This document shows, piece by piece, positions 1-64,000 of a DNA stretch of 64,000 nt. Source of the stretch: Belliella baltica DSM 15883 (GTDB lineage: Bacteria; Bacteroidota; Bacteroidia; Cytophagales; Cyclobacteriaceae); NCBI RefSeq assembly GCF_000265405.1, contig NC_018010.1, positions 1,426,001-1,490,000 on the forward strand, written 5' to 3'. The notes under the pieces were generated by a model. That model worked only from the letters and a program-made list of their open reading frames with translations, was not told where the DNA came from and made no database searches. The position numbers and the translations under genes were made by a program. The stretch's first letter is position 1; every line of letters begins with the position of its first letter.

Positions 1-1436
1 GTCGTCATGGTCATAATGAATCTGACGAACCGAAATTTACGCAGCCAGAGCTTTATAATATCATTTCTAAGCATTCAAACCCAAGAGAGATTTATGTAAA
101 GAGACTTTCTGAAAGAGGGGATCTTGATGCAAAAATTGCCAAGCAGATGGATGCTGAGTTTAGGCAATTGCTTCAGGATAGATTGAATATGGTGAAGGAA
201 AAACCTCTTCCGTATCAATTTACCAAGTTTGAGAAGGAGTGGCAATCACTTAGAAGATCAACACCTGAGGATTTTGAGCAATCTCCGGACACTTCCATTT
301 CTCAAGATTTTATCGAAAAAGTAGCTGATGCGATCACACACGTCCCAAAAGGTTTCAAGCCTATCAAGCAAATTGATATTCAGCTGAAACAAAGAAAAGA
401 CATGTTTTTCAATGCTAAATCATTGAACTGGGCTTCTGCTGAGTTACTGGCTTATGGTTCTTTGCTTTTGGAAGGGAAGACTGTTAGGTTGACTGGTCAG
501 GATGTTCAGAGAGGTACATTTTCTCACAGACATGCAGTAGTACATGACTCTACGACCAACAAGCCTTACAATTTCCTCAAGGAAATGAAGGATAGCAAGG
601 GTCAATTTTCCATCTACAATTCACTCCTATCAGAATATGCAGTATTAGGATTCGAATATGGCTATGCAATGGCAAGCCCAAATTCGCTAGCGATATGGGA
701 AGCGCAATTTGGAGATTTCGCTAATGGTGCACAGACTATGATTGATCAGTTTATCTCTTCTGGAGAATCTAAGTGGCAAAAAATGAATGGTTTGGTCATG
801 CTTCTTCCTCACGGATACGAAGGTCAAGGACCGGAACACTCTAATGCTCGCCCGGAGAGATTTTTGCAGCTTTCTGCGGAGTATAATATGGTTGTAGCAA
901 ACATTACCGAGCCTTCCAATTTCTTCCACTTATTGAGAAGACAAATGGCATGGGAATTTAGAAAGCCATGTATCGTGATGTCACCAAAATCACTTTTGAG
1001 ACATCCGAAGGTTGTTTCTCCAATTGAAGAATTCACCTCAGGTAGTTTTAGAGAAATAATTTTAGACAATACTGTCAAGGCTAAAGATGTGAGGCGCGTC
1101 CTTCTTTGTTCTGGGAAAATCTACTATGATCTTGAAGAAATGAGAGAAAAGGAAAAAGTAAAAGACGTAGCCATCATTAGAATTGAGCAACTCCATCCGC
1201 TTCCTAAAAAGCAAATGACCGAAGCCTTGAAAGCTTACAAAGATGCCGAGATCGTATGGGTTCAGGAAGAGCCAGAAAATATGGGATATTGGAATTACAT
1301 TTTAAGGATGCTATATAAAGAGCTTCCAATGGATGTTATTGCACGAAAAATGAGTGCTTCCCCAGCTACAGGCTACAACAAAGTCCATGTAGAAGAGCAA
1401 TTAAATATTGTTAAAAAAGCATTAAAACTTTCATAA
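1..1436 (+). CDS. sucA: 2-oxoglutarate dehydrogenase E1 component, C-terminal part
   Basis: This is the thiamine-diphosphate-dependent E1 subunit, which decarboxylates 2-oxoglutarate and passes the succinyl group to the lipoyl arm of SucB in the cytoplasmic TCA-cycle complex. The frame is open from base 3 and the 5' end lies outside the window. Upstream of the first in-window ATG usable as a start it already encodes the family signature RHGHNESDEPKFTQP, so 147 is not the true start. Further on come RGTFSHRHAVVHD, typical of the central transketolase domain, and a C-terminal domain with VQEEPENMGYWNY. sucB follows 112 bp downstream and lpd further on, as expected for the complex. The visible part is about half of a 900-930 aa protein. 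Identification is secure. Confidence 0.95.
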   Translation, partial: RHGHNESDEPKFTQPELYNIISKHSNPREIYVKRLSERGDLDAKIAKQMDAEFRQLLQDRLNMVKEKPLPYQFTKFEKEWQSLRRSTPEDFEQSPDTSISQDFIEKVADAITHVPKGFKPIKQIDIQLKQRKDMFFNAKSLNWASAELLAYGSLLLEGKTVRLTGQDVQRGTFSHRHAVVHDSTTNKPYNFLKEMKDSKGQFSIYNSLLSEYAVLGFEYGYAMASPNSLAIWEAQFGDFANGAQTMIDQFISSGESKWQKMNGLVMLLPHGYEGQGPEHSNARPERFLQLSAEYNMVVANITEPSNFFHLLRRQMAWEFRKPCIVMSPKSLLRHPKVVSPIEEFTSGSFREIILDNTVKAKDVRRVLLCSGKIYYDLEEMREKEKVKDVAIIRIEQLHPLPKKQMTEALKAYKDAEIVWVQEEPENMGYWNYILRMLYKELPMDVIARKMSASPATGYNKVHVEEQLNIVKKALKLS

Positions 1437-1441
1437 AAACC

Positions 1442-1474
1442 CCTAGCCAGCTTTTACTAAATAGCTGGCTTAGG
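1442..1474 (+). terminator. Intercistronic hairpin between sucA and sucB
   Basis: The arms AGCCAGCT (1445-1452) and AGCTGGCT (1463-1470) pair perfectly, and the outer CCTA/TAGG bases can extend the stem. Only a weak T stretch follows, so this may be a processing or attenuation hairpin rather than a strong terminator. Confidence 0.45.
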
Positions 1475-1548
1475 TTTAATTTAAATTTATTCATGTTAAA
1501 TTAACCTTAGATTCTGCAAATGAATTTGGGGGTAAAAAAGAAAAAACA

Positions 1549-3090
1549 ATGAGCCTAGAAATCAAAGTCCCTACCGTAGGGGAATCTATCAGTGAAGTGA
1601 CCATTGGACAGTGGTTCAAAAAAGACGGCGACTTCGTAGAAATGGATGAAGTGATCTGTGAATTGGAATCCGATAAAGCAACTTTTGAATTGGCAGCAGA
1701 GGCTGCAGGTATTTTGAAAACCATGGCAGCTGAAGGAGATATCTTAGAAATCGGTGCTGTGATCTGTGAAATCAATACTGATGGTCAAGCTGGAGGAAAA
1801 ATTGAAAAATCAGAAAAACCTGCTGAATCTTCTTCTTCATCTGCAGGAGGAAAAACTGGCGAGGTGAAAGATATGATCGTTCCAACAGTAGGTGAGTCGA
1901 TCACTGAAGTTACTTTGGCCAACTGGCTAAAAGCTGATGGAGATTATGTGGAATTGGACGAAATCATCGCTGAAGTAGATTCTGACAAAGCAACTTTTGA
2001 ACTTCCTGCGGAGGCAAATGGAATTTTGAGACATGTTGCACAGGAAGGCGATACGTTAGAAATCGGAGGATTGATCTGTAAGATTGAAGTGATGGAAGGT
2101 GGAGCACCAGCATCAGACGATTCTAAGGAAGAGGTCTCTGATAAATCTTCAGGTACATCTACATCTGATAAAGAAACTTATGCCACAGGTCATGCTTCTC
2201 CCGCAGCTACGAAGATTCTTGCAGAAAAAGGAATCAGTGCCAATGACGTGAAAGGAACTGGCAAGGATGGTAGAATCACGAAAGAAGATGCTGAAAAAGC
2301 TGAAAAATCTGCTCCTAAACCAGCAGCATCAAAACCAGCTGAATCCAAAAAAGAAGAAAAATCTGAAGCTGCTCCAAAGGTAGCTGGATCAAGAGATAGT
2401 AGAAGAGAGAAAATGACTTCTCTTCGAAAAACTGTTTCCAGAAGATTGGTTTCTGTGAAAAACGAAACAGCCATGTTGACCACGTTCAATGAAGTGAACA
2501 TGGGTCCAATCATGGAAATGAGAAAGAAATTCAAAGATCAATTCAAGGAGAAGCATGGTGTGAACCTTGGTTTCATGTCTTTCTTCACCAAAGCAGTATG
2601 CGTGGCATTGCAAGAATGGCCTGCTGTGAATGCTCAAATTGATGGAAACGAAATCGTTTATAATGATTTCTGTGATATTTCTATTGCTGTTTCTGCGCCA
2701 AAAGGACTTGTAGTTCCTGTCATCAGAAATGCTGAGGCCATGAGCTTTGAAGAAATCGAAAAAGAAGTAGTGAGATTGGCTACCAAAGCGAGAGACAATA
2801 AATTGTCTATTGAGGAAATGACAGGTGGTACATTCACTTTGACTAATGGTGGAATCTTCGGTTCCATGATGTCAACTCCGATCATCAACGCCCCTCAGTC
2901 AGCGATTCTTGGAATGCACAATATTGTAGAAAGACCAATGGCAGTTAACGGAGAAGTAAAAATCCTTCCAATGATGTACTTGGCACTTTCTTATGACCAC
3001 AGAATCATTGACGGCAGAGAATCCGTAAGCTTCCTGGTACGAGTGAAGCAGCTTCTTGAAGACCCGACGAGGCTGTTGTTTGGAGTCTAA
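1549..3090 (+). CDS. sucB: Dihydrolipoyllysine-residue succinyltransferase (E2) with two lipoyl domains
   Basis: This is the E2 core of the 2-oxoglutarate dehydrogenase complex, transferring succinyl from E1 to CoA through swinging lipoyl arms. Two tandem lipoyl domains are visible with lipoylation lysines at K43 (ESDKATFEL) and K147 (DSDKATFEL). They are separated by Ser/Gly- and Glu/Lys-rich linkers. A peripheral-subunit-binding segment lies near residues 215-250 ([13 protein letters not shown]...). The C-terminal catalytic domain ends with DHRIIDG, giving catalytic H484 and D488. At 513 aa it is longer than the about 400-aa single-lipoyl E2 of many bacteria, and the second lipoyl domain accounts for this. 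The symbol rests on the sucA neighbour; a generic 2-oxo acid dehydrogenase E2 is the alternative name. Confidence 0.93.
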
Positions 3091-3097
3091 TGTCCTT

Positions 3098-3127
3098 AGT
3101 ACAAAGTACCAAGTACGATGTACAATG
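3098..3127 (+). repeat. Left inverted repeat flanking the four-helix-bundle gene
   Basis: This GTAC-rich block contains GTACCAAGTACGATGTACAA. Its reverse complement recurs with one mismatch at 3624-3655, and a degenerate relative lies at 52311-52345. The two copies bracket a single gene inserted between sucB and lpd. Confidence 0.7.
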
Positions 3128-3255
3128 ATTGGCATCACAGCTGCTGGAAAGCATTTTAAACCCTTATAATCGTTTAATTACAGCTAAAATCAGATAGGTT
3201 TATCTGTAAAGTTTTAAATTATAGTTTAATTTCTTTACACTTAAACCTATCTAAT

Positions 3256-3612
3256 ATGCATAGATACAAAGAACTACGAGTATGGCAAAAGGCCATAGAT
3301 TTGGCTGTAGAAGTTTACAGAATTACTGAAAAACTTCCTAAAGAGGAGAGGTATGGCTTAATTAGTCAAATGAATAGATCGGCTGTTTCTATTCCATCCA
3401 ATATTGCTAAAGGAGCAGGTAGAAATTTAGAAAAAGATTTTAACAATTTTCTGGGAATTGCCTTGGGGTCTTCCTTTGAGTTGGACACTCAGGTAATTAT
3501 TTCAAATAGGTTGGAGTACATTAAACAGCAAGATTTTGAGTATTTAGAAAATGAATTAGAACATCTTCAGAATATGATAACCAAGCTGAAGATGAGTTTG
3601 AATCTTCAATAA
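3256..3612 (+). CDS. Four-helix-bundle protein (S23 / 23S rRNA intervening-sequence family)
   Basis: The 118-aa product has the hallmarks of the four-helix-bundle family first seen in 23S rRNA intervening sequences. The N-terminal YKELRVWQKAIDLAVEVY and the motif QMNRSAVSIPSNIAKGAGR are diagnostic, and a helical C-terminus ends in Lys/Leu repeats. The biochemical role of stand-alone members is unknown; relatives act as accessory proteins in diversity-generating retroelements, but no reverse transcriptase is visible here. It splits sucB from lpd and is flanked by inverted GTAC-rich repeats, which suggests it arrived as a small mobile cassette (inference). The start ATG follows a T-rich leader, and no terminator separates it from lpd. 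Confidence 0.85.
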   Translation: MHRYKELRVWQKAIDLAVEVYRITEKLPKEERYGLISQMNRSAVSIPSNIAKGAGRNLEKDFNNFLGIALGSSFELDTQVIISNRLEYIKQQDFEYLENELEHLQNMITKLKMSLNLQ

Positions 3613-3623
3613 CCAACTAGGTG

Positions 3624-3655
3624 CTTTGTACATTGTACATGGTACTTGGTACAAA
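3624..3655 (+). repeat. Right inverted repeat flanking the four-helix-bundle gene
   Basis: The core CATGGTACTTGGTAC, preceded by TTGTA, is the reverse complement (one mismatch) of the block at 3098-3127. It ends 9 bp before the lpd start codon, so the repeat probably forms part of the lpd leader. Confidence 0.7.
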
Positions 3656-3664
3656 TAAAAAAAT

Positions 3665-5062
3665 ATGTACGACGTAATCGTAATTGGCTCCGGACCTGGA
3701 GGGTATGTGGCAGCTATCAGAGCAGCTCAATTGGGAATGAAAACTGCCATCATTGAAAAATATCCAACACTTGGCGGAACATGCTTGAATGTTGGCTGTA
3801 TTCCTTCAAAGGCACTTTTGGATTCATCTGAACATTACCACAATGCTGCTCACACTTTCAAAACGCATGGGATCAACTTGAGCAGCTTGAAAGTTGATTT
3901 GAAGCAGATGATCGCTAGAAAAGATGATGTTGTCAAGCAGAATGTGGATGGAATTGATTACTTGATGAAGAAAAATAAAATTGATGTTCATCAAGGTTTG
4001 GGTTCTTTTGTCGATAAAACAACTGTGAAGGTGACCAAGGATGACGGTTCTTCAGAAAATATCCAAGGCAAAAACATCATCATCGCCACAGGTTCAAAGC
4101 CTGCGTCACTTCCTTTTATCAAACTAGATAAAGACCGAGTGATTACTTCTACGGAAGCCTTGAAAATGAAAGAAATTCCTAAGCACCTGATCGTAATCGG
4201 TGGTGGTGTGATCGGAATGGAATTGGGTTCTGTTTATGGTAGAATGGGAGCGAAAGTTTCTGTTGTTGAGTACATGGATTCTTTAATTCCAACTATGGAC
4301 AGAACGATGGGCAAGGAATTGCAAAAGTCTTTGAAAAAATTGGGCTTTGAGTTTTTCTTGAAACATAAAGTGGTAGCAGTAGAAAGCAAAGGTAAAGAGG
4401 TAACAGTAAAAGCTGAGAATTCTAAAGGAGAAACCGTAGAATTGAAAGGTGATTATGTGCTGGTATCTATTGGCAGAAAACCTTACACTGAGGGATTGAA
4501 TGCTGAAGCTGCTGGAGTAAAAATCACCGATCGTGGACAAGTAGAAGTAGATAATCATTTGAGAACAAATGTGCCAAACATCTACGCTATCGGTGATGTA
4601 GTCAAAGGCGCAATGCTTGCGCACAAGGCTGAGGAAGAAGGAACTTTCGTAGCAGAAGTGATTGCAGGTCAAAAGCCGCATATCAATTATCTGCTGATTC
4701 CTGGAGTAGTTTACACTTGGCCGGAAGTAGCGGCAGTAGGATATACTGAAGAGCAATTGAAGGAGAAAGGGATCAAATACAAAGCTGGCAAGTTCCCATT
4801 CATGGCATCAGGTAGAGCAAGGGCATCAATGGATACAGATGGTTTGGTGAAGGTACTTGCTGATGCCGAGACAGATGAGATCTTAGGAGTTCACATGATC
4901 GGTCCAAGAACAGCTGATATGATTGCTGAAGCGGTTGTTGCCATGGAATTCCGTGCATCTGCTGAAGACATCGCTAGAATGTCACATGCACATCCAACTT
5001 ACACGGAAGCTTTCAAAGAAGCTTGTTTGGCTGCTACGGATAATAGGGCATTGCATATTTAG
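3665..5062 (+). CDS. lpd: Dihydrolipoyl dehydrogenase (E3)
   Basis: This FAD flavoprotein reoxidises the dihydrolipoyl arm of E2 with NAD+. The N-terminal FAD-binding motif IGSGPGGYVAAIRAAQ is present. The redox-active disulfide is C40/C45 in GGTCLNVGCIPSK. A second Rossmann motif, IGGGVIGMELGS, binds NAD, and YAIGDV is the second FAD contact. The C-terminal HAHPTYTEAF carries the catalytic His-Glu pair. At 465 aa it is full length. It follows sucA-sucB but is separated from them by the four-helix-bundle cassette. The gene could also serve pyruvate dehydrogenase, since E3 is commonly shared. Confidence 0.96.
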   Translation: MYDVIVIGSGPGGYVAAIRAAQLGMKTAIIEKYPTLGGTCLNVGCIPSKALLDSSEHYHNAAHTFKTHGINLSSLKVDLKQMIARKDDVVKQNVDGIDYLMKKNKIDVHQGLGSFVDKTTVKVTKDDGSSENIQGKNIIIATGSKPASLPFIKLDKDRVITSTEALKMKEIPKHLIVIGGGVIGMELGSVYGRMGAKVSVVEYMDSLIPTMDRTMGKELQKSLKKLGFEFFLKHKVVAVESKGKEVTVKAENSKGETVELKGDYVLVSIGRKPYTEGLNAEAAGVKITDRGQVEVDNHLRTNVPNIYAIGDVVKGAMLAHKAEEEGTFVAEVIAGQKPHINYLLIPGVVYTWPEVAAVGYTEEQLKEKGIKYKAGKFPFMASGRARASMDTDGLVKVLADAETDEILGVHMIGPRTADMIAEAVVAMEFRASAEDIARMSHAHPTYTEAFKEACLAATDNRALHI

Positions 5063-5069
5063 CAGTGGG

Positions 5070-5115
5070 AGGCATCTCGCTAAGGTAGCAAAGGTGCAGA
5101 GGACGCTGGAGAAAG
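5070..5115 (+). repeat. Degenerate dispersed repeat fragment
   Basis: The stretch CTCGCTAAGGTAGCAAAGG followed by TGCAGAGGACG resembles the AAGG-CACAAAGG type of dispersed noncoding repeat also seen at 7340-7460 and 63761-63870. It lies between lpd and its terminator. No reading frame is visible. Confidence 0.4.
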
Positions 5116-5187
5116 AAAATCTATATTTCTCTAATATCTTCTAAAAGTTCTGTCTACACCATAGACGGAAATAAATATAAAATTAAG

Positions 5188-5220
5188 AAACCCTTTGAGA
5201 TTTATCTTAAAGGGTTTTTG
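5188..5220 (+). terminator. Rho-independent terminator of lpd
   Basis: AAACCCTTTGAG pairs with CTTAAAGGGTTT with one imperfect pair, and a T run follows. It lies about 125 bp after lpd. Confidence 0.8.
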
Positions 5221-5292
5221 TGTTTTAGATTTAACTTTTTTACCTAAAAACCTTCATTTCAGAGGGCTATTTTAAATTTTTGTCTAGAAAAA

Positions 5293-5324
5293 TTTGCTTT
5301 AAGTATATATATATATATATATTG
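5293..5324 (+). promoter_or_regulatory. Candidate promoter with a (TA)9 run in its spacer
   Basis: TTTG at 5293-5296 fits a Bacteroidota -33 box. An uninterrupted TA run (5304-5322) fills most of the spacer and merges into TATATTG, one base short of the TAnnTTTG -7 consensus. The spacing of 21 bp depends on the number of TA units, so slippage would move the -7 box relative to the -33 box. Confidence 0.4.
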
Positions 5325-5363
5325 CTTTTATAAATATTATTTTAACCTAAAATTTTTGAAAAG

Positions 5364-5561
5364 ATGAAAAAATTGAAATTATTTACAGTAGCAACATCCT
5401 TATTTGGGATTTTAATTGTTGGATTTACCTTTATGGGTAGCCAAACAGCAGATGCGCAAAGTTCTTATCCAGTTTGCAACTATTCTGAGACAGGACCTTG
5501 TGAAGAACCTTCGACTGTAACAACTTGTCCATGCGAAGATGAAACTGTGATAATAAATTAA
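5364..5561 (+). CDS. Small secreted peptide with four cysteines
   Basis: This 65-aa product has a clear signal peptide: a lysine-rich start, a hydrophobic core (LFGILIVGFTFMG) and a likely cleavage site after ADA. The mature part of about 34 aa carries four cysteines in C-x7-C and CPC arrangements and is acidic. The layout resembles NVEALA-type and other short secreted peptides of Bacteroidota, which are commonly encoded just before 6-bladed beta-propeller lipoproteins, as here. I do not recognise a specific family, and a function cannot be assigned. The start is the ATG preceded by the A-rich AAAATTTTTGAAAAG leader. A hairpin follows at 5600-5634. Confidence 0.7.
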   Translation: MKKLKLFTVATSLFGILIVGFTFMGSQTADAQSSYPVCNYSETGPCEEPSTVTTCPCEDETVIIN

Positions 5562-5599
5562 AGAAAGAGAAATCAAGTTGTGAAATCAATCATTAAAAT

Positions 5600-5634
5600 A
5601 AATAATGGTGGGTATAAATTATCTACCATTATTT
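5600..5634 (+). terminator. Hairpin after the small peptide gene
   Basis: AAATAATGGT (5600-5609) pairs with ACCATTATTT (5625-5634), followed by an A/T-rich tail without a clean T run. It could weaken transcription into the downstream propeller gene, so that the peptide is made in excess (inference). Confidence 0.5.
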
Positions 5635-5749
5635 ATATATTTATTTATAAAATAAATATGTTTTATGATGATATATTTTTACGTTTCTGAATCCATTATT
5701 TATCAATACCCTTACGATTTCGTCGAAAAAAAATATTTAGAAAAAAATA

Positions 5750-6901
5750 ATGTCAAAAAAAGTAATTTTTATTTTTACTGTATTCTTAATTACATCTTGT
5801 AGTATTCGATCTGAAATAAGCGTAATCGATTTAAAATACACCGTCGAAGAGCGTATAGAAATTCTTTTAGATAGCATTTCAAGTCCCCTGAACTATCGGG
5901 TACAACTGTTAGAAACAGACTCAGGAAGAGTGTTGGCCACAATGGGTAGGTTTCCTTTTGGAATAAACTTTTATAATCTTGAAACAAAAAGTAAAATTCA
6001 TCAAATTTATCTTTCATCAGATGGGATTGACAAGGTTGGTGTATCCAATGGCTTTCATTTTCACAGTAACGACTCCATATTTATCACATCAGTTCCTGCG
6101 ACTATATCAATTTTTGATATAAATGGTAAGAAATCAAAGGATATAAAAATAGAAGGGACAGATCAATATGTGCAAACCATTTCATCTAAGAATTATAGGC
6201 CATTGATTATAGAGCAAAAAAGTTTTTATGGTGCCTATCCATTTATCACCAAACATTGGGAAACGGCTTTGAAAGATGTTTCTAAATTCAAACATTTATT
6301 TAAGTATAACCTAGAGAAATCCGATATAAAGTGGTTAAATTATTCTTTACCAGAAGGTTTTTGGGATCAAGGAATTTTTTCTCCTGAATTTAGTTATGTA
6401 TCGAAAGGAGATTCTATAATTACTTTTTTTAGTAGAGATTTGAGATTAAATGTTTTTTCTAAATCTCAAAATAAAATTATAGATACTAAAGAGCTGAAAA
6501 CACCCAATAGAATAGAATTTGCCAAATTCAAAGATAGACCTTACGGAGATGAAGGAGTAATAAAGGAGTTAGAAAATGGAGTTATAAAAGGGGCACTGTA
6601 TGATAATTTTAGAGATGTTTACTACGTAATCTATGAGCTACCTATAAATCCAGAGTTGTATTCATTAAGTTTATTGCAGTTATATACGAACAGGCCTGAA
6701 TTTAAAATTTTTCTTTTGGATTCTAATTTTGACTATCAAGGTGAAATTTTATTCAAAGGTTTTGCCGCAAATCCAAATGAAATATTTTTTGGAAAGAAGG
6801 GCTTATATATTTCTTCTAACCATCAATACAATCAGAATTTTAATGAGAATTATTTGATTTATGATATTATCAGATTTGAAGGATTAAATTATGAAGACTA
6901 A
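5750..6901 (+). CDS. Beta-propeller lipoprotein (DUF4221 / 6-bladed propeller-like)
   Basis: The 383-aa product starts with a lipoprotein signal (hydrophobic stretch and ITSC, lipidated C17). The rest is made of repeated short beta-strand segments such as IFDINGKKSKDIKIEG and FLLDSNFDYQGEILFKG, the pattern of the TolB-like 6-bladed propellers (DUF4221, BF3164-like) that abound in Bacteroidota. It is probably anchored in the outer membrane or periplasm. It overlaps the next lipoprotein gene by 11 bp, so the two are translationally coupled. Family assignment is by overall pattern and moderately sure; the ligand is unknown. Confidence 0.65.
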   Translation: MSKKVIFIFTVFLITSCSIRSEISVIDLKYTVEERIEILLDSISSPLNYRVQLLETDSGRVLATMGRFPFGINFYNLETKSKIHQIYLSSDGIDKVGVSNGFHFHSNDSIFITSVPATISIFDINGKKSKDIKIEGTDQYVQTISSKNYRPLIIEQKSFYGAYPFITKHWETALKDVSKFKHLFKYNLEKSDIKWLNYSLPEGFWDQGIFSPEFSYVSKGDSIITFFSRDLRLNVFSKSQNKIIDTKELKTPNRIEFAKFKDRPYGDEGVIKELENGVIKGALYDNFRDVYYVIYELPINPELYSLSLLQLYTNRPEFKIFLLDSNFDYQGEILFKGFAANPNEIFFGKKGLYISSNHQYNQNFNENYLIYDIIRFEGLNYED

Positions 6902-7307
6902 TGCAATGGCATTGTTGGGTATGATCCTATTTTTTTTGTTAGGTTGTAAGCAAGGAAGCAATGATTACGATTTCATCCATACGCAATTCGATATTCCTGA
7001 ATCGGTAGATTGGGTTTTGGTGATAAATCCATCAGCATGTAAAGGATGTTTGGACAATTTGTTCAGCCAAATTTATGAAGCAAATTTAAGTAGAGGTGCT
7101 TTACTTATTATCAGTCCTAGTTCTAAGACCTATCTCAGCAACCCACATCTTTCCCAATTAGACATTCCCATTTTATTTGATACTAAAAGATTCTTGATTA
7201 CTGACGGATTATTTGATGTATCGGACGAGTTAATTCTCTTAAAATCGGACAAATCTCAAAAGTTCAGTACAGATGATTGGACTTCGCTTCAAGAAAATTT
7301 GGATTAA
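6891..7307 (+). CDS. Thioredoxin-like lipoprotein with a CxxC motif
   Basis: The 138-aa lipoprotein has a lipobox ending LLGC (C19). A beta-strand (WVLVINPSA) leads into C50-K-G-C53, placed like the CxxC after the first strand of a thioredoxin fold. The rest (alpha-beta pattern, IPILFDTKRFLI) is consistent with a short thioredoxin-like domain, although no cis-Pro motif is obvious. It may act on the cysteines of the secreted peptide encoded at the head of the operon (inference from gene order). It could instead be an uncharacterised lipoprotein that happens to carry two cysteines. Confidence 0.55.
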   Translation: MKTNAMALLGMILFFLLGCKQGSNDYDFIHTQFDIPESVDWVLVINPSACKGCLDNLFSQIYEANLSRGALLIISPSSKTYLSNPHLSQLDIPILFDTKRFLITDGLFDVSDELILLKSDKSQKFSTDDWTSLQENLD

Positions 7308-7469
7308 CCTTTTATTGGGTCCAGTTTAAAGAATAAAATCAAAAGCATCACAAATCATACACAGAGCACAAGGGTTTTGCTAACTACTTCTTAAAATTCA
7401 CTACTAGATACGTCCCTATTTACCTTCGTGAAACCGTATTGTCCCTTAGTGTTTAAATTTCGTGAGACC
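7308..7469. repeat. Intergenic region with dispersed-repeat fragments
   Basis: This gap lies between convergent genes. It holds pieces of the repeat family seen at the end of the window, such as CACAGAGCACAAGGG and CCTTCGTGAAACC with CCCTTAGTG. No terminator or reading frame is convincing. Confidence 0.4.
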
Positions 7470-8774
7470 TTATATACTGATAAGCAAATACTTTTTAAAC
7501 TCTTGAAAATCATTTTTCAATGGAGTAGTTTTCTTTTCTCCTTTCATAAATTTTTCTAATCTCTCGGGAAGTTCAAGCTTCAGCCCTAAGGTTTCTTCTA
7601 CCACATTTCTAAACTTTCCAGGGTGGGCAGTTTCTAAAAATATACCCACAAATTGATCAGGATTCTGCTTTCTAAAGTTCCTTAAACCCAAATAGCCCAC
7701 CGCACCATGGGGATCCATGATATAGTTGCTGTTTTCTTTGACTTTCAACATTCCATATTTGGTATCTTGATCTTCAAAGTAGAAGCCTTTCACCTTTTCT
7801 CTAAATAGCTTTTCATCATTGTCATACAAGGCGAGGAGTCTGAAAAAATTACTTGGATTTCCCACGTCCATGCTGTTGCTGATGGTTTGCATTGAAGATT
7901 TTGTGATAAATGGATTTCCAGCCAAGTAATTTGGAACGACTTTGTTAACATTGGTAGAGGCTATGAATACATCAATGGGTAAGCCCATTCTTTCTGCCAA
8001 AATTCCTGCTCCTAGATTTCCAAAATTTCCACTAGGAACAGATACAGCTATTTTTTTATCTGTTTGAGGTAGTCTTGAATAGGCATAGAAATAGTACAAA
8101 CATTGTGGAATCCATCGCGCAATATTTATGGAATTCGCAGACGTTAGAAGCATTTTTTCATTGAGTTCTTTATCCAAAAATGCTTCTTTAACCATTTTTT
8201 GACAATCGTCAAAAACTCCATCTACTTCAAGCGTGGTAATATTCTCTCCTAATGTGGTGAATTGCTTTTCTTGAAGCTCACTGACTTTTCCTTTTGGGTA
8301 AAGAATGATCACTTCTACGTTTGGAACTTTATAAAACCCATTCGCTACAGCACTTCCTGTGTCTCCTGAAGTTGCTACAAGCACACGAACATTTCTTTCT
8401 TCGCCTTTCATCAAGATCGACATCAATTTGGAGCAAAAACGAGCACCAAAATCCTTGAAAGCCAATGTTGGTCCATGAAAAAGTTCAAGGCTATAAACAT
8501 CCTCTTCAACCTTGACCAAAGGTGCATCAAAAGTCAACGTATGATCTACAAGCTCTTTGATTTGCTCTTTTGTCAAATCCTCACCAAAAAGTTCGGTAAT
8601 TACATGGTAACCAATCTCAAGGAAACTTAAGTTTGGTAAATCTTGAATAAAGTCTTTAGATAAAACTGGGATTTTTTCAGGCATGTATAAACCTTGATCA
8701 GGCGCAAGACCTCTGATCACAGCCTCTTTGAGACTGACCGAATGTTTTGGATTATTGGTACTATAAAAGTTCAT
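7470..8774 (-). CDS. thrC: Threonine synthase
   Basis: This PLP enzyme converts O-phosphohomoserine to threonine, the last step of the pathway. The PLP-binding lysine is K107 in GPTLAFKDFGARF. The phosphate-binding region VATSGDTGSAVANGF and the later SVPSGNFGNLGAG motif are also present. At 434 aa it has the usual length of the class I enzyme. It is the third gene of thrA-thrB-thrC and is separated from thrB by 169 bp, which contain no clear terminator. Confidence 0.95.
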   Translation of the reverse strand: MNFYSTNNPKHSVSLKEAVIRGLAPDQGLYMPEKIPVLSKDFIQDLPNLSFLEIGYHVITELFGEDLTKEQIKELVDHTLTFDAPLVKVEEDVYSLELFHGPTLAFKDFGARFCSKLMSILMKGEERNVRVLVATSGDTGSAVANGFYKVPNVEVIILYPKGKVSELQEKQFTTLGENITTLEVDGVFDDCQKMVKEAFLDKELNEKMLLTSANSINIARWIPQCLYYFYAYSRLPQTDKKIAVSVPSGNFGNLGAGILAERMGLPIDVFIASTNVNKVVPNYLAGNPFITKSSMQTISNSMDVGNPSNFFRLLALYDNDEKLFREKVKGFYFEDQDTKYGMLKVKENSNYIMDPHGAVGYLGLRNFRKQNPDQFVGIFLETAHPGKFRNVVEETLGLKLELPERLEKFMKGEKKTTPLKNDFQEFKKYLLISI

Positions 8775-8943
8775 AAGAATTATAACTTAGTATAAAATAT
8801 TATATAAAATCACCTCTTCATTATTTTTTCACTTATAACAGTGTTTAAAGTTTCTTTAATCAGCTGTTGACAATCGACAGAGGACTGATGATAAATAATT
8901 CAGGTGTTTACTTTCTGAGATCATAGCGTATAAACACAACGCT

Positions 8944-9873
8944 TTAAATCACATAAGCGCCTCTGTCATTGACTTCAGATATATAGACATCAACGTCAAG
9001 ACCGATTTTTTTGAAGACTTCTTTTCCCGCAGACCCCACTTCTTTTGCGATGGCTTGCGATGGAGACAAGGTAAATATGGTAGGGCCAGAACCCGAAATC
9101 CCCGACCCTAATGCGCCAATCGTTTGAATAGCTTCACGCAATTCGTAGAACCCTGGGATCAATAGTGCTCTTGTTGGTTCGGCTATGACATCTTTCAAAG
9201 ACCTGCTGATCAAATTATAATCCTCTTGAAATAAACCCGCAATTAATCCTGCAATATTTCCAGACTGAATAGTAGAATCTTTCAAAGATATCTGTGTTCT
9301 CAAAACTGATCTTGAATCAGAAGTATTTAGCTCTAAATGAGGATGCAATAGTGTACAATAAAGTCCTTTTGGAACTGGAAGCTTGATTACATCTAATGGT
9401 TCATAATCTCTGATCAAAACGAATCCACCAAGTAGGGAAGGGGCTACATTATCAGCATGGGCAGCGCCACAAGCGATCCTTTCAGCTTCTATAGCGAAAT
9501 TCACAAGTTGTTTTTTGTCAAATGGATATCCAAGCAAAGCATTTGCAGCAACTAATGCAGCAGCTGCACTTGCGGCAGAGGAGCCCATTCCAGAACCTAA
9601 AGGAAGCCCTTTGTACAAAGAGATCTCCATCCCCTTAGTAAATCCAAGGTGATCCAACATCGCTTGAATTGCTACTGTGCACGTGTTTTTCTCTGCTTCA
9701 TAAGGCAATCTTCCTCCATCACCTTCTATTTTTACGACTTTGAGTCCGGGAGTTTCGCTCAAGCTTACCTCCACCTGATCACCCAATTCATCTATGGCAA
9801 AACCTAAGATGTCAAAGCCACATGACACGTTGGCTACAGTAGCTGGGGCAAATGCTCTTATAGTTTTCTTCAT
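8944..9873 (-). CDS. thrB: Homoserine kinase
   Basis: This GHMP-family kinase phosphorylates homoserine with ATP. The ATP loop GLPLGSGMGSSAASAAAAL is at residues 89-107, and the C-terminal GSGISGSGPTIFTL matches the third GHMP motif. At 309 aa it is full length. Its start codon overlaps the stop of thrA by 4 bp, which indicates translational coupling in the thr operon. Confidence 0.96.
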   Translation of the reverse strand: MKKTIRAFAPATVANVSCGFDILGFAIDELGDQVEVSLSETPGLKVVKIEGDGGRLPYEAEKNTCTVAIQAMLDHLGFTKGMEISLYKGLPLGSGMGSSAASAAAALVAANALLGYPFDKKQLVNFAIEAERIACGAAHADNVAPSLLGGFVLIRDYEPLDVIKLPVPKGLYCTLLHPHLELNTSDSRSVLRTQISLKDSTIQSGNIAGLIAGLFQEDYNLISRSLKDVIAEPTRALLIPGFYELREAIQTIGALGSGISGSGPTIFTLSPSQAIAKEVGSAGKEVFKKIGLDVDVYISEVNDRGAYVI

Positions 9874-12326
9874 GATCTTGTATAATTTCCAAGACGAATA
9901 ACATCCGCAAAAACACCTGCCGCAGTCACATCCGCCCCCGCTCCAGGTCCTCTGATAATCATAGGAAAATCATGGTATCTTTCTGTTGTAAACAAGATCA
10001 TATTGTCACTTCCCTTCAAGGTGCTGAACGGATGTGAATTATCAAGTGATTTCAGTCCAACTTTTGCTTTTCCATTTTCAAGCGTTGCCATAAAGCGAAG
10101 CTTTTCTCCTCTGTCTGATGCTTCAAAAAGAAGTTTTGCAAACTCTTGGTCATGACCTTTCAGTTTTCCGAAAAATTCATCAACCGTTTTTGGATCTACA
10201 CAATCTTCGGGAACCATGCTTTGAATGCTGATATCTTCGAAATGTAAGTCTTGCTCCGCTTCTCTACCCAAAATTAGAATTTTCCTAGCCACATCCATTC
10301 CGCTCAAATCATCTCTTGGATCAGGTTCAGTGTAGCCTTTTTCCTTAGCTAGTTTGACTACATCACTAAATGGAGCTCCTTTTTCCAATTCACTGAAAAT
10401 ATAATTCATGGATCCACTAAGAACAGCTTCTATTTTGATCACTTTGTCTCCACTCAGCATCAAATCCTGTAAGGTATTGATAACTGGAAGTCCTGCTGCA
10501 ACATTGGTTTCATAGAGAAATTTGACGCTTCGTTTACCTGCGAGTTTTTTCAGGTTTTTGTATTTTTCTAAAGAACCCGAGTTCGCTTTTTTGTTTGGAG
10601 TGACGATGGCCACTTTAGCATCCAATACTCTTTCATAAAAGTCAGCCACATCTTGGCTTGCCGTGCAATCCACAAAAACAGAGTTGGAGAAGTTCATGGA
10701 TTCCATTTGAGAGATAAATTGGTCTAGATTCATTGGCAAAGCTCCTTCTGCATTTTCAGGAAGCGGACAGTTTTTTAGCTCAAAGCCGTCTTCATGAAAT
10801 GCCATAAATCTCGAATTGGCGATACCGTGGATTTGAATATCAAGTAAGTTTTCTTTTTGCAACTTTTCTTGCTGATTCGCAATCATCTTGATCAATGCCT
10901 GTCCGATCAAACCTACGCCGACTAAGAAAACGTGCAACACTTTGTTATCGGATAAGAAGAAAGCCTCGTGCAAGGCATTGAGCGCTTTCTGAAGGTCGGT
11001 TTTCGATACGACAGCGGAAATGTTCAACTCGGAGCTTCCTTGTGCTATGGCATAAACGTTTACATTGTTTCTACCTAAAGCTTGAAACATCCTTCCACTT
11101 GCTCCAGGATTTTGCTTCATATTTTCACCCACAACCGCTACAATGGCCAAATCAGAAATAACATGAACTACGTCGATTTCTCCATTTCTAATTTCATGGA
11201 AAAATTCTTTTTCAATTGCTTCTTTGGCAAGGGAAATCTCGTTTGCTTTTATGGCGAGACAAGTGATTTGCTCCGAAGATGCTTGAGAAATCAGAAGGAC
11301 ATTTACATTTGCACTAGCTAAGGCTGTGAAAATCCTTCTGTTCACATCAATGACATCCAAGATTCCTGCTCCCTGAATATTAAGCACAGCGATGTCAGAC
11401 ATGGACGAAATTCCTTTAATTAGCTTTCCAGCAGGGGCATCACCATTGATTAAGGTACCTGGATTTGATGGCTCAAAAGTATTCTTGATGTAAATGGGAA
11501 TTCCCTTTTTCATCGCAGGCATCATTGTAGAAGGGAAGATCACTTTAGCGCCAAAGTGAGATAGCTCCATCGCTTCGCTATAACTCAATTGAGGAATGGT
11601 GAAAGCAGAATATACCAATCGAGGGTCTGAGGTCATTACACCTGATACATCTGTCCAAATTTCTAAACTATCAGCGTGAAGCGCTGAGGCAAATATTGAT
11701 GCGGTGTAGTCAGAGCCACTTCTTCCCAAAGTGGTTGTTTCCCCTTTTGAAGTGGAGGCGACAAAACCTGTTATGACTTGAATTTCTTGGTGGTTGTGGA
11801 AATAATCCTGGATGAGATCATTTGTGATAGGAAAGTCAACTTTTGCATTACCAAAGCGGTCATTTGTTCTGATCACATCTCTCGCATCGAGATATTTAGC
11901 CGACAATCCGGAAACTTTCAAAGCTTCTGCTAAAATGAATGCAGACAGTCTTTCACCAAAGCTAGCGACATAATCCAAAGTCCTTGGCGAGCATTCTTTG
12001 ATCAAATAGATTCCATGAAACAGATCTTCCAGTTCATTGAACCGCACTTTGACATAGGTCAAAACTGGTGATTGAAGGTGGATAGGAAATAGCTGTCGGA
12101 CAAGTTCAATATGTCTATCTTCAAGTTTCTTGATTTCCTGAACATAAGATTTATCACCATTTTTGGCGGCAAAGGCGCTTTGGAGCAAAATTTCCGTGAC
12201 GCCTCCAAAAGCTGAAAATACCACCGCAATATCTTGTGAATGTTTACTTTCCTTAATAATCTCAAAAACTTTTTTGATATTTTCATGATTGGCGATTGAT
12301 GAACCTCCGAACTTTAAGACTTTCAT
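9870..12326 (-). CDS. thrA: Bifunctional aspartate kinase / homoserine dehydrogenase I
   Basis: This single 818-aa protein catalyses the first and third steps of the threonine branch. The aspartate kinase domain begins with VLKFGGSSIAN and contains TLGRSGSDYTA. Tandem ACT regulatory regions follow at about residues 310-460. The homoserine dehydrogenase domain starts with the NAD(P) motif VGVGLIGQALI and carries the signature GYTEPDPRDDLSG. The ACT region implies allosteric feedback, by threonine in characterised relatives. It is the first gene of the thr operon, and a candidate Thr/Ile leader peptide lies 96 bp upstream. Confidence 0.96.
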   Translation of the reverse strand: MKVLKFGGSSIANHENIKKVFEIIKESKHSQDIAVVFSAFGGVTEILLQSAFAAKNGDKSYVQEIKKLEDRHIELVRQLFPIHLQSPVLTYVKVRFNELEDLFHGIYLIKECSPRTLDYVASFGERLSAFILAEALKVSGLSAKYLDARDVIRTNDRFGNAKVDFPITNDLIQDYFHNHQEIQVITGFVASTSKGETTTLGRSGSDYTASIFASALHADSLEIWTDVSGVMTSDPRLVYSAFTIPQLSYSEAMELSHFGAKVIFPSTMMPAMKKGIPIYIKNTFEPSNPGTLINGDAPAGKLIKGISSMSDIAVLNIQGAGILDVIDVNRRIFTALASANVNVLLISQASSEQITCLAIKANEISLAKEAIEKEFFHEIRNGEIDVVHVISDLAIVAVVGENMKQNPGASGRMFQALGRNNVNVYAIAQGSSELNISAVVSKTDLQKALNALHEAFFLSDNKVLHVFLVGVGLIGQALIKMIANQQEKLQKENLLDIQIHGIANSRFMAFHEDGFELKNCPLPENAEGALPMNLDQFISQMESMNFSNSVFVDCTASQDVADFYERVLDAKVAIVTPNKKANSGSLEKYKNLKKLAGKRSVKFLYETNVAAGLPVINTLQDLMLSGDKVIKIEAVLSGSMNYIFSELEKGAPFSDVVKLAKEKGYTEPDPRDDLSGMDVARKILILGREAEQDLHFEDISIQSMVPEDCVDPKTVDEFFGKLKGHDQEFAKLLFEASDRGEKLRFMATLENGKAKVGLKSLDNSHPFSTLKGSDNMILFTTERYHDFPMIIRGPGAGADVTAAGVFADVIRLGNYTRS

Positions 12327-12415
12327 AAAAATTAGTTATGTTTGAATGGGATGTATATAATGAATTTTTGATCCAAAACCTGGATCTTAATCTAAAGGGC
12401 TGTATAGTAGAAGTC

Positions 12416-12430
12416 ACGGGATTACCCCGT
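12416..12430 (-). promoter_or_regulatory. Small hairpin at the end of the thr leader ORF
   Basis: ACGGG and CCCGT pair around a 5-base loop that contains the stop codon of the leader peptide. Downstream, GATCCA/TGGATC (near 12369-12386) can form a second hairpin. Neither is followed by a T run on the minus strand, so any attenuation here would not be the textbook Rho-independent type. Confidence 0.35.
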
Positions 12431-12460
12431 AATGGTAGTTGAAAAAGAAGCTGTCCCCAT
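12422..12460 (-). CDS. Candidate thr operon leader peptide
   Basis: This 12-codon frame reads MGTASFSTTITG: four threonines and one isoleucine, with all four Thr codons (ACA, ACT, ACC, ACG) used once. Its stop is 95 bp before thrA, on the same strand. A run of Thr/Ile codons just upstream of the threonine operon is what translational attenuation or sensing of charged tRNA-Thr/Ile would require, as known for the enterobacterial thr leader. No strong ribosome site is visible, which is normal in this phylum. The overlapping longer frame (12283-12486) looks random and was not chosen. Confidence 0.5.
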   Translation of the reverse strand: MGTASFSTTITG

Positions 12461-12486
12461 GCCAAAAAACCCGACACATACTGCAT

Positions 12487-12902
12487 GCTCTGCGGTTTGT
12501 TTTGGAGTTAAGATATTTTTAGCGGATAATTGCATGAGTTATTTTTGACTTCACAATTCTACTTACATTTTTTCAAAAACCAAAAAATTTTTTGTTGTTT
12601 TTTTAATTAAAAGCTTTATTTATTATTGAATTTATAAATTATTTAAAGATTTATTGATTAAATATCATTTGATTTCAATTTATTATTCTGAAAAGCGAGC
12701 CATATTTTTATAATTATTCTAAAATCAGGGATGTTTTCAACTCAATTTCGATTTATCTAAAGTTTGAAACTTAACAATTAATTATTAACAAAGTTGAATT
12801 TTATCTTTTTATTTTGAAATTTATGTCATAAAAGTCAAGGCAGCTTTCTATTTTTAAAATTATCTGTTAAATTTGTTCATGTTCAACTTTAGCTCATTGA
12901 TT
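12487..12902. promoter_or_regulatory. AT-rich divergent region between thrA leader and META lipoprotein
   Basis: About 415 bp of very AT-rich DNA with no gene. TAAATTTG at 12868-12875 matches the TAnnTTTG -7 consensus for the plus-strand lipoprotein gene, without a good -33 box. The thrA-side promoter could not be pinned down. Confidence 0.4.
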
Positions 12903-13328
12903 ATGAAAAAATTAATAAACCTATCATTCATTCTAGTCTTTTTGACTTTTTCTTCTTGTGATTCTGTAAGTAAATTGAATCCTCTGAGTTTACTTACAGG
13001 GAATAATTGGGTACTATCCTCTTTGCTAGGGGGTGGTTTGGATGCTAATAAATTCGCTTCAGGACTTCCATTTTTGAATTTTATGGATGGAGGAAAACTA
13101 TCCGGGTTTGCTGGTTGTAACAATTTTTCAGGAAGTTTTCAATTAGAAGGGACTTCTTTGAACTTAGACCCTGGAGCGATGACAAAAAAGGCCTGTGGAG
13201 GAGAAAATGCGGAAGGACAAATTGTGAATTTGCTTTCACAGGTGAAGAATTTTAAAGTCGCTAAAGACAAGTTAACGCTTTTTGATGGTGCCAAAGAATT
13301 AATGAGTTTTATTCCTCAAGGGAATTAA
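12903..13328 (+). CDS. META-domain lipoprotein (HslJ-like)
   Basis: The chosen ATG gives a 141-aa protein with a lipoprotein signal (MKKLINLSFILVF... FSSC). An ATG 30 bp upstream would put extra residues before the signal and is less likely. The body has the META/HslJ pattern: NNWVLSSLLG (N-W-L strand), then GKLSGFAGCNNFSGSF, where the GCN-F-G motif is diagnostic, and a following MTKKACGG. HslJ in E. coli is linked to novobiocin resistance and envelope stress, but the role of this one is unknown. It ends at a bidirectional terminator shared with the convergent downstream genes. Confidence 0.85.
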   Translation: MKKLINLSFILVFLTFSSCDSVSKLNPLSLLTGNNWVLSSLLGGGLDANKFASGLPFLNFMDGGKLSGFAGCNNFSGSFQLEGTSLNLDPGAMTKKACGGENAEGQIVNLLSQVKNFKVAKDKLTLFDGAKELMSFIPQGN

Positions 13329-13343
13329 AAATTTTTATTCATA

Positions 13344-13388
13344 AAAAAAGCCCCAATGAAATCAGAAAATCTTCATTGGGGCTTTTTA
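13344..13388. terminator. Bidirectional Rho-independent terminator
   Basis: AAAGCCCCAATGAA and TTCATTGGGGCTTT pair perfectly, with an A run on the left and a T run on the right. It serves both the META lipoprotein gene (plus) and the NTF2-like gene (minus). Confidence 0.92.
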
Positions 13389-13389
13389 T

Positions 13390-13842
13390 TTAACATCCCT
13401 CTTTTCTTCGGGTGTCTATGATATAAGCTATTTTCCAGCCTCCTGAGGTCTTGATCAGTTGAAATGAATTTACACCACAGTGGCTAAATCCATCATTGAC
13501 ATAGAATTCATAAGGAGTCCAAGCAGAAGCCATGTGACCATCAACTTTTATTTGATACTCCAAGATTCTTTCATCTAGAATCGTATTATCAGGTGTGGTA
13601 GCAATTCTATTGACAAAATCCTGTACTGAATTACTCCCTATGGTGGCACCGTTTACTCCGACTATGGTTGTTTGCATGATTGCATCTTTCAGAAATGCCT
13701 GCTCTACCAAAATCGGATTCTTGGATTTCATGCCTTCAAAAAGCGATGAAATAACTTTTTCTACTTCTACTTGATCAGTTTGAGCAAAACTTATCATGGT
13801 CTGAGCGATCATGATGAAAGCGATTATTAAATATTTTTTCAT
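13390..13842 (-). CDS. Secreted NTF2-like (SnoaL/DUF4440-type) protein
   Basis: The 150-aa product has a signal peptide (ending MISFAQ). It then shows an NTF2-like pattern: an N-terminal helix (VEKVISSLFEGMKSKN), a strand with FLKDAIMQT, and C-terminal strands HMASAWTPYEFYVNDG and SFQLIKTSGGWKIAYIIDTR. The W-K-I-x-x-I-x-D ending is typical of this superfamily. Such domains bind small hydrophobic ligands or are enzymes, so the substrate cannot be inferred. It overlaps the upstream DUF2807 gene by 4 bp on the minus strand. Confidence 0.8.
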   Translation of the reverse strand: MKKYLIIAFIMIAQTMISFAQTDQVEVEKVISSLFEGMKSKNPILVEQAFLKDAIMQTTIVGVNGATIGSNSVQDFVNRIATTPDNTILDERILEYQIKVDGHMASAWTPYEFYVNDGFSHCGVNSFQLIKTSGGWKIAYIIDTRRKEGC

Positions 13843-14525
13843 TTCTTTTTAATATCTCCTCCCGTGTTTGTTTTAATATCTATCAAGATTGGATTGCCTA
13901 CGTAAGTGATTTTTGCAGCTGTTGCTGCTGAACCTACAATGGATTCTTTAACTTGAAATTCACCTTTAGCAGCAGTGTTTGCCAAAATTTCAGCATTTAT
14001 AACCCTTAAGTTTTTTCCATCAATATCTGCATTGGTGTAAGCTTTCAAGTCTAAATTATTCGCATTTCCTTTAATTGCAATTTTTGAATTGGTAGAAGCT
14101 TCTATAAATAAGTTTTCTGCCTCTACGGCTACTTCAATATAAGCATTTGCATTACTATAGAGATAAACATTTGTCCCAGAAAGTTCATTGTTAGCAAAAA
14201 CTTTTGCACTTGTAGAAGCTTGAATTTCGTCGATATCGATGTAGGTAATAGTCACTTTCACTGAACTAGATCTGAAATTCCCACGTCCAAGCTTGACATC
14301 TAAGATATCCTCTGAAACGTTTGTTTCTATTTTGTCTAACTCGATTCCCGAAGCAACAATTGAGATTGAGTTTTTGTCTCCTTTTACCAATTCCGCTTCT
14401 ATAGAATTAGAAACTTTGATGCTAGAGAAATCTCTTAAGTCTCTCGTCTCTTTATTTGTTTGTGCTTGAGCTGCAATGGCCACAAAAGAGATAAGAAAAA
14501 TGAATAATGCGCTTACTTTTTTCAT
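13839..14525 (-). CDS. Secreted DUF2807 (GIN domain) protein
   Basis: The 228-aa product carries a signal peptide (FIFLISFVAIAAQAQ). Its repeated short beta-strands match a putative auto-transporter adhesin head GIN domain: RDLRDFSSIKVSNSIEAEL, then SISIVASGIELDKIET, then Asn/Ala-rich strands like YLYSNANAYIEV. It probably folds as a beta-helix in the envelope. It is the middle gene of a tight minus-strand group with the NTF2-like gene (4-bp overlap) and the SDR gene (11 bp upstream). No function is known beyond surface or periplasmic location. Confidence 0.82.
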   Translation of the reverse strand: MKKVSALFIFLISFVAIAAQAQTNKETRDLRDFSSIKVSNSIEAELVKGDKNSISIVASGIELDKIETNVSEDILDVKLGRGNFRSSSVKVTITYIDIDEIQASTSAKVFANNELSGTNVYLYSNANAYIEVAVEAENLFIEASTNSKIAIKGNANNLDLKAYTNADIDGKNLRVINAEILANTAAKGEFQVKESIVGSAATAAKITYVGNPILIDIKTNTGGDIKKK

Positions 14526-14536
14526 GATTTTTTTGT

Positions 14537-15214
14537 TTACACTCCTCCATAAAGTTTGAAGGTCATGTTTCGCAAATCAGGGTTGTTGACAGCATAATGC
14601 ATGGCTTCTGCAATTTCTGAAGGGTGAACCCAATCAGTAAATTCAGCATCAGGCATAGATTCCCTGTTTGGTGGGGTATCGATTATGCTTGGTACAAAAA
14701 TGTGTGATCTGATTTTTGTTCCCTTTGATTCTTCAGCAACGTAATCTGCGAGACTGACCACCATCCCCTTACTCAAAGCGTATGCCACAACATTCTTCCC
14801 ATCTTCAGGTTGTAACGCAGGCCTTGCACCTACAAACAAGAAATTTCCTTTATTAGCCTTTTTGAACATGGGTAAAAAGTTTTTGACCATATTGAAGGAA
14901 GAGAAAAAATTCAGTTTGACCATTTCATTGATGTCATCGGTAGATGTTTCTTCTATGTTTCCGCCTGCATATCCACCAACCAAAAGAATGATAGCTTCTA
15001 CTTCACCATATTGCATGATATATTCTTTAGCAAAATCAGCAGCAGATTTATCATCGGTAACATCTACTTCATAAACATCATCGGCTTCTTCGATTTCATC
15101 TCCAGATCCAGGAAGGATGGTTGCAATTATTTTGTACCCTTCACGCTTAAATTTTTCAATTACTGCACTTCCAAGATTTCCGGCTCCACCGGTTACGATT
15201 ATATTCCGATCCAT
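14537..15214 (-). CDS. Short-chain dehydrogenase/reductase
   Basis: The 225-aa Rossmann enzyme has the N-terminal NAD(P) motif TGGAGNLGSA (TGxxxGxG variant) and a VDVTDDKSA acidic loop contacting the adenosine. The active-site Tyr/Lys pair sits in YALSKG (YxxxK). The strand LLVGGYAGG replaces the usual NNAG. The substrate is unknown. It is the first gene of a three-gene minus-strand group with secreted proteins, which is probably a positional rather than a functional link. Confidence 0.85.
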   Translation of the reverse strand: MDRNIIVTGGAGNLGSAVIEKFKREGYKIIATILPGSGDEIEEADDVYEVDVTDDKSAADFAKEYIMQYGEVEAIILLVGGYAGGNIEETSTDDINEMVKLNFFSSFNMVKNFLPMFKKANKGNFLFVGARPALQPEDGKNVVAYALSKGMVVSLADYVAEESKGTKIRSHIFVPSIIDTPPNRESMPDAEFTDWVHPSEIAEAMHYAVNNPDLRNMTFKLYGGV

Positions 15215-15228
15215 ATTTAGTTTATTAT

Positions 15229-15236
15229 TATGTTTG
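15229..15236 (+). promoter_or_regulatory. -7 box upstream of the mscS-like gene
   Basis: TATGTTTG matches TAnnTTTG, 41 bp before the start. No convincing -33 box is seen at the right spacing. Confidence 0.35.
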
Positions 15237-15277
15237 CATTATCATCTAAAATTAAAGGTTAATTTCTCGAAAGCATT

Positions 15278-16156
15278 ATGAATTTCAAAAAATCCGCAGT
15301 CCAAGTTGTAGAAAATGAGAAGAGAAAAATCTTTCTAATTAAATTAGTCGTATTTTTAGTCTTGGTAATTTTGATTCCAATTGTACCTTTTCTCAATGAT
15401 TTTATTTTTTCTAATTCCTTTATGTATCAATTTTACTCCTCTTTAATATTTCTTTTTGGGGCAAATTTGATTATTTCATTAGGAAGAATAATTGCTGCAA
15501 AATTTTACATTCGGCGAATTGCTGAGCAAAGAATTCACGGAAATTTTCTACTTGGGATTACTTGGATTTCCAACATTTTGAATGTCATTGCTTTTCTGAT
15601 TGCATTTATGTTTTTGTTTGCAATCAAGCCACTCGAATTTCTGACGAGCCTTACAATCGTAGCAGCAGCTATTGCAATTCTAAGCAAAGACTATGTCACC
15701 AATATGATTAATGGTCTAATCATCATGTTCACAAATCAATTTTCCTTAGGAGACCAAATCAAAATAGGAGAACATTTTGGGAGACTTTCAGATATTACAC
15801 TTTTAAACTTGGTATTGAAAAATGACAATGAAGACTCGATTATTATTCCAAACAATTTAGTGTTTGCTGCTCAAGTAGTCAATCAAAATCCATTCAGGAA
15901 GAAAGTTCAAGTATATTTTGAAGTGCCTTTGGGTACTGTGATTTCAACCCAAGAAGTAGAAAATGAAATATCTTCCTATTTGTTAGATCAGGGTGAAGAT
16001 GTAGCCGAAATGGAGCTTTCTGTTTCCTTGGCAGAATTACTAAAAGACTGCAAGAAGTTTGAAATTAAGGCTTTCGATAAACCAAATAATGCACAAAAGT
16101 TAGAAAAATTGCTCAAAGAAGGTATTTTAAAATTCATAGATGAAATCAAAAAGTGA
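15278..16156 (+). CDS. MscS-family mechanosensitive ion channel
   Basis: The 292-aa protein has membrane segments near residues 25-45, 50-75 and 90-115. A pore-lining helix with small residues follows (TIVAAAIAILSKDYVTN). Next comes the conserved MscS beta-domain, with MFTNQFSLGDQIKIGEHFGRLSDI and IIIPNNLVFAAQVVNQ. These are the hallmarks of small-conductance mechanosensitive channels of the inner membrane, which release solutes on osmotic downshock. The C-terminal part is cytosolic. It overlaps the next gene by 17 bp. A true gating role is inferred from the family. Confidence 0.9.
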   Translation: MNFKKSAVQVVENEKRKIFLIKLVVFLVLVILIPIVPFLNDFIFSNSFMYQFYSSLIFLFGANLIISLGRIIAAKFYIRRIAEQRIHGNFLLGITWISNILNVIAFLIAFMFLFAIKPLEFLTSLTIVAAAIAILSKDYVTNMINGLIIMFTNQFSLGDQIKIGEHFGRLSDITLLNLVLKNDNEDSIIIPNNLVFAAQVVNQNPFRKKVQVYFEVPLGTVISTQEVENEISSYLLDQGEDVAEMELSVSLAELLKDCKKFEIKAFDKPNNAQKLEKLLKEGILKFIDEIKK

Positions 16157-16475
16157 GAATTACTTCGATCAGGTTTTTCAAGTTGTAAAATTGATCCCAA
16201 GAGGGAAAGTGACTTCATATGGAGCAATAGCAAACTATCTTGGGCTAAAAAGTGGGGCAAGAATGGTTGGCTATGCGATGAATGCTTCACATGGGGAAAA
16301 GGATGTCCCAGCACATAGAGTTGTAAATCGGAATGGGGTGCTCACAGGAAAACATCACTTCTCTTCACCGAAAGAAATGGAGGAGCTTTTAGAAAAAGAG
16401 GGTGTGGTGGTAGAAGATGATCAAGTTTTGGATTTTGAAACTGTTTTTTGGGATCCTAGTAAATACCTGTTATAA
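16140..16475 (+). CDS. Alkyltransferase-like (ATL) protein lacking the methyl-acceptor Cys
   Basis: This 111-aa protein has the C-terminal, DNA-binding half of O6-methylguanine-DNA methyltransferase: IPRGKVTSYGAIA, then GARMVGYAMNAS (helix-turn-helix with the Arg finger). The active-site PCHR is VPAHRVVN here, with Ala58 in place of the acceptor cysteine. It therefore cannot accept an alkyl group. Characterised ATL proteins bind O6-alkylguanine and flag it for nucleotide excision repair, and the same role is likely here. The 17-bp overlap with the channel gene implies coupled translation. Confidence 0.9.
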   Translation: MKSKSENYFDQVFQVVKLIPRGKVTSYGAIANYLGLKSGARMVGYAMNASHGEKDVPAHRVVNRNGVLTGKHHFSSPKEMEELLEKEGVVVEDDQVLDFETVFWDPSKYLL

Positions 16476-16593
16476 GTATTTTTACAAGTTTAAACGGTTA
16501 TATACGACAAAATAAATCTTTTTTTGACATTTTTTAACGTTTTTTGACTTTTGAGTATGCTTTTTGCAAAAAAGCTTTCAAATAACATTTGAT

Positions 16594-16959
16594 ATGGAAG
16601 CGGAATTAAAAAGTCACATCGCAGAAAACCTTAGAAAACACAGAGTTTTAAGAGGATACACTCAGGAATACATCGCTGAGTACTTAGGAAAAAGAGATTA
16701 TACTGCTTACTCGCGATACGAGCAAGGAAGGTCAAATCTTAAGATGGAAGATGCCATCAAGCTTGCAAATTTATACGAAGTAGATGTTCAGGAATTGATT
16801 TCTGTTACACCTTCTGTATCGGCCTATTCTGATAATGGTAAAAAGTCAAATGGACTTTTATCTATTTTAGTAGATCTTGATGGTTCCAATCATACCTTAG
16901 AAGGAAATATCAACAAATTGAAAAAAATCAACGAGATGTTAGCCAAGAACGAAATTTAA
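16594..16959 (+). CDS. XRE-family helix-turn-helix regulator
   Basis: From the ATG at 16594 the protein has 121 aa. An XRE/Cro helix-turn-helix lies at about residues 8-65: IAENLRKHRVLRGYTQEYIA, then the recognition segment DYTAYSRYEQGRSNLKMEDA. The C-terminal part is short, polar and helical (NINKLKKINEMLAKN), possibly for dimerisation. A TTG 30 bp upstream keeps the frame open, but the ATG matches the usual family start. No operator is obvious, and it ends directly before the convergent symporter gene. Confidence 0.85.
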   Translation: MEAELKSHIAENLRKHRVLRGYTQEYIAEYLGKRDYTAYSRYEQGRSNLKMEDAIKLANLYEVDVQELISVTPSVSAYSDNGKKSNGLLSILVDLDGSNHTLEGNINKLKKINEMLAKNEI

Positions 16960-18402
16960 TTATTTCTTTCTGATCAAAAATAATCCAAGATACATCAATA
17001 GGCCATTTAAGATAAGTGCTTCAAAGCCGAATTTATAGCCCCAAAGTATTTTTTCTGAATTTTGACTGATTAGGAAAGTAATAATTGGGGCTACAATTGC
17101 CAAATAGGGAACAAGTTTGTCTTTTACCTGAAATTTGGTAAACAAGCCAAATGCGTATAATCCAAGTAGCGGACCGTAAGTATAACCCGCAATTACAAAA
17201 ACTGCATTTATTACGCTTTGATCATTTATCCATCGAAACATCAAGATTACAAAAAACATCACAGCAGTAAATACGAGGTGAACCTTCTTTCTCAGCTTTA
17301 CTTGCTCATTCTTAGGGTATTTTTTCTCAATTTCTAAAAAATCATAACAATACGAAGTTGTTAATGCGGTTAGCGTGGAGTCGGCGCTAGAGTAAGCTGC
17401 TGCCGTGATACCTAAGACAAAAACGATTCCAGCAAAAGCAGTAAATTCTGTAGTCGCTAAAAGAGGATATAAATCATCAGACCTTGTAGGAATGGCTATA
17501 CCATGTGTTTCAGCATAGAGGTAAAGCAGAACACCTAGGGAAAGAAAAAGTAAATTCACGAAAACTAGGATGATGGTAAACCAGAACATGTTTTTCTGTG
17601 CGTCTCCGATGTTTTTACAGGTTAGATTTTTTTGCATCATATCTTGGTCTAAGCCAGTCATGACAATAGTGATAAAAGCTCCAGAAATAAATTGCTTGAA
17701 AAAATTTTGTCCCGATTGCCAATTCCAGTTAAAAATTTCTGATCTAGAATCTGATGCTACCGTGTTTATGTATTCGGAAATGGTGAGAATTCCTAAATCT
17801 CGCCCAATAAGATAAATACTCACAAGAACTGCTGCAAGCATGAAAAATGTTTGAAGAGTATCAGTCCAAACGACAGTTTTGATTCCTCCACGATGGGTGT
17901 AGAGCCAAATCAAAGACACTGTAATCAAAACAGATACCCAAAATGGGATTCCCCATTGATCAAAAAGTATCAATTGTAAGACTCCTGCCACTAAAAACAC
18001 CCTGATAGAAGAACCTAATGTTCTAGATAGAATAAAGAAAAAAGCCCCAGTTTTGTAAGACCAAAATCCAAATCTATTCTCTAAATACGCATAAATTGAC
18101 ACTAAATTCAATCTATAGTAAAGAGGTAATAAAACTTTGGCAATCACAAAATACCCTAATGTATATCCCATTACCACTTGGAAATAATTGAAATTACTGT
18201 TACCAACCTCGCCAGGTACAGAGATGAATGTAACACCAGACAAGGATGCTCCAATCATTCCAAAAGCAACCAAAAACCAAGGAGATTGTCTATCTCCTGT
18301 GAAAAAAGTATCTTTAGAAATGTTTCTTGAGGTAAACCAAGATATCAGAAACAACAGTGCAAAGTATGAGGTTATTACTACAAGAACTAAATTTGAATCC
18401 AT
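16960..18402 (-). CDS. Sodium:solute symporter (SSS family)
   Basis: The chosen start gives 480 aa (MDSNLVLVVITSY). Longer starts at 18423 or 18471 would add hydrophilic residues and run into clpS. About 13 hydrophobic segments are visible. Family motifs include FGMIGASLSGVTFISVPG in the second transmembrane region, YRLNLVSIYAYLENRFG and AAAYSSADSTLTALTTS, the Ser/Thr-rich Na+-site segment. It is an inner-membrane Na+-coupled importer. The substrate (sugar, amino acid, sialate or other) cannot be read from the sequence. Confidence 0.9.
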   Translation of the reverse strand: MDSNLVLVVITSYFALLFLISWFTSRNISKDTFFTGDRQSPWFLVAFGMIGASLSGVTFISVPGEVGNSNFNYFQVVMGYTLGYFVIAKVLLPLYYRLNLVSIYAYLENRFGFWSYKTGAFFFILSRTLGSSIRVFLVAGVLQLILFDQWGIPFWVSVLITVSLIWLYTHRGGIKTVVWTDTLQTFFMLAAVLVSIYLIGRDLGILTISEYINTVASDSRSEIFNWNWQSGQNFFKQFISGAFITIVMTGLDQDMMQKNLTCKNIGDAQKNMFWFTIILVFVNLLFLSLGVLLYLYAETHGIAIPTRSDDLYPLLATTEFTAFAGIVFVLGITAAAYSSADSTLTALTTSYCYDFLEIEKKYPKNEQVKLRKKVHLVFTAVMFFVILMFRWINDQSVINAVFVIAGYTYGPLLGLYAFGLFTKFQVKDKLVPYLAIVAPIITFLISQNSEKILWGYKFGFEALILNGLLMYLGLFLIRKK

Positions 18403-18455
18403 AGAGAATTTATGATAAGGCATGCTAAATTGTCTATAATAATTAAATTTGCAAA

Positions 18456-18749
18456 ATGAATCAACAAACACAAGCGCATCCGGAGTTAGACGAAGTAGAA
18501 GTTTTACTAGAGGATTTGGTAGATATTGAGGAGAGTGACCTTGTTGTTTTCAATGACGATGTCAACACTTTCGAGCACGTTACCAAAATTCTTATCAAAG
18601 TATGTAATCATACTACAGAGCAAGCAGAGCAGTGCACTTTTATTATCCATTACAAAGGAAAGTGCGCTGTCAAAAAGGGGAGTATTGAGAAATTGAAGCC
18701 TATGTGTCAGGCAATCTTAGATGCAGGTATTCAAGCTGCCATTCTTTAA
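18456..18749 (+). CDS. clpS: ATP-dependent Clp protease adaptor ClpS
   Basis: The 97-aa adaptor brings N-degron substrates to ClpA/ClpC-ClpP. The signature LVVFNDDVNTFEHVTKIL contains the NDD-N-F loop that contacts the substrate's N-terminal residue. The segment AEQCTFIIHYKGKCAVKKGS matches the second conserved block (the A-x-x-G region). The acidic N-terminus (residues 8-28) is the flexible extension that enters the ClpA pore. It is followed 12 bp later by recR. Confidence 0.93.
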   Translation: MNQQTQAHPELDEVEVLLEDLVDIEESDLVVFNDDVNTFEHVTKILIKVCNHTTEQAEQCTFIIHYKGKCAVKKGSIEKLKPMCQAILDAGIQAAIL

Positions 18750-18761
18750 TTTTGATAGCCA

Positions 18762-19382
18762 GTGAATTTCCCTTCAAAATTGATAGAAGATGCTGTAAAT
18801 GAAATCAGCCGCCTCCCTGGAATAGGCAAAAAAACAGCATTAAGGCTCGCTTTACACCTTCTCAAGCAGAACGAATCTGTAACAACATCACTTTCTCAAT
18901 CGATCACAAAATTGAGAACTGAGATCAAATATTGTCAAATCTGCCATAATATTTCTGATGCAGATACATGCAGTATTTGTATGAGCCAGAGAAGAAATCG
19001 TAAAATTATCTGTGTAGTTGAAGAAATACCTGATGTATTGGCTATTGAAAACACCTCACAATATGATGGTCTCTATCATGTGCTAGGTGGAGTAATCTCC
19101 CCGATACAAGGCGTTGGTCCTGACGAATTAAAAATTGACTCTTTGTTCAGTCGAATAACTATTTCAGATCAAGATAATCATGTTGAAGAAGTAATATTAG
19201 CACTTCCTGCTACGATGGAAGGTGATACAACTTCTTTTTATATTACTCGAAAGCTCAAAGAGTATGGCGTAAAAGTAAGTACAATTGCGCGAGGAATTCC
19301 TGTAGGAGGAGAGTTAGAATATACTGACGAAGTTACCTTGGGTCGAAGTATTTTGACAAGAGTGAATTATTCTGCTGATTGA
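18762..19382 (+). CDS. recR: Recombination protein RecR
   Basis: The 206-aa protein acts with RecO/RecF to load RecA on gapped DNA. An N-terminal helix-hairpin-helix is visible (ISRLPGIGKKTALRLALHLL). It is followed by the zinc finger CQICHNISDADTCSIC and a Toprim domain with ICVVEEIPDVLAIE. The C-terminal Walker-B-like IARGIPVGGELEYTDEVTLG completes the family pattern. GTG at 18762 is taken as start because it precedes the conserved N-terminus (SKLIEDAVNEI) without an in-frame ATG. The gene ends just before the promoter of the tRNA array. Confidence 0.95.
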   Translation: MNFPSKLIEDAVNEISRLPGIGKKTALRLALHLLKQNESVTTSLSQSITKLRTEIKYCQICHNISDADTCSICMSQRRNRKIICVVEEIPDVLAIENTSQYDGLYHVLGGVISPIQGVGPDELKIDSLFSRITISDQDNHVEEVILALPATMEGDTTSFYITRKLKEYGVKVSTIARGIPVGGELEYTDEVTLGRSILTRVNYSAD

Positions 19383-19390
19383 TAATTTCC

Positions 19391-19421
19391 TTTGCTCAAT
19401 TGAAAAGCGTTTCTATATTTG
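19391..19421 (+). promoter_or_regulatory. Strong-consensus promoter of the tRNA-Ala array
   Basis: TTTG (19391-19394), 19 bp, then TATATTTG (19414-19421) is an exact match to the Bacteroidota housekeeping promoter. The predicted start lies about 19427-19430, just before the tRNA-like units. The whole array would therefore be transcribed upstream of the functional tRNA. Confidence 0.8.
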
Positions 19422-19441
19422 CAGTCCAATAGGGGGGTACC

Positions 19442-20211
19442 TTCCCGAAATTCTTCGGGACTAGATCGTCCCGACTGTTGTCGGGAAGACCACTGAGTTA
19501 CTCAGGGCAAAAATATAAGGGGGATTAGCTCAGTTGGCTAGAGCGTCCCGACTGCTGTCGGGAAGACCACCGAGTTACTCGGGAGAAAAATATAAGGGGG
19601 ATTAGCACAGTTGTCTAGATCGTCCCGACTGCTGTCGGGAAGACCACCGAGTTACTCGGGAGAAAAATATAAGGGGGATTAGCACAGTTGTCTAGATCGT
19701 CCCGACTGCTGTCGGGAAGACCACCGAGTTACTCGGGAGAAAAATATAAGGGGGATTAGCACAGTTGTCTAGATCGTCCCGACTGCTGTCGGGAAGACCA
19801 CCGAGTTACTCGGGAGAAAAATATAAGGGGGATTAGCACAGTTGTCTAGATCGTCCCGACTGCTGTCGGGAAGACCACCGAGTTACTCGGGAGAAAAATA
19901 TAAGGGGGATTAGCACAGTTGTCTAGATCGTCCCGACTGCTGTCGGGAAGACCACCGAGTTACTCGGGAGAAAAATATAAGGGGGATTAGCACAGTTGTC
20001 TAGATCGTCCCGACTGCTGTCGGGAAGACCACCGAGTTACTCGGGAGAAAAATATAAGGGGGATTAGCACAGTTGTCTAGATCGTCCCGACTGCTGTCGG
20101 GAAGACCACCGAGTTACTCGGGAGAAAAATATAAGGGGGATTAGCACAGTTGTCTAGATCGTCCCGACTGCTGTCGGGAAGACCACCGAGTTACTCGGGA
20201 GAAAAATATAA
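19442..20211 (+). repeat. Tandem array of ten 77-bp tRNA-Ala-derived units
   Basis: Units begin at 19442, 19519, 19596, 19673, 19750, 19827, 19904, 19981, 20058 and 20135, exactly 77 bp apart. The intact tRNA starts in the same phase at 20212. Unit 2 (19519) keeps the tRNA 5' part, including the D arm. Units 3-10 (19596-20211) appear identical to each other and carry D-arm changes (GCAC, TTGTC, GATC). All replace the anticodon arm with TCCCGAC-loop-GTCGGGA and the T arm with CCGAG-TTA-CTCGG, and end in GAGAAAAATATAA instead of ATTCTCCACCA. Unit 1 is diverged: its D arm is replaced by a TTCCCGAA/TTCGGGA hairpin, and its second stem reads CTGAG/CTCAG, a paired change relative to CCGAG/CTCGG. 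Function unknown. Confidence 0.92.
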
Positions 20212-20288
20212 GGGGGATTAGCTCAGTTGGCTAGAGCGCTACACTGGCAGTGTAGAGGCCACCGGTTCGAATCCGGTATTCTCCACCA
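20212..20288 (+). tRNA. tRNA-Ala (anticodon GGC)
   Basis: A complete cloverleaf is present. The acceptor GGGGGAT pairs with ATTCTCC, the D arm is GCTC/GAGC, and the anticodon stem is CTACA/TGTAG with loop CTGGCAG (anticodon GGC at 20246-20248). The T arm is ACCGG-TTCGAAT-CCGGT, followed by A and an encoded CCA. It is the last and only intact member of the 77-bp array and is followed by its own terminator. Confidence 0.96.
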
Positions 20289-20316
20289 AGGCTTGCAATT
20301 TTGTGAGCCTTTTTTC
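20288..20316 (+). terminator. Terminator of tRNA-Ala
   Basis: AAGGCTTGCAA pairs with TTGTGAGCCTT (two G-U pairs), followed by a T6 run. A near copy, with GGCTTGCA and TGCAAGCC, recurs after the decayed tRNA at 21930-21950. Confidence 0.8.
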
Positions 20317-20321
20317 TTGGA

Positions 20322-20381
20322 ACACAGTTGTGAAGAGCGTCCCGACACCTGTCGGGAAGGCCACCGGTTCGAATCGGGGGT
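20322..20381 (+). pseudogene. Decayed tRNA-Ala copy interrupted by IS3
   Basis: The piece has a D-arm remnant (ACACAGTTG...AGAGCG), then the TCCCGAC-ACCT-GTCGGGA hairpin in place of the anticodon arm. A good T arm follows (GCCACCGGTTCGAATCGGGG). It then breaks into the insertion sequence, and its 3' end (GGTATTCTCCAC) reappears at 21914 on the far side. Confidence 0.8.
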
Positions 20382-20441
20382 CGTGTACTGAAATAGGTTG
20401 ACACAATTTTACTAGAAATTGTAAACCTATAATCGGACAAA

Positions 20442-20834
20442 ATGCGAAAGACAGAAAAATTCTCTGAGGAGGCAAAGAGAAAAATTGTTATGGAAGTACT
20501 ATCAGGTACTTTGACTAAAGAACAAGCAAGGCATGTTTATGGAATTAAAAGTAAATCCGCTATCTTGGAATGGATGAGGATTTTTGCTGGTTTAGAAAGG
20601 AGAGTTCCTAAGGACCCTCTTCCGATATTAAGAAACATGTCAGAAAAACAGGATTCCAACAACGAGTTAAAAGCTCGTATTAAGCAACTTGAAGAAGAGT
20701 TGAAGCTTAGCCAGTTAAAGGGCAGGGCATATCAGATCATGGTCGATATTGCCAAAGAAGAATATGGGCTGGATCTTGAAAAAAAGTCTGGTGCCAAGCA
20801 GTTCAAAGACTCAAAGAAGAAGAGCCAAGGATAA
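20442..20834 (+). CDS. IS3-family transposase OrfA
   Basis: The 130-aa product has the helix-turn-helix of IS3 OrfA: FSEEAKRKIVMEVLSGTLTK, then a second helix with KSKSAILEWMRIF. A coiled-coil/leucine-zipper segment (SNNELKARIKQLEEELKLSQ) follows, which mediates multimerisation in characterised elements. The slippery sequence A-AAA-AAG lies near its end, so the main product of transposition is probably the OrfAB fusion. Confidence 0.93.
   Translation: MRKTEKFSEEAKRKIVMEVLSGTLTKEQARHVYGIKSKSAILEWMRIFAGLERRVPKDPLPILRNMSEKQDSNNELKARIKQLEEELKLSQLKGRAYQIMVDIAKEEYGLDLEKKSGAKQFKDSKKKSQG
20780..20786 (+). promoter_or_regulatory. Programmed -1 frameshift site (A AAA AAG)
   Basis: The heptamer sits in the OrfA frame as GAA-AAA-AAG. 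A one-base slip enters a frame that is open from here into OrfB and reads QRLKEEEPRISLAQLCGLFG, a natural junction for IS3 transposases. Confidence 0.8.
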
Positions 20835-21850
20835 GCTTGGCTCAACTTTGTGGATTGTTTGGCAAGAGCAGACAAGGTTACTATAAAGGTATCAATAATG
20901 TTTGTAAAGAGGCATTTGAGGAAGATTTGGTGCTAAGTTTTGTTCTCAAGATCAGGAAGAAGGCTAAAACATCCAGGTGGGGGTTGAGAAAAATGTATTC
21001 TTTGATAAAGAAAGATTTAACCCTACATAAAATCAAGATAGGCAGAGATAAACTGTTTGATCTGCTTCGTATGAACGGATTATTAGTTACTAAGAGAAAA
21101 AGGAGGTTTTTCACTACCCAGAGCCATCATTGGCTAAGGAAGTACCATAATCTTGTTGAAAATATGGTTGTCTCAAGACCCAACCAGTTATGGGTCTCCG
21201 ATATTACCTATGTCGAGCTTAACAGGGAAGTCATGTATCTGTATCTTATTACAGATGCTTATTCCCAGAAAATAGTGGGCTGGAATCTTTCTTTTGACCT
21301 GAAGGCTGAATCGGCGCTTGATGCCCTAAAAATGGCTTTTCAATCTCAGAAATACATTGAACCATACTCCCTGATTCATCACTCAGACCGTGGGGTACAG
21401 TACTGCAGTTATGATTACACGGACCTTTTAAAAAAGAAAAAAGTCTGGATCAGTATGACGAAGCCTGCCTCCCCACATGAAAATGCCATAGCAGAAAGAG
21501 TAAACGGTATTCTTAAAGAAGAGTGGTTGGATGATATTGCTAGAGAACAAGGTGTCAATGCACAAAAATATATAAGTCAGATCATCAAAATCTATAATGA
21601 TATGAGACCGCACGAAGGACTGGGGAGTAATCTTACGCCAAACCAAGTACATGACGAAGGTTTTCTAAGGCATGATACCGAACGCGTTATTGGGAATAAG
21701 TACAGCTGGAAAAAGAAGACCGAACCTGTTAAGATCCGGTCTGAAAATAGCAACACTATCGGACCAAACGACTATTCCTTGGCAAGTTGCTCCTCAGCAG
21801 AGCTTGCCTCCGCTTCATCGTGGTATTGTAAGTTATCCCAAACTTCTTAG
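20786..21850 (+). CDS. IS3-family transposase OrfB (rve/DDE integrase domain)
   Basis: This is the catalytic half of the transposase, in the -1 frame relative to orfA and expressed as a fusion by frameshifting. An HTH_21 region (RKKAKTSRWGLRKMYSLIKK) precedes the rve domain. The DDE residues are in NQLWVSDITYVEL (first Asp), HHSDRGVQYCS (second Asp) and SPHENAIAERVNGILKEEW (Glu). The frame is undamaged, so the element may still be active. A TTG at 20837 could give an isolated OrfB but has no strong initiation context. Confidence 0.92.
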   Translation, partial: VWCQAVQRLKEEEPRISLAQLCGLFGKSRQGYYKGINNVCKEAFEEDLVLSFVLKIRKKAKTSRWGLRKMYSLIKKDLTLHKIKIGRDKLFDLLRMNGLLVTKRKRRFFTTQSHHWLRKYHNLVENMVVSRPNQLWVSDITYVELNREVMYLYLITDAYSQKIVGWNLSFDLKAESALDALKMAFQSQKYIEPYSLIHHSDRGVQYCSYDYTDLLKKKKVWISMTKPASPHENAIAERVNGILKEEWLDDIAREQGVNAQKYISQIIKIYNDMRPHEGLGSNLTPNQVHDEGFLRHDTERVIGNKYSWKKKTEPVKIRSENSNTIGPNDYSLASCSSAELASASSWYCKLSQTS

Positions 21851-21910
21851 AAATTGAAATACTAACTATATTTGAACAATAAAAGTGTCAACCATTTTCA
21901 GGACGAGACA

Positions 21911-22034
21911 GGGGGTATTCTCCACAATGGCTTGCAATTCTGCAAGCCTATTTTCTTGATAGATAGTAGATTTTAGAGCGTCCCGACACCTGTCGGGAAG
22001 AAAACCTGATCGTCTTGAAATTCGGTACTCTCAA
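21911..22034 (+). pseudogene. tRNA-Ala 3' remnant plus a further decayed copy
   Basis: GGTATTCTCCACAATGGC is the 3' end of the tRNA copy split by IS3, followed by a terminator-like GGCTTGCA/TGCAAGCC hairpin. Next comes another decayed unit with AGAGCG, the TCCCGAC-ACCT-GTCGGGA hairpin, and a weak T-arm/acceptor remnant ending in CGGTACTCTCAATAA. The IS1182-family element begins directly after it. The gap 21851-22228 holds nothing else but IS ends. Confidence 0.7.
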
Positions 22035-22102
22035 TAAAGAGGCTGTCTTAAAAGTAAATTTGAATAAATTTAAATTTTAAAAACAGCCTAATTTAGCAAT
22101 AG

Positions 22103-22137
22103 AGGCCGATTTTCAACAAATCGGCTTCTTATTTTTT
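22103..22137 (+). terminator. Terminator inside the IS1182 left end
   Basis: GCCGATTT and AAATCGGC pair around a short loop, with a T-rich tail to the right. In the plus direction it would stop transcription arriving from outside from making antisense RNA to the transposase. Confidence 0.6.
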
Positions 22138-22228
22138 GAACTCTAGTCAAAAAGCATGGTTTATTACTCTATCTGATTTGGTGATGTTTCTCTTATATTT
22201 TTGATTTAAATCTTCCCGAAAATGATAA

Positions 22229-23776
22229 TTATGCTGCTTTTGCTGCCTTTCTGGAAAGGTTGTGGGCGATTGCATGAAGACCTGTTTCAATTTCCACCTT
22301 TTCCAGTCCCCTGAGCACATACCTCTTCATCCCCTTGTTTTGCTTAAGGTGTCCGAATACAGGTTCGACGTCTGTGGCCCGCTGCTTTCTTTTTTGGATT
22401 CCCTCGGGAGAGGTCAGCTTTTGTTTTGCTTCTGATTTATACCGTTCCAATGCCCTGTTGACTTCAATGGTTTTGTTTCCCTTTCCCGGCCTGCAGGAAG
22501 CAGCCAAAGGACATCCCACACATTTTGATGCTGTATATCTTGCGTATTCTTGTTTGTATCCTGTCGCTGTTGTCCTGGTTCTGGTACCGTTCCTTTCCAT
22601 TGGCTGTCCCATCGGGCAGATACACCTGTCCTTTTGGCTGTCGTAATACAGGTTTTCAAGTAGTCTGTATTCCCTGTTTTTCTTGTTTTCTTCTCTGAGT
22701 TCCTTATGGAAGTAATTATACTTTACATACGCTGATGTACCGTTCTGCTCGAGGGCAGCATAGTTTTCCTCGCTTCCGTACCCCGCATCGGCAGTCAGCG
22801 TTTCGGGATAAGCTCCGTACATCTGCCGGTAGGCATCGATATGCGGGATAAGTGTGGTGGTATCGTTGGGTTTTTGGTGCAGGGTATAGTTGACCACAAA
22901 GTGTCCGTGGGTACTGAGCTGGAGGTTATAGCCGGGTTTAAGCTGCCCGTTTTTCATGTGATCTTCCTTCATCCGCATGAAAGTGGCATCTTCATCGGTT
23001 TTTGAATAGCTGTTGCGTTCCAGTAAGGTCTTCTCCTTCTGTTCATATTCGGCAAGCTTTCCTGGCCAGTTTTTCTCTGCATACCTGAGCTTCTGTCTCA
23101 CTTTGGGATCAACTTCTTTGCCCTGTAGTGCCGTGTTGATCTTCTCAACGGTTTCAAGTACTTTTTGGGGACTGGGATTCTCAAACTTCTCTTCGGGCTG
23201 TCCGAGTTCTTCCTTTGCCGTATCGGCAGCGTAATCCCAGAGCTCCTGAAGCTGCTTTGCAATCCTCTCCCTGCTCTTCTTGACAGCCTTTCCCCAGACA
23301 AAGGTGTACCTGTTGGCGTTGGCCTCTATTTTAGTCCCGTCTGTATAAACGTCTTTTATGTCCAGAAGCCCTTCGTCGTAAAGCATGAGCACTACCTGTG
23401 AAAAAATCTCCCGGATCACTTCACGGAGCTTTTCCCCCCGGAAACGATTGATGGTATTATGGTCGGGTCGCTGCATGCCCGAGAGCCACATGAAACCGAT
23501 ATTTTCACGGACAGCTTTCTCAAGCTTACGGGAGGAATAGCAGTTTTCCAGATAACCGTATATTAGTACCTTCAACAGCATACGGGGATGGTAACTGCTC
23601 GCTCCCATATTGCTGTACTGCGAAAAGATCGGCTGGATGTTTATCTTGTCTACGACCGTGCTGACTACACGGACGGGATGCTCTGATGGAAGAAGGTCAC
23701 CCAAATTGTGGGGAAGGAGCATCAACTGGTTGTGATCATAGTCTTTAAAGACTATATTTGAGTCTTGTTTTTGCAC
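22229..23776 (-). CDS. IS1182-family transposase
   Basis: The 515-aa DDE transposase has the family's N-terminal domain (HPVRVVSTVVDKI, SSYHPRMLLKVLIYGYLE). The first catalytic Asp lies in VYTDGTKIEANANRYTF, the second in [13 protein letters not shown] and the Glu in DVEPVFGHLKQNKG. A four-cysteine segment (CICPMGQPM ... CVGCPLAASC) precedes the last motif. The frame is intact. It differs clearly from the two copies downstream (43954-45624), so it belongs to a separate lineage of the same family. Confidence 0.95.
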   Translation of the reverse strand: MQKQDSNIVFKDYDHNQLMLLPHNLGDLLPSEHPVRVVSTVVDKINIQPIFSQYSNMGASSYHPRMLLKVLIYGYLENCYSSRKLEKAVRENIGFMWLSGMQRPDHNTINRFRGEKLREVIREIFSQVVLMLYDEGLLDIKDVYTDGTKIEANANRYTFVWGKAVKKSRERIAKQLQELWDYAADTAKEELGQPEEKFENPSPQKVLETVEKINTALQGKEVDPKVRQKLRYAEKNWPGKLAEYEQKEKTLLERNSYSKTDEDATFMRMKEDHMKNGQLKPGYNLQLSTHGHFVVNYTLHQKPNDTTTLIPHIDAYRQMYGAYPETLTADAGYGSEENYAALEQNGTSAYVKYNYFHKELREENKKNREYRLLENLYYDSQKDRCICPMGQPMERNGTRTRTTATGYKQEYARYTASKCVGCPLAASCRPGKGNKTIEVNRALERYKSEAKQKLTSPEGIQKRKQRATDVEPVFGHLKQNKGMKRYVLRGLEKVEIETGLHAIAHNLSRKAAKAA

Positions 23777-23891
23777 ACCTCAAAATAACAATTTTGAGTT
23801 AAACAAGAAAAAGGCTACCCGAGAAATTTGGTAACCTTTCATTTTTTTTAAAAAGAGACTTATGAGACAGCCTCTTTGTTTATTTTCCTTG

Positions 23892-24155
23892 ATGTATTTT
23901 ACCTACATTCTATTCTCGACTAAGACGAACAAGTACTATGTTGGTTCTACTGATGATTTAGAATCGAGGCTAAGGCATCATAATGCAGGGTCAACTCCAT
24001 CTACTAAATCAGGTTCGCCGTTTTGGGAAATTGTATATGCAGAACAATTTGAAGACAAGACTTTATCACTTAAACGAGAAATTGAAATAAAGAGGAAAAA
24101 GTCAAGAAAGTATATTGAATGGCTTGTTCAAAACCAATCAGGTTTCGGTGATTAA
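23892..24155 (+). CDS. Solo GIY-YIG nuclease-domain protein
   Basis: The ATG at 23892 gives 87 aa that are all GIY-YIG domain: MYFTYILFSTKTNKYYVGST (the GIY/YIG strands read TYI and YYVG), then DLESRLRHHNAGS with the catalytic Arg, and EIVYAEQFEDKTLSLKREIE with the metal-binding Glu. Small proteins of this kind (YhbQ/UvrC N-terminal-like) are numerous in Bacteroidota and often sit beside tRNA or rRNA genes. The IS1182 end abuts its 5' side, so the native promoter may be lost. Substrate unknown. Confidence 0.88.
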   Translation: MYFTYILFSTKTNKYYVGSTDDLESRLRHHNAGSTPSTKSGSPFWEIVYAEQFEDKTLSLKREIEIKRKKSRKYIEWLVQNQSGFGD

Positions 24156-24266
24156 AAATGAACATGCAACAACTTTATTCATTGAATAAAAGTCCATTAT
24201 AAGTTCTCAAATCTTATGGAACAGTACTCAGTCCTCCAATTTTTTTTCAAGCTCAAATTATTTGCC

Positions 24267-24839
24267 TTAAGGCGCAATCCAATTCATTTCCCAATCGTCA
24301 TTGTTTTTGGAAAACTCTACTCTTAGATGCTCTTGTGCATTAAGTTGTAGAGCATCTATATGGTTGGGTGAGATTTTGATTACTGTAAAGTTTTCATCAT
24401 CCATTGTTTCTGGCCATTGATGTGCCTCTTCTGGGTGGGCAATTCTGCTACCAGGCGCCACCCTTGGATTGTAAGCTTTCTTACCATCTCCTTGAACACG
24501 TGTCCACATTTTGGTGCTCAGATCATCTCTTTGATGAACTGTAGCTTGACCTTTAACTCGGATTTGTATTTTCTTATTTGGATGATATAAGAGGACAGCC
24601 ACTTTGGGATTTGTATTGGCGTGGAAGACTTTGCGTGTTCTAGAATCACTGAATATATAAAAATTCAAATCATCATCTACTTCCCTCAAGACTACATAGC
24701 GCAGGTCTAGATCTTCCTCAGTTTGTGTGGCTAGTGCGATATAGCGAAATGGGTGCTTGTGATCAAGTGCACCTCGGTGAAGTTCATGTCTAACAGAATG
24801 GAAGATTTCTGATAAAGATTCTTGTTCGTGAAATAACAT
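24267..24839 (-). CDS. Pyridoxamine 5'-phosphate oxidase-family flavin-binding protein
   Basis: The 190-aa product has the split-barrel FMN-binding fold of the PNPOx family: FRYIALATQTEEDLDLRYVVL, then FYIFSDSRTRKVFHANTNPK (phosphate/FMN-binding Arg and Ser) and VAVLLYHPNKKIQIRVKG. PdxH itself would need the C-terminal WLxPxRxxR signature, which is absent, so this is a general stress or heme/FMN-type member rather than pdxH. It overlaps the small CPXCG gene by 1 bp. Confidence 0.8.
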   Translation of the reverse strand: MLFHEQESLSEIFHSVRHELHRGALDHKHPFRYIALATQTEEDLDLRYVVLREVDDDLNFYIFSDSRTRKVFHANTNPKVAVLLYHPNKKIQIRVKGQATVHQRDDLSTKMWTRVQGDGKKAYNPRVAPGSRIAHPEEAHQWPETMDDENFTVIKISPNHIDALQLNAQEHLRVEFSKNNDDWEMNWIAP

Positions 24840-25021
24840 TATTGTTCAATTGAATCGGCTTCAAAATAGATCAATCCACTTTCTTCAACCTCAAAACGCA
24901 ATTCTATTGGGTTACAACAAACTTCACAATCCTCTATGTATTGCTGTCTTACTATGGAGGGGTCTAGGAGCATAGAAATTTCCTCAGAGCAGTAAGGGCA
25001 ATAAAAAAAGTGTTCGATCAT
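24839..25021 (-). CDS. CPXCG-motif cysteine-rich protein
   Basis: The 60-aa protein has two cysteine pairs, CPYC and CEVC, plus an extra Cys (CCNP), the pattern of the CPXCG family of small putative zinc-binding proteins. FYCPYCSEEISMLLDPS is the characteristic N-terminus. Function is unknown. It is coupled (1-bp overlap) to the flavin-binding protein downstream on the same strand. Confidence 0.85.
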   Translation of the reverse strand: MIEHFFYCPYCSEEISMLLDPSIVRQQYIEDCEVCCNPIELRFEVEESGLIYFEADSIEQ

Positions 25022-25132
25022 GAAATATTAACTTTTTGTTTTCTCAAAAGGTTTTGCCCTTCTTTAATATTATTTAAAGATTGGTTATTAGAGATTATTC
25101 AAAAAATATAGGAAGTTTTAAACGATTCAAAA

Positions 25133-25222
25133 ATGTTAATAACGTCAGTTAAATGACGGAATTAATGTTAATACCGTCAATTAACTGACGAAATTAATGT
25201 TAATACCGTCAGTATATTTGCG
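25133..25222 (+). repeat. Three 32-bp direct repeats carrying a palindrome, overlapping a promoter
   Basis: Units start at 25133, 25165 and 25197. Each begins ATGTTAATAMCGTCA. The first two contain palindromes (CGTCAGTTAAATGACG at 25143-25158, CGTCAATTAACTGACG at 25175-25190). In the third, the right half is replaced by TATATTTG, a -7 box. This looks like an operator array controlling the ATPase gene 48 bp further on. Confidence 0.75.
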
Positions 25223-25269
25223 ATTTAACTTAATTTTATTCAACTTTGTGTTGATTAACAGTTGTTTAA

Positions 25270-26406
25270 ATGAAATACCCAAGAGCAATATTATCTTTAT
25301 TTCAAAAAAAACTACGTCCCAACAAGGTTGTTTTGCTTATTGGACCTAGAAGGGTAGGAAAAACTGTGTTTATTAAGAACTATTTGAAAACCTTACCGGA
25401 GGGCGATTGCTTAGTTTTAAATGGGGATGATGTTTTAGATATAGGTTTGCTGAGTGAAAGATCGGTTGCTAATTATAAAAGGTTGTTGGAAGGAAAATCG
25501 TATTTAATCATCGATGAAGCGCAACATATTCCTGACATCGGCATGATTCTAAAATTGATTGTGGATAGTATTGATGGGATAAAAGTCATCGCTTCGGGTT
25601 CTTCTGCTTTTGACCTTTATCACCAAGTAGGAGAACCTCTCGTTGGTCGAAAAAGTACACTTTATCTTTATCCATTAGCTCAAATGGAAATTAGTAAACT
25701 TGAAGATTTTCGAACAACAATCATCAACAGAGAAGAAAGGCTAATCTTTGGGAGTTATCCAGAGCTTGATCAATATCCGAATTGGAAAGACAAGGAAGAA
25801 TATTTAAAGGAAGTCATGAATGATTATTTACTGAAGGATATTTTGATTTATGATAACTTACGAAATTCAGCTAAGCTCTTTTCCCTTTTGAAGTTGATTG
25901 CATTTCAAATTGGCAAGGAAGTTTCGCTGGAGGAATTAGGCAAGCAATTGGGAATGTCCAAGAATACAGTGGAGCGATATTTGGATCTCCTGTCAAAAGT
26001 ATTTGTAGTGTACAAAGTTGGAGGTTATAGTAAAAACTTGCGGAAAGAAATTTCCAAAAGTAGTCGATGGTATTTTTATGATAACGGGATCCGAAATGCC
26101 ATTATTCAGAATTTCAATAGATTGGATATGCGTATGGATGTTGGCGACTTGTGGGAGAATTATCTAGCTATGGAAAGACTCAAATATCAGAGTTACCATC
26201 AGATCAATTGTAATAATTACTTTTGGAGAACTTATGATCAGCAAGAATTGGACTGGGTTGAAGAAGAAGGTGATCAGCTGAGAGGTTTTGAATTCAAGTA
26301 TCAACTTAATAAAAGTATCAAGCCGCCAGCAGCATGGAGAAAGGCCTATCCTGAAGCGAAGTTTGAAGTGATCCATCAGGACAATTATCTAGATTGGATA
26401 AAGTAA
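25270..26406 (+). CDS. AAA ATPase with DUF4143 domain
   Basis: The 378-aa protein has an AAA_14 domain with Walker A GPRRVGKT (25-32), Walker B YLIIDEAQ (78-85) and a sensor segment KVIASGSSAFDL. A winged-helix segment (EVSLEELGKQLGMSKNTVERYLD) follows. The C-terminal DUF4143 region ends in ELDWVEEEGDQLRGFEFKY, a PD-(D/E)xK-like arrangement. Such proteins are common, scattered accessory genes of unknown role, possibly related to archaeal-type MNS/SWACOS ATPases. It stands alone, with palindromic repeats in front and a strong terminator behind. Confidence 0.88.
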   Translation: MKYPRAILSLFQKKLRPNKVVLLIGPRRVGKTVFIKNYLKTLPEGDCLVLNGDDVLDIGLLSERSVANYKRLLEGKSYLIIDEAQHIPDIGMILKLIVDSIDGIKVIASGSSAFDLYHQVGEPLVGRKSTLYLYPLAQMEISKLEDFRTTIINREERLIFGSYPELDQYPNWKDKEEYLKEVMNDYLLKDILIYDNLRNSAKLFSLLKLIAFQIGKEVSLEELGKQLGMSKNTVERYLDLLSKVFVVYKVGGYSKNLRKEISKSSRWYFYDNGIRNAIIQNFNRLDMRMDVGDLWENYLAMERLKYQSYHQINCNNYFWRTYDQQELDWVEEEGDQLRGFEFKYQLNKSIKPPAAWRKAYPEAKFEVIHQDNYLDWIK

Positions 26407-26410
26407 AAAT

Positions 26411-26435
26411 GGCTCCCGATTGAGGAGCCTTTTTT
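26411..26435 (+). terminator. Rho-independent terminator after the DUF4143 ATPase
   Basis: GGCTCC (26411-26416) pairs with GGAGCC (26424-26429), followed by T6. Confidence 0.88.
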
Positions 26436-26445
26436 ATTTGTGAGC

Positions 26446-27657
26446 TTAAGTGGTATATACAGAATTAAATAGCACATAATCTGTGGTAAGGTCTGAACCC
26501 CATCCTATACCTTGTTCTTTCCCATTGTTGACTTCCAAATGAATCCTGATTTGAGATTCTCTAAGGAGTTTTTTGATATAATTTTTATCTATGGGAAGCG
26601 GTTGCCCCTTTTCCAAAACTTGAATCAAATGTTCAGAATCTCCGATAAATAGATTCACTTTTTTGTAATTGAAGTTGATACCTGCATTGCCACAAGCAGC
26701 AATAATTCTTCCCCAATTGGGATCACGACCAAACATCGCAGTCTTGACCAATGTGGAATCAGAAATCGCTCTGACAAGCTTCCTTGCCGTTTCTTCTGTT
26801 CTAGCTTTGGTAACTTTATACTCTATAAACTTCGAAGCTCCTTCACCATCAGACACAATTAGTTTTGCTAGATGGGTCATTAGCTCAAGTAATTTTTCTC
26901 TAAAAATAATATACTCAGGTTCGTCTTCTTTAGCTATTATTTTATTTTGAGCCATTCCGTTAGCCATAATAGCAACCATATCATTTGTGGAAGTATCGCC
27001 ATCTACGGTAATCATATTGAAAGAGCGATCTACACAATATCTTAGTGCTTTATCTAAAAGTTTTTTGTCAATATTAAGATCAGTCACAATAAAATTGAGC
27101 ATTGTTGCCATATTAGGATGAATCATTCCTGACCCCTTAGCTATTCCTCCCATGTTGATTTCTTTGCCATCATGGACGAATTCTACAAATCCTTCTTTGG
27201 CAAAAGTATCAGTAGTCAAAATAGCATTTGCCACAAAAGAGCCTGCTTTCGCATCATCGCTTAGTTTGTGAATGTTATTTCTGATGCCTTCTACCACATC
27301 CTCTGTTGGGAATGGCTCACCAATCAGCCCCGTAGAAGCAAGAATCACATCTTCCTCAGGGATATTCAGTAATTCTGCCGTGACTTTCATCATAGCTTCA
27401 GCACCCAATCTACCTTGTTCTCCTGTGCAGGCATTTGCATTTCCTGCATTACATACGATCACTTGCGCTTGATTATTTGCTATATTCCTTTCGCTAATCT
27501 CAATCGGTTCGGCGCGGACTTTATTTTGCGTAAATACAGCTGCTGCTGCTGCTGGTACTTCAGAGTAAATAATTGCCAAGTCCCTGCGCATAGATTTCAC
27601 ACCTGTGTGTGCACCCCAGCATTTAATTCCTTTTACATTTGTAATATTCTTGATCAT
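26446..27657 (-). CDS. argJ: Glutamate N-acetyltransferase / amino-acid acetyltransferase
   Basis: ArgJ recycles the acetyl group from N-acetylornithine to glutamate and may also make N-acetylglutamate from acetyl-CoA. The self-cleavage site that creates the two subunits is A184-T185 in KGSGMIHPNMATML. The oxyanion region is STGLIGEP, and the C-terminus (TTDYVLFNSVYTT) has the usual ending. At 403 aa it is full length. It is the last gene of argB-argD-argC-argJ. Presence of ArgJ implies the cyclic, acetyl-recycling form of ornithine synthesis rather than ArgE. Confidence 0.95.
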   Translation of the reverse strand: MIKNITNVKGIKCWGAHTGVKSMRRDLAIIYSEVPAAAAAVFTQNKVRAEPIEISERNIANNQAQVIVCNAGNANACTGEQGRLGAEAMMKVTAELLNIPEEDVILASTGLIGEPFPTEDVVEGIRNNIHKLSDDAKAGSFVANAILTTDTFAKEGFVEFVHDGKEINMGGIAKGSGMIHPNMATMLNFIVTDLNIDKKLLDKALRYCVDRSFNMITVDGDTSTNDMVAIMANGMAQNKIIAKEDEPEYIIFREKLLELMTHLAKLIVSDGEGASKFIEYKVTKARTEETARKLVRAISDSTLVKTAMFGRDPNWGRIIAACGNAGINFNYKKVNLFIGDSEHLIQVLEKGQPLPIDKNYIKKLLRESQIRIHLEVNNGKEQGIGWGSDLTTDYVLFNSVYTT

Positions 27658-27666
27658 AACTTTTTC

Positions 27667-28710
27667 TTAAGGTCTGAGTGGTGTTTGTTCTAAACCTGTT
27701 TTTTCATCTAAACCAAGCATCAAATTCATGTTGTGAACTGCTTGACTTGCGGCTCCTTTGAGTAAATTATCTATAGCGGAAATAGCGATTACCCTATCTG
27801 TTCTTTGATCCCAAAAGGGGAAAATATCACAATAATGACTTCCTCGAACATCTTTGATACTTGGAGCGCTATTTCGAATTCTGACAAATGGTTTTTCTTT
27901 GTAAAAATCAGTATACATTGAAATTAAGCTTTCTTGATCAAGTTTCCTAGTAGTGTTTGCGTAGGATGTAGCTAAAATGCCCCTATCAATCGGCAATAAG
28001 TGCGGGGTAAATTGAACTTGCACTTTTGATTTTCCTAAAATTGAAAATTGCTCTTCAATTTCAACTGTATGTCGATGAATTCCAATACCATATGCTTTGA
28101 AGTTTTCATTTACATTTGAAAAATGCGTGGTGTCATTCGCTTTTATACCTGCTCCTGTCAATCCCGATTTTGCATCAATGATGACAGAACCTTCTTGAAT
28201 TAAACCCGCTGAGATAAGTGGAGCAAGGCTCAAAATAGATGCTGTCGGATAGCAACCTGGATTTGCAACCAAACTACTTTTTTTGATTTGGTCAGCAAAT
28301 AATTCTGGCTGACCATATACAGCATGTTCAAAACCCTCTATGAAAACGTGGTCTTTTTGGTACCAATTTTTGTAAACCTCTGGTGTAGAAAGTCTGAAGT
28401 CACCAGATAAATCGATGATTTTACTTTTCTTATGCTTCCACTTTTTGACAAAATCCATAGACACGCCGTGAGGAAGGGCTAAGAAAATCACATCAAGTTC
28501 GGATTCTTTTATCACATCAGCACTTTCCAATTCTTGATCTATAATTCCTAAAAATTGAGCATGTAAATCTGAGAACAGCTTCCCTTGGTGTCTTTCTGAA
28601 GTGATGTGTTTGATGGTAACATTTTCATGCTGACAAAGAAGTCTTGCGAGTTCAGAACCAGTAAACCCAGTCGCACCAACGATAGCTATCTTATGTTTTT
28701 TATTTTCCAT
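27667..28710 (-). CDS. argC: N-acetyl-gamma-glutamyl-phosphate reductase
   Basis: This NADPH enzyme reduces N-acetylglutamyl phosphate to the semialdehyde. The N-terminal Rossmann motif is IVGATGFTGSELARLL, and the active-site cysteine is C153 in VANPGCYPTASIL. GIGIHRHTVEIEEQ carries the catalytic His. At 347 aa it is standard length. It overlaps the end of argD by 11 bp, consistent with one minus-strand operon. Confidence 0.96.
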   Translation of the reverse strand: MENKKHKIAIVGATGFTGSELARLLCQHENVTIKHITSERHQGKLFSDLHAQFLGIIDQELESADVIKESELDVIFLALPHGVSMDFVKKWKHKKSKIIDLSGDFRLSTPEVYKNWYQKDHVFIEGFEHAVYGQPELFADQIKKSSLVANPGCYPTASILSLAPLISAGLIQEGSVIIDAKSGLTGAGIKANDTTHFSNVNENFKAYGIGIHRHTVEIEEQFSILGKSKVQVQFTPHLLPIDRGILATSYANTTRKLDQESLISMYTDFYKEKPFVRIRNSAPSIKDVRGSHYCDIFPFWDQRTDRVIAISAIDNLLKGAASQAVHNMNLMLGLDEKTGLEQTPLRP

Positions 28711-29902
28711 TTTTCTCTCCTTCCTTCATTTTTAAAACCTTCTCTAAAGCCTTCAAAAATGAGTTCAATTCAGTTTTACTTATATTTAGTGCAGGAACCA
28801 ATCTAAGCACATTTACAGCGGTTGCGTTTGCAACGACTCCCTCCTTAAGAAGCTGCTGCATATAAGGCAGAGCCGGTTCCGTGAGTTCTACTCCGATCAT
28901 CAAACCTAAACCTCTAACTTCTTTGATCACTGGAAATTTCTCCTTCAATTCATTAAGTCGCTTCATCAGCCAATCCCCCTTTTCTTTAGCTGCTTGTGTG
29001 AGGTTTTCTTCCACTATTGCTGAAAGAGTAGCCATAGAAGCAGCTGCTGCGAGCGGGTTTCCGCCGAAAGTAGTTCCATGATCGCCAAATTGAATAGCAT
29101 TGGCGATCTTTTCATTACATAAAAATGCACCGATAGGCATACCACCTCCAAGCCCTTTGGCAGAAGTCAAAATATCAGGTTGGACTCCATAATGGTCTTT
29201 GGCAAACCAATTACCTGTTCTTCCAATACCAGATTGAATCTCATCAAATATTAATGCAATGTTGTTTTCGTCACAAATTTTTCTCAAACCTTCTAGATAT
29301 TCTTTGTTGGCAGGCCTGATCCCTCCTTCACCTTGAATAGGTTCTACAATTATTCCAGCTATTTCTTCGGAAACAATCGCTTTTATGGCGTCCAAATCAT
29401 TAAAAGGAACTTGTACAAATCCTTGTGGAATTGGAGCAAACCCTTCTTGATATTTCGGTTGACCTGTTGCGATTGTAGCGAGCGTTCTACCGTGAAATGA
29501 ATTTTGCATAGAAACAATCTTTCCACCTCGGCCTATGCTATGTGCATATCTACGTGCGATTTTGATCGCTCCTTCTACAGATTCTGCACCGCTATTTGTG
29601 AAAAAAACCCTGTCTAATTTTGAGATCTTGACCAAGAGTTCCGATAGTGCGACTTGCATTGGGCTTACAAAAAAATTACTGATATGCATCAGTTCAGCTG
29701 CTTGGTCTTGAATAGATTTGACCACTTTTGGGTGGCAATGACCAACATTCGTCACTGCAATTCCTGCGAGCATATCGATATATTCTTTGTTTTCTATATC
29801 CCATAACCTACTTCCTGAACCTTTCAAAAAAGTGATTGGAATTCGGTTGAAAGTAGGTAAGTAATACTTCTTGTCTATGGTGTGTAAATCTATATTTTCC
29901 AT
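28700..29902 (-). CDS. argD: Acetylornithine aminotransferase
   Basis: This class III PLP aminotransferase converts N-acetylglutamate semialdehyde to N-acetylornithine. PLP-binding K249 lies in DILTSAKGLGGGMPIGAF, preceded by the Asp that contacts the pyridine nitrogen in LIFDEIQSGIGRTG. The phosphate-binding NSGAESVEGAIK is present. The 400-aa length fits. Context between argB and argC makes argD the best name over ornithine or GABA aminotransferases. Confidence 0.94.
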   Translation of the reverse strand: MENIDLHTIDKKYYLPTFNRIPITFLKGSGSRLWDIENKEYIDMLAGIAVTNVGHCHPKVVKSIQDQAAELMHISNFFVSPMQVALSELLVKISKLDRVFFTNSGAESVEGAIKIARRYAHSIGRGGKIVSMQNSFHGRTLATIATGQPKYQEGFAPIPQGFVQVPFNDLDAIKAIVSEEIAGIIVEPIQGEGGIRPANKEYLEGLRKICDENNIALIFDEIQSGIGRTGNWFAKDHYGVQPDILTSAKGLGGGMPIGAFLCNEKIANAIQFGDHGTTFGGNPLAAAASMATLSAIVEENLTQAAKEKGDWLMKRLNELKEKFPVIKEVRGLGLMIGVELTEPALPYMQQLLKEGVVANATAVNVLRLVPALNISKTELNSFLKALEKVLKMKEGEKNGK

Positions 29903-29905
29903 GGA

Positions 29906-30730
29906 TTATTGTGTGATTGTTGTTCCTAATCTTATGTTTTTTTCAAAAAAATCTAATAGTTGTTCTGGTTTCGTCCCGTTAATAATCAAAGCATTTTTCA
30001 CTCCTTTTTTTAGTGCTAATTCACAAGATTGAATTTTTGGAATCATTCCTCCCTGAATAATTGAACCATATAATTTTGGAAGATCTTCTAATGGAATTGT
30101 TGAAATCAAGGAAGCAGGATCCGGATAGTTTTCATATAAGCCATCTACATCTGTCAATGAAATGTAATAGTCTGCATGAAGGGCAGAAGCTATTTCTCCA
30201 GCAAAATCATCTGCATTTACATTGTATGCTATACCAGATTCATCAGCACCTATACATGCGATTACAGGAGTATAGTGATTTGATAAAAGTGATTGAATCA
30301 GACTTGAGTCCACTTTTTTGACTTGTCCAACTCTTCCTAAATCGATGTTGTCAAGTTCTCCAGATGCGTTTTTTCTGCTCAATATTTTTTTTTCAACTTG
30401 AACCATTCCTGCGTCCAAGCCTGAAAGCCCTACGGCAGATAAGTTGTTATTCGAAAATAATTGAACAAGATCAGCATTGACTTCACCGATCAAAGTTTTT
30501 TGGATTTCAAAAAGTGCCTCAGCATTGGTTTGTCGTTGACCTTCAATAAATTCAGAAGTGATTTGAGCTTTCTCTAAGGCCTTATTGATAAATGGGCCTC
30601 CGCCATGAACAAGAACTATTTTATGACCAGCTAATTTAAGCGTATTGAGTGCGCTTGCGATTTGTAATTTTAATTCTTGATTGATCATGGCATTCCCACC
30701 ATATTTGATGAGAAGCGTTGCGGGTTGCAT
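29906..30730 (-). CDS. argB: Acetylglutamate kinase
   Basis: ArgB phosphorylates N-acetylglutamate, the committed step. The amino-acid-kinase motifs are LIKYGGNAMIN at the N-terminus, VLVHGGGPFINKAL for substrate binding and YNVNADDFAGEIASAL with YISLTDVDGLY for ATP/Mg. At 274 aa it is the short form, lacking the N-terminal helix seen in arginine-inhibited hexameric enzymes. It heads the arg operon; the promoter could not be identified with confidence in the AT-rich gap upstream. Confidence 0.94.
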   Translation of the reverse strand: MQPATLLIKYGGNAMINQELKLQIASALNTLKLAGHKIVLVHGGGPFINKALEKAQITSEFIEGQRQTNAEALFEIQKTLIGEVNADLVQLFSNNNLSAVGLSGLDAGMVQVEKKILSRKNASGELDNIDLGRVGQVKKVDSSLIQSLLSNHYTPVIACIGADESGIAYNVNADDFAGEIASALHADYYISLTDVDGLYENYPDPASLISTIPLEDLPKLYGSIIQGGMIPKIQSCELALKKGVKNALIINGTKPEQLLDFFEKNIRLGTTITQ

Positions 30731-31009
30731 GATTGTTTATATTTAGATGAAAAGATTTTCTATTTAGTTATGATTTTTAAAATTTCGAAATTTTATTTTA
30801 TTAAATCATTAATTAACATATTTCTTCCTTTTGATCAAATACCATTCCATCTAGACCATATATTATTTTAAATTTGTCTAAAACATCAAATCCCTTAGAT
30901 CTGTTAAAAAAACCCTTAGAATAAGTATAGTTTTTGGGGAGATTAGAATTTTGATTGTTAATTTGGCAGGATTAATTTTATTTTTGTCAGGTTATATAAT
31001 TTGCTATTT

Positions 31010-31558
31010 ATGTCAACAGTCGATTTAGGAATTGGTAGTCAAATCAGACACCCAAAGTTTGGAAAGGGAGTAATCGTGGAGGTAGATGCTACCTATTATA
31101 AAATCTATTTTAACTTTATTGCTGAGGTAAAAACTATTGCTAGGGACTTTCCAAATTTTGAAATGATTGAAAAAAAGGAATCAGATTTTCAAGCAATTTC
31201 AATTTTTGATATTGAAAAGGCAGTTGAAAATGTGATAAAAAGAAATCAGCCAAAAGCAGAAGTTTCGAAAGTGGAAATGGCTCAAAAATGGATCAAAGGG
31301 AATTTGATAATGAATCCATTCAATCCTGAACTAAGCAATAAAGAAATACCTATCGAAACTTTCTTTCATAAAATCGTGATGGTAAGAGAACGCTTGCGTG
31401 TACTTGAACAAAATATCAATAATCATCCAAAGCTTGATGATGAAGATCGAGTTCATCTGCAGCAATATATCACTAGAGCTTATGGTTCACTGACTACATT
31501 CAATATTCTCTTTGCAAACAAATCAGACCATTTTAAAGGTGCAGGAAAAGAGGAATAA
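31010..31558 (+). CDS. Uncharacterised protein with an N-terminal SH3/Tudor-like strand pattern
   Basis: The ATG at 31010 gives 182 aa. The first 35 residues (GIGSQIRHPKFGKGVIVEVD) resemble the small beta-barrel at the C-terminus of UvrD/PcrA helicases (G-x-x-V-x-H-x-x-F-G-x-G-x-V). The rest is helical and charged (FFHKIVMVRERLRVLEQNI) and not recognised. It is flanked by its own terminator and the convergent two-component genes. It is probably a cytoplasmic protein conserved in the phylum; function unknown. Confidence 0.7.
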   Translation: MSTVDLGIGSQIRHPKFGKGVIVEVDATYYKIYFNFIAEVKTIARDFPNFEMIEKKESDFQAISIFDIEKAVENVIKRNQPKAEVSKVEMAQKWIKGNLIMNPFNPELSNKEIPIETFFHKIVMVRERLRVLEQNINNHPKLDDEDRVHLQQYITRAYGSLTTFNILFANKSDHFKGAGKEE

Positions 31559-31589
31559 ATTCTGACTTCGAAAAAACATTTTTAAAAGT

Positions 31590-31630
31590 AAAAGGGCCTA
31601 TTTAACTTGATTAAATAGGGCCTTTTTTTT
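31590..31630. terminator. Bidirectional terminator between convergent genes
   Basis: AGGGCCTATTTAA and TTAAATAGGGCCT pair with one mismatch. A bases precede and T8 follows, so it can serve both strands. Confidence 0.85.
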
Positions 31631-31650
31631 ATTAAAGATTTGAATTTCAA

Positions 31651-32343
31651 TTATTCTGTCACGACCATTTTGAAGCCTTCACCATGAATCGTGATAATTT
31701 GAACTCTAGGATCTTCTTTAAGAATTTTCCTTATTTTGCTTAAGTAAACATCCATGCTTCTAGCATTGAAATAGCTATCATCTCCCCAAATTTGCTTCAA
31801 AGCATGACTTCTATTTACCAGTTTATTCATTTCCGAAGCAAGTAACCTGATCAACTCATTTTCCTTTGAGGTCAGTTTATGCTTTCCGCTTGGCCCTTCA
31901 ATTTGCTGCTCGTCGTAGTGAAGCGTAAAATCTCCAAAAACCAGTGTTTTTAGATTTTGATTTTCCACATTTTTTTGAGTTCTTTTGAGAATAGCTGCAA
32001 TTCGAAGTAGCAATTCTTCCATACTAAAGGGTTTGGTGATGTAATCATCTGCCCCGATTTTTAATCCTTCAATCACATCTTCTTTTAGATTTTTGGCTGA
32101 GAGATAAATAATAGGAAGATCCTCCTGAACTTTCTTAATTTCTTTGCCTAAAGTAAACCCATCTTTTTTAGGCATCATGATATCCAAAATGCAAAGGTGG
32201 AATTTATCTTTTTTGAATTTGGACCACCCTTCTTCTCCATCTCTGCAGAGCGTGGTTTCGTATCCTTTCATGGTCAGATATTCATTCAAGATATCCCCAA
32301 GGTTCGGGTCATCTTCTACGATCAAAAGGTTAGGTTTACTCAT
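31651..32343 (-). CDS. OmpR-family response regulator (RprY-like)
   Basis: The 230-aa regulator has a receiver domain with acidic pocket VEDDPNL and phospho-acceptor D54 in CILDIMMPKKDG. LSAKN and K in YITKPF complete the site. The C-terminal winged helix (KLTSKENELIRLLASEMNKL, SKIRKIL) binds DNA. It overlaps its kinase gene by 4 bp, with the kinase upstream. In Bacteroides the RprX/RprY pair responds to envelope and oxidative stress. The resemblance is by architecture, so no symbol is assigned. Confidence 0.93.
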   Translation of the reverse strand: MSKPNLLIVEDDPNLGDILNEYLTMKGYETTLCRDGEEGWSKFKKDKFHLCILDIMMPKKDGFTLGKEIKKVQEDLPIIYLSAKNLKEDVIEGLKIGADDYITKPFSMEELLLRIAAILKRTQKNVENQNLKTLVFGDFTLHYDEQQIEGPSGKHKLTSKENELIRLLASEMNKLVNRSHALKQIWGDDSYFNARSMDVYLSKIRKILKEDPRVQIITIHGEGFKMVVTE

Positions 32344-34052
32344 TGTTTTCTTGGTAGTTTTAGTGTAAATATACTTCCTTTTCCTTGTTCGCTGCTCACC
32401 TGAATTTCACCATGGTGTGCTTCGAGCATTGTCTTGACATAAGATAATCCTAGTCCGAAACCCTTGACGTCATGCAGATTTCCCATTGGGACACGATAAA
32501 ATTTATCAAAAATTTTCTTCAAAGCATCTTTTGACATTCCTATGCCATTATCCTCGATTGAAATAAACACTTCTTCCTTATTGTCCCACGCTTTAATTTT
32601 TATAGAAGGGTTTTCTTTGGAGTATTTGTTTGCATTGTCGAGTAAGTTATTGATCATATGTGATAGGTGAAAGGCATCCCCTTCGATGATTTCATTCTTG
32701 AGCTGATTCTCAAACTTGATTTCACCTCCTTTATTTTCTATTTGCAATTCAAACTGACGAACTGCTGTAGAGAGCATTTCAGGAATTTTGATTTTTTCAA
32801 TCTTTAGCTTAAAATCTTTTTTATCTAGAGTGGCAGATTGAAGTACTTTCTCCACCTGAGTTCCAAGTCTTTTGTTCTCGTCTTTAATAATGCTCAAATA
32901 TCTATTTCGGAATGTGTCTTGATTGGCCAAATCAGGATCCTGCAAAGCTTCTACAGCTAAGCTAACAGTAGCTATTGGAGTTTTGAACTCATGCGTCATG
33001 TTATTGATGAAATCGTTTTTGATTTCTGACAGATTTTTCTGTCTAATAATTACCTTGATCGCATATACAAAACAGAAAATTATAATTCCTATAAATATCA
33101 ATGAACTCAAAACTGGTAGCCATATTTGTTGAAGTACGTAAAGTTTTTTGGTTGGGAAATTAATCATGAGGTAGTTTTCCCTACCTATAATATCACTTGG
33201 AAACAAAAGTGCCTGCTGACCATCTCTTACTAATTTAAATACATCTTTGATCGGCTTGATTGGGATTATTGTCCCTTGGTCGTCTTTGATCGCTAAATCA
33301 AAAGATTGATTGATACCTCTTTCCTTTAATAAGTTAGAAATATAAACGGCTACCTTACTTGTATCGATCCTGCTCAAGACATCCTTTTGACCTTGTAAAA
33401 GTTCTTCCATAGCTCTATTGGTGGCTTCGATTTTCTCGTTTGTTCTCCTTATTTTTTCGAAAAGATCCTTTGGTATATCATAGTCTCGCTCTATTGCTAT
33501 TTCAACTCTATTAGATTTCCAACCTCGATAGGTAATTTCTGCCTGACTGAGATAGGCATATTGTCTTTCGCGCTCTTGCAAGAGCACTTGCATTTCATCT
33601 GGAGTTAATATGGAAGCTGCCGTCTCCGGGGTGAGGTTATTGAGAAAATTGTCAAGGTCTGAGAGTATTTCGATGCTAAAACCTGTGGATTCTATTATTC
33701 TTTTGAATTGTTGACTAAACTGAGGGATAGGTTGTTGCATTACTGAGTCGGCTAAGGATGGTCTCCTTCTGCTGATAGGACGCTGTATAACTTGAATCTC
33801 TATTGGATCTATTTTTTCAAACAAAGCCTGCTGCATTAGCGTGTCCTTTGCCAGATAGCTTAAATAAATATCACTAGTTTCTCCTTTTTCAAGGTATGAA
33901 ATAGTAGAGTTCAATGACTGATAAATGTTTTGTTCAAATCTCTCTTCACTAATTCTAAGTGCATTACTCACCCAATAGAACTGAAACCCGATCAAGCCAA
34001 AGCTTGCGAGCGTCATCAGGATGATAATTAACTTCATTTTGGACTTAGACAT
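32340..34052 (-). CDS. Membrane sensor histidine kinase (RprX-like)
   Basis: The 570-aa kinase has a first membrane helix at residues 8-27, then a periplasmic sensor region of about 280 residues. This region is rich in Gln/Arg and coiled-coil segments (FEKIRRTNEKIEATNRAME). A second membrane helix spans residues 311-331. The HisKA box has H353 in NNMTHEFKTPIA, and HATPase motifs NLLDNANKYS, EDNGIGMSK and GFGLGLSYVK follow. It is paired with the downstream response regulator. The sensed signal is unknown, and no recognised sensor domain is seen. Confidence 0.93.
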   Translation of the reverse strand: MSKSKMKLIIILMTLASFGLIGFQFYWVSNALRISEERFEQNIYQSLNSTISYLEKGETSDIYLSYLAKDTLMQQALFEKIDPIEIQVIQRPISRRRPSLADSVMQQPIPQFSQQFKRIIESTGFSIEILSDLDNFLNNLTPETAASILTPDEMQVLLQERERQYAYLSQAEITYRGWKSNRVEIAIERDYDIPKDLFEKIRRTNEKIEATNRAMEELLQGQKDVLSRIDTSKVAVYISNLLKERGINQSFDLAIKDDQGTIIPIKPIKDVFKLVRDGQQALLFPSDIIGRENYLMINFPTKKLYVLQQIWLPVLSSLIFIGIIIFCFVYAIKVIIRQKNLSEIKNDFINNMTHEFKTPIATVSLAVEALQDPDLANQDTFRNRYLSIIKDENKRLGTQVEKVLQSATLDKKDFKLKIEKIKIPEMLSTAVRQFELQIENKGGEIKFENQLKNEIIEGDAFHLSHMINNLLDNANKYSKENPSIKIKAWDNKEEVFISIEDNGIGMSKDALKKIFDKFYRVPMGNLHDVKGFGLGLSYVKTMLEAHHGEIQVSSEQGKGSIFTLKLPRKQ

Positions 34053-34150
34053 GTTGCAAATTTATAGTTTATCATGAAGTCTTTGAGAGGCTTAACATCT
34101 TTTAACAGCAGTTTAGAAGTGTAAAATATTCATTTCAAAAAAACCTTTAC

Positions 34151-34158
34151 TATTTTTG
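34151..34158 (+). promoter_or_regulatory. -7 box for a possible small transcript before lysA
   Basis: TATTTTTG matches TAnnTTTG. No clear -33 box. A transcript from here would run about 75 nt into the terminator at 34208-34238. Confidence 0.3.
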
Positions 34159-34164
34159 ATCGTT

Positions 34165-34238
34165 GTTTAATTGTTTCTTAAATAAAGCGAAAGCTTGCAT
34201 AATACCGAAAAGGAAGACTCAGGTCTTCCTTTTTTTTA
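34165..34238 (+). ncRNA. Possible small RNA ending in a strong terminator
   Basis: A T8-tailed hairpin (AAAAGGAAGAC/GTCTTCCTTTT with loop TCAG) stands alone upstream of lysA. It has no plus-strand gene before it and an independent promoter after it. Just before it lies AAGC-GAAA-GCTT, a stem with a GNRA tetraloop. Together they suggest a short independent transcript of about 70-75 nt. An alternative is a transcription attenuator in the lysA leader. The start is a guess from the -7 box. Confidence 0.4.
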
Positions 34239-34249
34239 TTTTTCAATCC

Positions 34250-34257
34250 CTATCTTT
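34250..34257 (+). promoter_or_regulatory. -7 box of lysA
   Basis: TATCTTTG matches TAnnTTTG, 19 bp before the lysA ATG. It lies downstream of the terminator, so lysA can be transcribed independently with a very short leader. Confidence 0.5.
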
Positions 34258-34275
34258 GCCACTCAATTTATTGTT

Positions 34276-35508
34276 ATGAAATTAATCGATCAAACTTATC
34301 AGATCCAAGGAATTGGAGTAGCTGATTTGGCAGAAAAATATGGTACACCTGTATATGTTTATGATGGTGAGAAAATTGTCAATCAAGTAAAGCTTTTGCA
34401 GGATGCATTTTCAGGTGTAAACATGAAAATAAAATATGCTACAAAGGCCCTTTCTAATATCAATATACTGAAACTGCTCAAAAAAGCTGGGACAGGCATG
34501 GATGCAGTTTCAATAGAGGAAGTCAAGTTGGGGCTGCATGTGGGGTTTGATCCGAATGAAATTATGTACACTCCAAACTGTGTGTCTTTTGATGAAATCA
34601 AGGAGGCTGTAGACATGAAAGTCATGATTAATTTGGACAATATTCCAATGTTGGAGCATTTTGGAAGGGTTTATGGAAATAGTGTACCTGTCTGCATTAG
34701 GCTCAATCCACATATTATGGCGGGAGGAAATGCAAAAATTTCTGTAGGCCACATTGATAGTAAATTTGGAATTTCAATTTTACAATTGAAGCATATTCTC
34801 AAAGTTGTAAAAGAGTATGATTTGAATGTCATAGGGCTTCATGTACACACGGGTTCGGATATATTGGAAGCAGAGGTGTTTTTAAAAGGAGCCGAAATAC
34901 TATTTGATGCTGCAAAAGAATTTAAGGATTTAATGTTTTTGGATTTTGGAGGAGGTTTCAAAGTGGCTTATAAAGAAGGAGATATTTCTACAGACATCAT
35001 GGATGTTGGCAAGAAAGTATCTGTAGCTTTTCAGCAATTTTGTAAAGAGTATGGAAAAGAGCTAGAGTTGTGGTTTGAACCAGGAAAATTTATCGTAAGT
35101 GAGAGTGGATATTTACTTGCAAGAGCAAATGTGATCAAGTCTACACCAGCCTCTACTTTTGTTGGCGTAGATTCTGGATTAAATCATTTGATAAGACCTA
35201 TGATGTATGATGCGTATCATGGTGTTTTCAATGTTTCTAAAACTGGTGGAGAGCAGCATGTTTATTCTGTGGTTGGATATATTTGCGAAACAGACACGAT
35301 AGCAGCAGATAGAAAATTGAATACTGTAGAAGAAGGAGATATTCTAGCCATAAAAAATGCAGGAGCTTATGGTTTCAGTATGGCCTCTAATTATAATTCA
35401 AGGCTTCGACCACCAGAAGTATTGATTTTGGGTGGGAAAGATTATTTAATCAGAGAAAGGGAGACATTTGATGATATCTTAAAGCATCAGATAAATATCG
35501 ATATTTAG
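34276..35508 (+). CDS. lysA: Diaminopimelate decarboxylase
   Basis: LysA makes lysine from meso-diaminopimelate. The fold-type III PLP enzyme shows K57 in KYATKALSN (Schiff base). LHVHTGSD contributes the catalytic His, and LDFGGGFKVAY is the phosphate-binding glycine loop. WFEPGKFIV and CETDTIA, with the active-site Cys from the second subunit, complete the pattern. The ATG at 34276 (410 aa) is preferred. An upstream TTG would translate through the terminator hairpin and add 27 residues that do not belong to the family. Confidence 0.95.
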   Translation: MKLIDQTYQIQGIGVADLAEKYGTPVYVYDGEKIVNQVKLLQDAFSGVNMKIKYATKALSNINILKLLKKAGTGMDAVSIEEVKLGLHVGFDPNEIMYTPNCVSFDEIKEAVDMKVMINLDNIPMLEHFGRVYGNSVPVCIRLNPHIMAGGNAKISVGHIDSKFGISILQLKHILKVVKEYDLNVIGLHVHTGSDILEAEVFLKGAEILFDAAKEFKDLMFLDFGGGFKVAYKEGDISTDIMDVGKKVSVAFQQFCKEYGKELELWFEPGKFIVSESGYLLARANVIKSTPASTFVGVDSGLNHLIRPMMYDAYHGVFNVSKTGGEQHVYSVVGYICETDTIAADRKLNTVEEGDILAIKNAGAYGFSMASNYNSRLRPPEVLILGGKDYLIRERETFDDILKHQINIDI

Positions 35509-35646
35509 TATAAGTGGCTATTATTCAGTATTATATGATTTAGTTGTTTGAATGATGTCTTTGAAATAACAGCAATAACTTATATATTTACAAGGGGTAA
35601 CATCCTAACTTGATAGTCCCTAGTAGTAGTAATTATTTCAATAAAG

Positions 35647-35672
35647 ACCCGATAAAATTATCGGGTTTTTTT
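35647..35672 (+). terminator. Rho-independent terminator downstream of lysA
   Basis: ACCCGATAA (35647-35655) pairs with TTATCGGGT (35658-35666), followed by T7. It is 138 bp after the lysA stop, leaving a long 3' UTR or room for a small transcript. Confidence 0.85.
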
Positions 35673-36355
35673 ATGCTTTCACTTTTTTATTTATGTTGAA
35701 GAGAGTGATTTCTTGGATATCTGTAGATCCCCTTTTTTACCAGTAGCCAGATCTATTGCTGTATGATATGCTTAATCAATCAGCTGCGCTCAGATATTGA
35801 CCCAGAACCATTTTCTGCAGGGACATTTTTTTATAAATATGCATCCTAATGTCATAGTGGAGAATCATATTTTCTAAAATGGAGTAAAATATTTATGAAC
35901 ATGAATAGAATTTCTACGCAATCATCTATTGAAAACCAATGAAATCAAGTAGATCAAAAATGGGTTAATCGAAAGCCCAATTTTATTTCTAAAACTTTTT
36001 TCAAAAAAAAATGAAAATATTTTAAAAATTTTTTTGACTTCCATTTGCTACTTTTTTGCTTTTAAATATATCAAAAAAGCAACTGCTCATCAAATATTTG
36101 AACATGGTATTAAAAGGGGAAAAATTGCATTTTTCTGAGCAATCTTACTTTGTGTTTTTTCTCGTAGCTAGTGTTGGAAATAAGATTTTTATTTCATTAA
36201 TTAATTGAAACGACTTGAAAAAAAGAATTTCATTTTGATAAATATAAAAAGCATAAAATAATGTTTTAAAGTTTGAAAAACAGAATTATGCATTTAAAGA
36301 GCAAAATATCAGAGTGAAATCATCACACAAAGGTTCAACATAGATCGGTAAAACG
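35673..36355. other. 680-bp intergenic region before the SprB-repeat adhesin
   Basis: No gene is visible. The minus strand around 35690-35830 holds two short peptide-like stretches in different frames (KMVLGQYLSAAD and AYHTAIDLATGKKGDLQ, ending in a stop), which may be a gene remnant. The last 350 bp are extremely AT-rich and probably contain the promoter and long leader of the adhesin gene. Confidence 0.4.
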
Positions 36356-38467
36356 ATGGAAGCGCACAAAATTAAATATGGGAAAATAATTGCGATAGGA
36401 ATCATGATTTGGTTCGGTTTCAATGCGCCTATGATGTTGTTGACAGCTCAGACAACAAAGTCGGAGGTTAAAACCAATATCCCAACTTCTAACAACGCAA
36501 GAATAAATGCTGCCAACCAAAGTTCTACTGTTGGAAACATTGAGGTGAATGTTTCTGGAAAGTTAGCTTTGTGTTCACATAGTGAAAAAGGTCACATCAT
36601 ACTTGACGTAAAAGGAGGGGTAGAGCCATATACTTTTAGATGGAATAATAATGAAACTGTTCAAAATAGATATAATCTTTTTGCTGGTACTTATACTGTA
36701 TATATAAAAGACAGCTACGGAACAGAACACACTGAGAAAATTGTCATTCAGCCTCCATATCCATTGATCGTGGAAATGGTAGAAACTAAAAATGCAAGCT
36801 GTGGAAGTAGCAACACCGGATCTGCAAAAATCAATGTTAAAGTAGGACGAGGTGAGCCATATAAAGTAGAGTGGAGCCACGGTTTGATGAATAAAATGGA
36901 AGCTACCAACCTTCCTGCTGGTGACTACACCGCTACAGTATATGATGTATATAATTGTAGTACTACTATCGCTTTTTCAATTGCTTCTGATGGCCCAGCT
37001 ATAGAAGTGCAAGAAAATATCATAGATATCGCTTGTTCATCTGATCAAAATGGAGCTATTAAGCTTCAAGTGTCAGGTGGAACAGCGCCGTTTACCTATC
37101 AGTGGTCAAATGGAAAAACTACCAAAGACATTGAAGGTCTTGCTGCTGGTAAATACGAAGTGTTGATTCAGGATGCTGGTGGATGTAGCGTTTCAAAATC
37201 ATTTGAAGTGAAAGCTTCTACCCCTTTGGAAGTTTCTTTGGACAGTACAACAGATATTTCTTGTAGCGGTGAAGAAAGCAGTTCTATAAAGATAAACGTC
37301 TCAGGAGGTAAAGCGCCATTTACATTTGAATGGAGTAATGGTGCTAGCAGTCAAAATATAGCAAATCTAAAAGCAGGTCAATATCAAGTAAAAGTAACAG
37401 ATGCCGCAGGCTGTTTTGTAAACGCTTCATTTGAAGTAAAAGAAGGTGTAAATGCAATAAACGTAAATCTCCTGTCTTCAAAGGACATTACATGTAATGG
37501 TGCTGAAGATGGAAGTATTGAAGTGGAGATTTCAGGCGGTGTTGGTCCATTTATAGTCACTTGGTCAGATGGAGTTTCTGGCACTTTGAAAAGAGAAAAC
37601 TTAAAAGCAGGTAGCTACAAAGTTTCAGTAGTTGATTCTAAAGGCTGCAATGCTTCTCAAGAAACCATCATACAAGAGCCAACTCAACTCATTGCTAGAT
37701 TAGATAATACCTTAGATATCAATTGTGCTACTGGTGATATTACAGGAGTAGCTTGGGTTCAAATCACTGGGGGAAAATCACCTTATAATATCAAATGGAA
37801 CACAGGTGCAGGAAGTAGAGAGATTAATTTTTTCACTAGCTCTGAATTGACTATAGAAATCACAGATGCAAATGGCTGTACCACTACAGACAAAATGAAA
37901 GTAAACTTCCCAGAAGTCACTGGAAATGCAAGGTTAGATTTCGAATATAGAAAACTAGAGATCACTTCTGAACCTCAAGTTTTTGTCAATGACTCTATTC
38001 AATTTGAAAGTTTTATCGCTACTGATTTTATCAGCTGGGGATGGGATTTTGGAGATGGAAGAGTCTGCAAAGACAAGGATCCTGTTCATACTTTCAAAAA
38101 AGCAGGAGAATACGAAGTGAAGCTTACTGCTTTTGATATCTATGGCTGTTCAACTGTAGAAGTGAATACAGTGCAAGTACTATCAAATGGTGAATTAGTA
38201 GTAATGCCAAATGCTTTCACTCCAAACGGAGATGGATTAAACGATAAATTTCTACCAGTAATGAAAGGAGTTTCTTCTTTTGAAATGAACATCTTCAATC
38301 ACTGGGGAGAGCATCTTTATTCAGAAGCTGGACTTGAGATCAATGGCTGGGATGGTTATTTCAAAGGCAGTCTTTTGCCACAAGGCAACTATGTATACAA
38401 AATCACTTACACCAACCCTGAGGGTAATGTGATTAACAAAACAGGGGGTGTAACTCTAATCAGATAA
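36356..38467 (+). CDS. SprB-repeat surface protein with PKD and type IX C-terminal (CHU_C) domains
   Basis: The 703-aa protein has a signal peptide (residues 1-32), then about six SprB-type repeats of 75-80 residues (roughly 55-525). Each carries a GG-x-x-P(Y/F) turn, W-x-N/D-G and a closing D-x-x-G-C (for example SGGTAPFTYQWSNGKTT). A PKD domain follows (WGWDFGDGRVCKDKDP). The C-terminus (from about 617) is the gliding-motility-associated CHU_C domain: MPNAFTPNGDGLNDKF to NIFNHWGEHLY. CHU_C is the type B sorting signal of the type IX secretion system, so this is probably a cell-surface adhesin. The PorP/SprF gene 5 bp downstream supports that. Confidence 0.92.
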   Translation: MEAHKIKYGKIIAIGIMIWFGFNAPMMLLTAQTTKSEVKTNIPTSNNARINAANQSSTVGNIEVNVSGKLALCSHSEKGHIILDVKGGVEPYTFRWNNNETVQNRYNLFAGTYTVYIKDSYGTEHTEKIVIQPPYPLIVEMVETKNASCGSSNTGSAKINVKVGRGEPYKVEWSHGLMNKMEATNLPAGDYTATVYDVYNCSTTIAFSIASDGPAIEVQENIIDIACSSDQNGAIKLQVSGGTAPFTYQWSNGKTTKDIEGLAAGKYEVLIQDAGGCSVSKSFEVKASTPLEVSLDSTTDISCSGEESSSIKINVSGGKAPFTFEWSNGASSQNIANLKAGQYQVKVTDAAGCFVNASFEVKEGVNAINVNLLSSKDITCNGAEDGSIEVEISGGVGPFIVTWSDGVSGTLKRENLKAGSYKVSVVDSKGCNASQETIIQEPTQLIARLDNTLDINCATGDITGVAWVQITGGKSPYNIKWNTGAGSREINFFTSSELTIEITDANGCTTTDKMKVNFPEVTGNARLDFEYRKLEITSEPQVFVNDSIQFESFIATDFISWGWDFGDGRVCKDKDPVHTFKKAGEYEVKLTAFDIYGCSTVEVNTVQVLSNGELVVMPNAFTPNGDGLNDKFLPVMKGVSSFEMNIFNHWGEHLYSEAGLEINGWDGYFKGSLLPQGNYVYKITYTNPEGNVINKTGGVTLIR

Positions 38468-38471
38468 TTCC

Positions 38472-39497
38472 ATGAAAAAGATATGGACAATTATCGCCCT
38501 TTTACTCTTCTCGCTTTCGGTGAAAGCTCAGGATATGCAGTATTCTCAATTTTATGCTGCACCAATGTACCTGAATCCGGCTTTTGCGGGAGCATCAGAA
38601 ATGACCAGAATAGGGGTAAATTATAGAAATCAGTGGCCAGGTTTGGGTCAAACGTTAAATTCTTATTCTGCATATATCGACCATTATCTATTCAACTTGA
38701 ATAGTGGTATAGGTCTGATTGTGAATGGAACTCAAGAATCAATGGCAAACCTAAGCACTATGGAAGTAGGAGCTGTATATTCTTACAGATTACAATTGGG
38801 TTTTAGAAGTTTTTTAAGATTTGGTGGACAGGCAAGTTTTGTTTCTAGAGATGCAAACTTCAGTAACATGGTCTTCGGAAGTCAGATTGATGCCAATGGA
38901 AACATTGGAGATTTTAGTGGAGAAAACTTAGGTGCGGATGCCAAACATAGATTCCTAGATTACAACTTCGGGTTGCTATTCAATAATGAGAATTTATGGT
39001 TGGGAGTTTCTGCACATCATATCACTCAGCCAAATATCTCTTTTATAGAGGATGGCACAAGTCAGTTACCAATGAAACTCTCTGCTCACGGTGGAGTAAA
39101 GTTTGATTTGTCAAATGGTATGACACAAAATTTTTACAACAATACCATGGGAGCTAGAGAGTTGGTTTTGGCATTTAATTACAAACATCAGGATCCATTC
39201 AATCAATTGGATTTGGGTGCTCAAGTGAATCTTCAGCCGATTGTATTTGGCCTTTGGTATAGAGGAATGCCAACATTCAACAATGCATTGCCTAATAATG
39301 AGTCATTGATCGGAGTCTTTGGAATCTCTTTGGCATCTGGACTTGACATCGGCTATAGCTACGATTATACCTTATCAAAACTCGGACATGCCAATACAGG
39401 TGGAGCCCATGAGATCTCCATGAGATTCTCTTTCCTAGCGGGCGACTCTAGTCAAAAGGGTAGAAAAGTAAGCAGTATGCCTTGTTTCAAGTATTGA
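38472..39497 (+). CDS. PorP/SprF-family outer-membrane protein
   Basis: The 341-aa protein has a signal peptide (VKAQ). It has the PorP/SprF family start: DMQYSQFYAAPMYLNPAFAG, then RIGVNYRNQWPGL. Amphipathic strands of a beta-barrel follow. SprF-type proteins are needed to export and anchor their cognate SprB-type adhesin; this one lies 4 bp behind such a gene and presumably serves it. A second family member (48970-49944) differs strongly in composition. Ends at a clear terminator. Confidence 0.92.
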   Translation: MKKIWTIIALLLFSLSVKAQDMQYSQFYAAPMYLNPAFAGASEMTRIGVNYRNQWPGLGQTLNSYSAYIDHYLFNLNSGIGLIVNGTQESMANLSTMEVGAVYSYRLQLGFRSFLRFGGQASFVSRDANFSNMVFGSQIDANGNIGDFSGENLGADAKHRFLDYNFGLLFNNENLWLGVSAHHITQPNISFIEDGTSQLPMKLSAHGGVKFDLSNGMTQNFYNNTMGARELVLAFNYKHQDPFNQLDLGAQVNLQPIVFGLWYRGMPTFNNALPNNESLIGVFGISLASGLDIGYSYDYTLSKLGHANTGGAHEISMRFSFLAGDSSQKGRKVSSMPCFKY

Positions 39498-39536
39498 TAA
39501 AAACATTTGGTTAGGGATTTTTAGGTTTATTGGTAC

Positions 39537-39568
39537 GCCTCTGTCATTCGTGATGGAGGCTTTTTTTT
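39537..39568 (+). terminator. Terminator of the adhesin/PorP operon
   Basis: GCCTCTGTCA pairs with TGATGGAGGC (two G-U pairs) around TTCG, followed by T8. Confidence 0.88.
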
Positions 39569-39624
39569 GTATAAACAAATACTGATTTTTTTAGCTTTAT
39601 ATTCAAGTTCAACAGATTCAAAAG

Positions 39625-41191
39625 ATGAAAAAAACGCTAAGATTAATTCTCGGTGATCAATTAAATATCAAGCATTCTTGGTTCCAAAATCAATCTTCTG
39701 ATATTACCTACCTTTTGATGGAAATGAAGCAGGAAACAGATTATGTCAAGCATCATATTCAAAAAGTTGTTGCCTTTTTTCTTTCTATGAGGAATTTTAC
39801 TAATAAGATTTCAAAAGCCGGTCATCATGTTATCTATTTGAAATTGGATGACAAAGAAAACGAGCAAAATCTAGAAAAAAAATATTAATAAGCTAGTTCA
39901 GGAACATGGTTTTGAAAAATTTGAATATCAATTACCTGATGAATACCGCTTAGATGAACAGCTTAAAGCAATCTGTGAAAACTTATCAGTTCCCACTGAG
40001 TATGTTGATACTGAACACTTCTTGACAGAAAGGAACTTTCTCAAGGATTTTTTCAAAGGGAAAAAGACATATTTGATGGAGAGTTTCTACCGAGAGATGC
40101 GCAGGAAATATAATATCTTGATGGAAGGGAAAGATCCAATTACTGGAAAATGGAACTATGACCATGAAAATAGGAATAAGTTGAAAGATCCCATTTTACT
40201 CGTTCCTCCAAAAGTCTTTAACAAAGATGTGTCAGAAATTCTCGATTTATTGGTAAAAATGAAAGTCAAGACAATTGGCAATTGTGACCCAAAGCATTTT
40301 GAATGGCCCGTAAGTAGGGAAGAAAGTTTGGACTTGATTACATATTTCTGCACAAAATTATTGTCAAACTTTGGTGAATATCAAGATGCGATGTACTCAG
40401 GAGATAATTTTCTCTTTCATAGCAGACTGAGTTTTGCGATGAATTCCAAAATGCTCTCTCCGCTAGAAGTAGTCCAAGAAGTAGAGAAATATTGGCTGAC
40501 GCACCAAGATTCTGTTTCTATAGCCCAGGTAGAGGGTTTTATTAGACAGATTATAGGTTGGCGTGAATATATGAGAGGAATATATTGGGCAAAAATGCCC
40601 GAATTCAAGACCATGAATTTCTTCAACCATGACAGAAAACTTCCTGATTATTTTTGGACAGGAAAGACTAAAATGAGTTGTGTCAAACATGCTGTAGTGC
40701 AATCCTTAGAAACGGCCTATGCGCACCATATTCAAAGATTGATGGTCACGGGGAATTTTGCGCTCTTAGCTGGTATTTCTCCAGATGAACTCGATGAGTG
40801 GTATTTGGGGATTTATATAGACGCGATCGAATGGGTAGAAATCACTAATACCCGAGGAATGAGTCAATTTGCTGATGGTGGAATAGTTGGAACCAAACCT
40901 TATGTATCTTCTGCAAACTATATCGATAAAATGAGTGATTATTGTGGAGCTTGTTTTTATAAGAAAGCCTTAAAAGTTGGTGAAAAAGCTTGTCCCTTTA
41001 ACAGTCTTTACTGGCATTTTTATGCTAGAAATGAATCTAAACTTGCTAAAAACCCTAGGATTGGTATGGCATACAGAACACTTTCAAAAATGAAAGATCA
41101 GGAAGCTATCCTGAAACAAGGTGATTATTATCTTGAAAATGAGGCTGTCCAAAAAGTAAGGACAGCCTTTTTTTTGCTGTTTTTAATCTAA
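39625..41191 (+). pseudogene. Cryptochrome/photolyase-related protein, frameshifted, 3' end replaced by IS
   Basis: The N-terminal 87 codons (LRLILGDQLNIKHSWF) and a second frame from about 39883 together make one deoxyribodipyrimidine photolyase-related (FeS-BCP type) protein. Removing one A from the A8 run at 39874-39881 restores the frame (NLEKNINKLVQEHGFEKFEYQ). The C-terminal half shows EGFIRQIIGWREYMRGIYW, NTRGMSQFADGGI and the iron-sulfur cysteines in CGACFYKKAL and ACPF. Past DYYLENE the reading frame runs into the insertion sequence, which supplies the last residues and stop. It may be a true loss-of-function frameshift, a slippage-corrected gene or a homopolymer sequencing error. 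Function in the intact family is (6-4) lesion repair or light sensing. Confidence 0.85.
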
Positions 41192-42923
41192 AATATTATC
41201 TTAGAGTTGTACAAAAAACAAGCAATGGCTAAAGTAATATTTAAATCGCAATCGATCAATACTCCGGAACTTTTTCCGATAAATATTTTTGACAAAATCC
41301 CAGAAAACCATCCTGTTCGCTTAGTAGATCAAGTTGTCAATTCATTGGATATCAATACCATTCTTAAGAAATATAAAGGAGGTGGCACCTCGGCTTACCA
41401 TCCCAGAATGATGCTTAAGGTTTTGTTTTACAGTTATTTGAGCAACACTTATTCTTGTCGAAAAATAGCAAAAGCACTCACCGAGAACATTCATTTTATG
41501 TTTATTTCAGGCAACTCAACCCCTGATTTTAGAACTATCAACGATTTTAGAGGAAAGATTTTAAAAGAGAACATCAAAGATTTATTTGCCGAGGTAGTCA
41601 AAATGCTTGTGGAAATGAAATACATAAGTCTTGATATTCAGTATATCGATGGAACAAAGATAGAAGCCAAATCCAATAAATATACCTTTGTTTGGCGCGG
41701 TTCTATAGAGAAATACAAAGAAAAACTCGAAGTAAAAATCAATAGTATTTTATCCGATATCGAAAATAGTATAGCATCAGATAACCAAGAAATTAACAAA
41801 GAAGAATTGCCAAAAAAATAAACTCGGAAGAGTTAAAAGAGAAATTGGCTGAGCTAAATAAAAAACTCAAAGAGCCAAACAAAAAACAGCCAAAGAGCTT
41901 CAAAAACTTCAAGAGGAACATCTGCCAAAACTCGAAAAATACGAAAAAGATTTAGTGGTTTTAGGCAATAGAAACTCCTATAGCAAGACTGATCCTGACG
42001 CTACCTTTATGAGAATGAAGGAAGACCATATGAAAAACGGACAGTTAAAACCTGCATACAACCCTCAGATATCCACAGAGAATCAATTCATTACAAACGT
42101 AACCATCCATCAAACACCTAACGACGCTACGACTTTAAAATCCCATCTGGAGGAATTTGAAAAAAGGTATCAAAAACAAAGCAAAACAGTGGTGGCCGAT
42201 GCTGGTTATGGAAGTGAAGAAAACTACGAAATGCTCGAAAATAAAGAAATAACAGCCTATGTAAAGTATAATTATTTTCACAAAGAGCAGAAGAAAAAAA
42301 TGAAGGGCAACCCGTTTCTTGTCCAGAATTTGTTCTACAATATACAATAGGATTTTTATGTGTGTCCAATGGGACAAAGAATGGAGAACATTGGAAGTGG
42401 AAAACGGACATCGGCCAATGGATACGAATCGCAAGTGTTTTATTATCAAGTAAGAAGATGTAGTGGATGCCCACTTAGAAGTTTATGCCATCAAGCCAAA
42501 GGAAACAGAACAATAGAAGTAAACCACCGACTGAACCAATTAAGAGCCAAAGCAAAAGAGCTCCTTAACAGTAAAAAAGGACTCGAGCATCGCAGTAAAC
42601 GCCCAATAGAAGTTGAAGCCGTCTTTGGACAGCTAAAAAGCAACAATAAATTTAATCGATTTACCTTTAAAGGATTAGATAAAGTAGAAATGGAGTTTCT
42701 ATTGATGGCTATCGGACACAATTTTAGAAAAATGATAGCAAATAGCAATAAAAAGCACAAGACTCATATAGAATTTTCTCTGCAAGCTCTAAATAGAGTT
42801 GTAGAACTTGAAATTTACCTTTTTAAAACCGAAACAGAATGTTTTTTCATAAATCAACCAACGAAAAATCAATCCCTAAAATTTGCTGCATAAAAAAGGC
42901 TGCCCTTTTCGGACAGCCTCATT
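41138..42923 (+). mobile_element. IS1182-family element, copy 1 (decayed)
   Basis: It is bounded by AATGAGGCTGTCC (41138-41150) and GGACAGCCTCATT (42911-42923). It is 1786 bp long and nearly identical to copy 2 at 43868-45654. The left end folds as GGCTGTCC/GGACAGCC plus T8 and the right end as a similar hairpin, so both ends resemble terminators. Its transposase is broken by three mutations. It forms the left arm of the composite transposon. Confidence 0.93.
41225..42893 (+). pseudogene. IS1182-family transposase, inactivated copy
   Basis: Against the intact copy (43954-45624) this gene has a one-A deletion at about 41812-41818, a second one-A deletion at about 41881-41886 and CAG changed to the stop TAG at 42348-42350. 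The remaining pieces still show [28 protein letters not shown] and EVEAVFGQLKSNN. A cluster of substitutions lies between about 42716 and 42845, while the rest is almost identical to copy 2. It cannot make full-length transposase. Confidence 0.93.
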
Positions 42924-42935
42924 GAATTGATTTTT

Positions 42936-43241
42936 TTACATTTTGCAAGCTTCTGCACATTTTTTGCAAGCATCGGCGCATTTTTTGCAACATTCCATAT
43001 CGTGTTTTTTGCACTCGTTGGCACAATCTTCACAACATTTTACGCATAATTCACAAAGTGCATCGGCAAATTTTGAACCTCTCGCACATAATCTTGCACA
43101 AAGGGCACAAATGTCGGCACAATCACGACACAATTTTACACATTCTAAATGGTCTTTTACTATTAGACAACCATCAGCACATTTTTCACATTCAACCATA
43201 CAGGCTAAACACGCTTCAACACTTACTTGAATATTTTTCAT
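42936..43241 (-). CDS. Cys-rich four-helix-bundle copper-binding protein (DUF326/Csp-like)
   Basis: The 101-aa protein holds 23 cysteines, mostly as CxxxC or CxxC along predicted helices (VEACLACMVECEKCADGC, CCKKCADACKKCAEACK). This is the DUF326 pattern shared with copper storage proteins (Csp), whose inward-facing thiols bind many Cu(I) ions. No signal peptide is evident, so it would act in the cytoplasm like Csp3. It lies inside the composite transposon next to a heavy-metal-binding lipoprotein gene, which supports a metal-tolerance role. The exact metal is inferred from the family. Confidence 0.88.
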   Translation of the reverse strand: MKNIQVSVEACLACMVECEKCADGCLIVKDHLECVKLCRDCADICALCARLCARGSKFADALCELCVKCCEDCANECKKHDMECCKKCADACKKCAEACKM

Positions 43242-43535
43242 TTTTTAATTAATTTTAAGTTTAACTTTAATTTATTTTTTTATGATATAAATTTATTAGG
43301 CATATTTCTAAAAAAAAATGATATTTATCATATTTAGAAAAAAAACACAAATTAGTCTTTTTTTTAAGATATTAAATATAAGCAAATTACAAATAAAAAA
43401 AACAAAATCAAGAAATAATTTTTTAGGTATAGGTATTTAGACCTTTCATAGTAAACCGATTTTAAATGAATTATATAAACTAACCCTGCTAACACAATAA
43501 CAAGGTTAATTTAGAATTTCCGCCCAGATAAAGTG
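43242..43535. other. AT-rich gap between the two metal-binding cargo genes
   Basis: About 290 bp of nearly pure A/T with no gene. It must contain the promoter of the Cys-rich protein gene, on the minus strand, but no exact TAnnTTTG box is seen. No metalloregulator gene is present in the cargo. Confidence 0.4.
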
Positions 43536-43847
43536 TTATTTACTTTCTTCCGTTTTTTCTGGAACAGGTTCGGTTAATTTCATACTACATTTTGAGAATT
43601 TGTCATTCAGTTTTCCTTGTACTTCTGGGTGCATTGGGCAGGCATACATTTTTGTTTGATTGTTCATCATTTTAGTTTTATCATTCATTACTGTGCTATC
43701 ATTACTCATCATAGTACTATCATTTTCCATCATAGTACTGTCATTGCTCATCATATTAGAATGATCTGTCGTGGCTTCTTTGTTTTTTTGATTACAAGAA
43801 ACTAATACGTAAGCCATTATTACGGCTGAAAGAATTACTTTTTTCAT
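43536..43847 (-). CDS. Met-rich lipoprotein with a heavy-metal-binding domain
   Basis: The 103-aa product has a lipoprotein signal (VLVSC, C18). Five seven-residue Met-rich repeats follow (MMSNDST, MMENDST, MMSNDST, VMNDKTK, MMNNQTK). The end is a heavy-metal-binding domain, YACPMHPEVQGKLNDKFSKC, the motif found at the front of CusB/CopB-type exporters and in YHS-like proteins. The Met repeats and the CPMHP motif both suggest extracytoplasmic Cu(I) or Ag(I) binding. The Met-rich repeat probably arose by tandem duplication of a 21-bp unit. Confidence 0.85.
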   Translation of the reverse strand: MKKVILSAVIMAYVLVSCNQKNKEATTDHSNMMSNDSTMMENDSTMMSNDSTVMNDKTKMMNNQTKMYACPMHPEVQGKLNDKFSKCSMKLTEPVPEKTEESK

Positions 43848-43867
43848 TTTTTTAGATTTTTTAAAAC

Positions 43868-45654
43868 AATGAGGCTGTCCAAAAAGTAAGGACAGCCTTT
43901 TTTTTCTGTTTTTAATCTAAAATATTATCTTAGAGTTGCATAAAAAACAAGCAATGGCTAAAGTAATATTTAAATCGCAATCGATCAATACTCCGGAACT
44001 TTTTCCGATAAATATTTTTGACAAAATCCCAGAAAACCATCCTGTTCGCTTAGTAGATCAAGTTGTCAATTCATTGGATATCAATACCATTCTTAAGAAA
44101 TATAAAGGAGGTGGCACCTCGGCTTACCATCCCAGAATGATGCTTAAGGTTTTGTTTTACAGTTATTTGAGCAACACTTATTCTTGTCGAAAAATAGCAA
44201 AAGCACTCACCGAGAACATTCATTTTATGTTTATTTCAGGCAACTCAACCCCTGATTTTAGAACTATCAACGATTTTAGAGGAAAGATTTTAAAAGAGAA
44301 CATCAAAGATTTATTTGCCGAGGTAGTCAAAATGCTTGTGGAAATGAAATACATAAGTCTTGATATTCAGTATATCGATGGAACAAAGATAGAAGCCAAA
44401 TCCAATAAATATACCTTTGTTTGGCGCGGTTCTATAGAGAAATACAAAGAAAAACTCGAAGTAAAAATCAATAGTATTTTATCCGATATCGAAAATAGTA
44501 TAGCATCAGATAACCAAGAAATTAACAAAGAAGAATTGCCAAAAAAAATAAACTCGGAAGAGTTAAAAGAGAAATTGGCTGAGCTAAATAAAAAACTCAA
44601 AGAGCCAAACAAAAAAACAGCCAAAGAGCTTCAAAAACTTCAAGAGGAACATCTGCCAAAACTCGAAAAATACGAAAAAGATTTAGTGGTTTTAGGCAAT
44701 AGAAACTCCTATAGCAAGACTGATCCTGACGCTACCTTTATGAGAATGAAGGAAGACCATATGAAAAACGGACAGTTAAAACCTGCATACAACCCTCAGA
44801 TATCCACAGAGAATCAATTCATTACAAACGTAACCATCCATCAAACACCTAACGACACTACGACTTTAAAATCCCATCTGGAGGAATTTGAAAAAAGGTA
44901 TCAAAAACAAAGCAAAACAGTGGTGGCCGATGCTGGTTATGGAAGTGAAGAAAACTACGAAATGCTCGAAAATAAAGAAATAACAGCCTATGTAAAGTAT
45001 AATTATTTTCACAAAGAGCAGAAGAAAAAAATGAAGGGCAACCCGTTTCTTGTCCAGAATTTGTTCTACAATATACAACAGGATTTTTATGTGTGTCCAA
45101 TGGGACAAAGAATGGAGAACATTGGAAGTGGAAAACGGACATCGGCCAATGGATACGAATCGCAAGTGTTTTATTATCAAGTAAGAAGATGTAGTGGATG
45201 CCCACTTAGAAGTTTATGCCATCAAGCCAAAGGAAACAGAACAATAGAAGTAAACCACCGACTGAACCAATTAAGAGCCAAAGCAAAAGAGCTCCTTAAC
45301 AGTAAAAAAGGACTCGAGCATCGCAGTAAACGCCCAATAGAAGTTGAAGCCGTCTTTGGACAGCTAAAAAGCAACAATAAATTTAATCGATTTACCTTTA
45401 AAGGATTAGATAAAGTAGAAATGGAGTTTCTATTGATGGCTATTGGACACAATTTTAGAAAAATGGTGGCAAATAACAATAAAAAGCACAAGACCCATAT
45501 AAAATTTTCTGTGCGAGTTCGAAATAGACTTACAGAAGTCGAAATTTACCTTTTTAAAACCGAAACAGAATATTTTTTCATAAATCAACCAACGAAAAAT
45601 CAATCCCTAAAATTTGCTGCATAAAAAAGGCTGCCCTTTTCGGACAGCCTCATT
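43868..45654 (+). mobile_element. IS1182-family element, copy 2 (intact)
   Basis: It is 1787 bp, bounded by AATGAGGCTGTCC (43868-43880) and GGACAGCCTCATT (45642-45654). It has the same orientation as copy 1 and forms the right arm of the composite transposon. The terminal hairpin GGCTGTCC/GGACAGCC with T8 lies at the left. The right end supplies the stop codon (TGA, complement of TCA at 45650-45652) of the convergent peptidase gene. Confidence 0.94.
43954..45624 (+). CDS. IS1182-family transposase (intact copy)
   Basis: From ATG 43954 the protein has 556 aa. N-terminal domain: ENHPVRLVDQVVNSLD, TSAYHPRMMLKVLFYSYLS. The catalytic positions are the Asp in QYIDGTKIEAKSNKYTF, the Asp in [14 protein letters not shown] and the Glu in IEVEAVFGQLKSNNKFNR. 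A Lys/Glu-rich coiled insert (about 165-245) separates the first two. A four-Cys segment (YVCPMGQRM ... CSGCPLRSLC) is typical of the family. The frame is intact, so it could mobilise both copies and the cargo between them. Confidence 0.95.
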   Translation: MAKVIFKSQSINTPELFPINIFDKIPENHPVRLVDQVVNSLDINTILKKYKGGGTSAYHPRMMLKVLFYSYLSNTYSCRKIAKALTENIHFMFISGNSTPDFRTINDFRGKILKENIKDLFAEVVKMLVEMKYISLDIQYIDGTKIEAKSNKYTFVWRGSIEKYKEKLEVKINSILSDIENSIASDNQEINKEELPKKINSEELKEKLAELNKKLKEPNKKTAKELQKLQEEHLPKLEKYEKDLVVLGNRNSYSKTDPDATFMRMKEDHMKNGQLKPAYNPQISTENQFITNVTIHQTPNDTTTLKSHLEEFEKRYQKQSKTVVADAGYGSEENYEMLENKEITAYVKYNYFHKEQKKKMKGNPFLVQNLFYNIQQDFYVCPMGQRMENIGSGKRTSANGYESQVFYYQVRRCSGCPLRSLCHQAKGNRTIEVNHRLNQLRAKAKELLNSKKGLEHRSKRPIEVEAVFGQLKSNNKFNRFTFKGLDKVEMEFLLMAIGHNFRKMVANNNKKHKTHIKFSVRVRNRLTEVEIYLFKTETEYFFINQPTKNQSLKFAA

Positions 45655-46780
45655 TTATCCTTTCAAGGACTTTTTCTTTTGGTAAAGCTTTTATGGTTCT
45701 GCCATTTTTTCCAGTCATATCTTTAGCAGCAAAAAGGGAATTGATAATGGCCTCCTCGGTTGCTTCAATTGTTGCCAGAAAAAGTGCTGTCATATCGTCA
45801 TTTCGGAGCTCTTTTATTTCCTTAAGGCTTAATGATTTTTCTTGGTGCTGGATCAAATTTTCAGAATAGTTTGAAAAAGCAATTACATAATCACCAGAAC
45901 CGTTAGAGGCTATTCCTCCTGTTTTGGCCAAACCCATCATAGCCCGTTGTGCCATTCTTTTGAGGTTTCTCTCTCCTACTGGGGCGTCAGTAGCCACGAT
46001 AATCATACAAGAACCATCTGCTGATTCGAGTTGATTCCGAAAGGTGTATTGCTCAAGTTCTTTGCCTACGGGAGCACCATTGATTTGCAATACACCGCCA
46101 AAATTGCTTTGAACCAATACGCCAACTGTATATCCACCCAAAGGTTCTGGTAAAAGTCGAGATGATGTTCCAATTCCCCCCTTGAATCCAAAGCAAACAG
46201 TGCCAGTACCAGCGCCAACATTTCCTTCTTCTACATGTATGGAATTTGCATTTTCAATCGCTCGAATTACATCATCTTTTGAGATATGCATGCCTCTGAT
46301 ATCATTCAAAAATCCATCATTGGTTTCACCGACAATGGCATTGACAGATTGCACATTTTCATTTCCTTTCTGATTGATTGTATATTGAATCACTCCTTCT
46401 ATGCCCGCTGCAATACTCATGGTATTGGTGAGAATTATTGGGGATTCAATATTCCCCAACTCTTCTACTTGAGTTGTTCCTGCCAATTTTCCAAATCCAT
46501 TTCCAACAAAAATTGCAGCAGGCACTTTCTTTTGGAATAAATTACCTTGATGTGGAAGAATTGCTGTTACACCTGTTCTGATGTCTGAACCTTCGATTTT
46601 TGTCAAATGACCTACACTTATACCTTTGACATCTAGGATAGAGTTTTTTTCTCCAGGAGACATTACACCGATTTCTATTCCCAAATCTCTTGGTCTACCC
46701 TGAGCCAGTATGACTTTAATTTGAGTGAATGTGATGCTTAAAATAAAGAAGAGCTTTATGATTTTTTGATTTAGAACCAT
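45650..46780 (-). CDS. P1-family (S58, DmpA-like) peptidase
   Basis: The 376-aa protein starts with a signal peptide (ITFTQIKVILAQG). It has the DmpA/BapA pattern: SILDVKGISVGHLTKIEG, GVTAILPH, ANGxGK-like FVGNGFGKLAGTTQVEELG and the autocleavage/nucleophile region GIASNGSGDYVIAFS. Family members are self-processing N-terminal nucleophile aminopeptidases or beta-peptidyl aminopeptidases. It is probably periplasmic. The last codons abut the IS, whose inverted repeat provides the stop, so the native C-terminus may be slightly altered. It overlaps the aldehyde dehydrogenase gene by 10 bp. Confidence 0.9.
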   Translation of the reverse strand: MVLNQKIIKLFFILSITFTQIKVILAQGRPRDLGIEIGVMSPGEKNSILDVKGISVGHLTKIEGSDIRTGVTAILPHQGNLFQKKVPAAIFVGNGFGKLAGTTQVEELGNIESPIILTNTMSIAAGIEGVIQYTINQKGNENVQSVNAIVGETNDGFLNDIRGMHISKDDVIRAIENANSIHVEEGNVGAGTGTVCFGFKGGIGTSSRLLPEPLGGYTVGVLVQSNFGGVLQINGAPVGKELEQYTFRNQLESADGSCMIIVATDAPVGERNLKRMAQRAMMGLAKTGGIASNGSGDYVIAFSNYSENLIQHQEKSLSLKEIKELRNDDMTALFLATIEATEEAIINSLFAAKDMTGKNGRTIKALPKEKVLERIK

Positions 46781-48195
46781 TTCAAAAGTGCTTGAGAGAT
46801 TTTCTTAGTTATAAAATTATAAGGAGGATAGAGGGATTTTGAAGGGGTTAATCCTACGCGTTGTTCTAGAATTGCCTTTTCATTGCTAAATGAAAGGAAT
46901 CCAAAGTGTCCGTGAGCTTTCCCAATCCCAGAATTATTTACACCTCCAAAAGGAAGTTCATTCTGAAGAAAGTGAACCACACAATCGTTGACTACGGCAC
47001 CTCCTGAAGAAGTTTGAGTTAGAATTGTTTCAGAGACATTTTTGGAATTTGAAAAGATATATAAAGCAAGTGGTTTTGATTTTTCATTGATATAATTGAT
47101 CGCTTCCTCAATTGATGAATAAGTGATAATTGGGAGAATTGGGCCGAATATTTCCTCCTGCATGACATCCATTTCTTCAGTTAGATCTATCATAACAGTT
47201 GGTTCGAAATAATTCTCAGTTTCTATTATTTTCCCTCCAACTGCAATTTTTGCCCCTTTGCGATTAGCATCATCCAGTAAGTGTTTCAGTCTTTTAAGAT
47301 GCTTATCGTTGACAATTCTTGCATAATCCTTGGATTCATCTATACCTTTGATTTTAGGATCGTACATTTCATTGATTTTACTATGAATAGCTTCAATCAG
47401 TTCATTTTTGATGTTTTCCTGTACCAATATATAGTCAGGAGCGATACAAGTTTGACCACAGTTGACATATTTTCCCCAGACTATCTTGGAGGCTGCGTCT
47501 TGAATATCAACGTCTGAGTCGACTATTGCAGGTGACTTTCCTCCTAGTTCTAAAGTCACTGATGCTAGATTTTCGGCAGCAGCTTTCATGATGATTTTCC
47601 CTACAGCGGGACTTCCTGTAAAGAAAATATGATCAAATGGCTTGGATAATAAATACTGAGCAACTTCTACTTCACCTTCAACTACAGCTACCAATTCAGG
47701 TTCATAGATTTCTTCAATCATTCTCCTTATCAAAGCAGAGGTATGTGGAGTCAGTTCTGATGGTTTGACAATCGCAGTACATCCCGCAGCAAGTGCGGAG
47801 ACGAGTGGACCAATAGCCAAATTGAATGGATAATTCCAAGGTGCAATGATCAACGTGGTTCCTTTTGGTTCATACTGAATATGAGCCTTACTTCCCAACA
47901 TAGGCGTTGGAGTAGATACCTTTTTTGGACTCATCCAAGACGCTAGATTTTTTATGGCATGTTTGATTTCCGAAGTGACGACAAAGATTTCCGAAGCATC
48001 AATTTCTGGGTATGGCTTTTTGAAGTCAGCATAGATTGCTTTTCGAATATCTTCCAAGTGAGATTTGATCCAATCTTGAAGTTTTTCGAGTTGTCGGACT
48101 CTTTCAGCAGTTGTGGAATTTCTAAGTGAAATAGATTTTGATTTTTGGGAATTGAAAGTGCTATCTATTGCTATTGAGTTAAAATTTTGATTCAT
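46771..48195 (-). CDS. NAD(P)-dependent aldehyde dehydrogenase (class 3-like)
   Basis: The 474-aa enzyme oxidises aldehydes to acids. The nucleophile is C250 in YVNCGQTCIAPDY and the general base E216 in TLELGGKSPAIVD. The cofactor motif is FFTGSPAVGKIIM, and IIAPWNYPFNLAIGP is the class hallmark. A C-terminal hydrophobic end (YNFITKKISQALLKWF) resembles membrane-associated fatty-aldehyde (ALDH3) enzymes and coniferyl aldehyde dehydrogenases. Substrate not determined. First gene of a two-gene minus-strand unit with the peptidase. Confidence 0.92.
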   Translation of the reverse strand: MNQNFNSIAIDSTFNSQKSKSISLRNSTTAERVRQLEKLQDWIKSHLEDIRKAIYADFKKPYPEIDASEIFVVTSEIKHAIKNLASWMSPKKVSTPTPMLGSKAHIQYEPKGTTLIIAPWNYPFNLAIGPLVSALAAGCTAIVKPSELTPHTSALIRRMIEEIYEPELVAVVEGEVEVAQYLLSKPFDHIFFTGSPAVGKIIMKAAAENLASVTLELGGKSPAIVDSDVDIQDAASKIVWGKYVNCGQTCIAPDYILVQENIKNELIEAIHSKINEMYDPKIKGIDESKDYARIVNDKHLKRLKHLLDDANRKGAKIAVGGKIIETENYFEPTVMIDLTEEMDVMQEEIFGPILPIITYSSIEEAINYINEKSKPLALYIFSNSKNVSETILTQTSSGGAVVNDCVVHFLQNELPFGGVNNSGIGKAHGHFGFLSFSNEKAILEQRVGLTPSKSLYPPYNFITKKISQALLKWF

Positions 48196-48673
48196 CTAGT
48201 TTGGATTTTAAGTGATATAAAAGGTAATGAAATTTTATTATTTATGAAATTTAGGACAGTAAGATAACTCTATCAGCAGTACGGTTTTACTTTCTTACTG
48301 AACATATAGGTGTTTTTGTCGTTTAAATCTTATCACCTAAATTTAATATAAGTAATATGCAATGGAGTTTGGAAAGGATTATTCCCCATAATTTTTTGGG
48401 AGATAGTCAATTGAGAAGAATTATTAAAGAATACACAAAGCGATTAAGAAATCAAAAAATAATCAACAAAAAAAGAGGCTAAACAGCCTCTTTTTTATGT
48501 TTTAATGCGGTTTTATATTTTTATTGAGTCTTTTTTAATCATCTTTTATAGTAATTAAAACCACTTTTAAAATAATAAAAATGCATTTCAATAAAAATAA
48601 TTGTAAAAAAATTAGGGTATGAAATACAAAAAAATGTATTTTTACAACAAATTAAATTATTTGATATGTTTAA
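48196..48673. other. Intergenic region upstream of the second PorP operon
   Basis: About 480 bp without a supported gene. A terminator hairpin lies at 48474-48500 (AAGAGGCT-AAAC-AGCCTCTT then T run). Just before it a 22-codon frame (MQWSLERIIPHNFLG...) would continue for another 20 codons after a one-base shift, which may be a decayed small gene. Confidence 0.4.
48474..48500 (+). terminator. Isolated Rho-independent terminator
   Basis: AAGAGGCT pairs with AGCCTCTT around AAAC, followed by a T run. No recognised plus-strand gene lies upstream of it in the gap. Confidence 0.75.
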
Positions 48674-48727
48674 GTGACTAGTGTAACGAGTTGCTTTACA
48701 TATTTAGGGGAACTTAATAATACAGGT

Positions 48728-48973
48728 ATGGGAAATTATTTTATTAAATCAAGCAGTTTCAAAAAGCAAAGGAACAAAGAGAAGTTCTTTACGGGAAGCG
48801 AGAAATTAATTTTTAATCAAATTTCGGAAAGCATTTACAAAATTGAGTTGCAGGAATCTTTTTCAAATAAACCTCTTGCTAAAATTCATATTTTCAATCA
48901 AGCACATTTTATAAAATCCTCTGCATCTGTCAGAATGGATACAAGTAATCAAAGAATAATCCGAGAGCTATGA
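48728..48973 (+). CDS. Small uncharacterised protein, coupled to PorP
   Basis: The ATG at 48728 gives 81 aa (a GTG at 48674 would add 18). No family is recognised. The protein is basic and polar, without a signal peptide or membrane segment (IYKIELQESFSNKPLAKIHI). Its stop overlaps the PorP start codon as ATGA, which argues that it is translated and coupled to the next gene. Composition is AT-rich, in contrast with the G+C-richer genes after it. Confidence 0.5.
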   Translation: MGNYFIKSSSFKKQRNKEKFFTGSEKLIFNQISESIYKIELQESFSNKPLAKIHIFNQAHFIKSSASVRMDTSNQRIIREL

Positions 48974-49944
48974 GAGGGATTTTTAAAACACTAGGAATGA
49001 CAATGCTGATGGCGGTTCTAGCCATCGGCATGGTCGAAGGGCAGCAGCTGCCGCAGTTTAGCCAGTACATATTCAACGGCCTTCACATCAACCCTGCGTA
49101 TGCGGGCTACAAGGGAGAGCCGTATATACAGAGCACCTACCGGAGTCAGTGGGTTGGTTTTGAGGGTGCGCCGACCACCTTTACGGTGACCGCCGACCTG
49201 AGTGCCAACGAAGGGCTGATGGGTTTTGGTGTATCGGTTCTGTCGGACAAGATGGGCCCGACCACCACGAACGGGGCGATGCTGTCGTATGCGTATAGGA
49301 TACAGACAGGCAGAGAGTCGTTTTTGGGTTTGGGGGCAAGCATCGGAGCGAGTGAGTATGCGATAGATGGAGACATGCTCAGAGCCAATAATCCGGATGA
49401 TCCGAACCTACCTCAAGGTCGGGTGAATATGTTCACACCGAACATGAACCTGGGGATGTTTTTTCACAACAGCAGGTTTTATGCAGGAGTGAGTGCGTAT
49501 AACATGATCGGCAGAGGAGCTTTGGAGCGAGAAGATATCGCCTTAGCGTATCATGACTTTCATTACTACATTACAGCGGGAGTAATGATACCTATCTCAA
49601 GCAGTGTACAGTTCAAGCCAAGCTTTTTGATCAAAGAAGTGAAAGGAGCCCCGACGAGTTACGACATCAACGGGATGGTGCTGTTCAAGGAAAGGTTATG
49701 GCTGGGAGCTTCGTACAGGTCTAATATGCAGATGGGAATGGAAAACCTACAGGACAACCTGAATCAGCGGAATGCAGTTGCCTTTTTGCTGGAAGTTTTT
49801 GCGACCAACAATTTGCGACTTGGCTATGCGTATGACCACAGCATGAACGTGCTGAGCGATTACAGGAACAACTCCCACGAGATATCGGTAGGATATTACA
49901 TTGCACCGAGAAGTGTCACCATGAAAAATCCAAGATGGTTCTAA
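48970..49944 (+). CDS. PorP/SprF-family outer-membrane protein, G+C-rich copy
   Basis: The 324-aa product has a signal peptide (ending VEGQ) and the PorP/SprF core: LPQFSQYIFNGLHINPAYAGY, then TYRSQWVGFEGAP and repeated barrel strands such as LRLGYAYDHSMNVL. The gene uses many more G/C-ending codons than its neighbours, from the very first codons. It is followed by an OmpA-family gene, a common pairing of type IX secretion or gliding accessory proteins. No SprB-type adhesin gene precedes it here, unlike the copy at 38472. Confidence 0.9.
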   Translation: MRGIFKTLGMTMLMAVLAIGMVEGQQLPQFSQYIFNGLHINPAYAGYKGEPYIQSTYRSQWVGFEGAPTTFTVTADLSANEGLMGFGVSVLSDKMGPTTTNGAMLSYAYRIQTGRESFLGLGASIGASEYAIDGDMLRANNPDDPNLPQGRVNMFTPNMNLGMFFHNSRFYAGVSAYNMIGRGALEREDIALAYHDFHYYITAGVMIPISSSVQFKPSFLIKEVKGAPTSYDINGMVLFKERLWLGASYRSNMQMGMENLQDNLNQRNAVAFLLEVFATNNLRLGYAYDHSMNVLSDYRNNSHEISVGYYIAPRSVTMKNPRWF

Positions 49945-49946
49945 CT

Positions 49947-52304
49947 ATGAAAAATCTTTTTACAACAATATTGATAGGCTTCCTTCTGTTTTTAGGAACA
50001 GGGTTAAGGGAACTACATGCGCAGAGTGCACTATTACGCTATGCAGACAAGCAGTACAGTTTGGATAACTACCAGCATGCGGCAGAAGTGTACGAGCAGG
50101 CCTATGCCAAGAAGGAAAAACACCAAACAGCTAGACAGATAGCACAATCCTACGATAAGATCAGAGACTACGAAAAGGCAAACGAATGGTGGGCTAAAGT
50201 AGTGAAGTTTGAAGAAGCAGACAGAGAAGACTACTACGAGTACCTGTTGTCCTCCTACCTGGTGAATAGCGGAGAAGTGGAGATGGAAGCCTTACTAGAA
50301 GGTTCAGACTTCACGGCAGACGACTTTCCGGAGATCGATGCGCAGAAGATGAAGACGCTTTACAGTGAGCGAGCGAACCTGAAGCTAGTGCCCGTGGCAG
50401 GAGTGAACAGCAGCGGATCAGACATGGGGATGTCAGTAGACAGGAATAAGAACATGTACTTTGCCTCGGACAGGGGAGCAGTCACCCCTACGGAGAAGCC
50501 AGCGATCAGACTTGACCTGAACAACATCTACAGTGAGGAGAAATATGACTTCAACGACAGGGAGTTTTTCAGGATTATAAGAAAAGATACATCAGGGAAC
50601 CTGACCGAGCTGAACACAGGCAATGAAGAAGTGTTGCACTTCTCAGACCCCAGCTTCATGCATGAAAAAGGGCTGATGTTTTATACAGTTACAAGAAGGA
50701 TCACCAAGGCGAAGAAAACCCCGGAGTTTGCGGTAGGCACAGAGATCTATTACAGCAAGATCGATGAATCGGGGATGATGTCGGAGCACCAGGCGATGCC
50801 CTTCAACGCAGCTACCAAATACGGAGTGATGCATCCCTTTGTGGATGAAGAAGCCAAGAGGATTTACTTCAGTTCAGACATGTCAGGCGGACAGGGAGGC
50901 TTTGACCTCTACTATGTGAGCTATGACGAAGATCTGAACTTTGGAACCCCAACCAACTTGGGTTCAGAAATCAACACGGGCAAAAACGAAAGCCATCCGT
51001 ATAGAGTAGGCGACAAGCTTTACTTTTCGAGCAACGGCCATCCCGGCTTGGGCGGCTTGGATGTGTTCAAGGCAGACTACAGCGAATCACAGATCGGTAA
51101 TGTGACCAACATGGGCGCCCCGATCAACTCGAACAGAGACGACTTTGCCTACAGCATAACAGAAGAAGGAAAGAGATACCTGTCAAGCGACAGAACAGGA
51201 GGTCAGGGATTAGATGATATTTATAGCATAGAAGCGCTGAACAAGAAGCTGATTGCAAGAGTGAAGGACTGTGATGACAATATGATCACAGAAAGCTTTA
51301 CGGCAATCCTTACAGAGAAAGACAATAGGGGAACCATCGAAACAACAAGAGGAGCAGATGGATCACTGAACGCAGACCTAAACCCGGAGAGTAACTTTGA
51401 GTTGAAGATCAGCAAGAAAGGCTACTTCAGCATCTATGACAATACACTGAGCACAGTAGGACTAGAAGCAGAAACATTAGAGAGAGAATACAGACTGGCG
51501 AAGATCCCGTATCAGATGCCGGTGTATGTTGATATTGTGTATTATGATCTGGATAAATCAGTAATCAGAACAGACGCAGAGCCGACGCTAGACAAACTAG
51601 GAGAGTTGATGCAGAAGTATAGCTTCCTAGACTTACGCGTAGCCTCACATACCGATGCAAGAGCGAGCGATGAATACAACGAAGCCTTGAGTCAGCGCAG
51701 AGCAGATGCAGTATTGGAGTTCCTGAACAAGTACAACATCGGCAAAGAAAGAGTGAGAGCAGAGTGGTTTGGTGAAGAGAAGCTGACCAACGACTGTGGG
51801 GATGGTGTACCATGCCCAGAGCCTGATCATCAGCTGAACAGAAGATCGGAGTTGGTCTTGGAAGCCTTCCCTGACCCTGACAAAGACTACGAGTTGCCGA
51901 AGGAATTGTTGGACAAAGATATCTGTGACGAGTTGGGCATCTTTGAAGAATTGCAGAGAGAGTTGAACGCAGTGCCGATAGTGTACTTCGACTTTGACAA
52001 GAGCAACATCAGACCGGTTCACAAGAAAGAGTTGGAGAGAACAGCGATCATGATGAAGCGGATGAAGAACCTGAATCTGTACATTGCAGGCCATACAGAT
52101 CAGCGAGGCAGTGAGGAGTACAACAAATCCTTGTCAGAGCGCAGATCGGCAGTAGTGATGGAATACTTGGTGAATAGAGGCGTGGAAGCAGCAAGGATGC
52201 AACACGAATGGTTTGGCAAGACCCAACCTATCCACGACTGCGGAACATGCAGCGAAGCTCAACACCAAGAGAACAGAAGGACAGAGTTGAAGCTGAGGAA
52301 GTAG
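49947..52304 (+). CDS. OmpA-family protein with TPR, PD40 propeller and two OmpA domains
   Basis: The ATG at 49947 (785 aa) is chosen because it begins the signal peptide MKNLFTTILIGFLLFLG; an in-frame ATG at 49935 overlaps porP by 10 bp. TPR-like helices (about 25-95) are followed by WD40/PD40 blades with GGQGGFDLYYVSYDED and NGHPGLGGLDVFKADY. A carboxypeptidase-regulatory-like segment comes next. Two successive OmpA_C peptidoglycan-binding domains follow (VYYDLDKSVIRTDAEPTLDK and IVYFDFDKSNIRPVHKKELE), where PorE-like type IX proteins normally have one. It is likely periplasmic, anchoring an outer-membrane complex to the wall. Confidence 0.9.
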   Translation: MKNLFTTILIGFLLFLGTGLRELHAQSALLRYADKQYSLDNYQHAAEVYEQAYAKKEKHQTARQIAQSYDKIRDYEKANEWWAKVVKFEEADREDYYEYLLSSYLVNSGEVEMEALLEGSDFTADDFPEIDAQKMKTLYSERANLKLVPVAGVNSSGSDMGMSVDRNKNMYFASDRGAVTPTEKPAIRLDLNNIYSEEKYDFNDREFFRIIRKDTSGNLTELNTGNEEVLHFSDPSFMHEKGLMFYTVTRRITKAKKTPEFAVGTEIYYSKIDESGMMSEHQAMPFNAATKYGVMHPFVDEEAKRIYFSSDMSGGQGGFDLYYVSYDEDLNFGTPTNLGSEINTGKNESHPYRVGDKLYFSSNGHPGLGGLDVFKADYSESQIGNVTNMGAPINSNRDDFAYSITEEGKRYLSSDRTGGQGLDDIYSIEALNKKLIARVKDCDDNMITESFTAILTEKDNRGTIETTRGADGSLNADLNPESNFELKISKKGYFSIYDNTLSTVGLEAETLEREYRLAKIPYQMPVYVDIVYYDLDKSVIRTDAEPTLDKLGELMQKYSFLDLRVASHTDARASDEYNEALSQRRADAVLEFLNKYNIGKERVRAEWFGEEKLTNDCGDGVPCPEPDHQLNRRSELVLEAFPDPDKDYELPKELLDKDICDELGIFEELQRELNAVPIVYFDFDKSNIRPVHKKELERTAIMMKRMKNLNLYIAGHTDQRGSEEYNKSLSERRSAVVMEYLVNRGVEAARMQHEWFGKTQPIHDCGTCSEAQHQENRRTELKLRK

Positions 52305-52310
52305 AGAGTA

Positions 52311-52345
52311 CAAAGTACAAGCACGAAGTATCAAGCATCGGGTAA
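52311..52345 (+). repeat. Degenerate GTAC-type repeat
   Basis: GAGTACAAAGTACAAGCACG and the following GAAGTATCAAGCATC resemble the repeat that flanks the four-helix-bundle gene (3098-3127), but stand alone here without such a gene. Confidence 0.45.
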
Positions 52346-52448
52346 AAAGAAGAAAACAATAGAGTAATAAAACAATAAAAATATTAAAGCAACATACAGG
52401 TGAAGCAATCACCCCGGAAGCTTAAGATCCCTAACCTGTAGATTTATT

Positions 52449-52480
52449 AAAAAACCACCTGCTTCGGGTGGTTTTTTTTA
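52449..52480 (+). terminator. Terminator of the PorP/OmpA operon
   Basis: AAACCACC pairs with GGTGGTTT around the GCTTCG loop region, followed by a T7-T8 run. Confidence 0.88.
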
Positions 52481-52491
52481 TGAATTCTTCT

Positions 52492-52525
52492 AAATAAAGG
52501 AAAGCTGTGAATTTCACAGCTTTCC
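52492..52525 (-). terminator. Terminator of the M23 peptidase gene
   Basis: AAAGGAAAGCTGTGAA and TTCACAGCTTTCCTTT form a long perfect stem directly after the minus-strand stop, with a T-rich tail on that strand. Confidence 0.85.
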
Positions 52526-52526
52526 T

Positions 52527-53801
52527 TTATTTCTCAGCTACAAGGTTATCAGTAGGATAGCTTAATGGAATATTAGCAAGTAATTGTAGTTTATCCATTT
52601 TAACCTGATCAAATGCCATTCTATTGGCAGGAAGAATAGGGTCGGATGGTGGAATTTTTTCCTTAAGCCAATCTACTTGTTTTCCATTTTTCCAGAATCT
52701 AAAGCATAAATGTGGACCAGTAGCTAATCCGGTACTTCCAACGTACCCGATGACTTGACCTTGTTTTACTCTCGATCCAGGTTTCATCCCTGAAGCGATT
52801 TTGGACATGTGAAGATATTGGGTGGTATATGTACCATTATGTTTGATTTTCACATAATTGCCATTCGCACTTGTATATCTAGCCTCAACCACTGTGCCTT
52901 CACCAACTGTCCTGATTTCAGTTCCAGTTGGTGCAGCATAATCAGTTCCTAAATGTGGTTTGTATCTTTTTTGTACTGGGTGATATCTATTGAGGTTATA
53001 TCTTGAGCTGATTCTTGTGTATTTCAGCGGGTCTCTCAAAAATGCTTTTTTGAAACTGTTGCCTTCCTGATCAAAAAAGCTCAATTCTCCATTTTGCTCA
53101 AAAGGTATCGCATGATAAGGTTCTCCCATATGTTCAAAATAAGCAGCTTCTATGTCAGTAATTCCAACCACCTGATCATCTACCACTTTTTCTTTGTAGA
53201 CAACTTTGAATTTATCTCCTTTTTGAAGTCTTTGAAAATCCACTACCCAACCATACATATCAGCAAACTGATCTATTAAATCAGGAGTAATACCTAATTG
53301 TGTCATGTTTACGTAAAGACTACTTGAAATTTCACCACCGATTTCTACATTTCTTAATTCTACAGGCTTTGCTTCCTTGTAAACGGAAACCTCATCTAAT
53401 TTGAAAACCACATATTCCGAAGGATTGGGCTCGTAAATGAAAAATTGAGCTTCTGAGGAATCGCGTCCAGTCAGGACAGTAAATTTTTTATTGAATGCGA
53501 TTTTTCTTACATCAAAAATATCTTTAGACTTTTTCGCAATTTCATCGATGATTTGATAAGAAACATTAAAAGGAGCCAAGATCGTTGAAAGCGTTTGATT
53601 CTTTCCTACCACACCTTCTACTACATCTAGTTCATTGATATTGATTCCATAAAGTAATAGATCTTGCTCCATTTCTTCTTTGAAATCCTCAACTACAACT
53701 ATTTCTTCTTGATTTTTGGGGTTAAGCTGATCCCAGCTAAAATATAAACCTCCTCCCAGTACAATAGCTATTAAGCCTGCACTTATCCATTTTTTCTGCA
53801 T
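52527..53801 (-). CDS. M23-family peptidoglycan endopeptidase
   Basis: The 424-aa protein has an N-terminal membrane anchor (AGLIAIVLGGGLYFSW) and a long periplasmic region of about 260 residues with an OapA/LysM-like pattern. The C-terminal LytM/M23 domain contains the zinc ligands: HLGTDYAAPTGTEI (H-x3-D), QYLHMSKI and GPHLCFRFW. All four metal ligands are present, so it is probably an active DD- or LD-endopeptidase of cell-wall growth. It is monocistronic, with its own terminator. Confidence 0.92.
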   Translation of the reverse strand: MQKKWISAGLIAIVLGGGLYFSWDQLNPKNQEEIVVVEDFKEEMEQDLLLYGININELDVVEGVVGKNQTLSTILAPFNVSYQIIDEIAKKSKDIFDVRKIAFNKKFTVLTGRDSSEAQFFIYEPNPSEYVVFKLDEVSVYKEAKPVELRNVEIGGEISSSLYVNMTQLGITPDLIDQFADMYGWVVDFQRLQKGDKFKVVYKEKVVDDQVVGITDIEAAYFEHMGEPYHAIPFEQNGELSFFDQEGNSFKKAFLRDPLKYTRISSRYNLNRYHPVQKRYKPHLGTDYAAPTGTEIRTVGEGTVVEARYTSANGNYVKIKHNGTYTTQYLHMSKIASGMKPGSRVKQGQVIGYVGSTGLATGPHLCFRFWKNGKQVDWLKEKIPPSDPILPANRMAFDQVKMDKLQLLANIPLSYPTDNLVAEK

Positions 53802-54013
53802 GATTTTTTGTCTTACTTGGGTTCTTAACTCTTCAAAGAAATTTAAATTCTAGTCAAATTCCTAATCTTTACCGATCAGTTTTGATCTGTTTTTGTACAA
53901 AGCATAAAACTTGCAAACATTTGCATTTTTTCAGATTTGAAACGCAAGGCAAAGATTTTAATTATCTAGTGACAAGATTTTTATTTATTTTCCTCTCAAA
54001 AGGCAAATATTTT

Positions 54014-54038
54014 ATCGAAATAAAGCCTTTATTTCGAT
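54014..54038. promoter_or_regulatory. Perfect 25-bp palindrome (operator-like)
   Basis: ATCGAAATAAAG, one C, then CTTTATTTCGAT: 12-bp arms with a single central base. As a hairpin the one-base loop would be strained, so a DNA-binding dimer site is more likely. It lies 38 bp upstream of the aspS -7 box. Confidence 0.55.
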
Positions 54039-54075
54039 TCCTTTGCACGGATTTAGCATACTCCTAAAGTTTGTC

Positions 54076-54083
54076 TATCTTTG
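54076..54083 (+). promoter_or_regulatory. -7 box of aspS
   Basis: TATCTTTG matches TAnnTTTG and lies 28 bp before the ATG. The -33 box is not convincing. Confidence 0.45.
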
Positions 54084-54111
54084 TCCACTTTAATTAAAAT
54101 CATTGTTTATC

Positions 54112-55863
54112 ATGCTTAGATCTCATACTTGTGGAGAGTTACGTCTCACCGATGTCAATATAGAAGTTACCTTAGCTGGCTGGGTTCAGCGCGTCAGAAA
54201 TAAAGGCGGATTGATTTGGGTCGATCTTCGAGATCGTTATGGAGTTACGCAATTGATTTTTGAAGAAGGCTCTACAGACAAAGCCCTTTTAGATAAGGCA
54301 GCATCACTTGGTCGCGAATTTGTTATTCAGGCAAGTGGAAAAGTGATCGAAAGAACCTCAAAAAATGATAAAATTCCAACAGGTGCTATTGAAATTAAAG
54401 TGGAATCTTTAGAAGTGCTTAATGCAGCGAAAGTGCCTCCATTTATCATAGAAGACGAGACAGATGGTGGGGACGAATTGAGGATGAAATACAGATACTT
54501 GGATCTCAGAAGAAATATCGTCCGCGAAAAACTTCAACTCAGACATCGCATGATGCAAGAGACAAGGAAATACATGGATGCTCAAAACTTCATTGAAGTC
54601 GAGACTCCAGTTTTGATCAAGTCTACACCTGAGGGGGCTAGGGATTTTGTTGTTCCCTCTAGGGTCAATCCAGGAGAATTCTATGCTTTGCCGCAATCGC
54701 CACAAACTTTTAAGCAATTGCTTATGGTGAGTGGATTTGATAGGTATTTTCAGATTGTCAAATGCTTCAGAGATGAAGACCTTCGAGCAGATAGACAGCC
54801 TGAGTTTACGCAAATTGACTGCGAAATGTCATTTGTTACACAAGAAGATATTCTCAATACTTTTGAAGGCTTAGTAAAACATTTATTCACCAATGTTAAA
54901 GAAGTACAGCTGGGTGAGGTAGAAAGAATGACTTTTGCTGATGCGATGAAATATTATGGCAATGACAAACCTGATTTAAGGTTTGATATGAAATTTGCAG
55001 AATTGAATGATGTGGCTCAAGGCAAAGGGTTTTCAATCTTTGATCAAGCCGAATTGGTAGTGGGAATTTGTGCTACTGGAGCAGGAGAATACACAAGAAA
55101 GCAAATTGATGCGTTGACCGAATGGGTGAAAAGGCCACAGATTGGCGCCAAAGGTTTGGTCTATGTCAAATGTAATGAAGATGGTACTTACAAATCTTCT
55201 GTCGATAAGTTCTACAATCAAGAGGATTTAAAGGCTTGGGCGGAAAAATCCAATGCAAAAGCCGGTGATTTGATATTGGTATTGTCTGGAGATGCAAAAT
55301 CTACCAGAAAACAAATGTCAGAGCTTCGTCTGAAAATGGGTGAGGACTTAGGATTAAGAGACAGAAATGTATTCAAGCCACTTTGGGTGGTGGACTTTCC
55401 GCTTTTGGAATGGGATGAAGAAACCAATAGGTTTCATGCAATGCATCATCCATTTACATCTCCGAAAATTGAAGATATCCCGTTATTGGAAACAAACCCT
55501 GGAGTAGTTCGTGCCAATGCTTATGATTTGGTTATCAATGGAGTAGAAATTGGTGGTGGATCTATCCGAATTCATGACAGACCAACACAACAGTTGATGT
55601 TCAAGCATCTTGGATTTACGGAAGAGGAAGCGCAAAAGCAATTTGGTTTCTTAATGGAAGCATTTGAGTACGGTGCACCACCACATGGAGGAATCGCCTT
55701 TGGTTTCGATCGATTCTGTGCAATTTTTGGAGGATCTGACTCGATAAGAGATTATATTGCCTTCCCCAAAAATAACTCTGGAAGAGATGTGATGATTGAT
55801 TCTCCCAGTACAATTGCTGAAGAGCAGTTGAAAGAATTGTCAATTCAGGTAGCTTTAAAGTAG
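54112..55863 (+). CDS. aspS: Aspartate--tRNA ligase
   Basis: The 583-aa class II synthetase is of bacterial type. An anticodon-binding OB fold (about 1-105) contains [20 protein letters not shown]. Motif 1 and [10 protein letters not shown] follow, then motif 2 in [24 protein letters not shown] insertion domain lies in the middle (about 285-420), and motif 3 is [18 protein letters not shown] 54112 is preferred over a TTG 9 bp upstream. Followed by a strong terminator. Whether it is discriminating or also charges tRNA-Asn cannot be read directly. Confidence 0.96.
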
Positions 55864-55904
55864 GATTGATTACAAAACTCCTTTTAAGTGTCAGCTTTAA
55901 CCTA

Positions 55905-55940
55905 AACCTGTCAGATTTTTAAAATCTGACAGGTTTTTTT
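55905..55940 (+). terminator. Rho-independent terminator of aspS
   Basis: AACCTGTCAGATTTT and AAAATCTGACAGGTT form a perfect 15-bp stem with a one-base gap and T tail. The CCTGTCAGATTTTTAAAATC type palindrome is itself a common dispersed form in this group. Confidence 0.9.
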
Positions 55941-56096
55941 ATGAGTTGGTTTAGTTTTCACTTATTATCAGTTGCTATTTAAAAATTGTATAAAGTTCAT
56001 TACAAAAAGCACAGATAACTAATCGACTGATAACTCATAGAGATTGCTAACGAAATTTTAAGTACTGTCGTTATTGTGGATAATTATCTTATTTTT

Positions 56097-56768
56097 TTAC
56101 TGAATTTCAATACCAATAAGACTATTTGAAGTGCCTAAATCATCGCCTTTAAAAATTAACATTCTATTTCCCTCCAAAGCAATCACCTCGTAAGATTCTT
56201 TGCCTTCATATTTTTTTTCTTTAAAACTATCATTTCTATTTCTGATGTCTATAAAGATTTTCCCATTTTCTTCTCTCAAGGGAGCATCAAGATTAAAGTC
56301 GATAAGGTCATTGAGAAGAGTAACATTCATCTTCCAAAAATTTCTTGAGTAAGATTTTTCTATTTTCAGAATAAGTTTTTTACCCTCAATAGCTTTACTC
56401 ACTTCATTCAAGCTAAGATTTTTTTGCTTATAGAGTCTTGCAGAATACACAGCAGATTTAGAAAAAACACTATTTTCTATGTTGCGGTAATCAATATAGA
56501 GATGACTTGCACCTTTTAGGGAGGCTTCAGTTTTTAATTTTTGTAATGCTCTATGGTTGATCGTATTTATAGGTGAAAAAGAAAATATTCCTTTAGCTTT
56601 AGAAAATATTAGCTCACCTTTTCTAAGGTCTTTTGCATCTTCTATTTGGTCTAAAATTATGATTTCGTTCGGAGGTGTAAATCCAGCTAGATCCCAATTA
56701 TTTGATTGAGCTGATGAGAAATGACTGAGAAGTGATAAAAGCGCCAAAAAAAGGATTGATTTTTTCAT
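56097..56768 (-). CDS. Secreted protein of unknown function
   Basis: The ATG at 56768 gives 223 aa with a signal peptide (SILFLALLSLLSHFSSAQ); a longer frame upstream adds residues before the signal. The mature protein is a mix of strands and charged segments (YSARLYKQKNLSLNEVSKAI, LREENGKIFIDIRNRN) that I do not recognise. It stands between aspS and a YhhN membrane protein gene on the minus strand. Probably periplasmic; no catalytic motif is seen. Confidence 0.7.
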   Translation of the reverse strand: MKKSILFLALLSLLSHFSSAQSNNWDLAGFTPPNEIIILDQIEDAKDLRKGELIFSKAKGIFSFSPINTINHRALQKLKTEASLKGASHLYIDYRNIENSVFSKSAVYSARLYKQKNLSLNEVSKAIEGKKLILKIEKSYSRNFWKMNVTLLNDLIDFNLDAPLREENGKIFIDIRNRNDSFKEKKYEGKESYEVIALEGNRMLIFKGDDLGTSNSLIGIEIQ

Positions 56769-56830
56769 ATTTTTTCTTGTTTTTGAATAATTACGCCAAA
56801 GCAAATTAAATGTTTGGTTTTAGTTCAAAG

Positions 56831-57514
56831 TTAATTGATAAAATGTGCTCTAACCCCCATCACAATCAATAATTGTGCAAGCAGGTAAGTACCCATGACC
56901 ATCACACCTGATTCTGGAAACTGCTGAAAGAACATATTCAAAGCTAAAATCCCATCAGAAATCATAAATACAAACGCTCCGATAAACACCTGCCAAAAGC
57001 TGGAAGAGTTGGTTTTCTTGAAGCGTTCTCTTGCAGTAGTGACCATGGTCACAATCACAAGGATATAGATTACTACAGGTATTTTTAATGCTCCTAAATT
57101 AGCTTGTATCAAGTAGTACATAATAGCTGCCGGAATGTAAATAGGCAGGTTGTAGAAAAACAGTTTAATAAAATTGACCTGGCCAATCTCAAAAGGCTTT
57201 TCTTGACTGAGTTTAAAACTGATGATAAAACATATATGTGCCATTAGAAATGCACCAAGCCCATATAAAAATAATTGTGGATACAGTAGGAGAATATCGC
57301 CAAGCCATGAAAAAGCTAAGGCCGCAATCATGGCTTTCCTTAGAATTGTTCCTTTTAAGTCCTTGCTTATCTGATAAAAATAAATAGCAAGTGGGAGAAT
57401 AATAAAGGGTTTGGTATAGATTCTTAGCTCAGCATTCTGTTCCGCTGTTAGAACAAGATCGATGATTCCAACAATCAAAAAAACATAGAGCCAAAGGATA
57501 TTTTTATTTTTCAT
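56831..57514 (-). CDS. YhhN/TMEM86-family membrane protein (lysoplasmalogenase-like)
   Basis: The 227-aa protein has about eight hydrophobic segments. YhhN family marks are YTKPFIILPLAIYFY near the N-terminus, LAFSWLGDILLLY (the conserved S-x-x-GD) and GAFVFMISDGILALNMF (SD). Human TMEM86 members hydrolyse the vinyl ether bond of lysoplasmalogens; bacterial members are annotated by homology. The substrate in an organism whose plasmalogen content is unknown stays open. Confidence 0.85.
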   Translation of the reverse strand: MKNKNILWLYVFLIVGIIDLVLTAEQNAELRIYTKPFIILPLAIYFYQISKDLKGTILRKAMIAALAFSWLGDILLLYPQLFLYGLGAFLMAHICFIISFKLSQEKPFEIGQVNFIKLFFYNLPIYIPAAIMYYLIQANLGALKIPVVIYILVIVTMVTTARERFKKTNSSSFWQVFIGAFVFMISDGILALNMFFQQFPESGVMVMGTYLLAQLLIVMGVRAHFIN

Positions 57515-57879
57515 GAATAATAAAATTTAACATTTAAATATATACAGAAAATCGATTTCTACCTTCTCTTTTTTTCTAAAGCCTTCTTGTTAACATTGTG
57601 ATAAAACAAACTTAACATTAAATAAGGCAAACAAACTTAATTTCAAAATAAATGGGATTTAAAGGGGTTTAAACCGTTTGAAAATTGAAAAAACAAGCAA
57701 AAAGAAAATTTCCTTCTTTTTTCAATGTTAAGAAATTGTTAAGTAGTATTGTGAATAAATGTTAAAACTTAACAATTACAAAAAAAAATACTTGTCTAAG
57801 TCCTATACATTTGTACTCGGAAAAAATAAGTAAATCCTAAAACTGTAATTCTAAAATTTTCCACAAAAAAACAAAAATT
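57515..57879. promoter_or_regulatory. Upstream region of the TonB-dependent receptor gene
   Basis: The 365-bp AT-rich gap contains several TTAACA/TGTTAA words. These include the perfect inverted pair AATTGTTAAG (57734-57743) and CTTAACAATT (57768-57777). A -7 box, TACATTTG, lies at 57806-57813. These are candidate regulator sites for the receptor gene; no gene is present. Confidence 0.5.
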
Positions 57880-60800
57880 ATGAGGCAATCATTACTTAAA
57901 AGTTTATTTGCGTTTGCAATGCTTGTATTCACTACAGGAATTGCATTTTCGCAAGGTGTGACCACTGCTAGTTTTCAGGGGTCGGTAAGAGATAATGCTG
58001 GAGAAACCCTTCCGGGAGCCAACATTGTTGCAGTTCATACACCTTCAGGAACAAGATATGGATCTGTTTCCAACGAGGAAGGTAGATTCGTGATACCAAA
58101 TGTTAGAGTTGGTGGACCATATACAGTTACGATTACCTACATAGGTTTCGATGATCAAGTATATGAAAACATTAACCTTTCACTGGGTCAAAACTATAGC
58201 ATTAACGCTGTATTGAAAGATGGAATGAATTTAGATGCAATTGAGGTTGTTGCAGTAAGAGGAGGCATCATGGATGCTGACAAGACTGGAGCTTCTTTGA
58301 GTTTATCTAATGAAAGATTGAACGCTTTACCAACGATCAATAGAAGTGTAAATGACTTCACTAGACTAACACCTCAATCAAATGGAAATTCATTTGCTGG
58401 TACAAGTTCTAGATTCAACAACTTTACTGTAGATGGAAACATTTACAACAACAACTTCGGTTTAGGATCAGGTCAATTTGCAGGAGGTAATCCTATCTCA
58501 ATTGATGCAATTGAAGAGATTCAAGTAAACTTAGCACCATACGATGTGAGACAAGGTGGTTTTACTGGAGCGGGTGTTAATGCGGTTACAAAATCAGGAG
58601 ATAACACTTTTAGAGGTTCAGCTTATTATTTCTTAAGAAATGATCAAATGCAGGGTACCAAAATTGGTGATGATTTCTTACCTCAAAATAACGCAAGAAA
58701 TGAAATTGGTGGATTTAGACTAGGTGGTCCAATTATCAAGGATAAGCTATTCTTCTTTGTTAATTACGAAAAAGAATCTGAATTGAGACCTTCTATTTTA
58801 AGAAGAGCTGCTAGAGAGGGTGAAACTCCTGATGGTCAGTTTATTTCTAGAGTTCCTCTTTCACAAGCTGAATTTGTTAGAGATCAAATCAATAGCATTT
58901 ATGGTTATGATCCTGGTGCTCCAGATTCATATTCTTTCGCTTCTGAGCAGACTAGATTTAATGCTAGATTAGATTATAACATCAATCAAAATCACAAAGT
59001 GTCTTTGAGATATAACAATTACACTGCATTTACTGATGTACCTACAAATGGAAACTCAATCAGATACAACCAAACAAGATACAGAAATACAAACAGAACT
59101 GGTGTAGAAAGTATTAACTTTAGAAATAACAATTACACCAATGACAGAAATGTTCAGTCAATTGTTGCAGAATTGAATTCTAGAATTGGTACCAATATGT
59201 CAAATCAATTGAACATTGGTTACACATCTGTTACAGATCCTAAAAGAGGTATTCCAGGTGGTCAGAATTTCCCAATGGTTGAAGTCCTTGAGCCAGATGA
59301 ATCAGGTAACTTGCTGTATTATATGACAATGGGTAATGAGTTATTTACAGTTGGTAACTTGTTGGAAAATACAACTCTTAACATCACTAATAACTTCTCC
59401 TTATATAAAGGTAAGCACACTTACACATTTGGTGGTAATTTTGAATTCATGACCTTTGATAATGCATTCAATCCTGTATTTAATGGTTTTTACAGGTATA
59501 TTGGATATGATAAGTTTGTAGATGCAGTAATTAATCAAAATCCTAACGTTTATCCTGATGCTTTCTCTAAAGGTTTTGCATTGGATGGTTCTACTACACC
59601 TCCAACTGATGCGACTAGATTTGGTCAGTTAGGTTTCTATGTTCAGGATGAATACCAAGTAAATTCAAGACTAAAAGTGACAGGTGGTTTGAGAGTGGAT
59701 TTACCATTCTACCCAATCGATATCCCTCAGAATGAGTTGTTGAACGACCTCAATAAAACTTTCTCTGATATAGATGGAAATACATTTACCCCTGATGTTG
59801 CAACTTTCCCTAAAGTAAATCCTTTGATTTCTCCAAGAGTTGGTTTTAACTATGATGTTAAAGGTGATAGATCTTTTGTATTAAGAGGTGGAACAGGTGT
59901 GTTCTCAGGTAGAATTCCATTCGTATGGTTGTCTAACCAAGTAAATGGATCTGGTGTGATTAGAGGTGGATATGGTTTAGAAGGTCAAGATGTAATTGAT
60001 GCAAATATTGTCTTTAATCCAGATGTTACAGCTTATAACCCTGCAAACCCTGGACAAACATTATCAAGAGAATTAGCTTTAACGGATCGCAATTTTACGC
60101 TTCCTCAAGTTTGGAGAACAAACTTAGGCGTTGATAAACTTTTACCAGGAGGAATTGTAGGTTCTTTTGAATTTATTTACTCTAGAGATGTATCATCACC
60201 TATTGCTCAAAACCTTATACTTAGAAATCCAGAGGGTACATTGTCTGGCCCTGACGAAAGGCCTTACTGGGTAGACCAGCCAGGATTTAGAAGGTATTCT
60301 AATGATCGCGATTTTGATAATGTCTATTATCTTACAAATGCAAAAGAAAAAGCTGATTATGTTTCAGCGACAGTTAGCTTTGAAAAAGCATTTGATAATG
60401 GTTTGTATGCAACTGCTGCTTACACACTATCAAGAGCTAGAGACTTAGACAATGCTGGTGGATCGCAAGCAGGTTCTTTGTGGACACAAACTGTTCAGGT
60501 AGATAGAAACAGACCAGAATTGAGTTTTGCAAGTTTTGATCAACCACATAGAATCATCTCTACTATTGGCTACACAACTAAAAACACAACAATTTCATTA
60601 TTGTATGATGGAGGAAATGCTGGTAGATTCAGTTACTTCTATTCAGGTGACTTCGGCGACAATGCAGCAAGATTGATCTACGTTCCAAATAATGCATCAG
60701 AGTTAAATTTCCAGCAATATACTTTAGGTGGTGTTGTTTATACACCTGCTATGCAAGCTGAGTTGTTTGATGCCTACATTGATCAAGATAAATACTTAAG

Positions 60801-61155
60801 CAGCAGAAGAGGTCAAATTGCAGAAAGAAATGGTGTAGTAAGACCTTGGGTTCATAAATTCGACTTTAGTTTAACTCAAAGAGTAGATGTTACGAAAGAC
60901 AACAAGAATCGTCTTGAGTTCAGATTAGACTTCTTGAATGTAAATAATCTTCTTAACTCTAACTGGGGTGTTCCAGATTTTCAGTGGACAAGTACTCCTT
61001 TGGTATACAGAGGAAGAAATGCTTCAAACGAGCCTATTTACAGATTAGCTGCTAAGCCAGGTACTACTGAAATCCTAGATGAAACTTATAGAAAATCAAA
61101 CTCTATTGGTAACGTTTGGAGAATGCAAGTGGGTATCAGATATAGCTTCAACTAA
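57880..61155 (+). CDS. TonB-dependent, Oar-like outer-membrane receptor
   Basis: The 1091-aa protein has a signal peptide (TTGIAFSQG) and an N-terminal carboxypeptidase-regulatory-like domain (SVRDNAGETLPGANIVAV ... ITYIGFDDQVYENI). A plug domain follows (TINRSVNDFTRLTPQSNG, NNFTVDGNIYNNNFGLGSG), then a long beta-barrel with typical Y/N-rich strands. The end, NVWRMQVGIRYSFN, gives the aromatic C-terminus needed for outer-membrane insertion. The architecture matches Oar/OmpA-related TonB receptors, with no SusD partner nearby, so glycan uptake is not indicated. Ligand unknown. Terminator follows. Confidence 0.93.
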   Translation: MRQSLLKSLFAFAMLVFTTGIAFSQGVTTASFQGSVRDNAGETLPGANIVAVHTPSGTRYGSVSNEEGRFVIPNVRVGGPYTVTITYIGFDDQVYENINLSLGQNYSINAVLKDGMNLDAIEVVAVRGGIMDADKTGASLSLSNERLNALPTINRSVNDFTRLTPQSNGNSFAGTSSRFNNFTVDGNIYNNNFGLGSGQFAGGNPISIDAIEEIQVNLAPYDVRQGGFTGAGVNAVTKSGDNTFRGSAYYFLRNDQMQGTKIGDDFLPQNNARNEIGGFRLGGPIIKDKLFFFVNYEKESELRPSILRRAAREGETPDGQFISRVPLSQAEFVRDQINSIYGYDPGAPDSYSFASEQTRFNARLDYNINQNHKVSLRYNNYTAFTDVPTNGNSIRYNQTRYRNTNRTGVESINFRNNNYTNDRNVQSIVAELNSRIGTNMSNQLNIGYTSVTDPKRGIPGGQNFPMVEVLEPDESGNLLYYMTMGNELFTVGNLLENTTLNITNNFSLYKGKHTYTFGGNFEFMTFDNAFNPVFNGFYRYIGYDKFVDAVINQNPNVYPDAFSKGFALDGSTTPPTDATRFGQLGFYVQDEYQVNSRLKVTGGLRVDLPFYPIDIPQNELLNDLNKTFSDIDGNTFTPDVATFPKVNPLISPRVGFNYDVKGDRSFVLRGGTGVFSGRIPFVWLSNQVNGSGVIRGGYGLEGQDVIDANIVFNPDVTAYNPANPGQTLSRELALTDRNFTLPQVWRTNLGVDKLLPGGIVGSFEFIYSRDVSSPIAQNLILRNPEGTLSGPDERPYWVDQPGFRRYSNDRDFDNVYYLTNAKEKADYVSATVSFEKAFDNGLYATAAYTLSRARDLDNAGGSQAGSLWTQTVQVDRNRPELSFASFDQPHRIISTIGYTTKNTTISLLYDGGNAGRFSYFYSGDFGDNAARLIYVPNNASELNFQQYTLGGVVYTPAMQAELFDAYIDQDKYLSSRRGQIAERNGVVRPWVHKFDFSLTQRVDVTKDNKNRLEFRLDFLNVNNLLNSNWGVPDFQWTSTPLVYRGRNASNEPIYRLAAKPGTTEILDETYRKSNSIGNVWRMQVGIRYSFN

Positions 61156-61180
61156 TATCATAACTCAATTAATTTTTAAA

Positions 61181-61210
61181 AAAGTCCTCAAGCAATTGAG
61201 GGCTTTTTTA
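61181..61210 (+). terminator. Terminator of the TonB-dependent receptor gene
   Basis: AAAGTCCTCAA pairs with TTGAGGGCTTT (one G-U) around GCAA, followed by T. Confidence 0.88.
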
Positions 61211-61457
61211 TTTACAAGATTTTTAAGATTTGGCATGTTCAAAAATTGATTTTTTAAAATAAAAAAACTTAGGTTAAATCTTAAGTATAATAAAGTGAAA
61301 AAAAATGGCTTAGTTTAATTATTTTAAATTTTTAATCTCCTCCTGTGTTTGCATCTATATGACTGAATATAAAATTTCAGAAGAAGTTAAAAATTTCAAC
61401 TTGCTTTAGGTTGTATTTTGTTACTCAAATCAAACTTTCTATCAATGGGATGAATAG

Positions 61458-61718
61458 AACTATGACTTTGTTAGCAACACAAGATTTAATAGCCTAGATC
61501 AAGATAGAAATAGAAAATTATTTGCTAATACGCTCCAGAAGAATTTGAATAAAACAAAAATAGTTTCTGCAAATAATACCTTTCCGATTCACAAATCTAT
61601 TTTCAACGCCGATTTCAATCAGCAATAAACAAGTCTAGAAGGAGATGATATCTTTCCTGTTCATACAATAGTTCAGTACATTCAAGAAATAGTGGTAGAT
61701 AGTGATCCTATTATTTAA
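61458..61718 (+). pseudogene. Decayed reading frame of unknown origin
   Basis: One frame is open over 87 codons except for a single in-frame TAA at 61626-61628. It reads YDFVSNTRFNSLDQDRNRKL, then NTFPIHKSIFNADFNQQ, stop, and TSLEGDDIFPVHTIVQYIQE. The protein-like composition either side of the stop suggests a gene remnant. No family is recognised. The remainder of the 657-bp gap (61156-61812) holds only the receptor's terminator and AT-rich sequence. Confidence 0.4.
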
Positions 61719-61812
61719 CTAAATGCAGGATTGCATATAATTTTAATAGATAATGCTAATATAGAAACAAGATGTTTTACTCAAGTAATAATAACTTATT
61801 GGAATCTAAAAC

Positions 61813-62493
61813 TTATTCTTCAGGCAGTACCAACCTATATTTAATTGAATACGTGCCTAAACCGCCTACGAAAAACTCACCTTCAAAATATTGATATCCA
61901 GTAGAGGCACCTTGACCTCCTAAAGTTATTCCTGTGTTTGTCTCAATAAATCTAACAACTGGACTATCAACAATATATTTATTACCTCCTCCTAATGGAA
62001 CGTCAATTTCAATTGCTAATGGAAGGTCTTCGAAATCAAAGTTTTCAAAGACAGCACTGGCCCAAAAAGGTTCTTCGTCCGAAAAAGAATTCCTCAACTG
62101 AAGCTGAACGTCTCCAGTCGTCCCATCATATCCATTTGATACTCTGTGCAAGATGGCTTCATACCCATAATATTGACCTACAATCACTTTTTTGGTAAGA
62201 ACATTGGTGTTTCCTTTAGTATCTGTTAGCGTAAGTTTGACTTCATAAATTCCTGGTTCGGTGTATAAAACTCGTCCAATCTGATTATCGCTAGTTTCTC
62301 CATTACCAAAATCCCATGTAACTTTTTCTACTAAGGAAGATGACTCTAATTTCAATTCAACCAAATCTCGTACTACATAAAATTCTTTAGAAGATTCAAT
62401 TACCCCTGTAGGTAGTATTGGTGTTTGGTCTTCATTATTGCATGAAAATATTATAAGTAGTGTAGAAAAAGTTAAAAGTATCTTGTTTTTCAT
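61813..62493 (-). CDS. Lipoprotein with a PKD domain
   Basis: The 226-aa product has a lipobox (IIFSCNNED, C18). A PKD domain lies at about residues 35-105 (VEKVTWDFGNGETSDNQIG with the W-D-F-G-x-G core, then YTEPGIYEVKLTLTDTKG). The C-terminal half is a beta-rich region with YQYFEGEFFVGGLGTYSIKY, not recognised. It is probably exposed on the outer membrane. Lies alone between a decayed frame and the PLP-enzyme gene. Confidence 0.85.
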   Translation of the reverse strand: MKNKILLTFSTLLIIFSCNNEDQTPILPTGVIESSKEFYVVRDLVELKLESSSLVEKVTWDFGNGETSDNQIGRVLYTEPGIYEVKLTLTDTKGNTNVLTKKVIVGQYYGYEAILHRVSNGYDGTTGDVQLQLRNSFSDEEPFWASAVFENFDFEDLPLAIEIDVPLGGGNKYIVDSPVVRFIETNTGITLGGQGASTGYQYFEGEFFVGGLGTYSIKYRLVLPEE

Positions 62494-62713
62494 GTTTTAT
62501 TCCTTTTGAAGTACTTAATTATTTTTTTAGATTTTATGCGACTATAAATATTTGCGTTAAAATAGTTAATTAAATTTAATTATTTCACCACTATTAAGAA
62601 TTATATTTATATTTTTAATATCAAAGTGTTTTTTTCTATTGATTTCCTTCATATTTTCTCTTTTTATGATACCAATTTTCTTTTTACTATTTTCAACATT
62701 CCTGTTGTAAGCT

Positions 62714-63760
62714 ATGGATTCTATTTTTCCTCAATATCAACTCAATCGAACCATCTTCGCAGAAGGCACAGAACATCTTTTCTTTAGTGGGACCGCTTAT
62801 CTAGGAATTTCGGCTTCTAGTGAGTTCTCGGCTTATCTTAAAGAGGGAATAGATATCTACGGAACTAACCATGGTCTGAGTAGAATTAATACTGTTCGTT
62901 TAAGGGTTTTTGAGGAGTTTGAGATCTACTTTGCACATCATGCTGAGGCGCAAAAAACTGCCGTCTACAGCAGTGGATTTTTAGCTGGTCATGCTGTGGT
63001 CTCTTTACTTGAAAACAAGGCTGACGCTATTTTTGTAGCTCCTCACACACATCCCGCTATTCTTTCAGCCGCTATTCAAAATCAAATCGATCCAGCACAT
63101 AATTGGATTGACTCTTGTATCAAGTTTGCTAACCAAAATGAGGGTAAACAAATCTTATTAATCGCCAATGCTGTGGATGCTTTGAAACCTGAAATTCATG
63201 ATTTCTCCTGGGTCAGAGCGCTTTCGAAAAACAATAATTATACGCTGTTGCTTGATGATAGCCATGCTTTTGGTGCTGTAGGGGAGGATGTTTTTGGGAC
63301 GTATAAAAGGTGGAAAGAGCTTCCTGTGGATTTGGTGATTTCTGGTTCCTTAGGTAAAGGACTTGGTCTTCCAGCGGGGATTATTTTGGGTAGCCACGAA
63401 TTCATCCGGGAACTCACTAAGCAATCTATTTATAGGGGAGCATCTCCACCGCCACCTGCTTATTTATGGGCTTTTCTGCAAAGTCAAGAAATCTATAGAA
63501 AGCAACAACAAAAATTAAAAGACAATATTCAGTTTTTCAAAAAGTTGTCACAGAATCTCGATTTGCAAACTACTAAGGAAGATTTTCCAGTATTTAGATT
63601 TGATGATGCTAACTTGTTGCAAAAGCTCCAAGAGCATCAAATCATCATCTCTTCCTTTCCCTATCCCTCACCAAACGACCCGCCCGTCCACCGAATCGTC
63701 ATTTCAGCTTGGCACGAAAAAGAAGATTTATTGGCCTTGGTTAAGGTTTTAAAGATCTAA
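62714..63760 (+). CDS. Class I/II PLP-dependent acyltransferase/aminotransferase (BioF-like)
   Basis: The 348-aa enzyme resembles the alpha-oxoamine synthase group. GTAYLGISASSEF and YGTNHGLSRINTV parallel the BioF N-terminus. LLLDDSHAFGAVGEDVFG has the Asp/His that hold the cofactor, and K215 in ISGSLGKGLGLPAGI is the Schiff-base lysine. At 348 aa it is shorter than typical 8-amino-7-oxononanoate synthase (about 385 aa), and no other bio genes are seen here, so bioF is not assigned. A link to biotin or sphingolipid-type chemistry is possible. Confidence 0.8.
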   Translation: MDSIFPQYQLNRTIFAEGTEHLFFSGTAYLGISASSEFSAYLKEGIDIYGTNHGLSRINTVRLRVFEEFEIYFAHHAEAQKTAVYSSGFLAGHAVVSLLENKADAIFVAPHTHPAILSAAIQNQIDPAHNWIDSCIKFANQNEGKQILLIANAVDALKPEIHDFSWVRALSKNNNYTLLLDDSHAFGAVGEDVFGTYKRWKELPVDLVISGSLGKGLGLPAGIILGSHEFIRELTKQSIYRGASPPPPAYLWAFLQSQEIYRKQQQKLKDNIQFFKKLSQNLDLQTTKEDFPVFRFDDANLLQKLQEHQIIISSFPYPSPNDPPVHRIVISAWHEKEDLLALVKVLKI

Positions 63761-63870
63761 CCACAAAGGGCATAAAGTTTTTCACTAGGGTCACAAGGGG
63801 GATTAATCTTATAAGCTGGAAACCTAGTGTCCTTTGTGCCTCCTTGGTGTTCTTAGTGGTTAAGAAAACC
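63761..63870. repeat. Dispersed inverted repeat (CACAAAGG type)
   Basis: CCACAAAGGGCATAAAG on the left and CTTTGTGCCTCCTTGGTG with CTTAGTGGTT on the right are near complements. An inner CACTAGG/CCTAGTG pair also matches, so the segment can fold into a long hairpin. Related fragments occur at 5070-5115 and 7308-7469. No gene is present after 63760 except a possible start codon at 63995. Confidence 0.6.
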
Positions 63871-64000
63871 TATTTTTCCATGTAAAGAATTTTCTATATT
63901 TCGCGTAAGCCAACTTTTCAATTTTTCAACTTATTAATTTCCCAATCTTCCAACTCCAATTACTCTTGCTCTGCCACTCTTTAATCCAAAAAAGATGAAC

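Follow-up and report, generated by a model that had tools for sequence, protein, structure and literature searches.

Ten tandem copies of a 77-bp, hairpin-armed derivative of tRNA-Ala lie between a promoter and the functional tRNA-Ala(GGC) gene in the window (the whole 64,000-nucleotide stretch of Belliella baltica DSM 15883 analysed here), and a small GIY-YIG nuclease gene lies 3.6 kb from the tRNA, with IS3 and IS1182 elements between. Copies of this kind recur at tRNA genes of relatives, where they are associated with small GIY-YIG nuclease genes. On balance we favour a reading in which a gene for a free-standing, tRNA-specific GIY-YIG homing nuclease, similar to SegB of phage T4, occupies the tRNA-Ala(GGC) locus and the array flanks that locus on the promoter side.

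Anatomy of the tRNA-Ala(GGC) locus

The features of the locus, in window coordinates, are as follows.

19391..19421, + strand: promoter TTTG-N19-TATATTTG, ahead of the array and tRNA (from sequence; TTTG at 19391-19394, then 19 bases, TATATTTG at 19414-19421)
19431..19518, + strand: unit 1, divergent, with TTCCCGAAATTCTTCGGGA for the D-arm and TCCCGACTGTTGTCGGGA for the anticodon arm (sequence, unit alignment)
19519..19595, + strand: unit 2, with the tRNA-Ala 5' part intact, a hairpin for the anticodon arm, an altered T arm and no 3' acceptor half (74/77 to the consensus unit)
19596..20211, + strand: units 3-10, eight identical 77-bp units (Tandem Repeats Finder, unit alignment)
20212..20288, + strand: intact tRNA-Ala(GGC) including CCA (ARAGORN; Rfam RF00005, 66.8 bits)
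20288..20315, + strand: terminator AAGGCTTGCAATTTTGTGAGCCTT-TTTT (sequence)
20322..20380, + strand: downstream tRNA copy with TCCCGACACCTGTCGGGA in the place of the anticodon arm, its tail lying past the IS3 element at about 21916-21925 (unit search, alignment)
20381..21910, + strand: IS3-family element inside that downstream copy, ends approximate (transposase ORFs 20442-20834 and 20837-21850; GGGGG on both sides)
21974..22001, + strand: second downstream relic with the same hairpin, a terminator copy ahead of it (unit search)
22229..23776, - strand: IS1182-family transposase between the tRNA and the nuclease gene (NF033551, 451.7 bits)
23892..24155, + strand: small GIY-YIG nuclease gene, 87 aa, the partner in the proposed system (PF01541 above cut-off)

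Tandem Repeats Finder reports 19461-20235 as a tandem repeat of period 77 with 10.1 copies and 98% match, and alignment in register places all ten units in the exact phase of the intact tRNA gene downstream, the sole tRNA detected in the window; this bears out the spacing and phase given in a preliminary description of this DNA, which had also correctly placed a consensus promoter ahead of the array. The eight units at 19596-20211 are mutually identical (77/77 in tRNA register), in support of the recent amplification or homogenisation proposed there, whereas unit 2 differs from them at 3 positions and the most upstream unit (register 19442-19518) matches at 55/77. Since the D-arm of this last unit is exchanged for TTCCCGAAATTCTTCGGGA, the tRNA 5' part that every unit was said to keep is in fact kept in 9/10. 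The 77-bp unit carries this 5' part but is without the 3' acceptor strand, and as first described its anticodon arm CTACACTGGCAGTGTAG has become TCCCGACTGCTGTCGGGA and its T arm has been exchanged for the short hairpin CCGAG-TTA-CTCGG. The D stem, too, is disrupted in the eight identical units, GCTC/GAGC having become GCAC/GATC. Sigma-70-type matches within the array all repeat a single weak match on the minus strand, and we set them aside.

Across the 4.197-Mb single-contig genome, unit matches are confined to the array and the two relics just downstream of it, apart from one 14-base chance match (E 3.4). The SINE-like dispersed derivative that had been suggested is therefore rejected: SINEs are tRNA-derived repeats known as retroposons, and the window unit is also tRNA-derived, yet it stays at its own locus. 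Period, copy number and unit identity rule out a chance origin of the array, and an assembly artefact is unlikely, as two contigs of a same-genus genome (G001) end or begin inside the homologous array and another genome in one contig (G271) also possesses an array. Two side observations concern the surroundings. The same IS3-family left end, TCGTGTACTGAAATAGG after ATCGGGGG, adjoins TCCCGA-type palindromes in two genomes (window 20381-21910 and locus L038), a hint that this IS3-family element may target the palindromes. The window also has short tandem repeats, with periods of 32 and 21, at 25132-25213, 42941-42990 and 43647-43755.

Recurrence in relatives and the GIY-YIG nuclease partner

The unit search, which the preliminary description had proposed, covered 98 genomes and then 295 family genomes, and it revealed that arrays recur, with the same placement in at least 10 genera. 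We annotated 82 Ala-tRNA loci, one per genome (80 GGC and 2 TGC), a sample enriched for unit hits because about 20 loci were fetched for holding them. In this enriched sample, tRNA copies with palindrome-replaced arms lie upstream of the tRNA at 26/82 Ala loci, five of which were picked by palindrome alone and confirmed on reading as D-arm-replaced tRNA copies. The sequence TAnnTTTG is found within 60 nt ahead of the first unit in 24/26 of these loci, the two exceptions being a contig that starts inside the array and a box 71 nt away; between the first copy and the tRNA this promoter-like sequence occurs in none of the 26, in agreement with the earlier view that the units stand behind one promoter. 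Unit length and number vary, with seven 158-bp units in G271, three 76-bp units in G139 and three 83-bp units in Algoriphagus mannitolivorans (G219). In the array of G004, which is among those with no adjoining nuclease gene, the D arm is replaced rather than the anticodon arm. Within the genus, genome G001 is identical to a Belliella aquatica contig over the 1,562 bases compared. Similar tRNA copies lie downstream of terminators in many cases.

The same design is seen at other tRNA genes. Hairpin-armed copies precede tRNA-Ala(TGC) in an rRNA operon (isotype read by eye), eleven 83-bp units precede tRNA-Arg(TCT), and hairpin-armed upstream copies are also found at tRNA-Asp, Val, Met, Pro and His. 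At the tRNA-Thr locus of G004 the downstream copies have all three loops replaced by TTCCGATAGCTATCGGAA or TCCCGATAGCTATCGGGA, while in G003 the D and T loops are replaced and the anticodon loop is not. Moreover, a Patescibacteria MAG contig has the same layout at tRNA-Arg, with the palindrome TCCCGATGGACATCGGGA, and a repeat of the host genome would not by itself readily account for this sharing of layout and motif. The preliminary description was right on the units themselves, but it overlooked the downstream copies, the recurrence at other tRNA genes and the nuclease partner. Three loci are recorded here as observations in their own right: in L285 (Candidatus Nomurabacteria) a GIY-YIG gene ahead of a tRNA is flanked by tRNA-like copies with several different hairpins; L196 (G004:C33) has two GIY-YIG genes and tRNA-like hairpin copies (TCCCGCATGTGCGGGA, TCCCGTACGTACGGGA and TCCCGCACGTGCGGGA), with no intact tRNA in the stretch examined; and L332 (G401:C34:6982-9769), from another family of the phylum, has eight GIY-YIG matches about 365 bp apart; in the stretch examined, TCCGCC palindromes lie between the matches and there is no tRNA.

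The nuclease of the window matches the GIY-YIG catalytic domain (PF01541, 4.6e-15), an alignment of 11 nucleases has 11 invariant columns, and close relatives of the window nuclease adjoin tRNA-Ala in Belliella aquatica and others. In searches with the whole Pfam family, small GIY-YIG genes have a same-strand tRNA within 500 bp at 20/27 loci of the genus and, among the matches listed, at 23/60 order-wide loci (a set that leaves out G336:C101 (two), G097:C1:1475996, G348:C36 and G349:C98). The same criterion gives 19/25 for the named small-GIY loci and 24/29 for phylum-wide small-GIY loci, the latter figure being biased upward by a phylum query (A1) that is a profile built from eleven tRNA-linked nucleases; these 29 exclude the window's own locus, and three overlap order-wide loci. 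At control loci, the genes of long UvrC/exonuclease GIY proteins, a tRNA was found in the 3.2-kb stretch examined in 0/18. Among the order-wide matches listed, 37/60 lack a same-strand tRNA inside the 500-bp limit (two have an opposite-strand tRNA); by eye, most of these appear to form a separate, stand-alone class whose C termini differ.

The nuclease is also associated with the copies themselves. Among 74 Ala loci, a downstream tRNA copy is present at 14 and absent at 5 with a GIY gene, against 5 and 50 without one (Fisher p=2e-7), and an upstream copy is present at 9 and absent at 10 with, against 3 and 52 without (Fisher p=1e-4), where both p-values ignore relatedness and the enriched sampling. 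This set drops the 8/82 loci with less than 600 bp downstream, and for the window genome both the GIY gene and the downstream copy were scored manually as present; 3 of the 12 Ala loci with upstream copies have no GIY gene. Nuclease and disarmed tRNA copy repeat jointly as a tandem cassette at Ala, Thr and Val loci, and in many cases the stop codon of the nuclease lies inside a stretch of tRNA sequence, one instance being ...ISSAG-stop, encoded by ATTAGCTCAGCTGGCTAG. On a tree of 84 nucleases, the 15 tRNA isotypes require 30 changes compared with a shuffled mean of 55.5 (0/200 shuffles as low), a clustering that would be expected if each nuclease were specific to a site in a particular tRNA gene. 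Resolution of the tree is poor (11/81 inner branches starred), and the grouping by isotype crosses host families for Met and Val, with no clustering for Pro, Lys and Ser.

Likeness of the nuclease to phage homing endonucleases is weak (PHROG 5123, E=9.6e-4, in one of three proteins), and its match to an NCBIfam group I intron endonuclease stays below the family cut-off. Comparison of the array with phage records and of the nuclease with viral contigs gave no match, leaving a phage origin unsupported.

Hairpins, palindromes and alternative explanations

The pattern TCCCGA-N-TCGGGA has 10-55 matches per genome of the genus, counting those in the arrays, and the reversed pattern has 1-5. In G061 the tRNA-Pro array uses a different palindrome, CCCCGCC/GGCGGGG, with 95 matches in G061 and 0 in 8 other genomes tested; G061 also has 231 TCCCGA-type palindromes, none of which is used in its Pro array. 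From -30 to +100 nt of the end of the nuclease ORF a palindrome is found at 36/75 tRNA-linked and 10/51 unlinked loci (the order part among the matches listed; doubles removed, and some of these palindromes being terminators), and for comparison in 64/1,580 background windows. Within the copies the palindromes fall in tRNA arms or loops, and paired stems are kept. Separately, we observe that ACAGGCT often follows such palindromes (L029, L031, L038, L039, L151), which suggests that the palindrome is part of a longer, defined dispersed element.

These dispersed families invite a neutral reading, in which a decayed tRNA duplicate was invaded by a selfish palindrome of the RPE/REP kind and expanded by unequal crossing-over into a satellite, with the GIY-YIG gene as a frequent squatter. 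That palindromes are spread genome-wide, up to the 231 of G061, and that one palindrome family is limited to one of nine genomes speak for such a process, as do the broken D stem in eight units and the arrays with no adjoining nuclease, as in G004. It accounts poorly, however, for the nuclease association, for nuclease lineages that cluster by isotype and for recurrence at many kinds of tRNA, for palindromes that sit in tRNA arms and loops with stem pairing kept, and for the same layout and motif in the Patescibacteria MAG contig, and we regard it as rather unlikely.

A second possibility, and one we think quite improbable, is that the nuclease recognises the hairpin itself, in extruded or single-stranded form, and that the array is a bank of targets or decoys which would divert cutting from the sole tRNA-Ala(GGC) gene. 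The seven-pair stem is always paired in 26 chosen units, with changes on both sides at 4/7 pairs (20 cells); since these rows were chosen for their hairpin, pairing is partly by construction and only the compensatory changes, which preserve the stem, are informative; they count toward the favoured homing-nuclease reading and also speak for a recognised structure. A core motif common to unrelated tRNAs and to two phyla speaks for a recognised structure as well. The nuclease profile, whose best match is to UPF0213 proteins, also matches the structure-specific nuclease SLX1, making cruciform cutting conceivable. Against a dedicated target stand the different motifs of other lineages (CCCCGCC, TCCGCC) and, again, arrays such as that of G004 which have no adjacent nuclease.

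We consider it very unlikely that the array is a functional leader RNA whose hairpins regulate or decoy RNase P or other RNases, or tune the supply of tRNA-Ala. Its position between promoter and tRNA in the loci seen and its conserved stem would suit this role, but most sampled relatives are without an array (upstream copies at 26/82, in the enriched sample), and many similar copies lie downstream of terminators. A single 77-bp unit folds with no more stability than its shuffles (z -0.83), which speaks against the structured multi-hairpin RNA envisaged in the preliminary description, and for the RNase decoy or regulatory roles mentioned there we found no evidence; the first unit, which is divergent and bears two hairpins (19425-19515), does fold better than shuffles (z -2.83). 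At the gathering threshold Rfam returns only RF00005 at the true tRNA, with no RtT or other described RNA, and a known Rfam RNA is rejected as the identity of the array. Finally, the idea that a RAYT tyrosine transposase moved REP elements that supplied the hairpins can be dismissed, for Y1 transposase matches are present in 11/12 genomes tested, but TCCCGA-N-TCGGGA occurs in 0/20 Y1 loci, most of which have other palindromes of their own.

Proposed mechanism and its known counterparts

In the homing-nuclease reading that we favour, a complete locus opens with hairpin-armed copies, followed by a single functional tRNA and its terminator, then by the nuclease gene and more hairpin-armed copies. 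By analogy with phage SegB, we infer that the nuclease would cut either its own tRNA gene or an allele that has no cassette; the direct tRNA repeats could then recombine to give tandem tRNA copies or nuclease-plus-tRNA cassettes. Surplus copies become disarmed as their D, anticodon or T loops are overwritten by a strong 16-20-bp palindrome, a pattern seen at these loci whose cause we can only suggest; the palindrome comes from a family with further members elsewhere in the host genome, as at the tRNA-Pro locus of G061. Such overwriting would remove tRNA function and probably the cleavage site too, and unequal exchange may subsequently homogenise the disarmed unit and raise its number, to ten in the window. 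Transcripts would bear hairpins ahead of the tRNA, presumably trimmed off in tRNA maturation. As to why arms are exchanged for palindromes, candidate reasons are immunity from cutting, the shedding of unwanted tRNA function, or a part for the hairpin as substrate of the nuclease.

SegB, encoded in the tRNA region of phages T4 and T6, is a free-standing GIY-YIG homing endonuclease (PMC13096335; PMC2988022). The passages on SegB in PMC13096335 place its gene among tRNA genes in which it cuts, and state that tandem amplification of a tRNA-Tyr segment needs SegB nuclease activity together with recombination functions; its authors suggest that the 5' region of the tRNA recombines with the 3' region of segB. 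Similar to SegB, the genes described here lie beside tRNAs, and their reading frames, which often end in tRNA sequence, recall the proposed segB 3' recombination. They differ in being chromosomal, of about 85 aa and of putative activity, in forming lineages that tend toward one tRNA isotype, and in that the extra tRNA copies are disarmed by palindromes.

The palindromes in turn resemble REP/RAYT and Rickettsia palindromic elements in being short, dispersed and of high copy, the REP/RAYT type being so characterised in the relevant passages of PMC3733652. In contrast to REP/RAYT, those studied here have no adjoining RAYT and are located in tRNA arms at nuclease loci. Rickettsia palindromic elements (RPE) are longer than the palindromes here. 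Tandem repeats with part of a tRNA are also known from a tRNA operon of E. coli, where the tyrT repeats (rtT RNA) lie downstream of the tRNA and hold its 3' end, whereas the window array lies upstream and has no RtT Rfam match. In Neisseria, the Ssn proteins are site-specific single-strand GIY-YIG nucleases acting on genomic repeats; these too combine a small GIY-YIG nuclease with cognate repeats, while the present system is tRNA-linked and its cleavage of the repeats putative. In the excerpts available of the 2006 survey of the GIY-YIG superfamily (PMC1564403) the words Bacteroid and Cytophaga are absent, and the tRNA passages do not deal with gene neighbours. For hairpin-armed tRNA arrays, the earlier statement that no element like this one has been described still holds as far as our searches of the open-licence PubMed Central literature reach.

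Considering the spread of these loci, we tentatively raise a wider possibility, which we hold with less conviction than the reading of the window locus: that they belong to an undescribed chromosomal mobile system in which isotype-dedicated lineages of small GIY-YIG nucleases colonise tRNA genes from Bacteroidota into Patescibacteria. Such nucleases would bring with them, or generate, tRNA copies in which a nuclease-linked hairpin takes the place of arms, the pseudo-tRNA arrays serving as a target bank or as marks of immunity. If true, isotype-specific homing nucleases would routinely parasitise tRNA genes throughout a phylum, which would explain why gene-copy debris and assembly breaks surround these genes, and phage SegB, for which amplification of a tRNA segment has just been demonstrated, would have a natural counterpart in chromosomes. 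That a conserved palindrome should take the place of tRNA arms is itself a strange, and testable, mutational or selective process.
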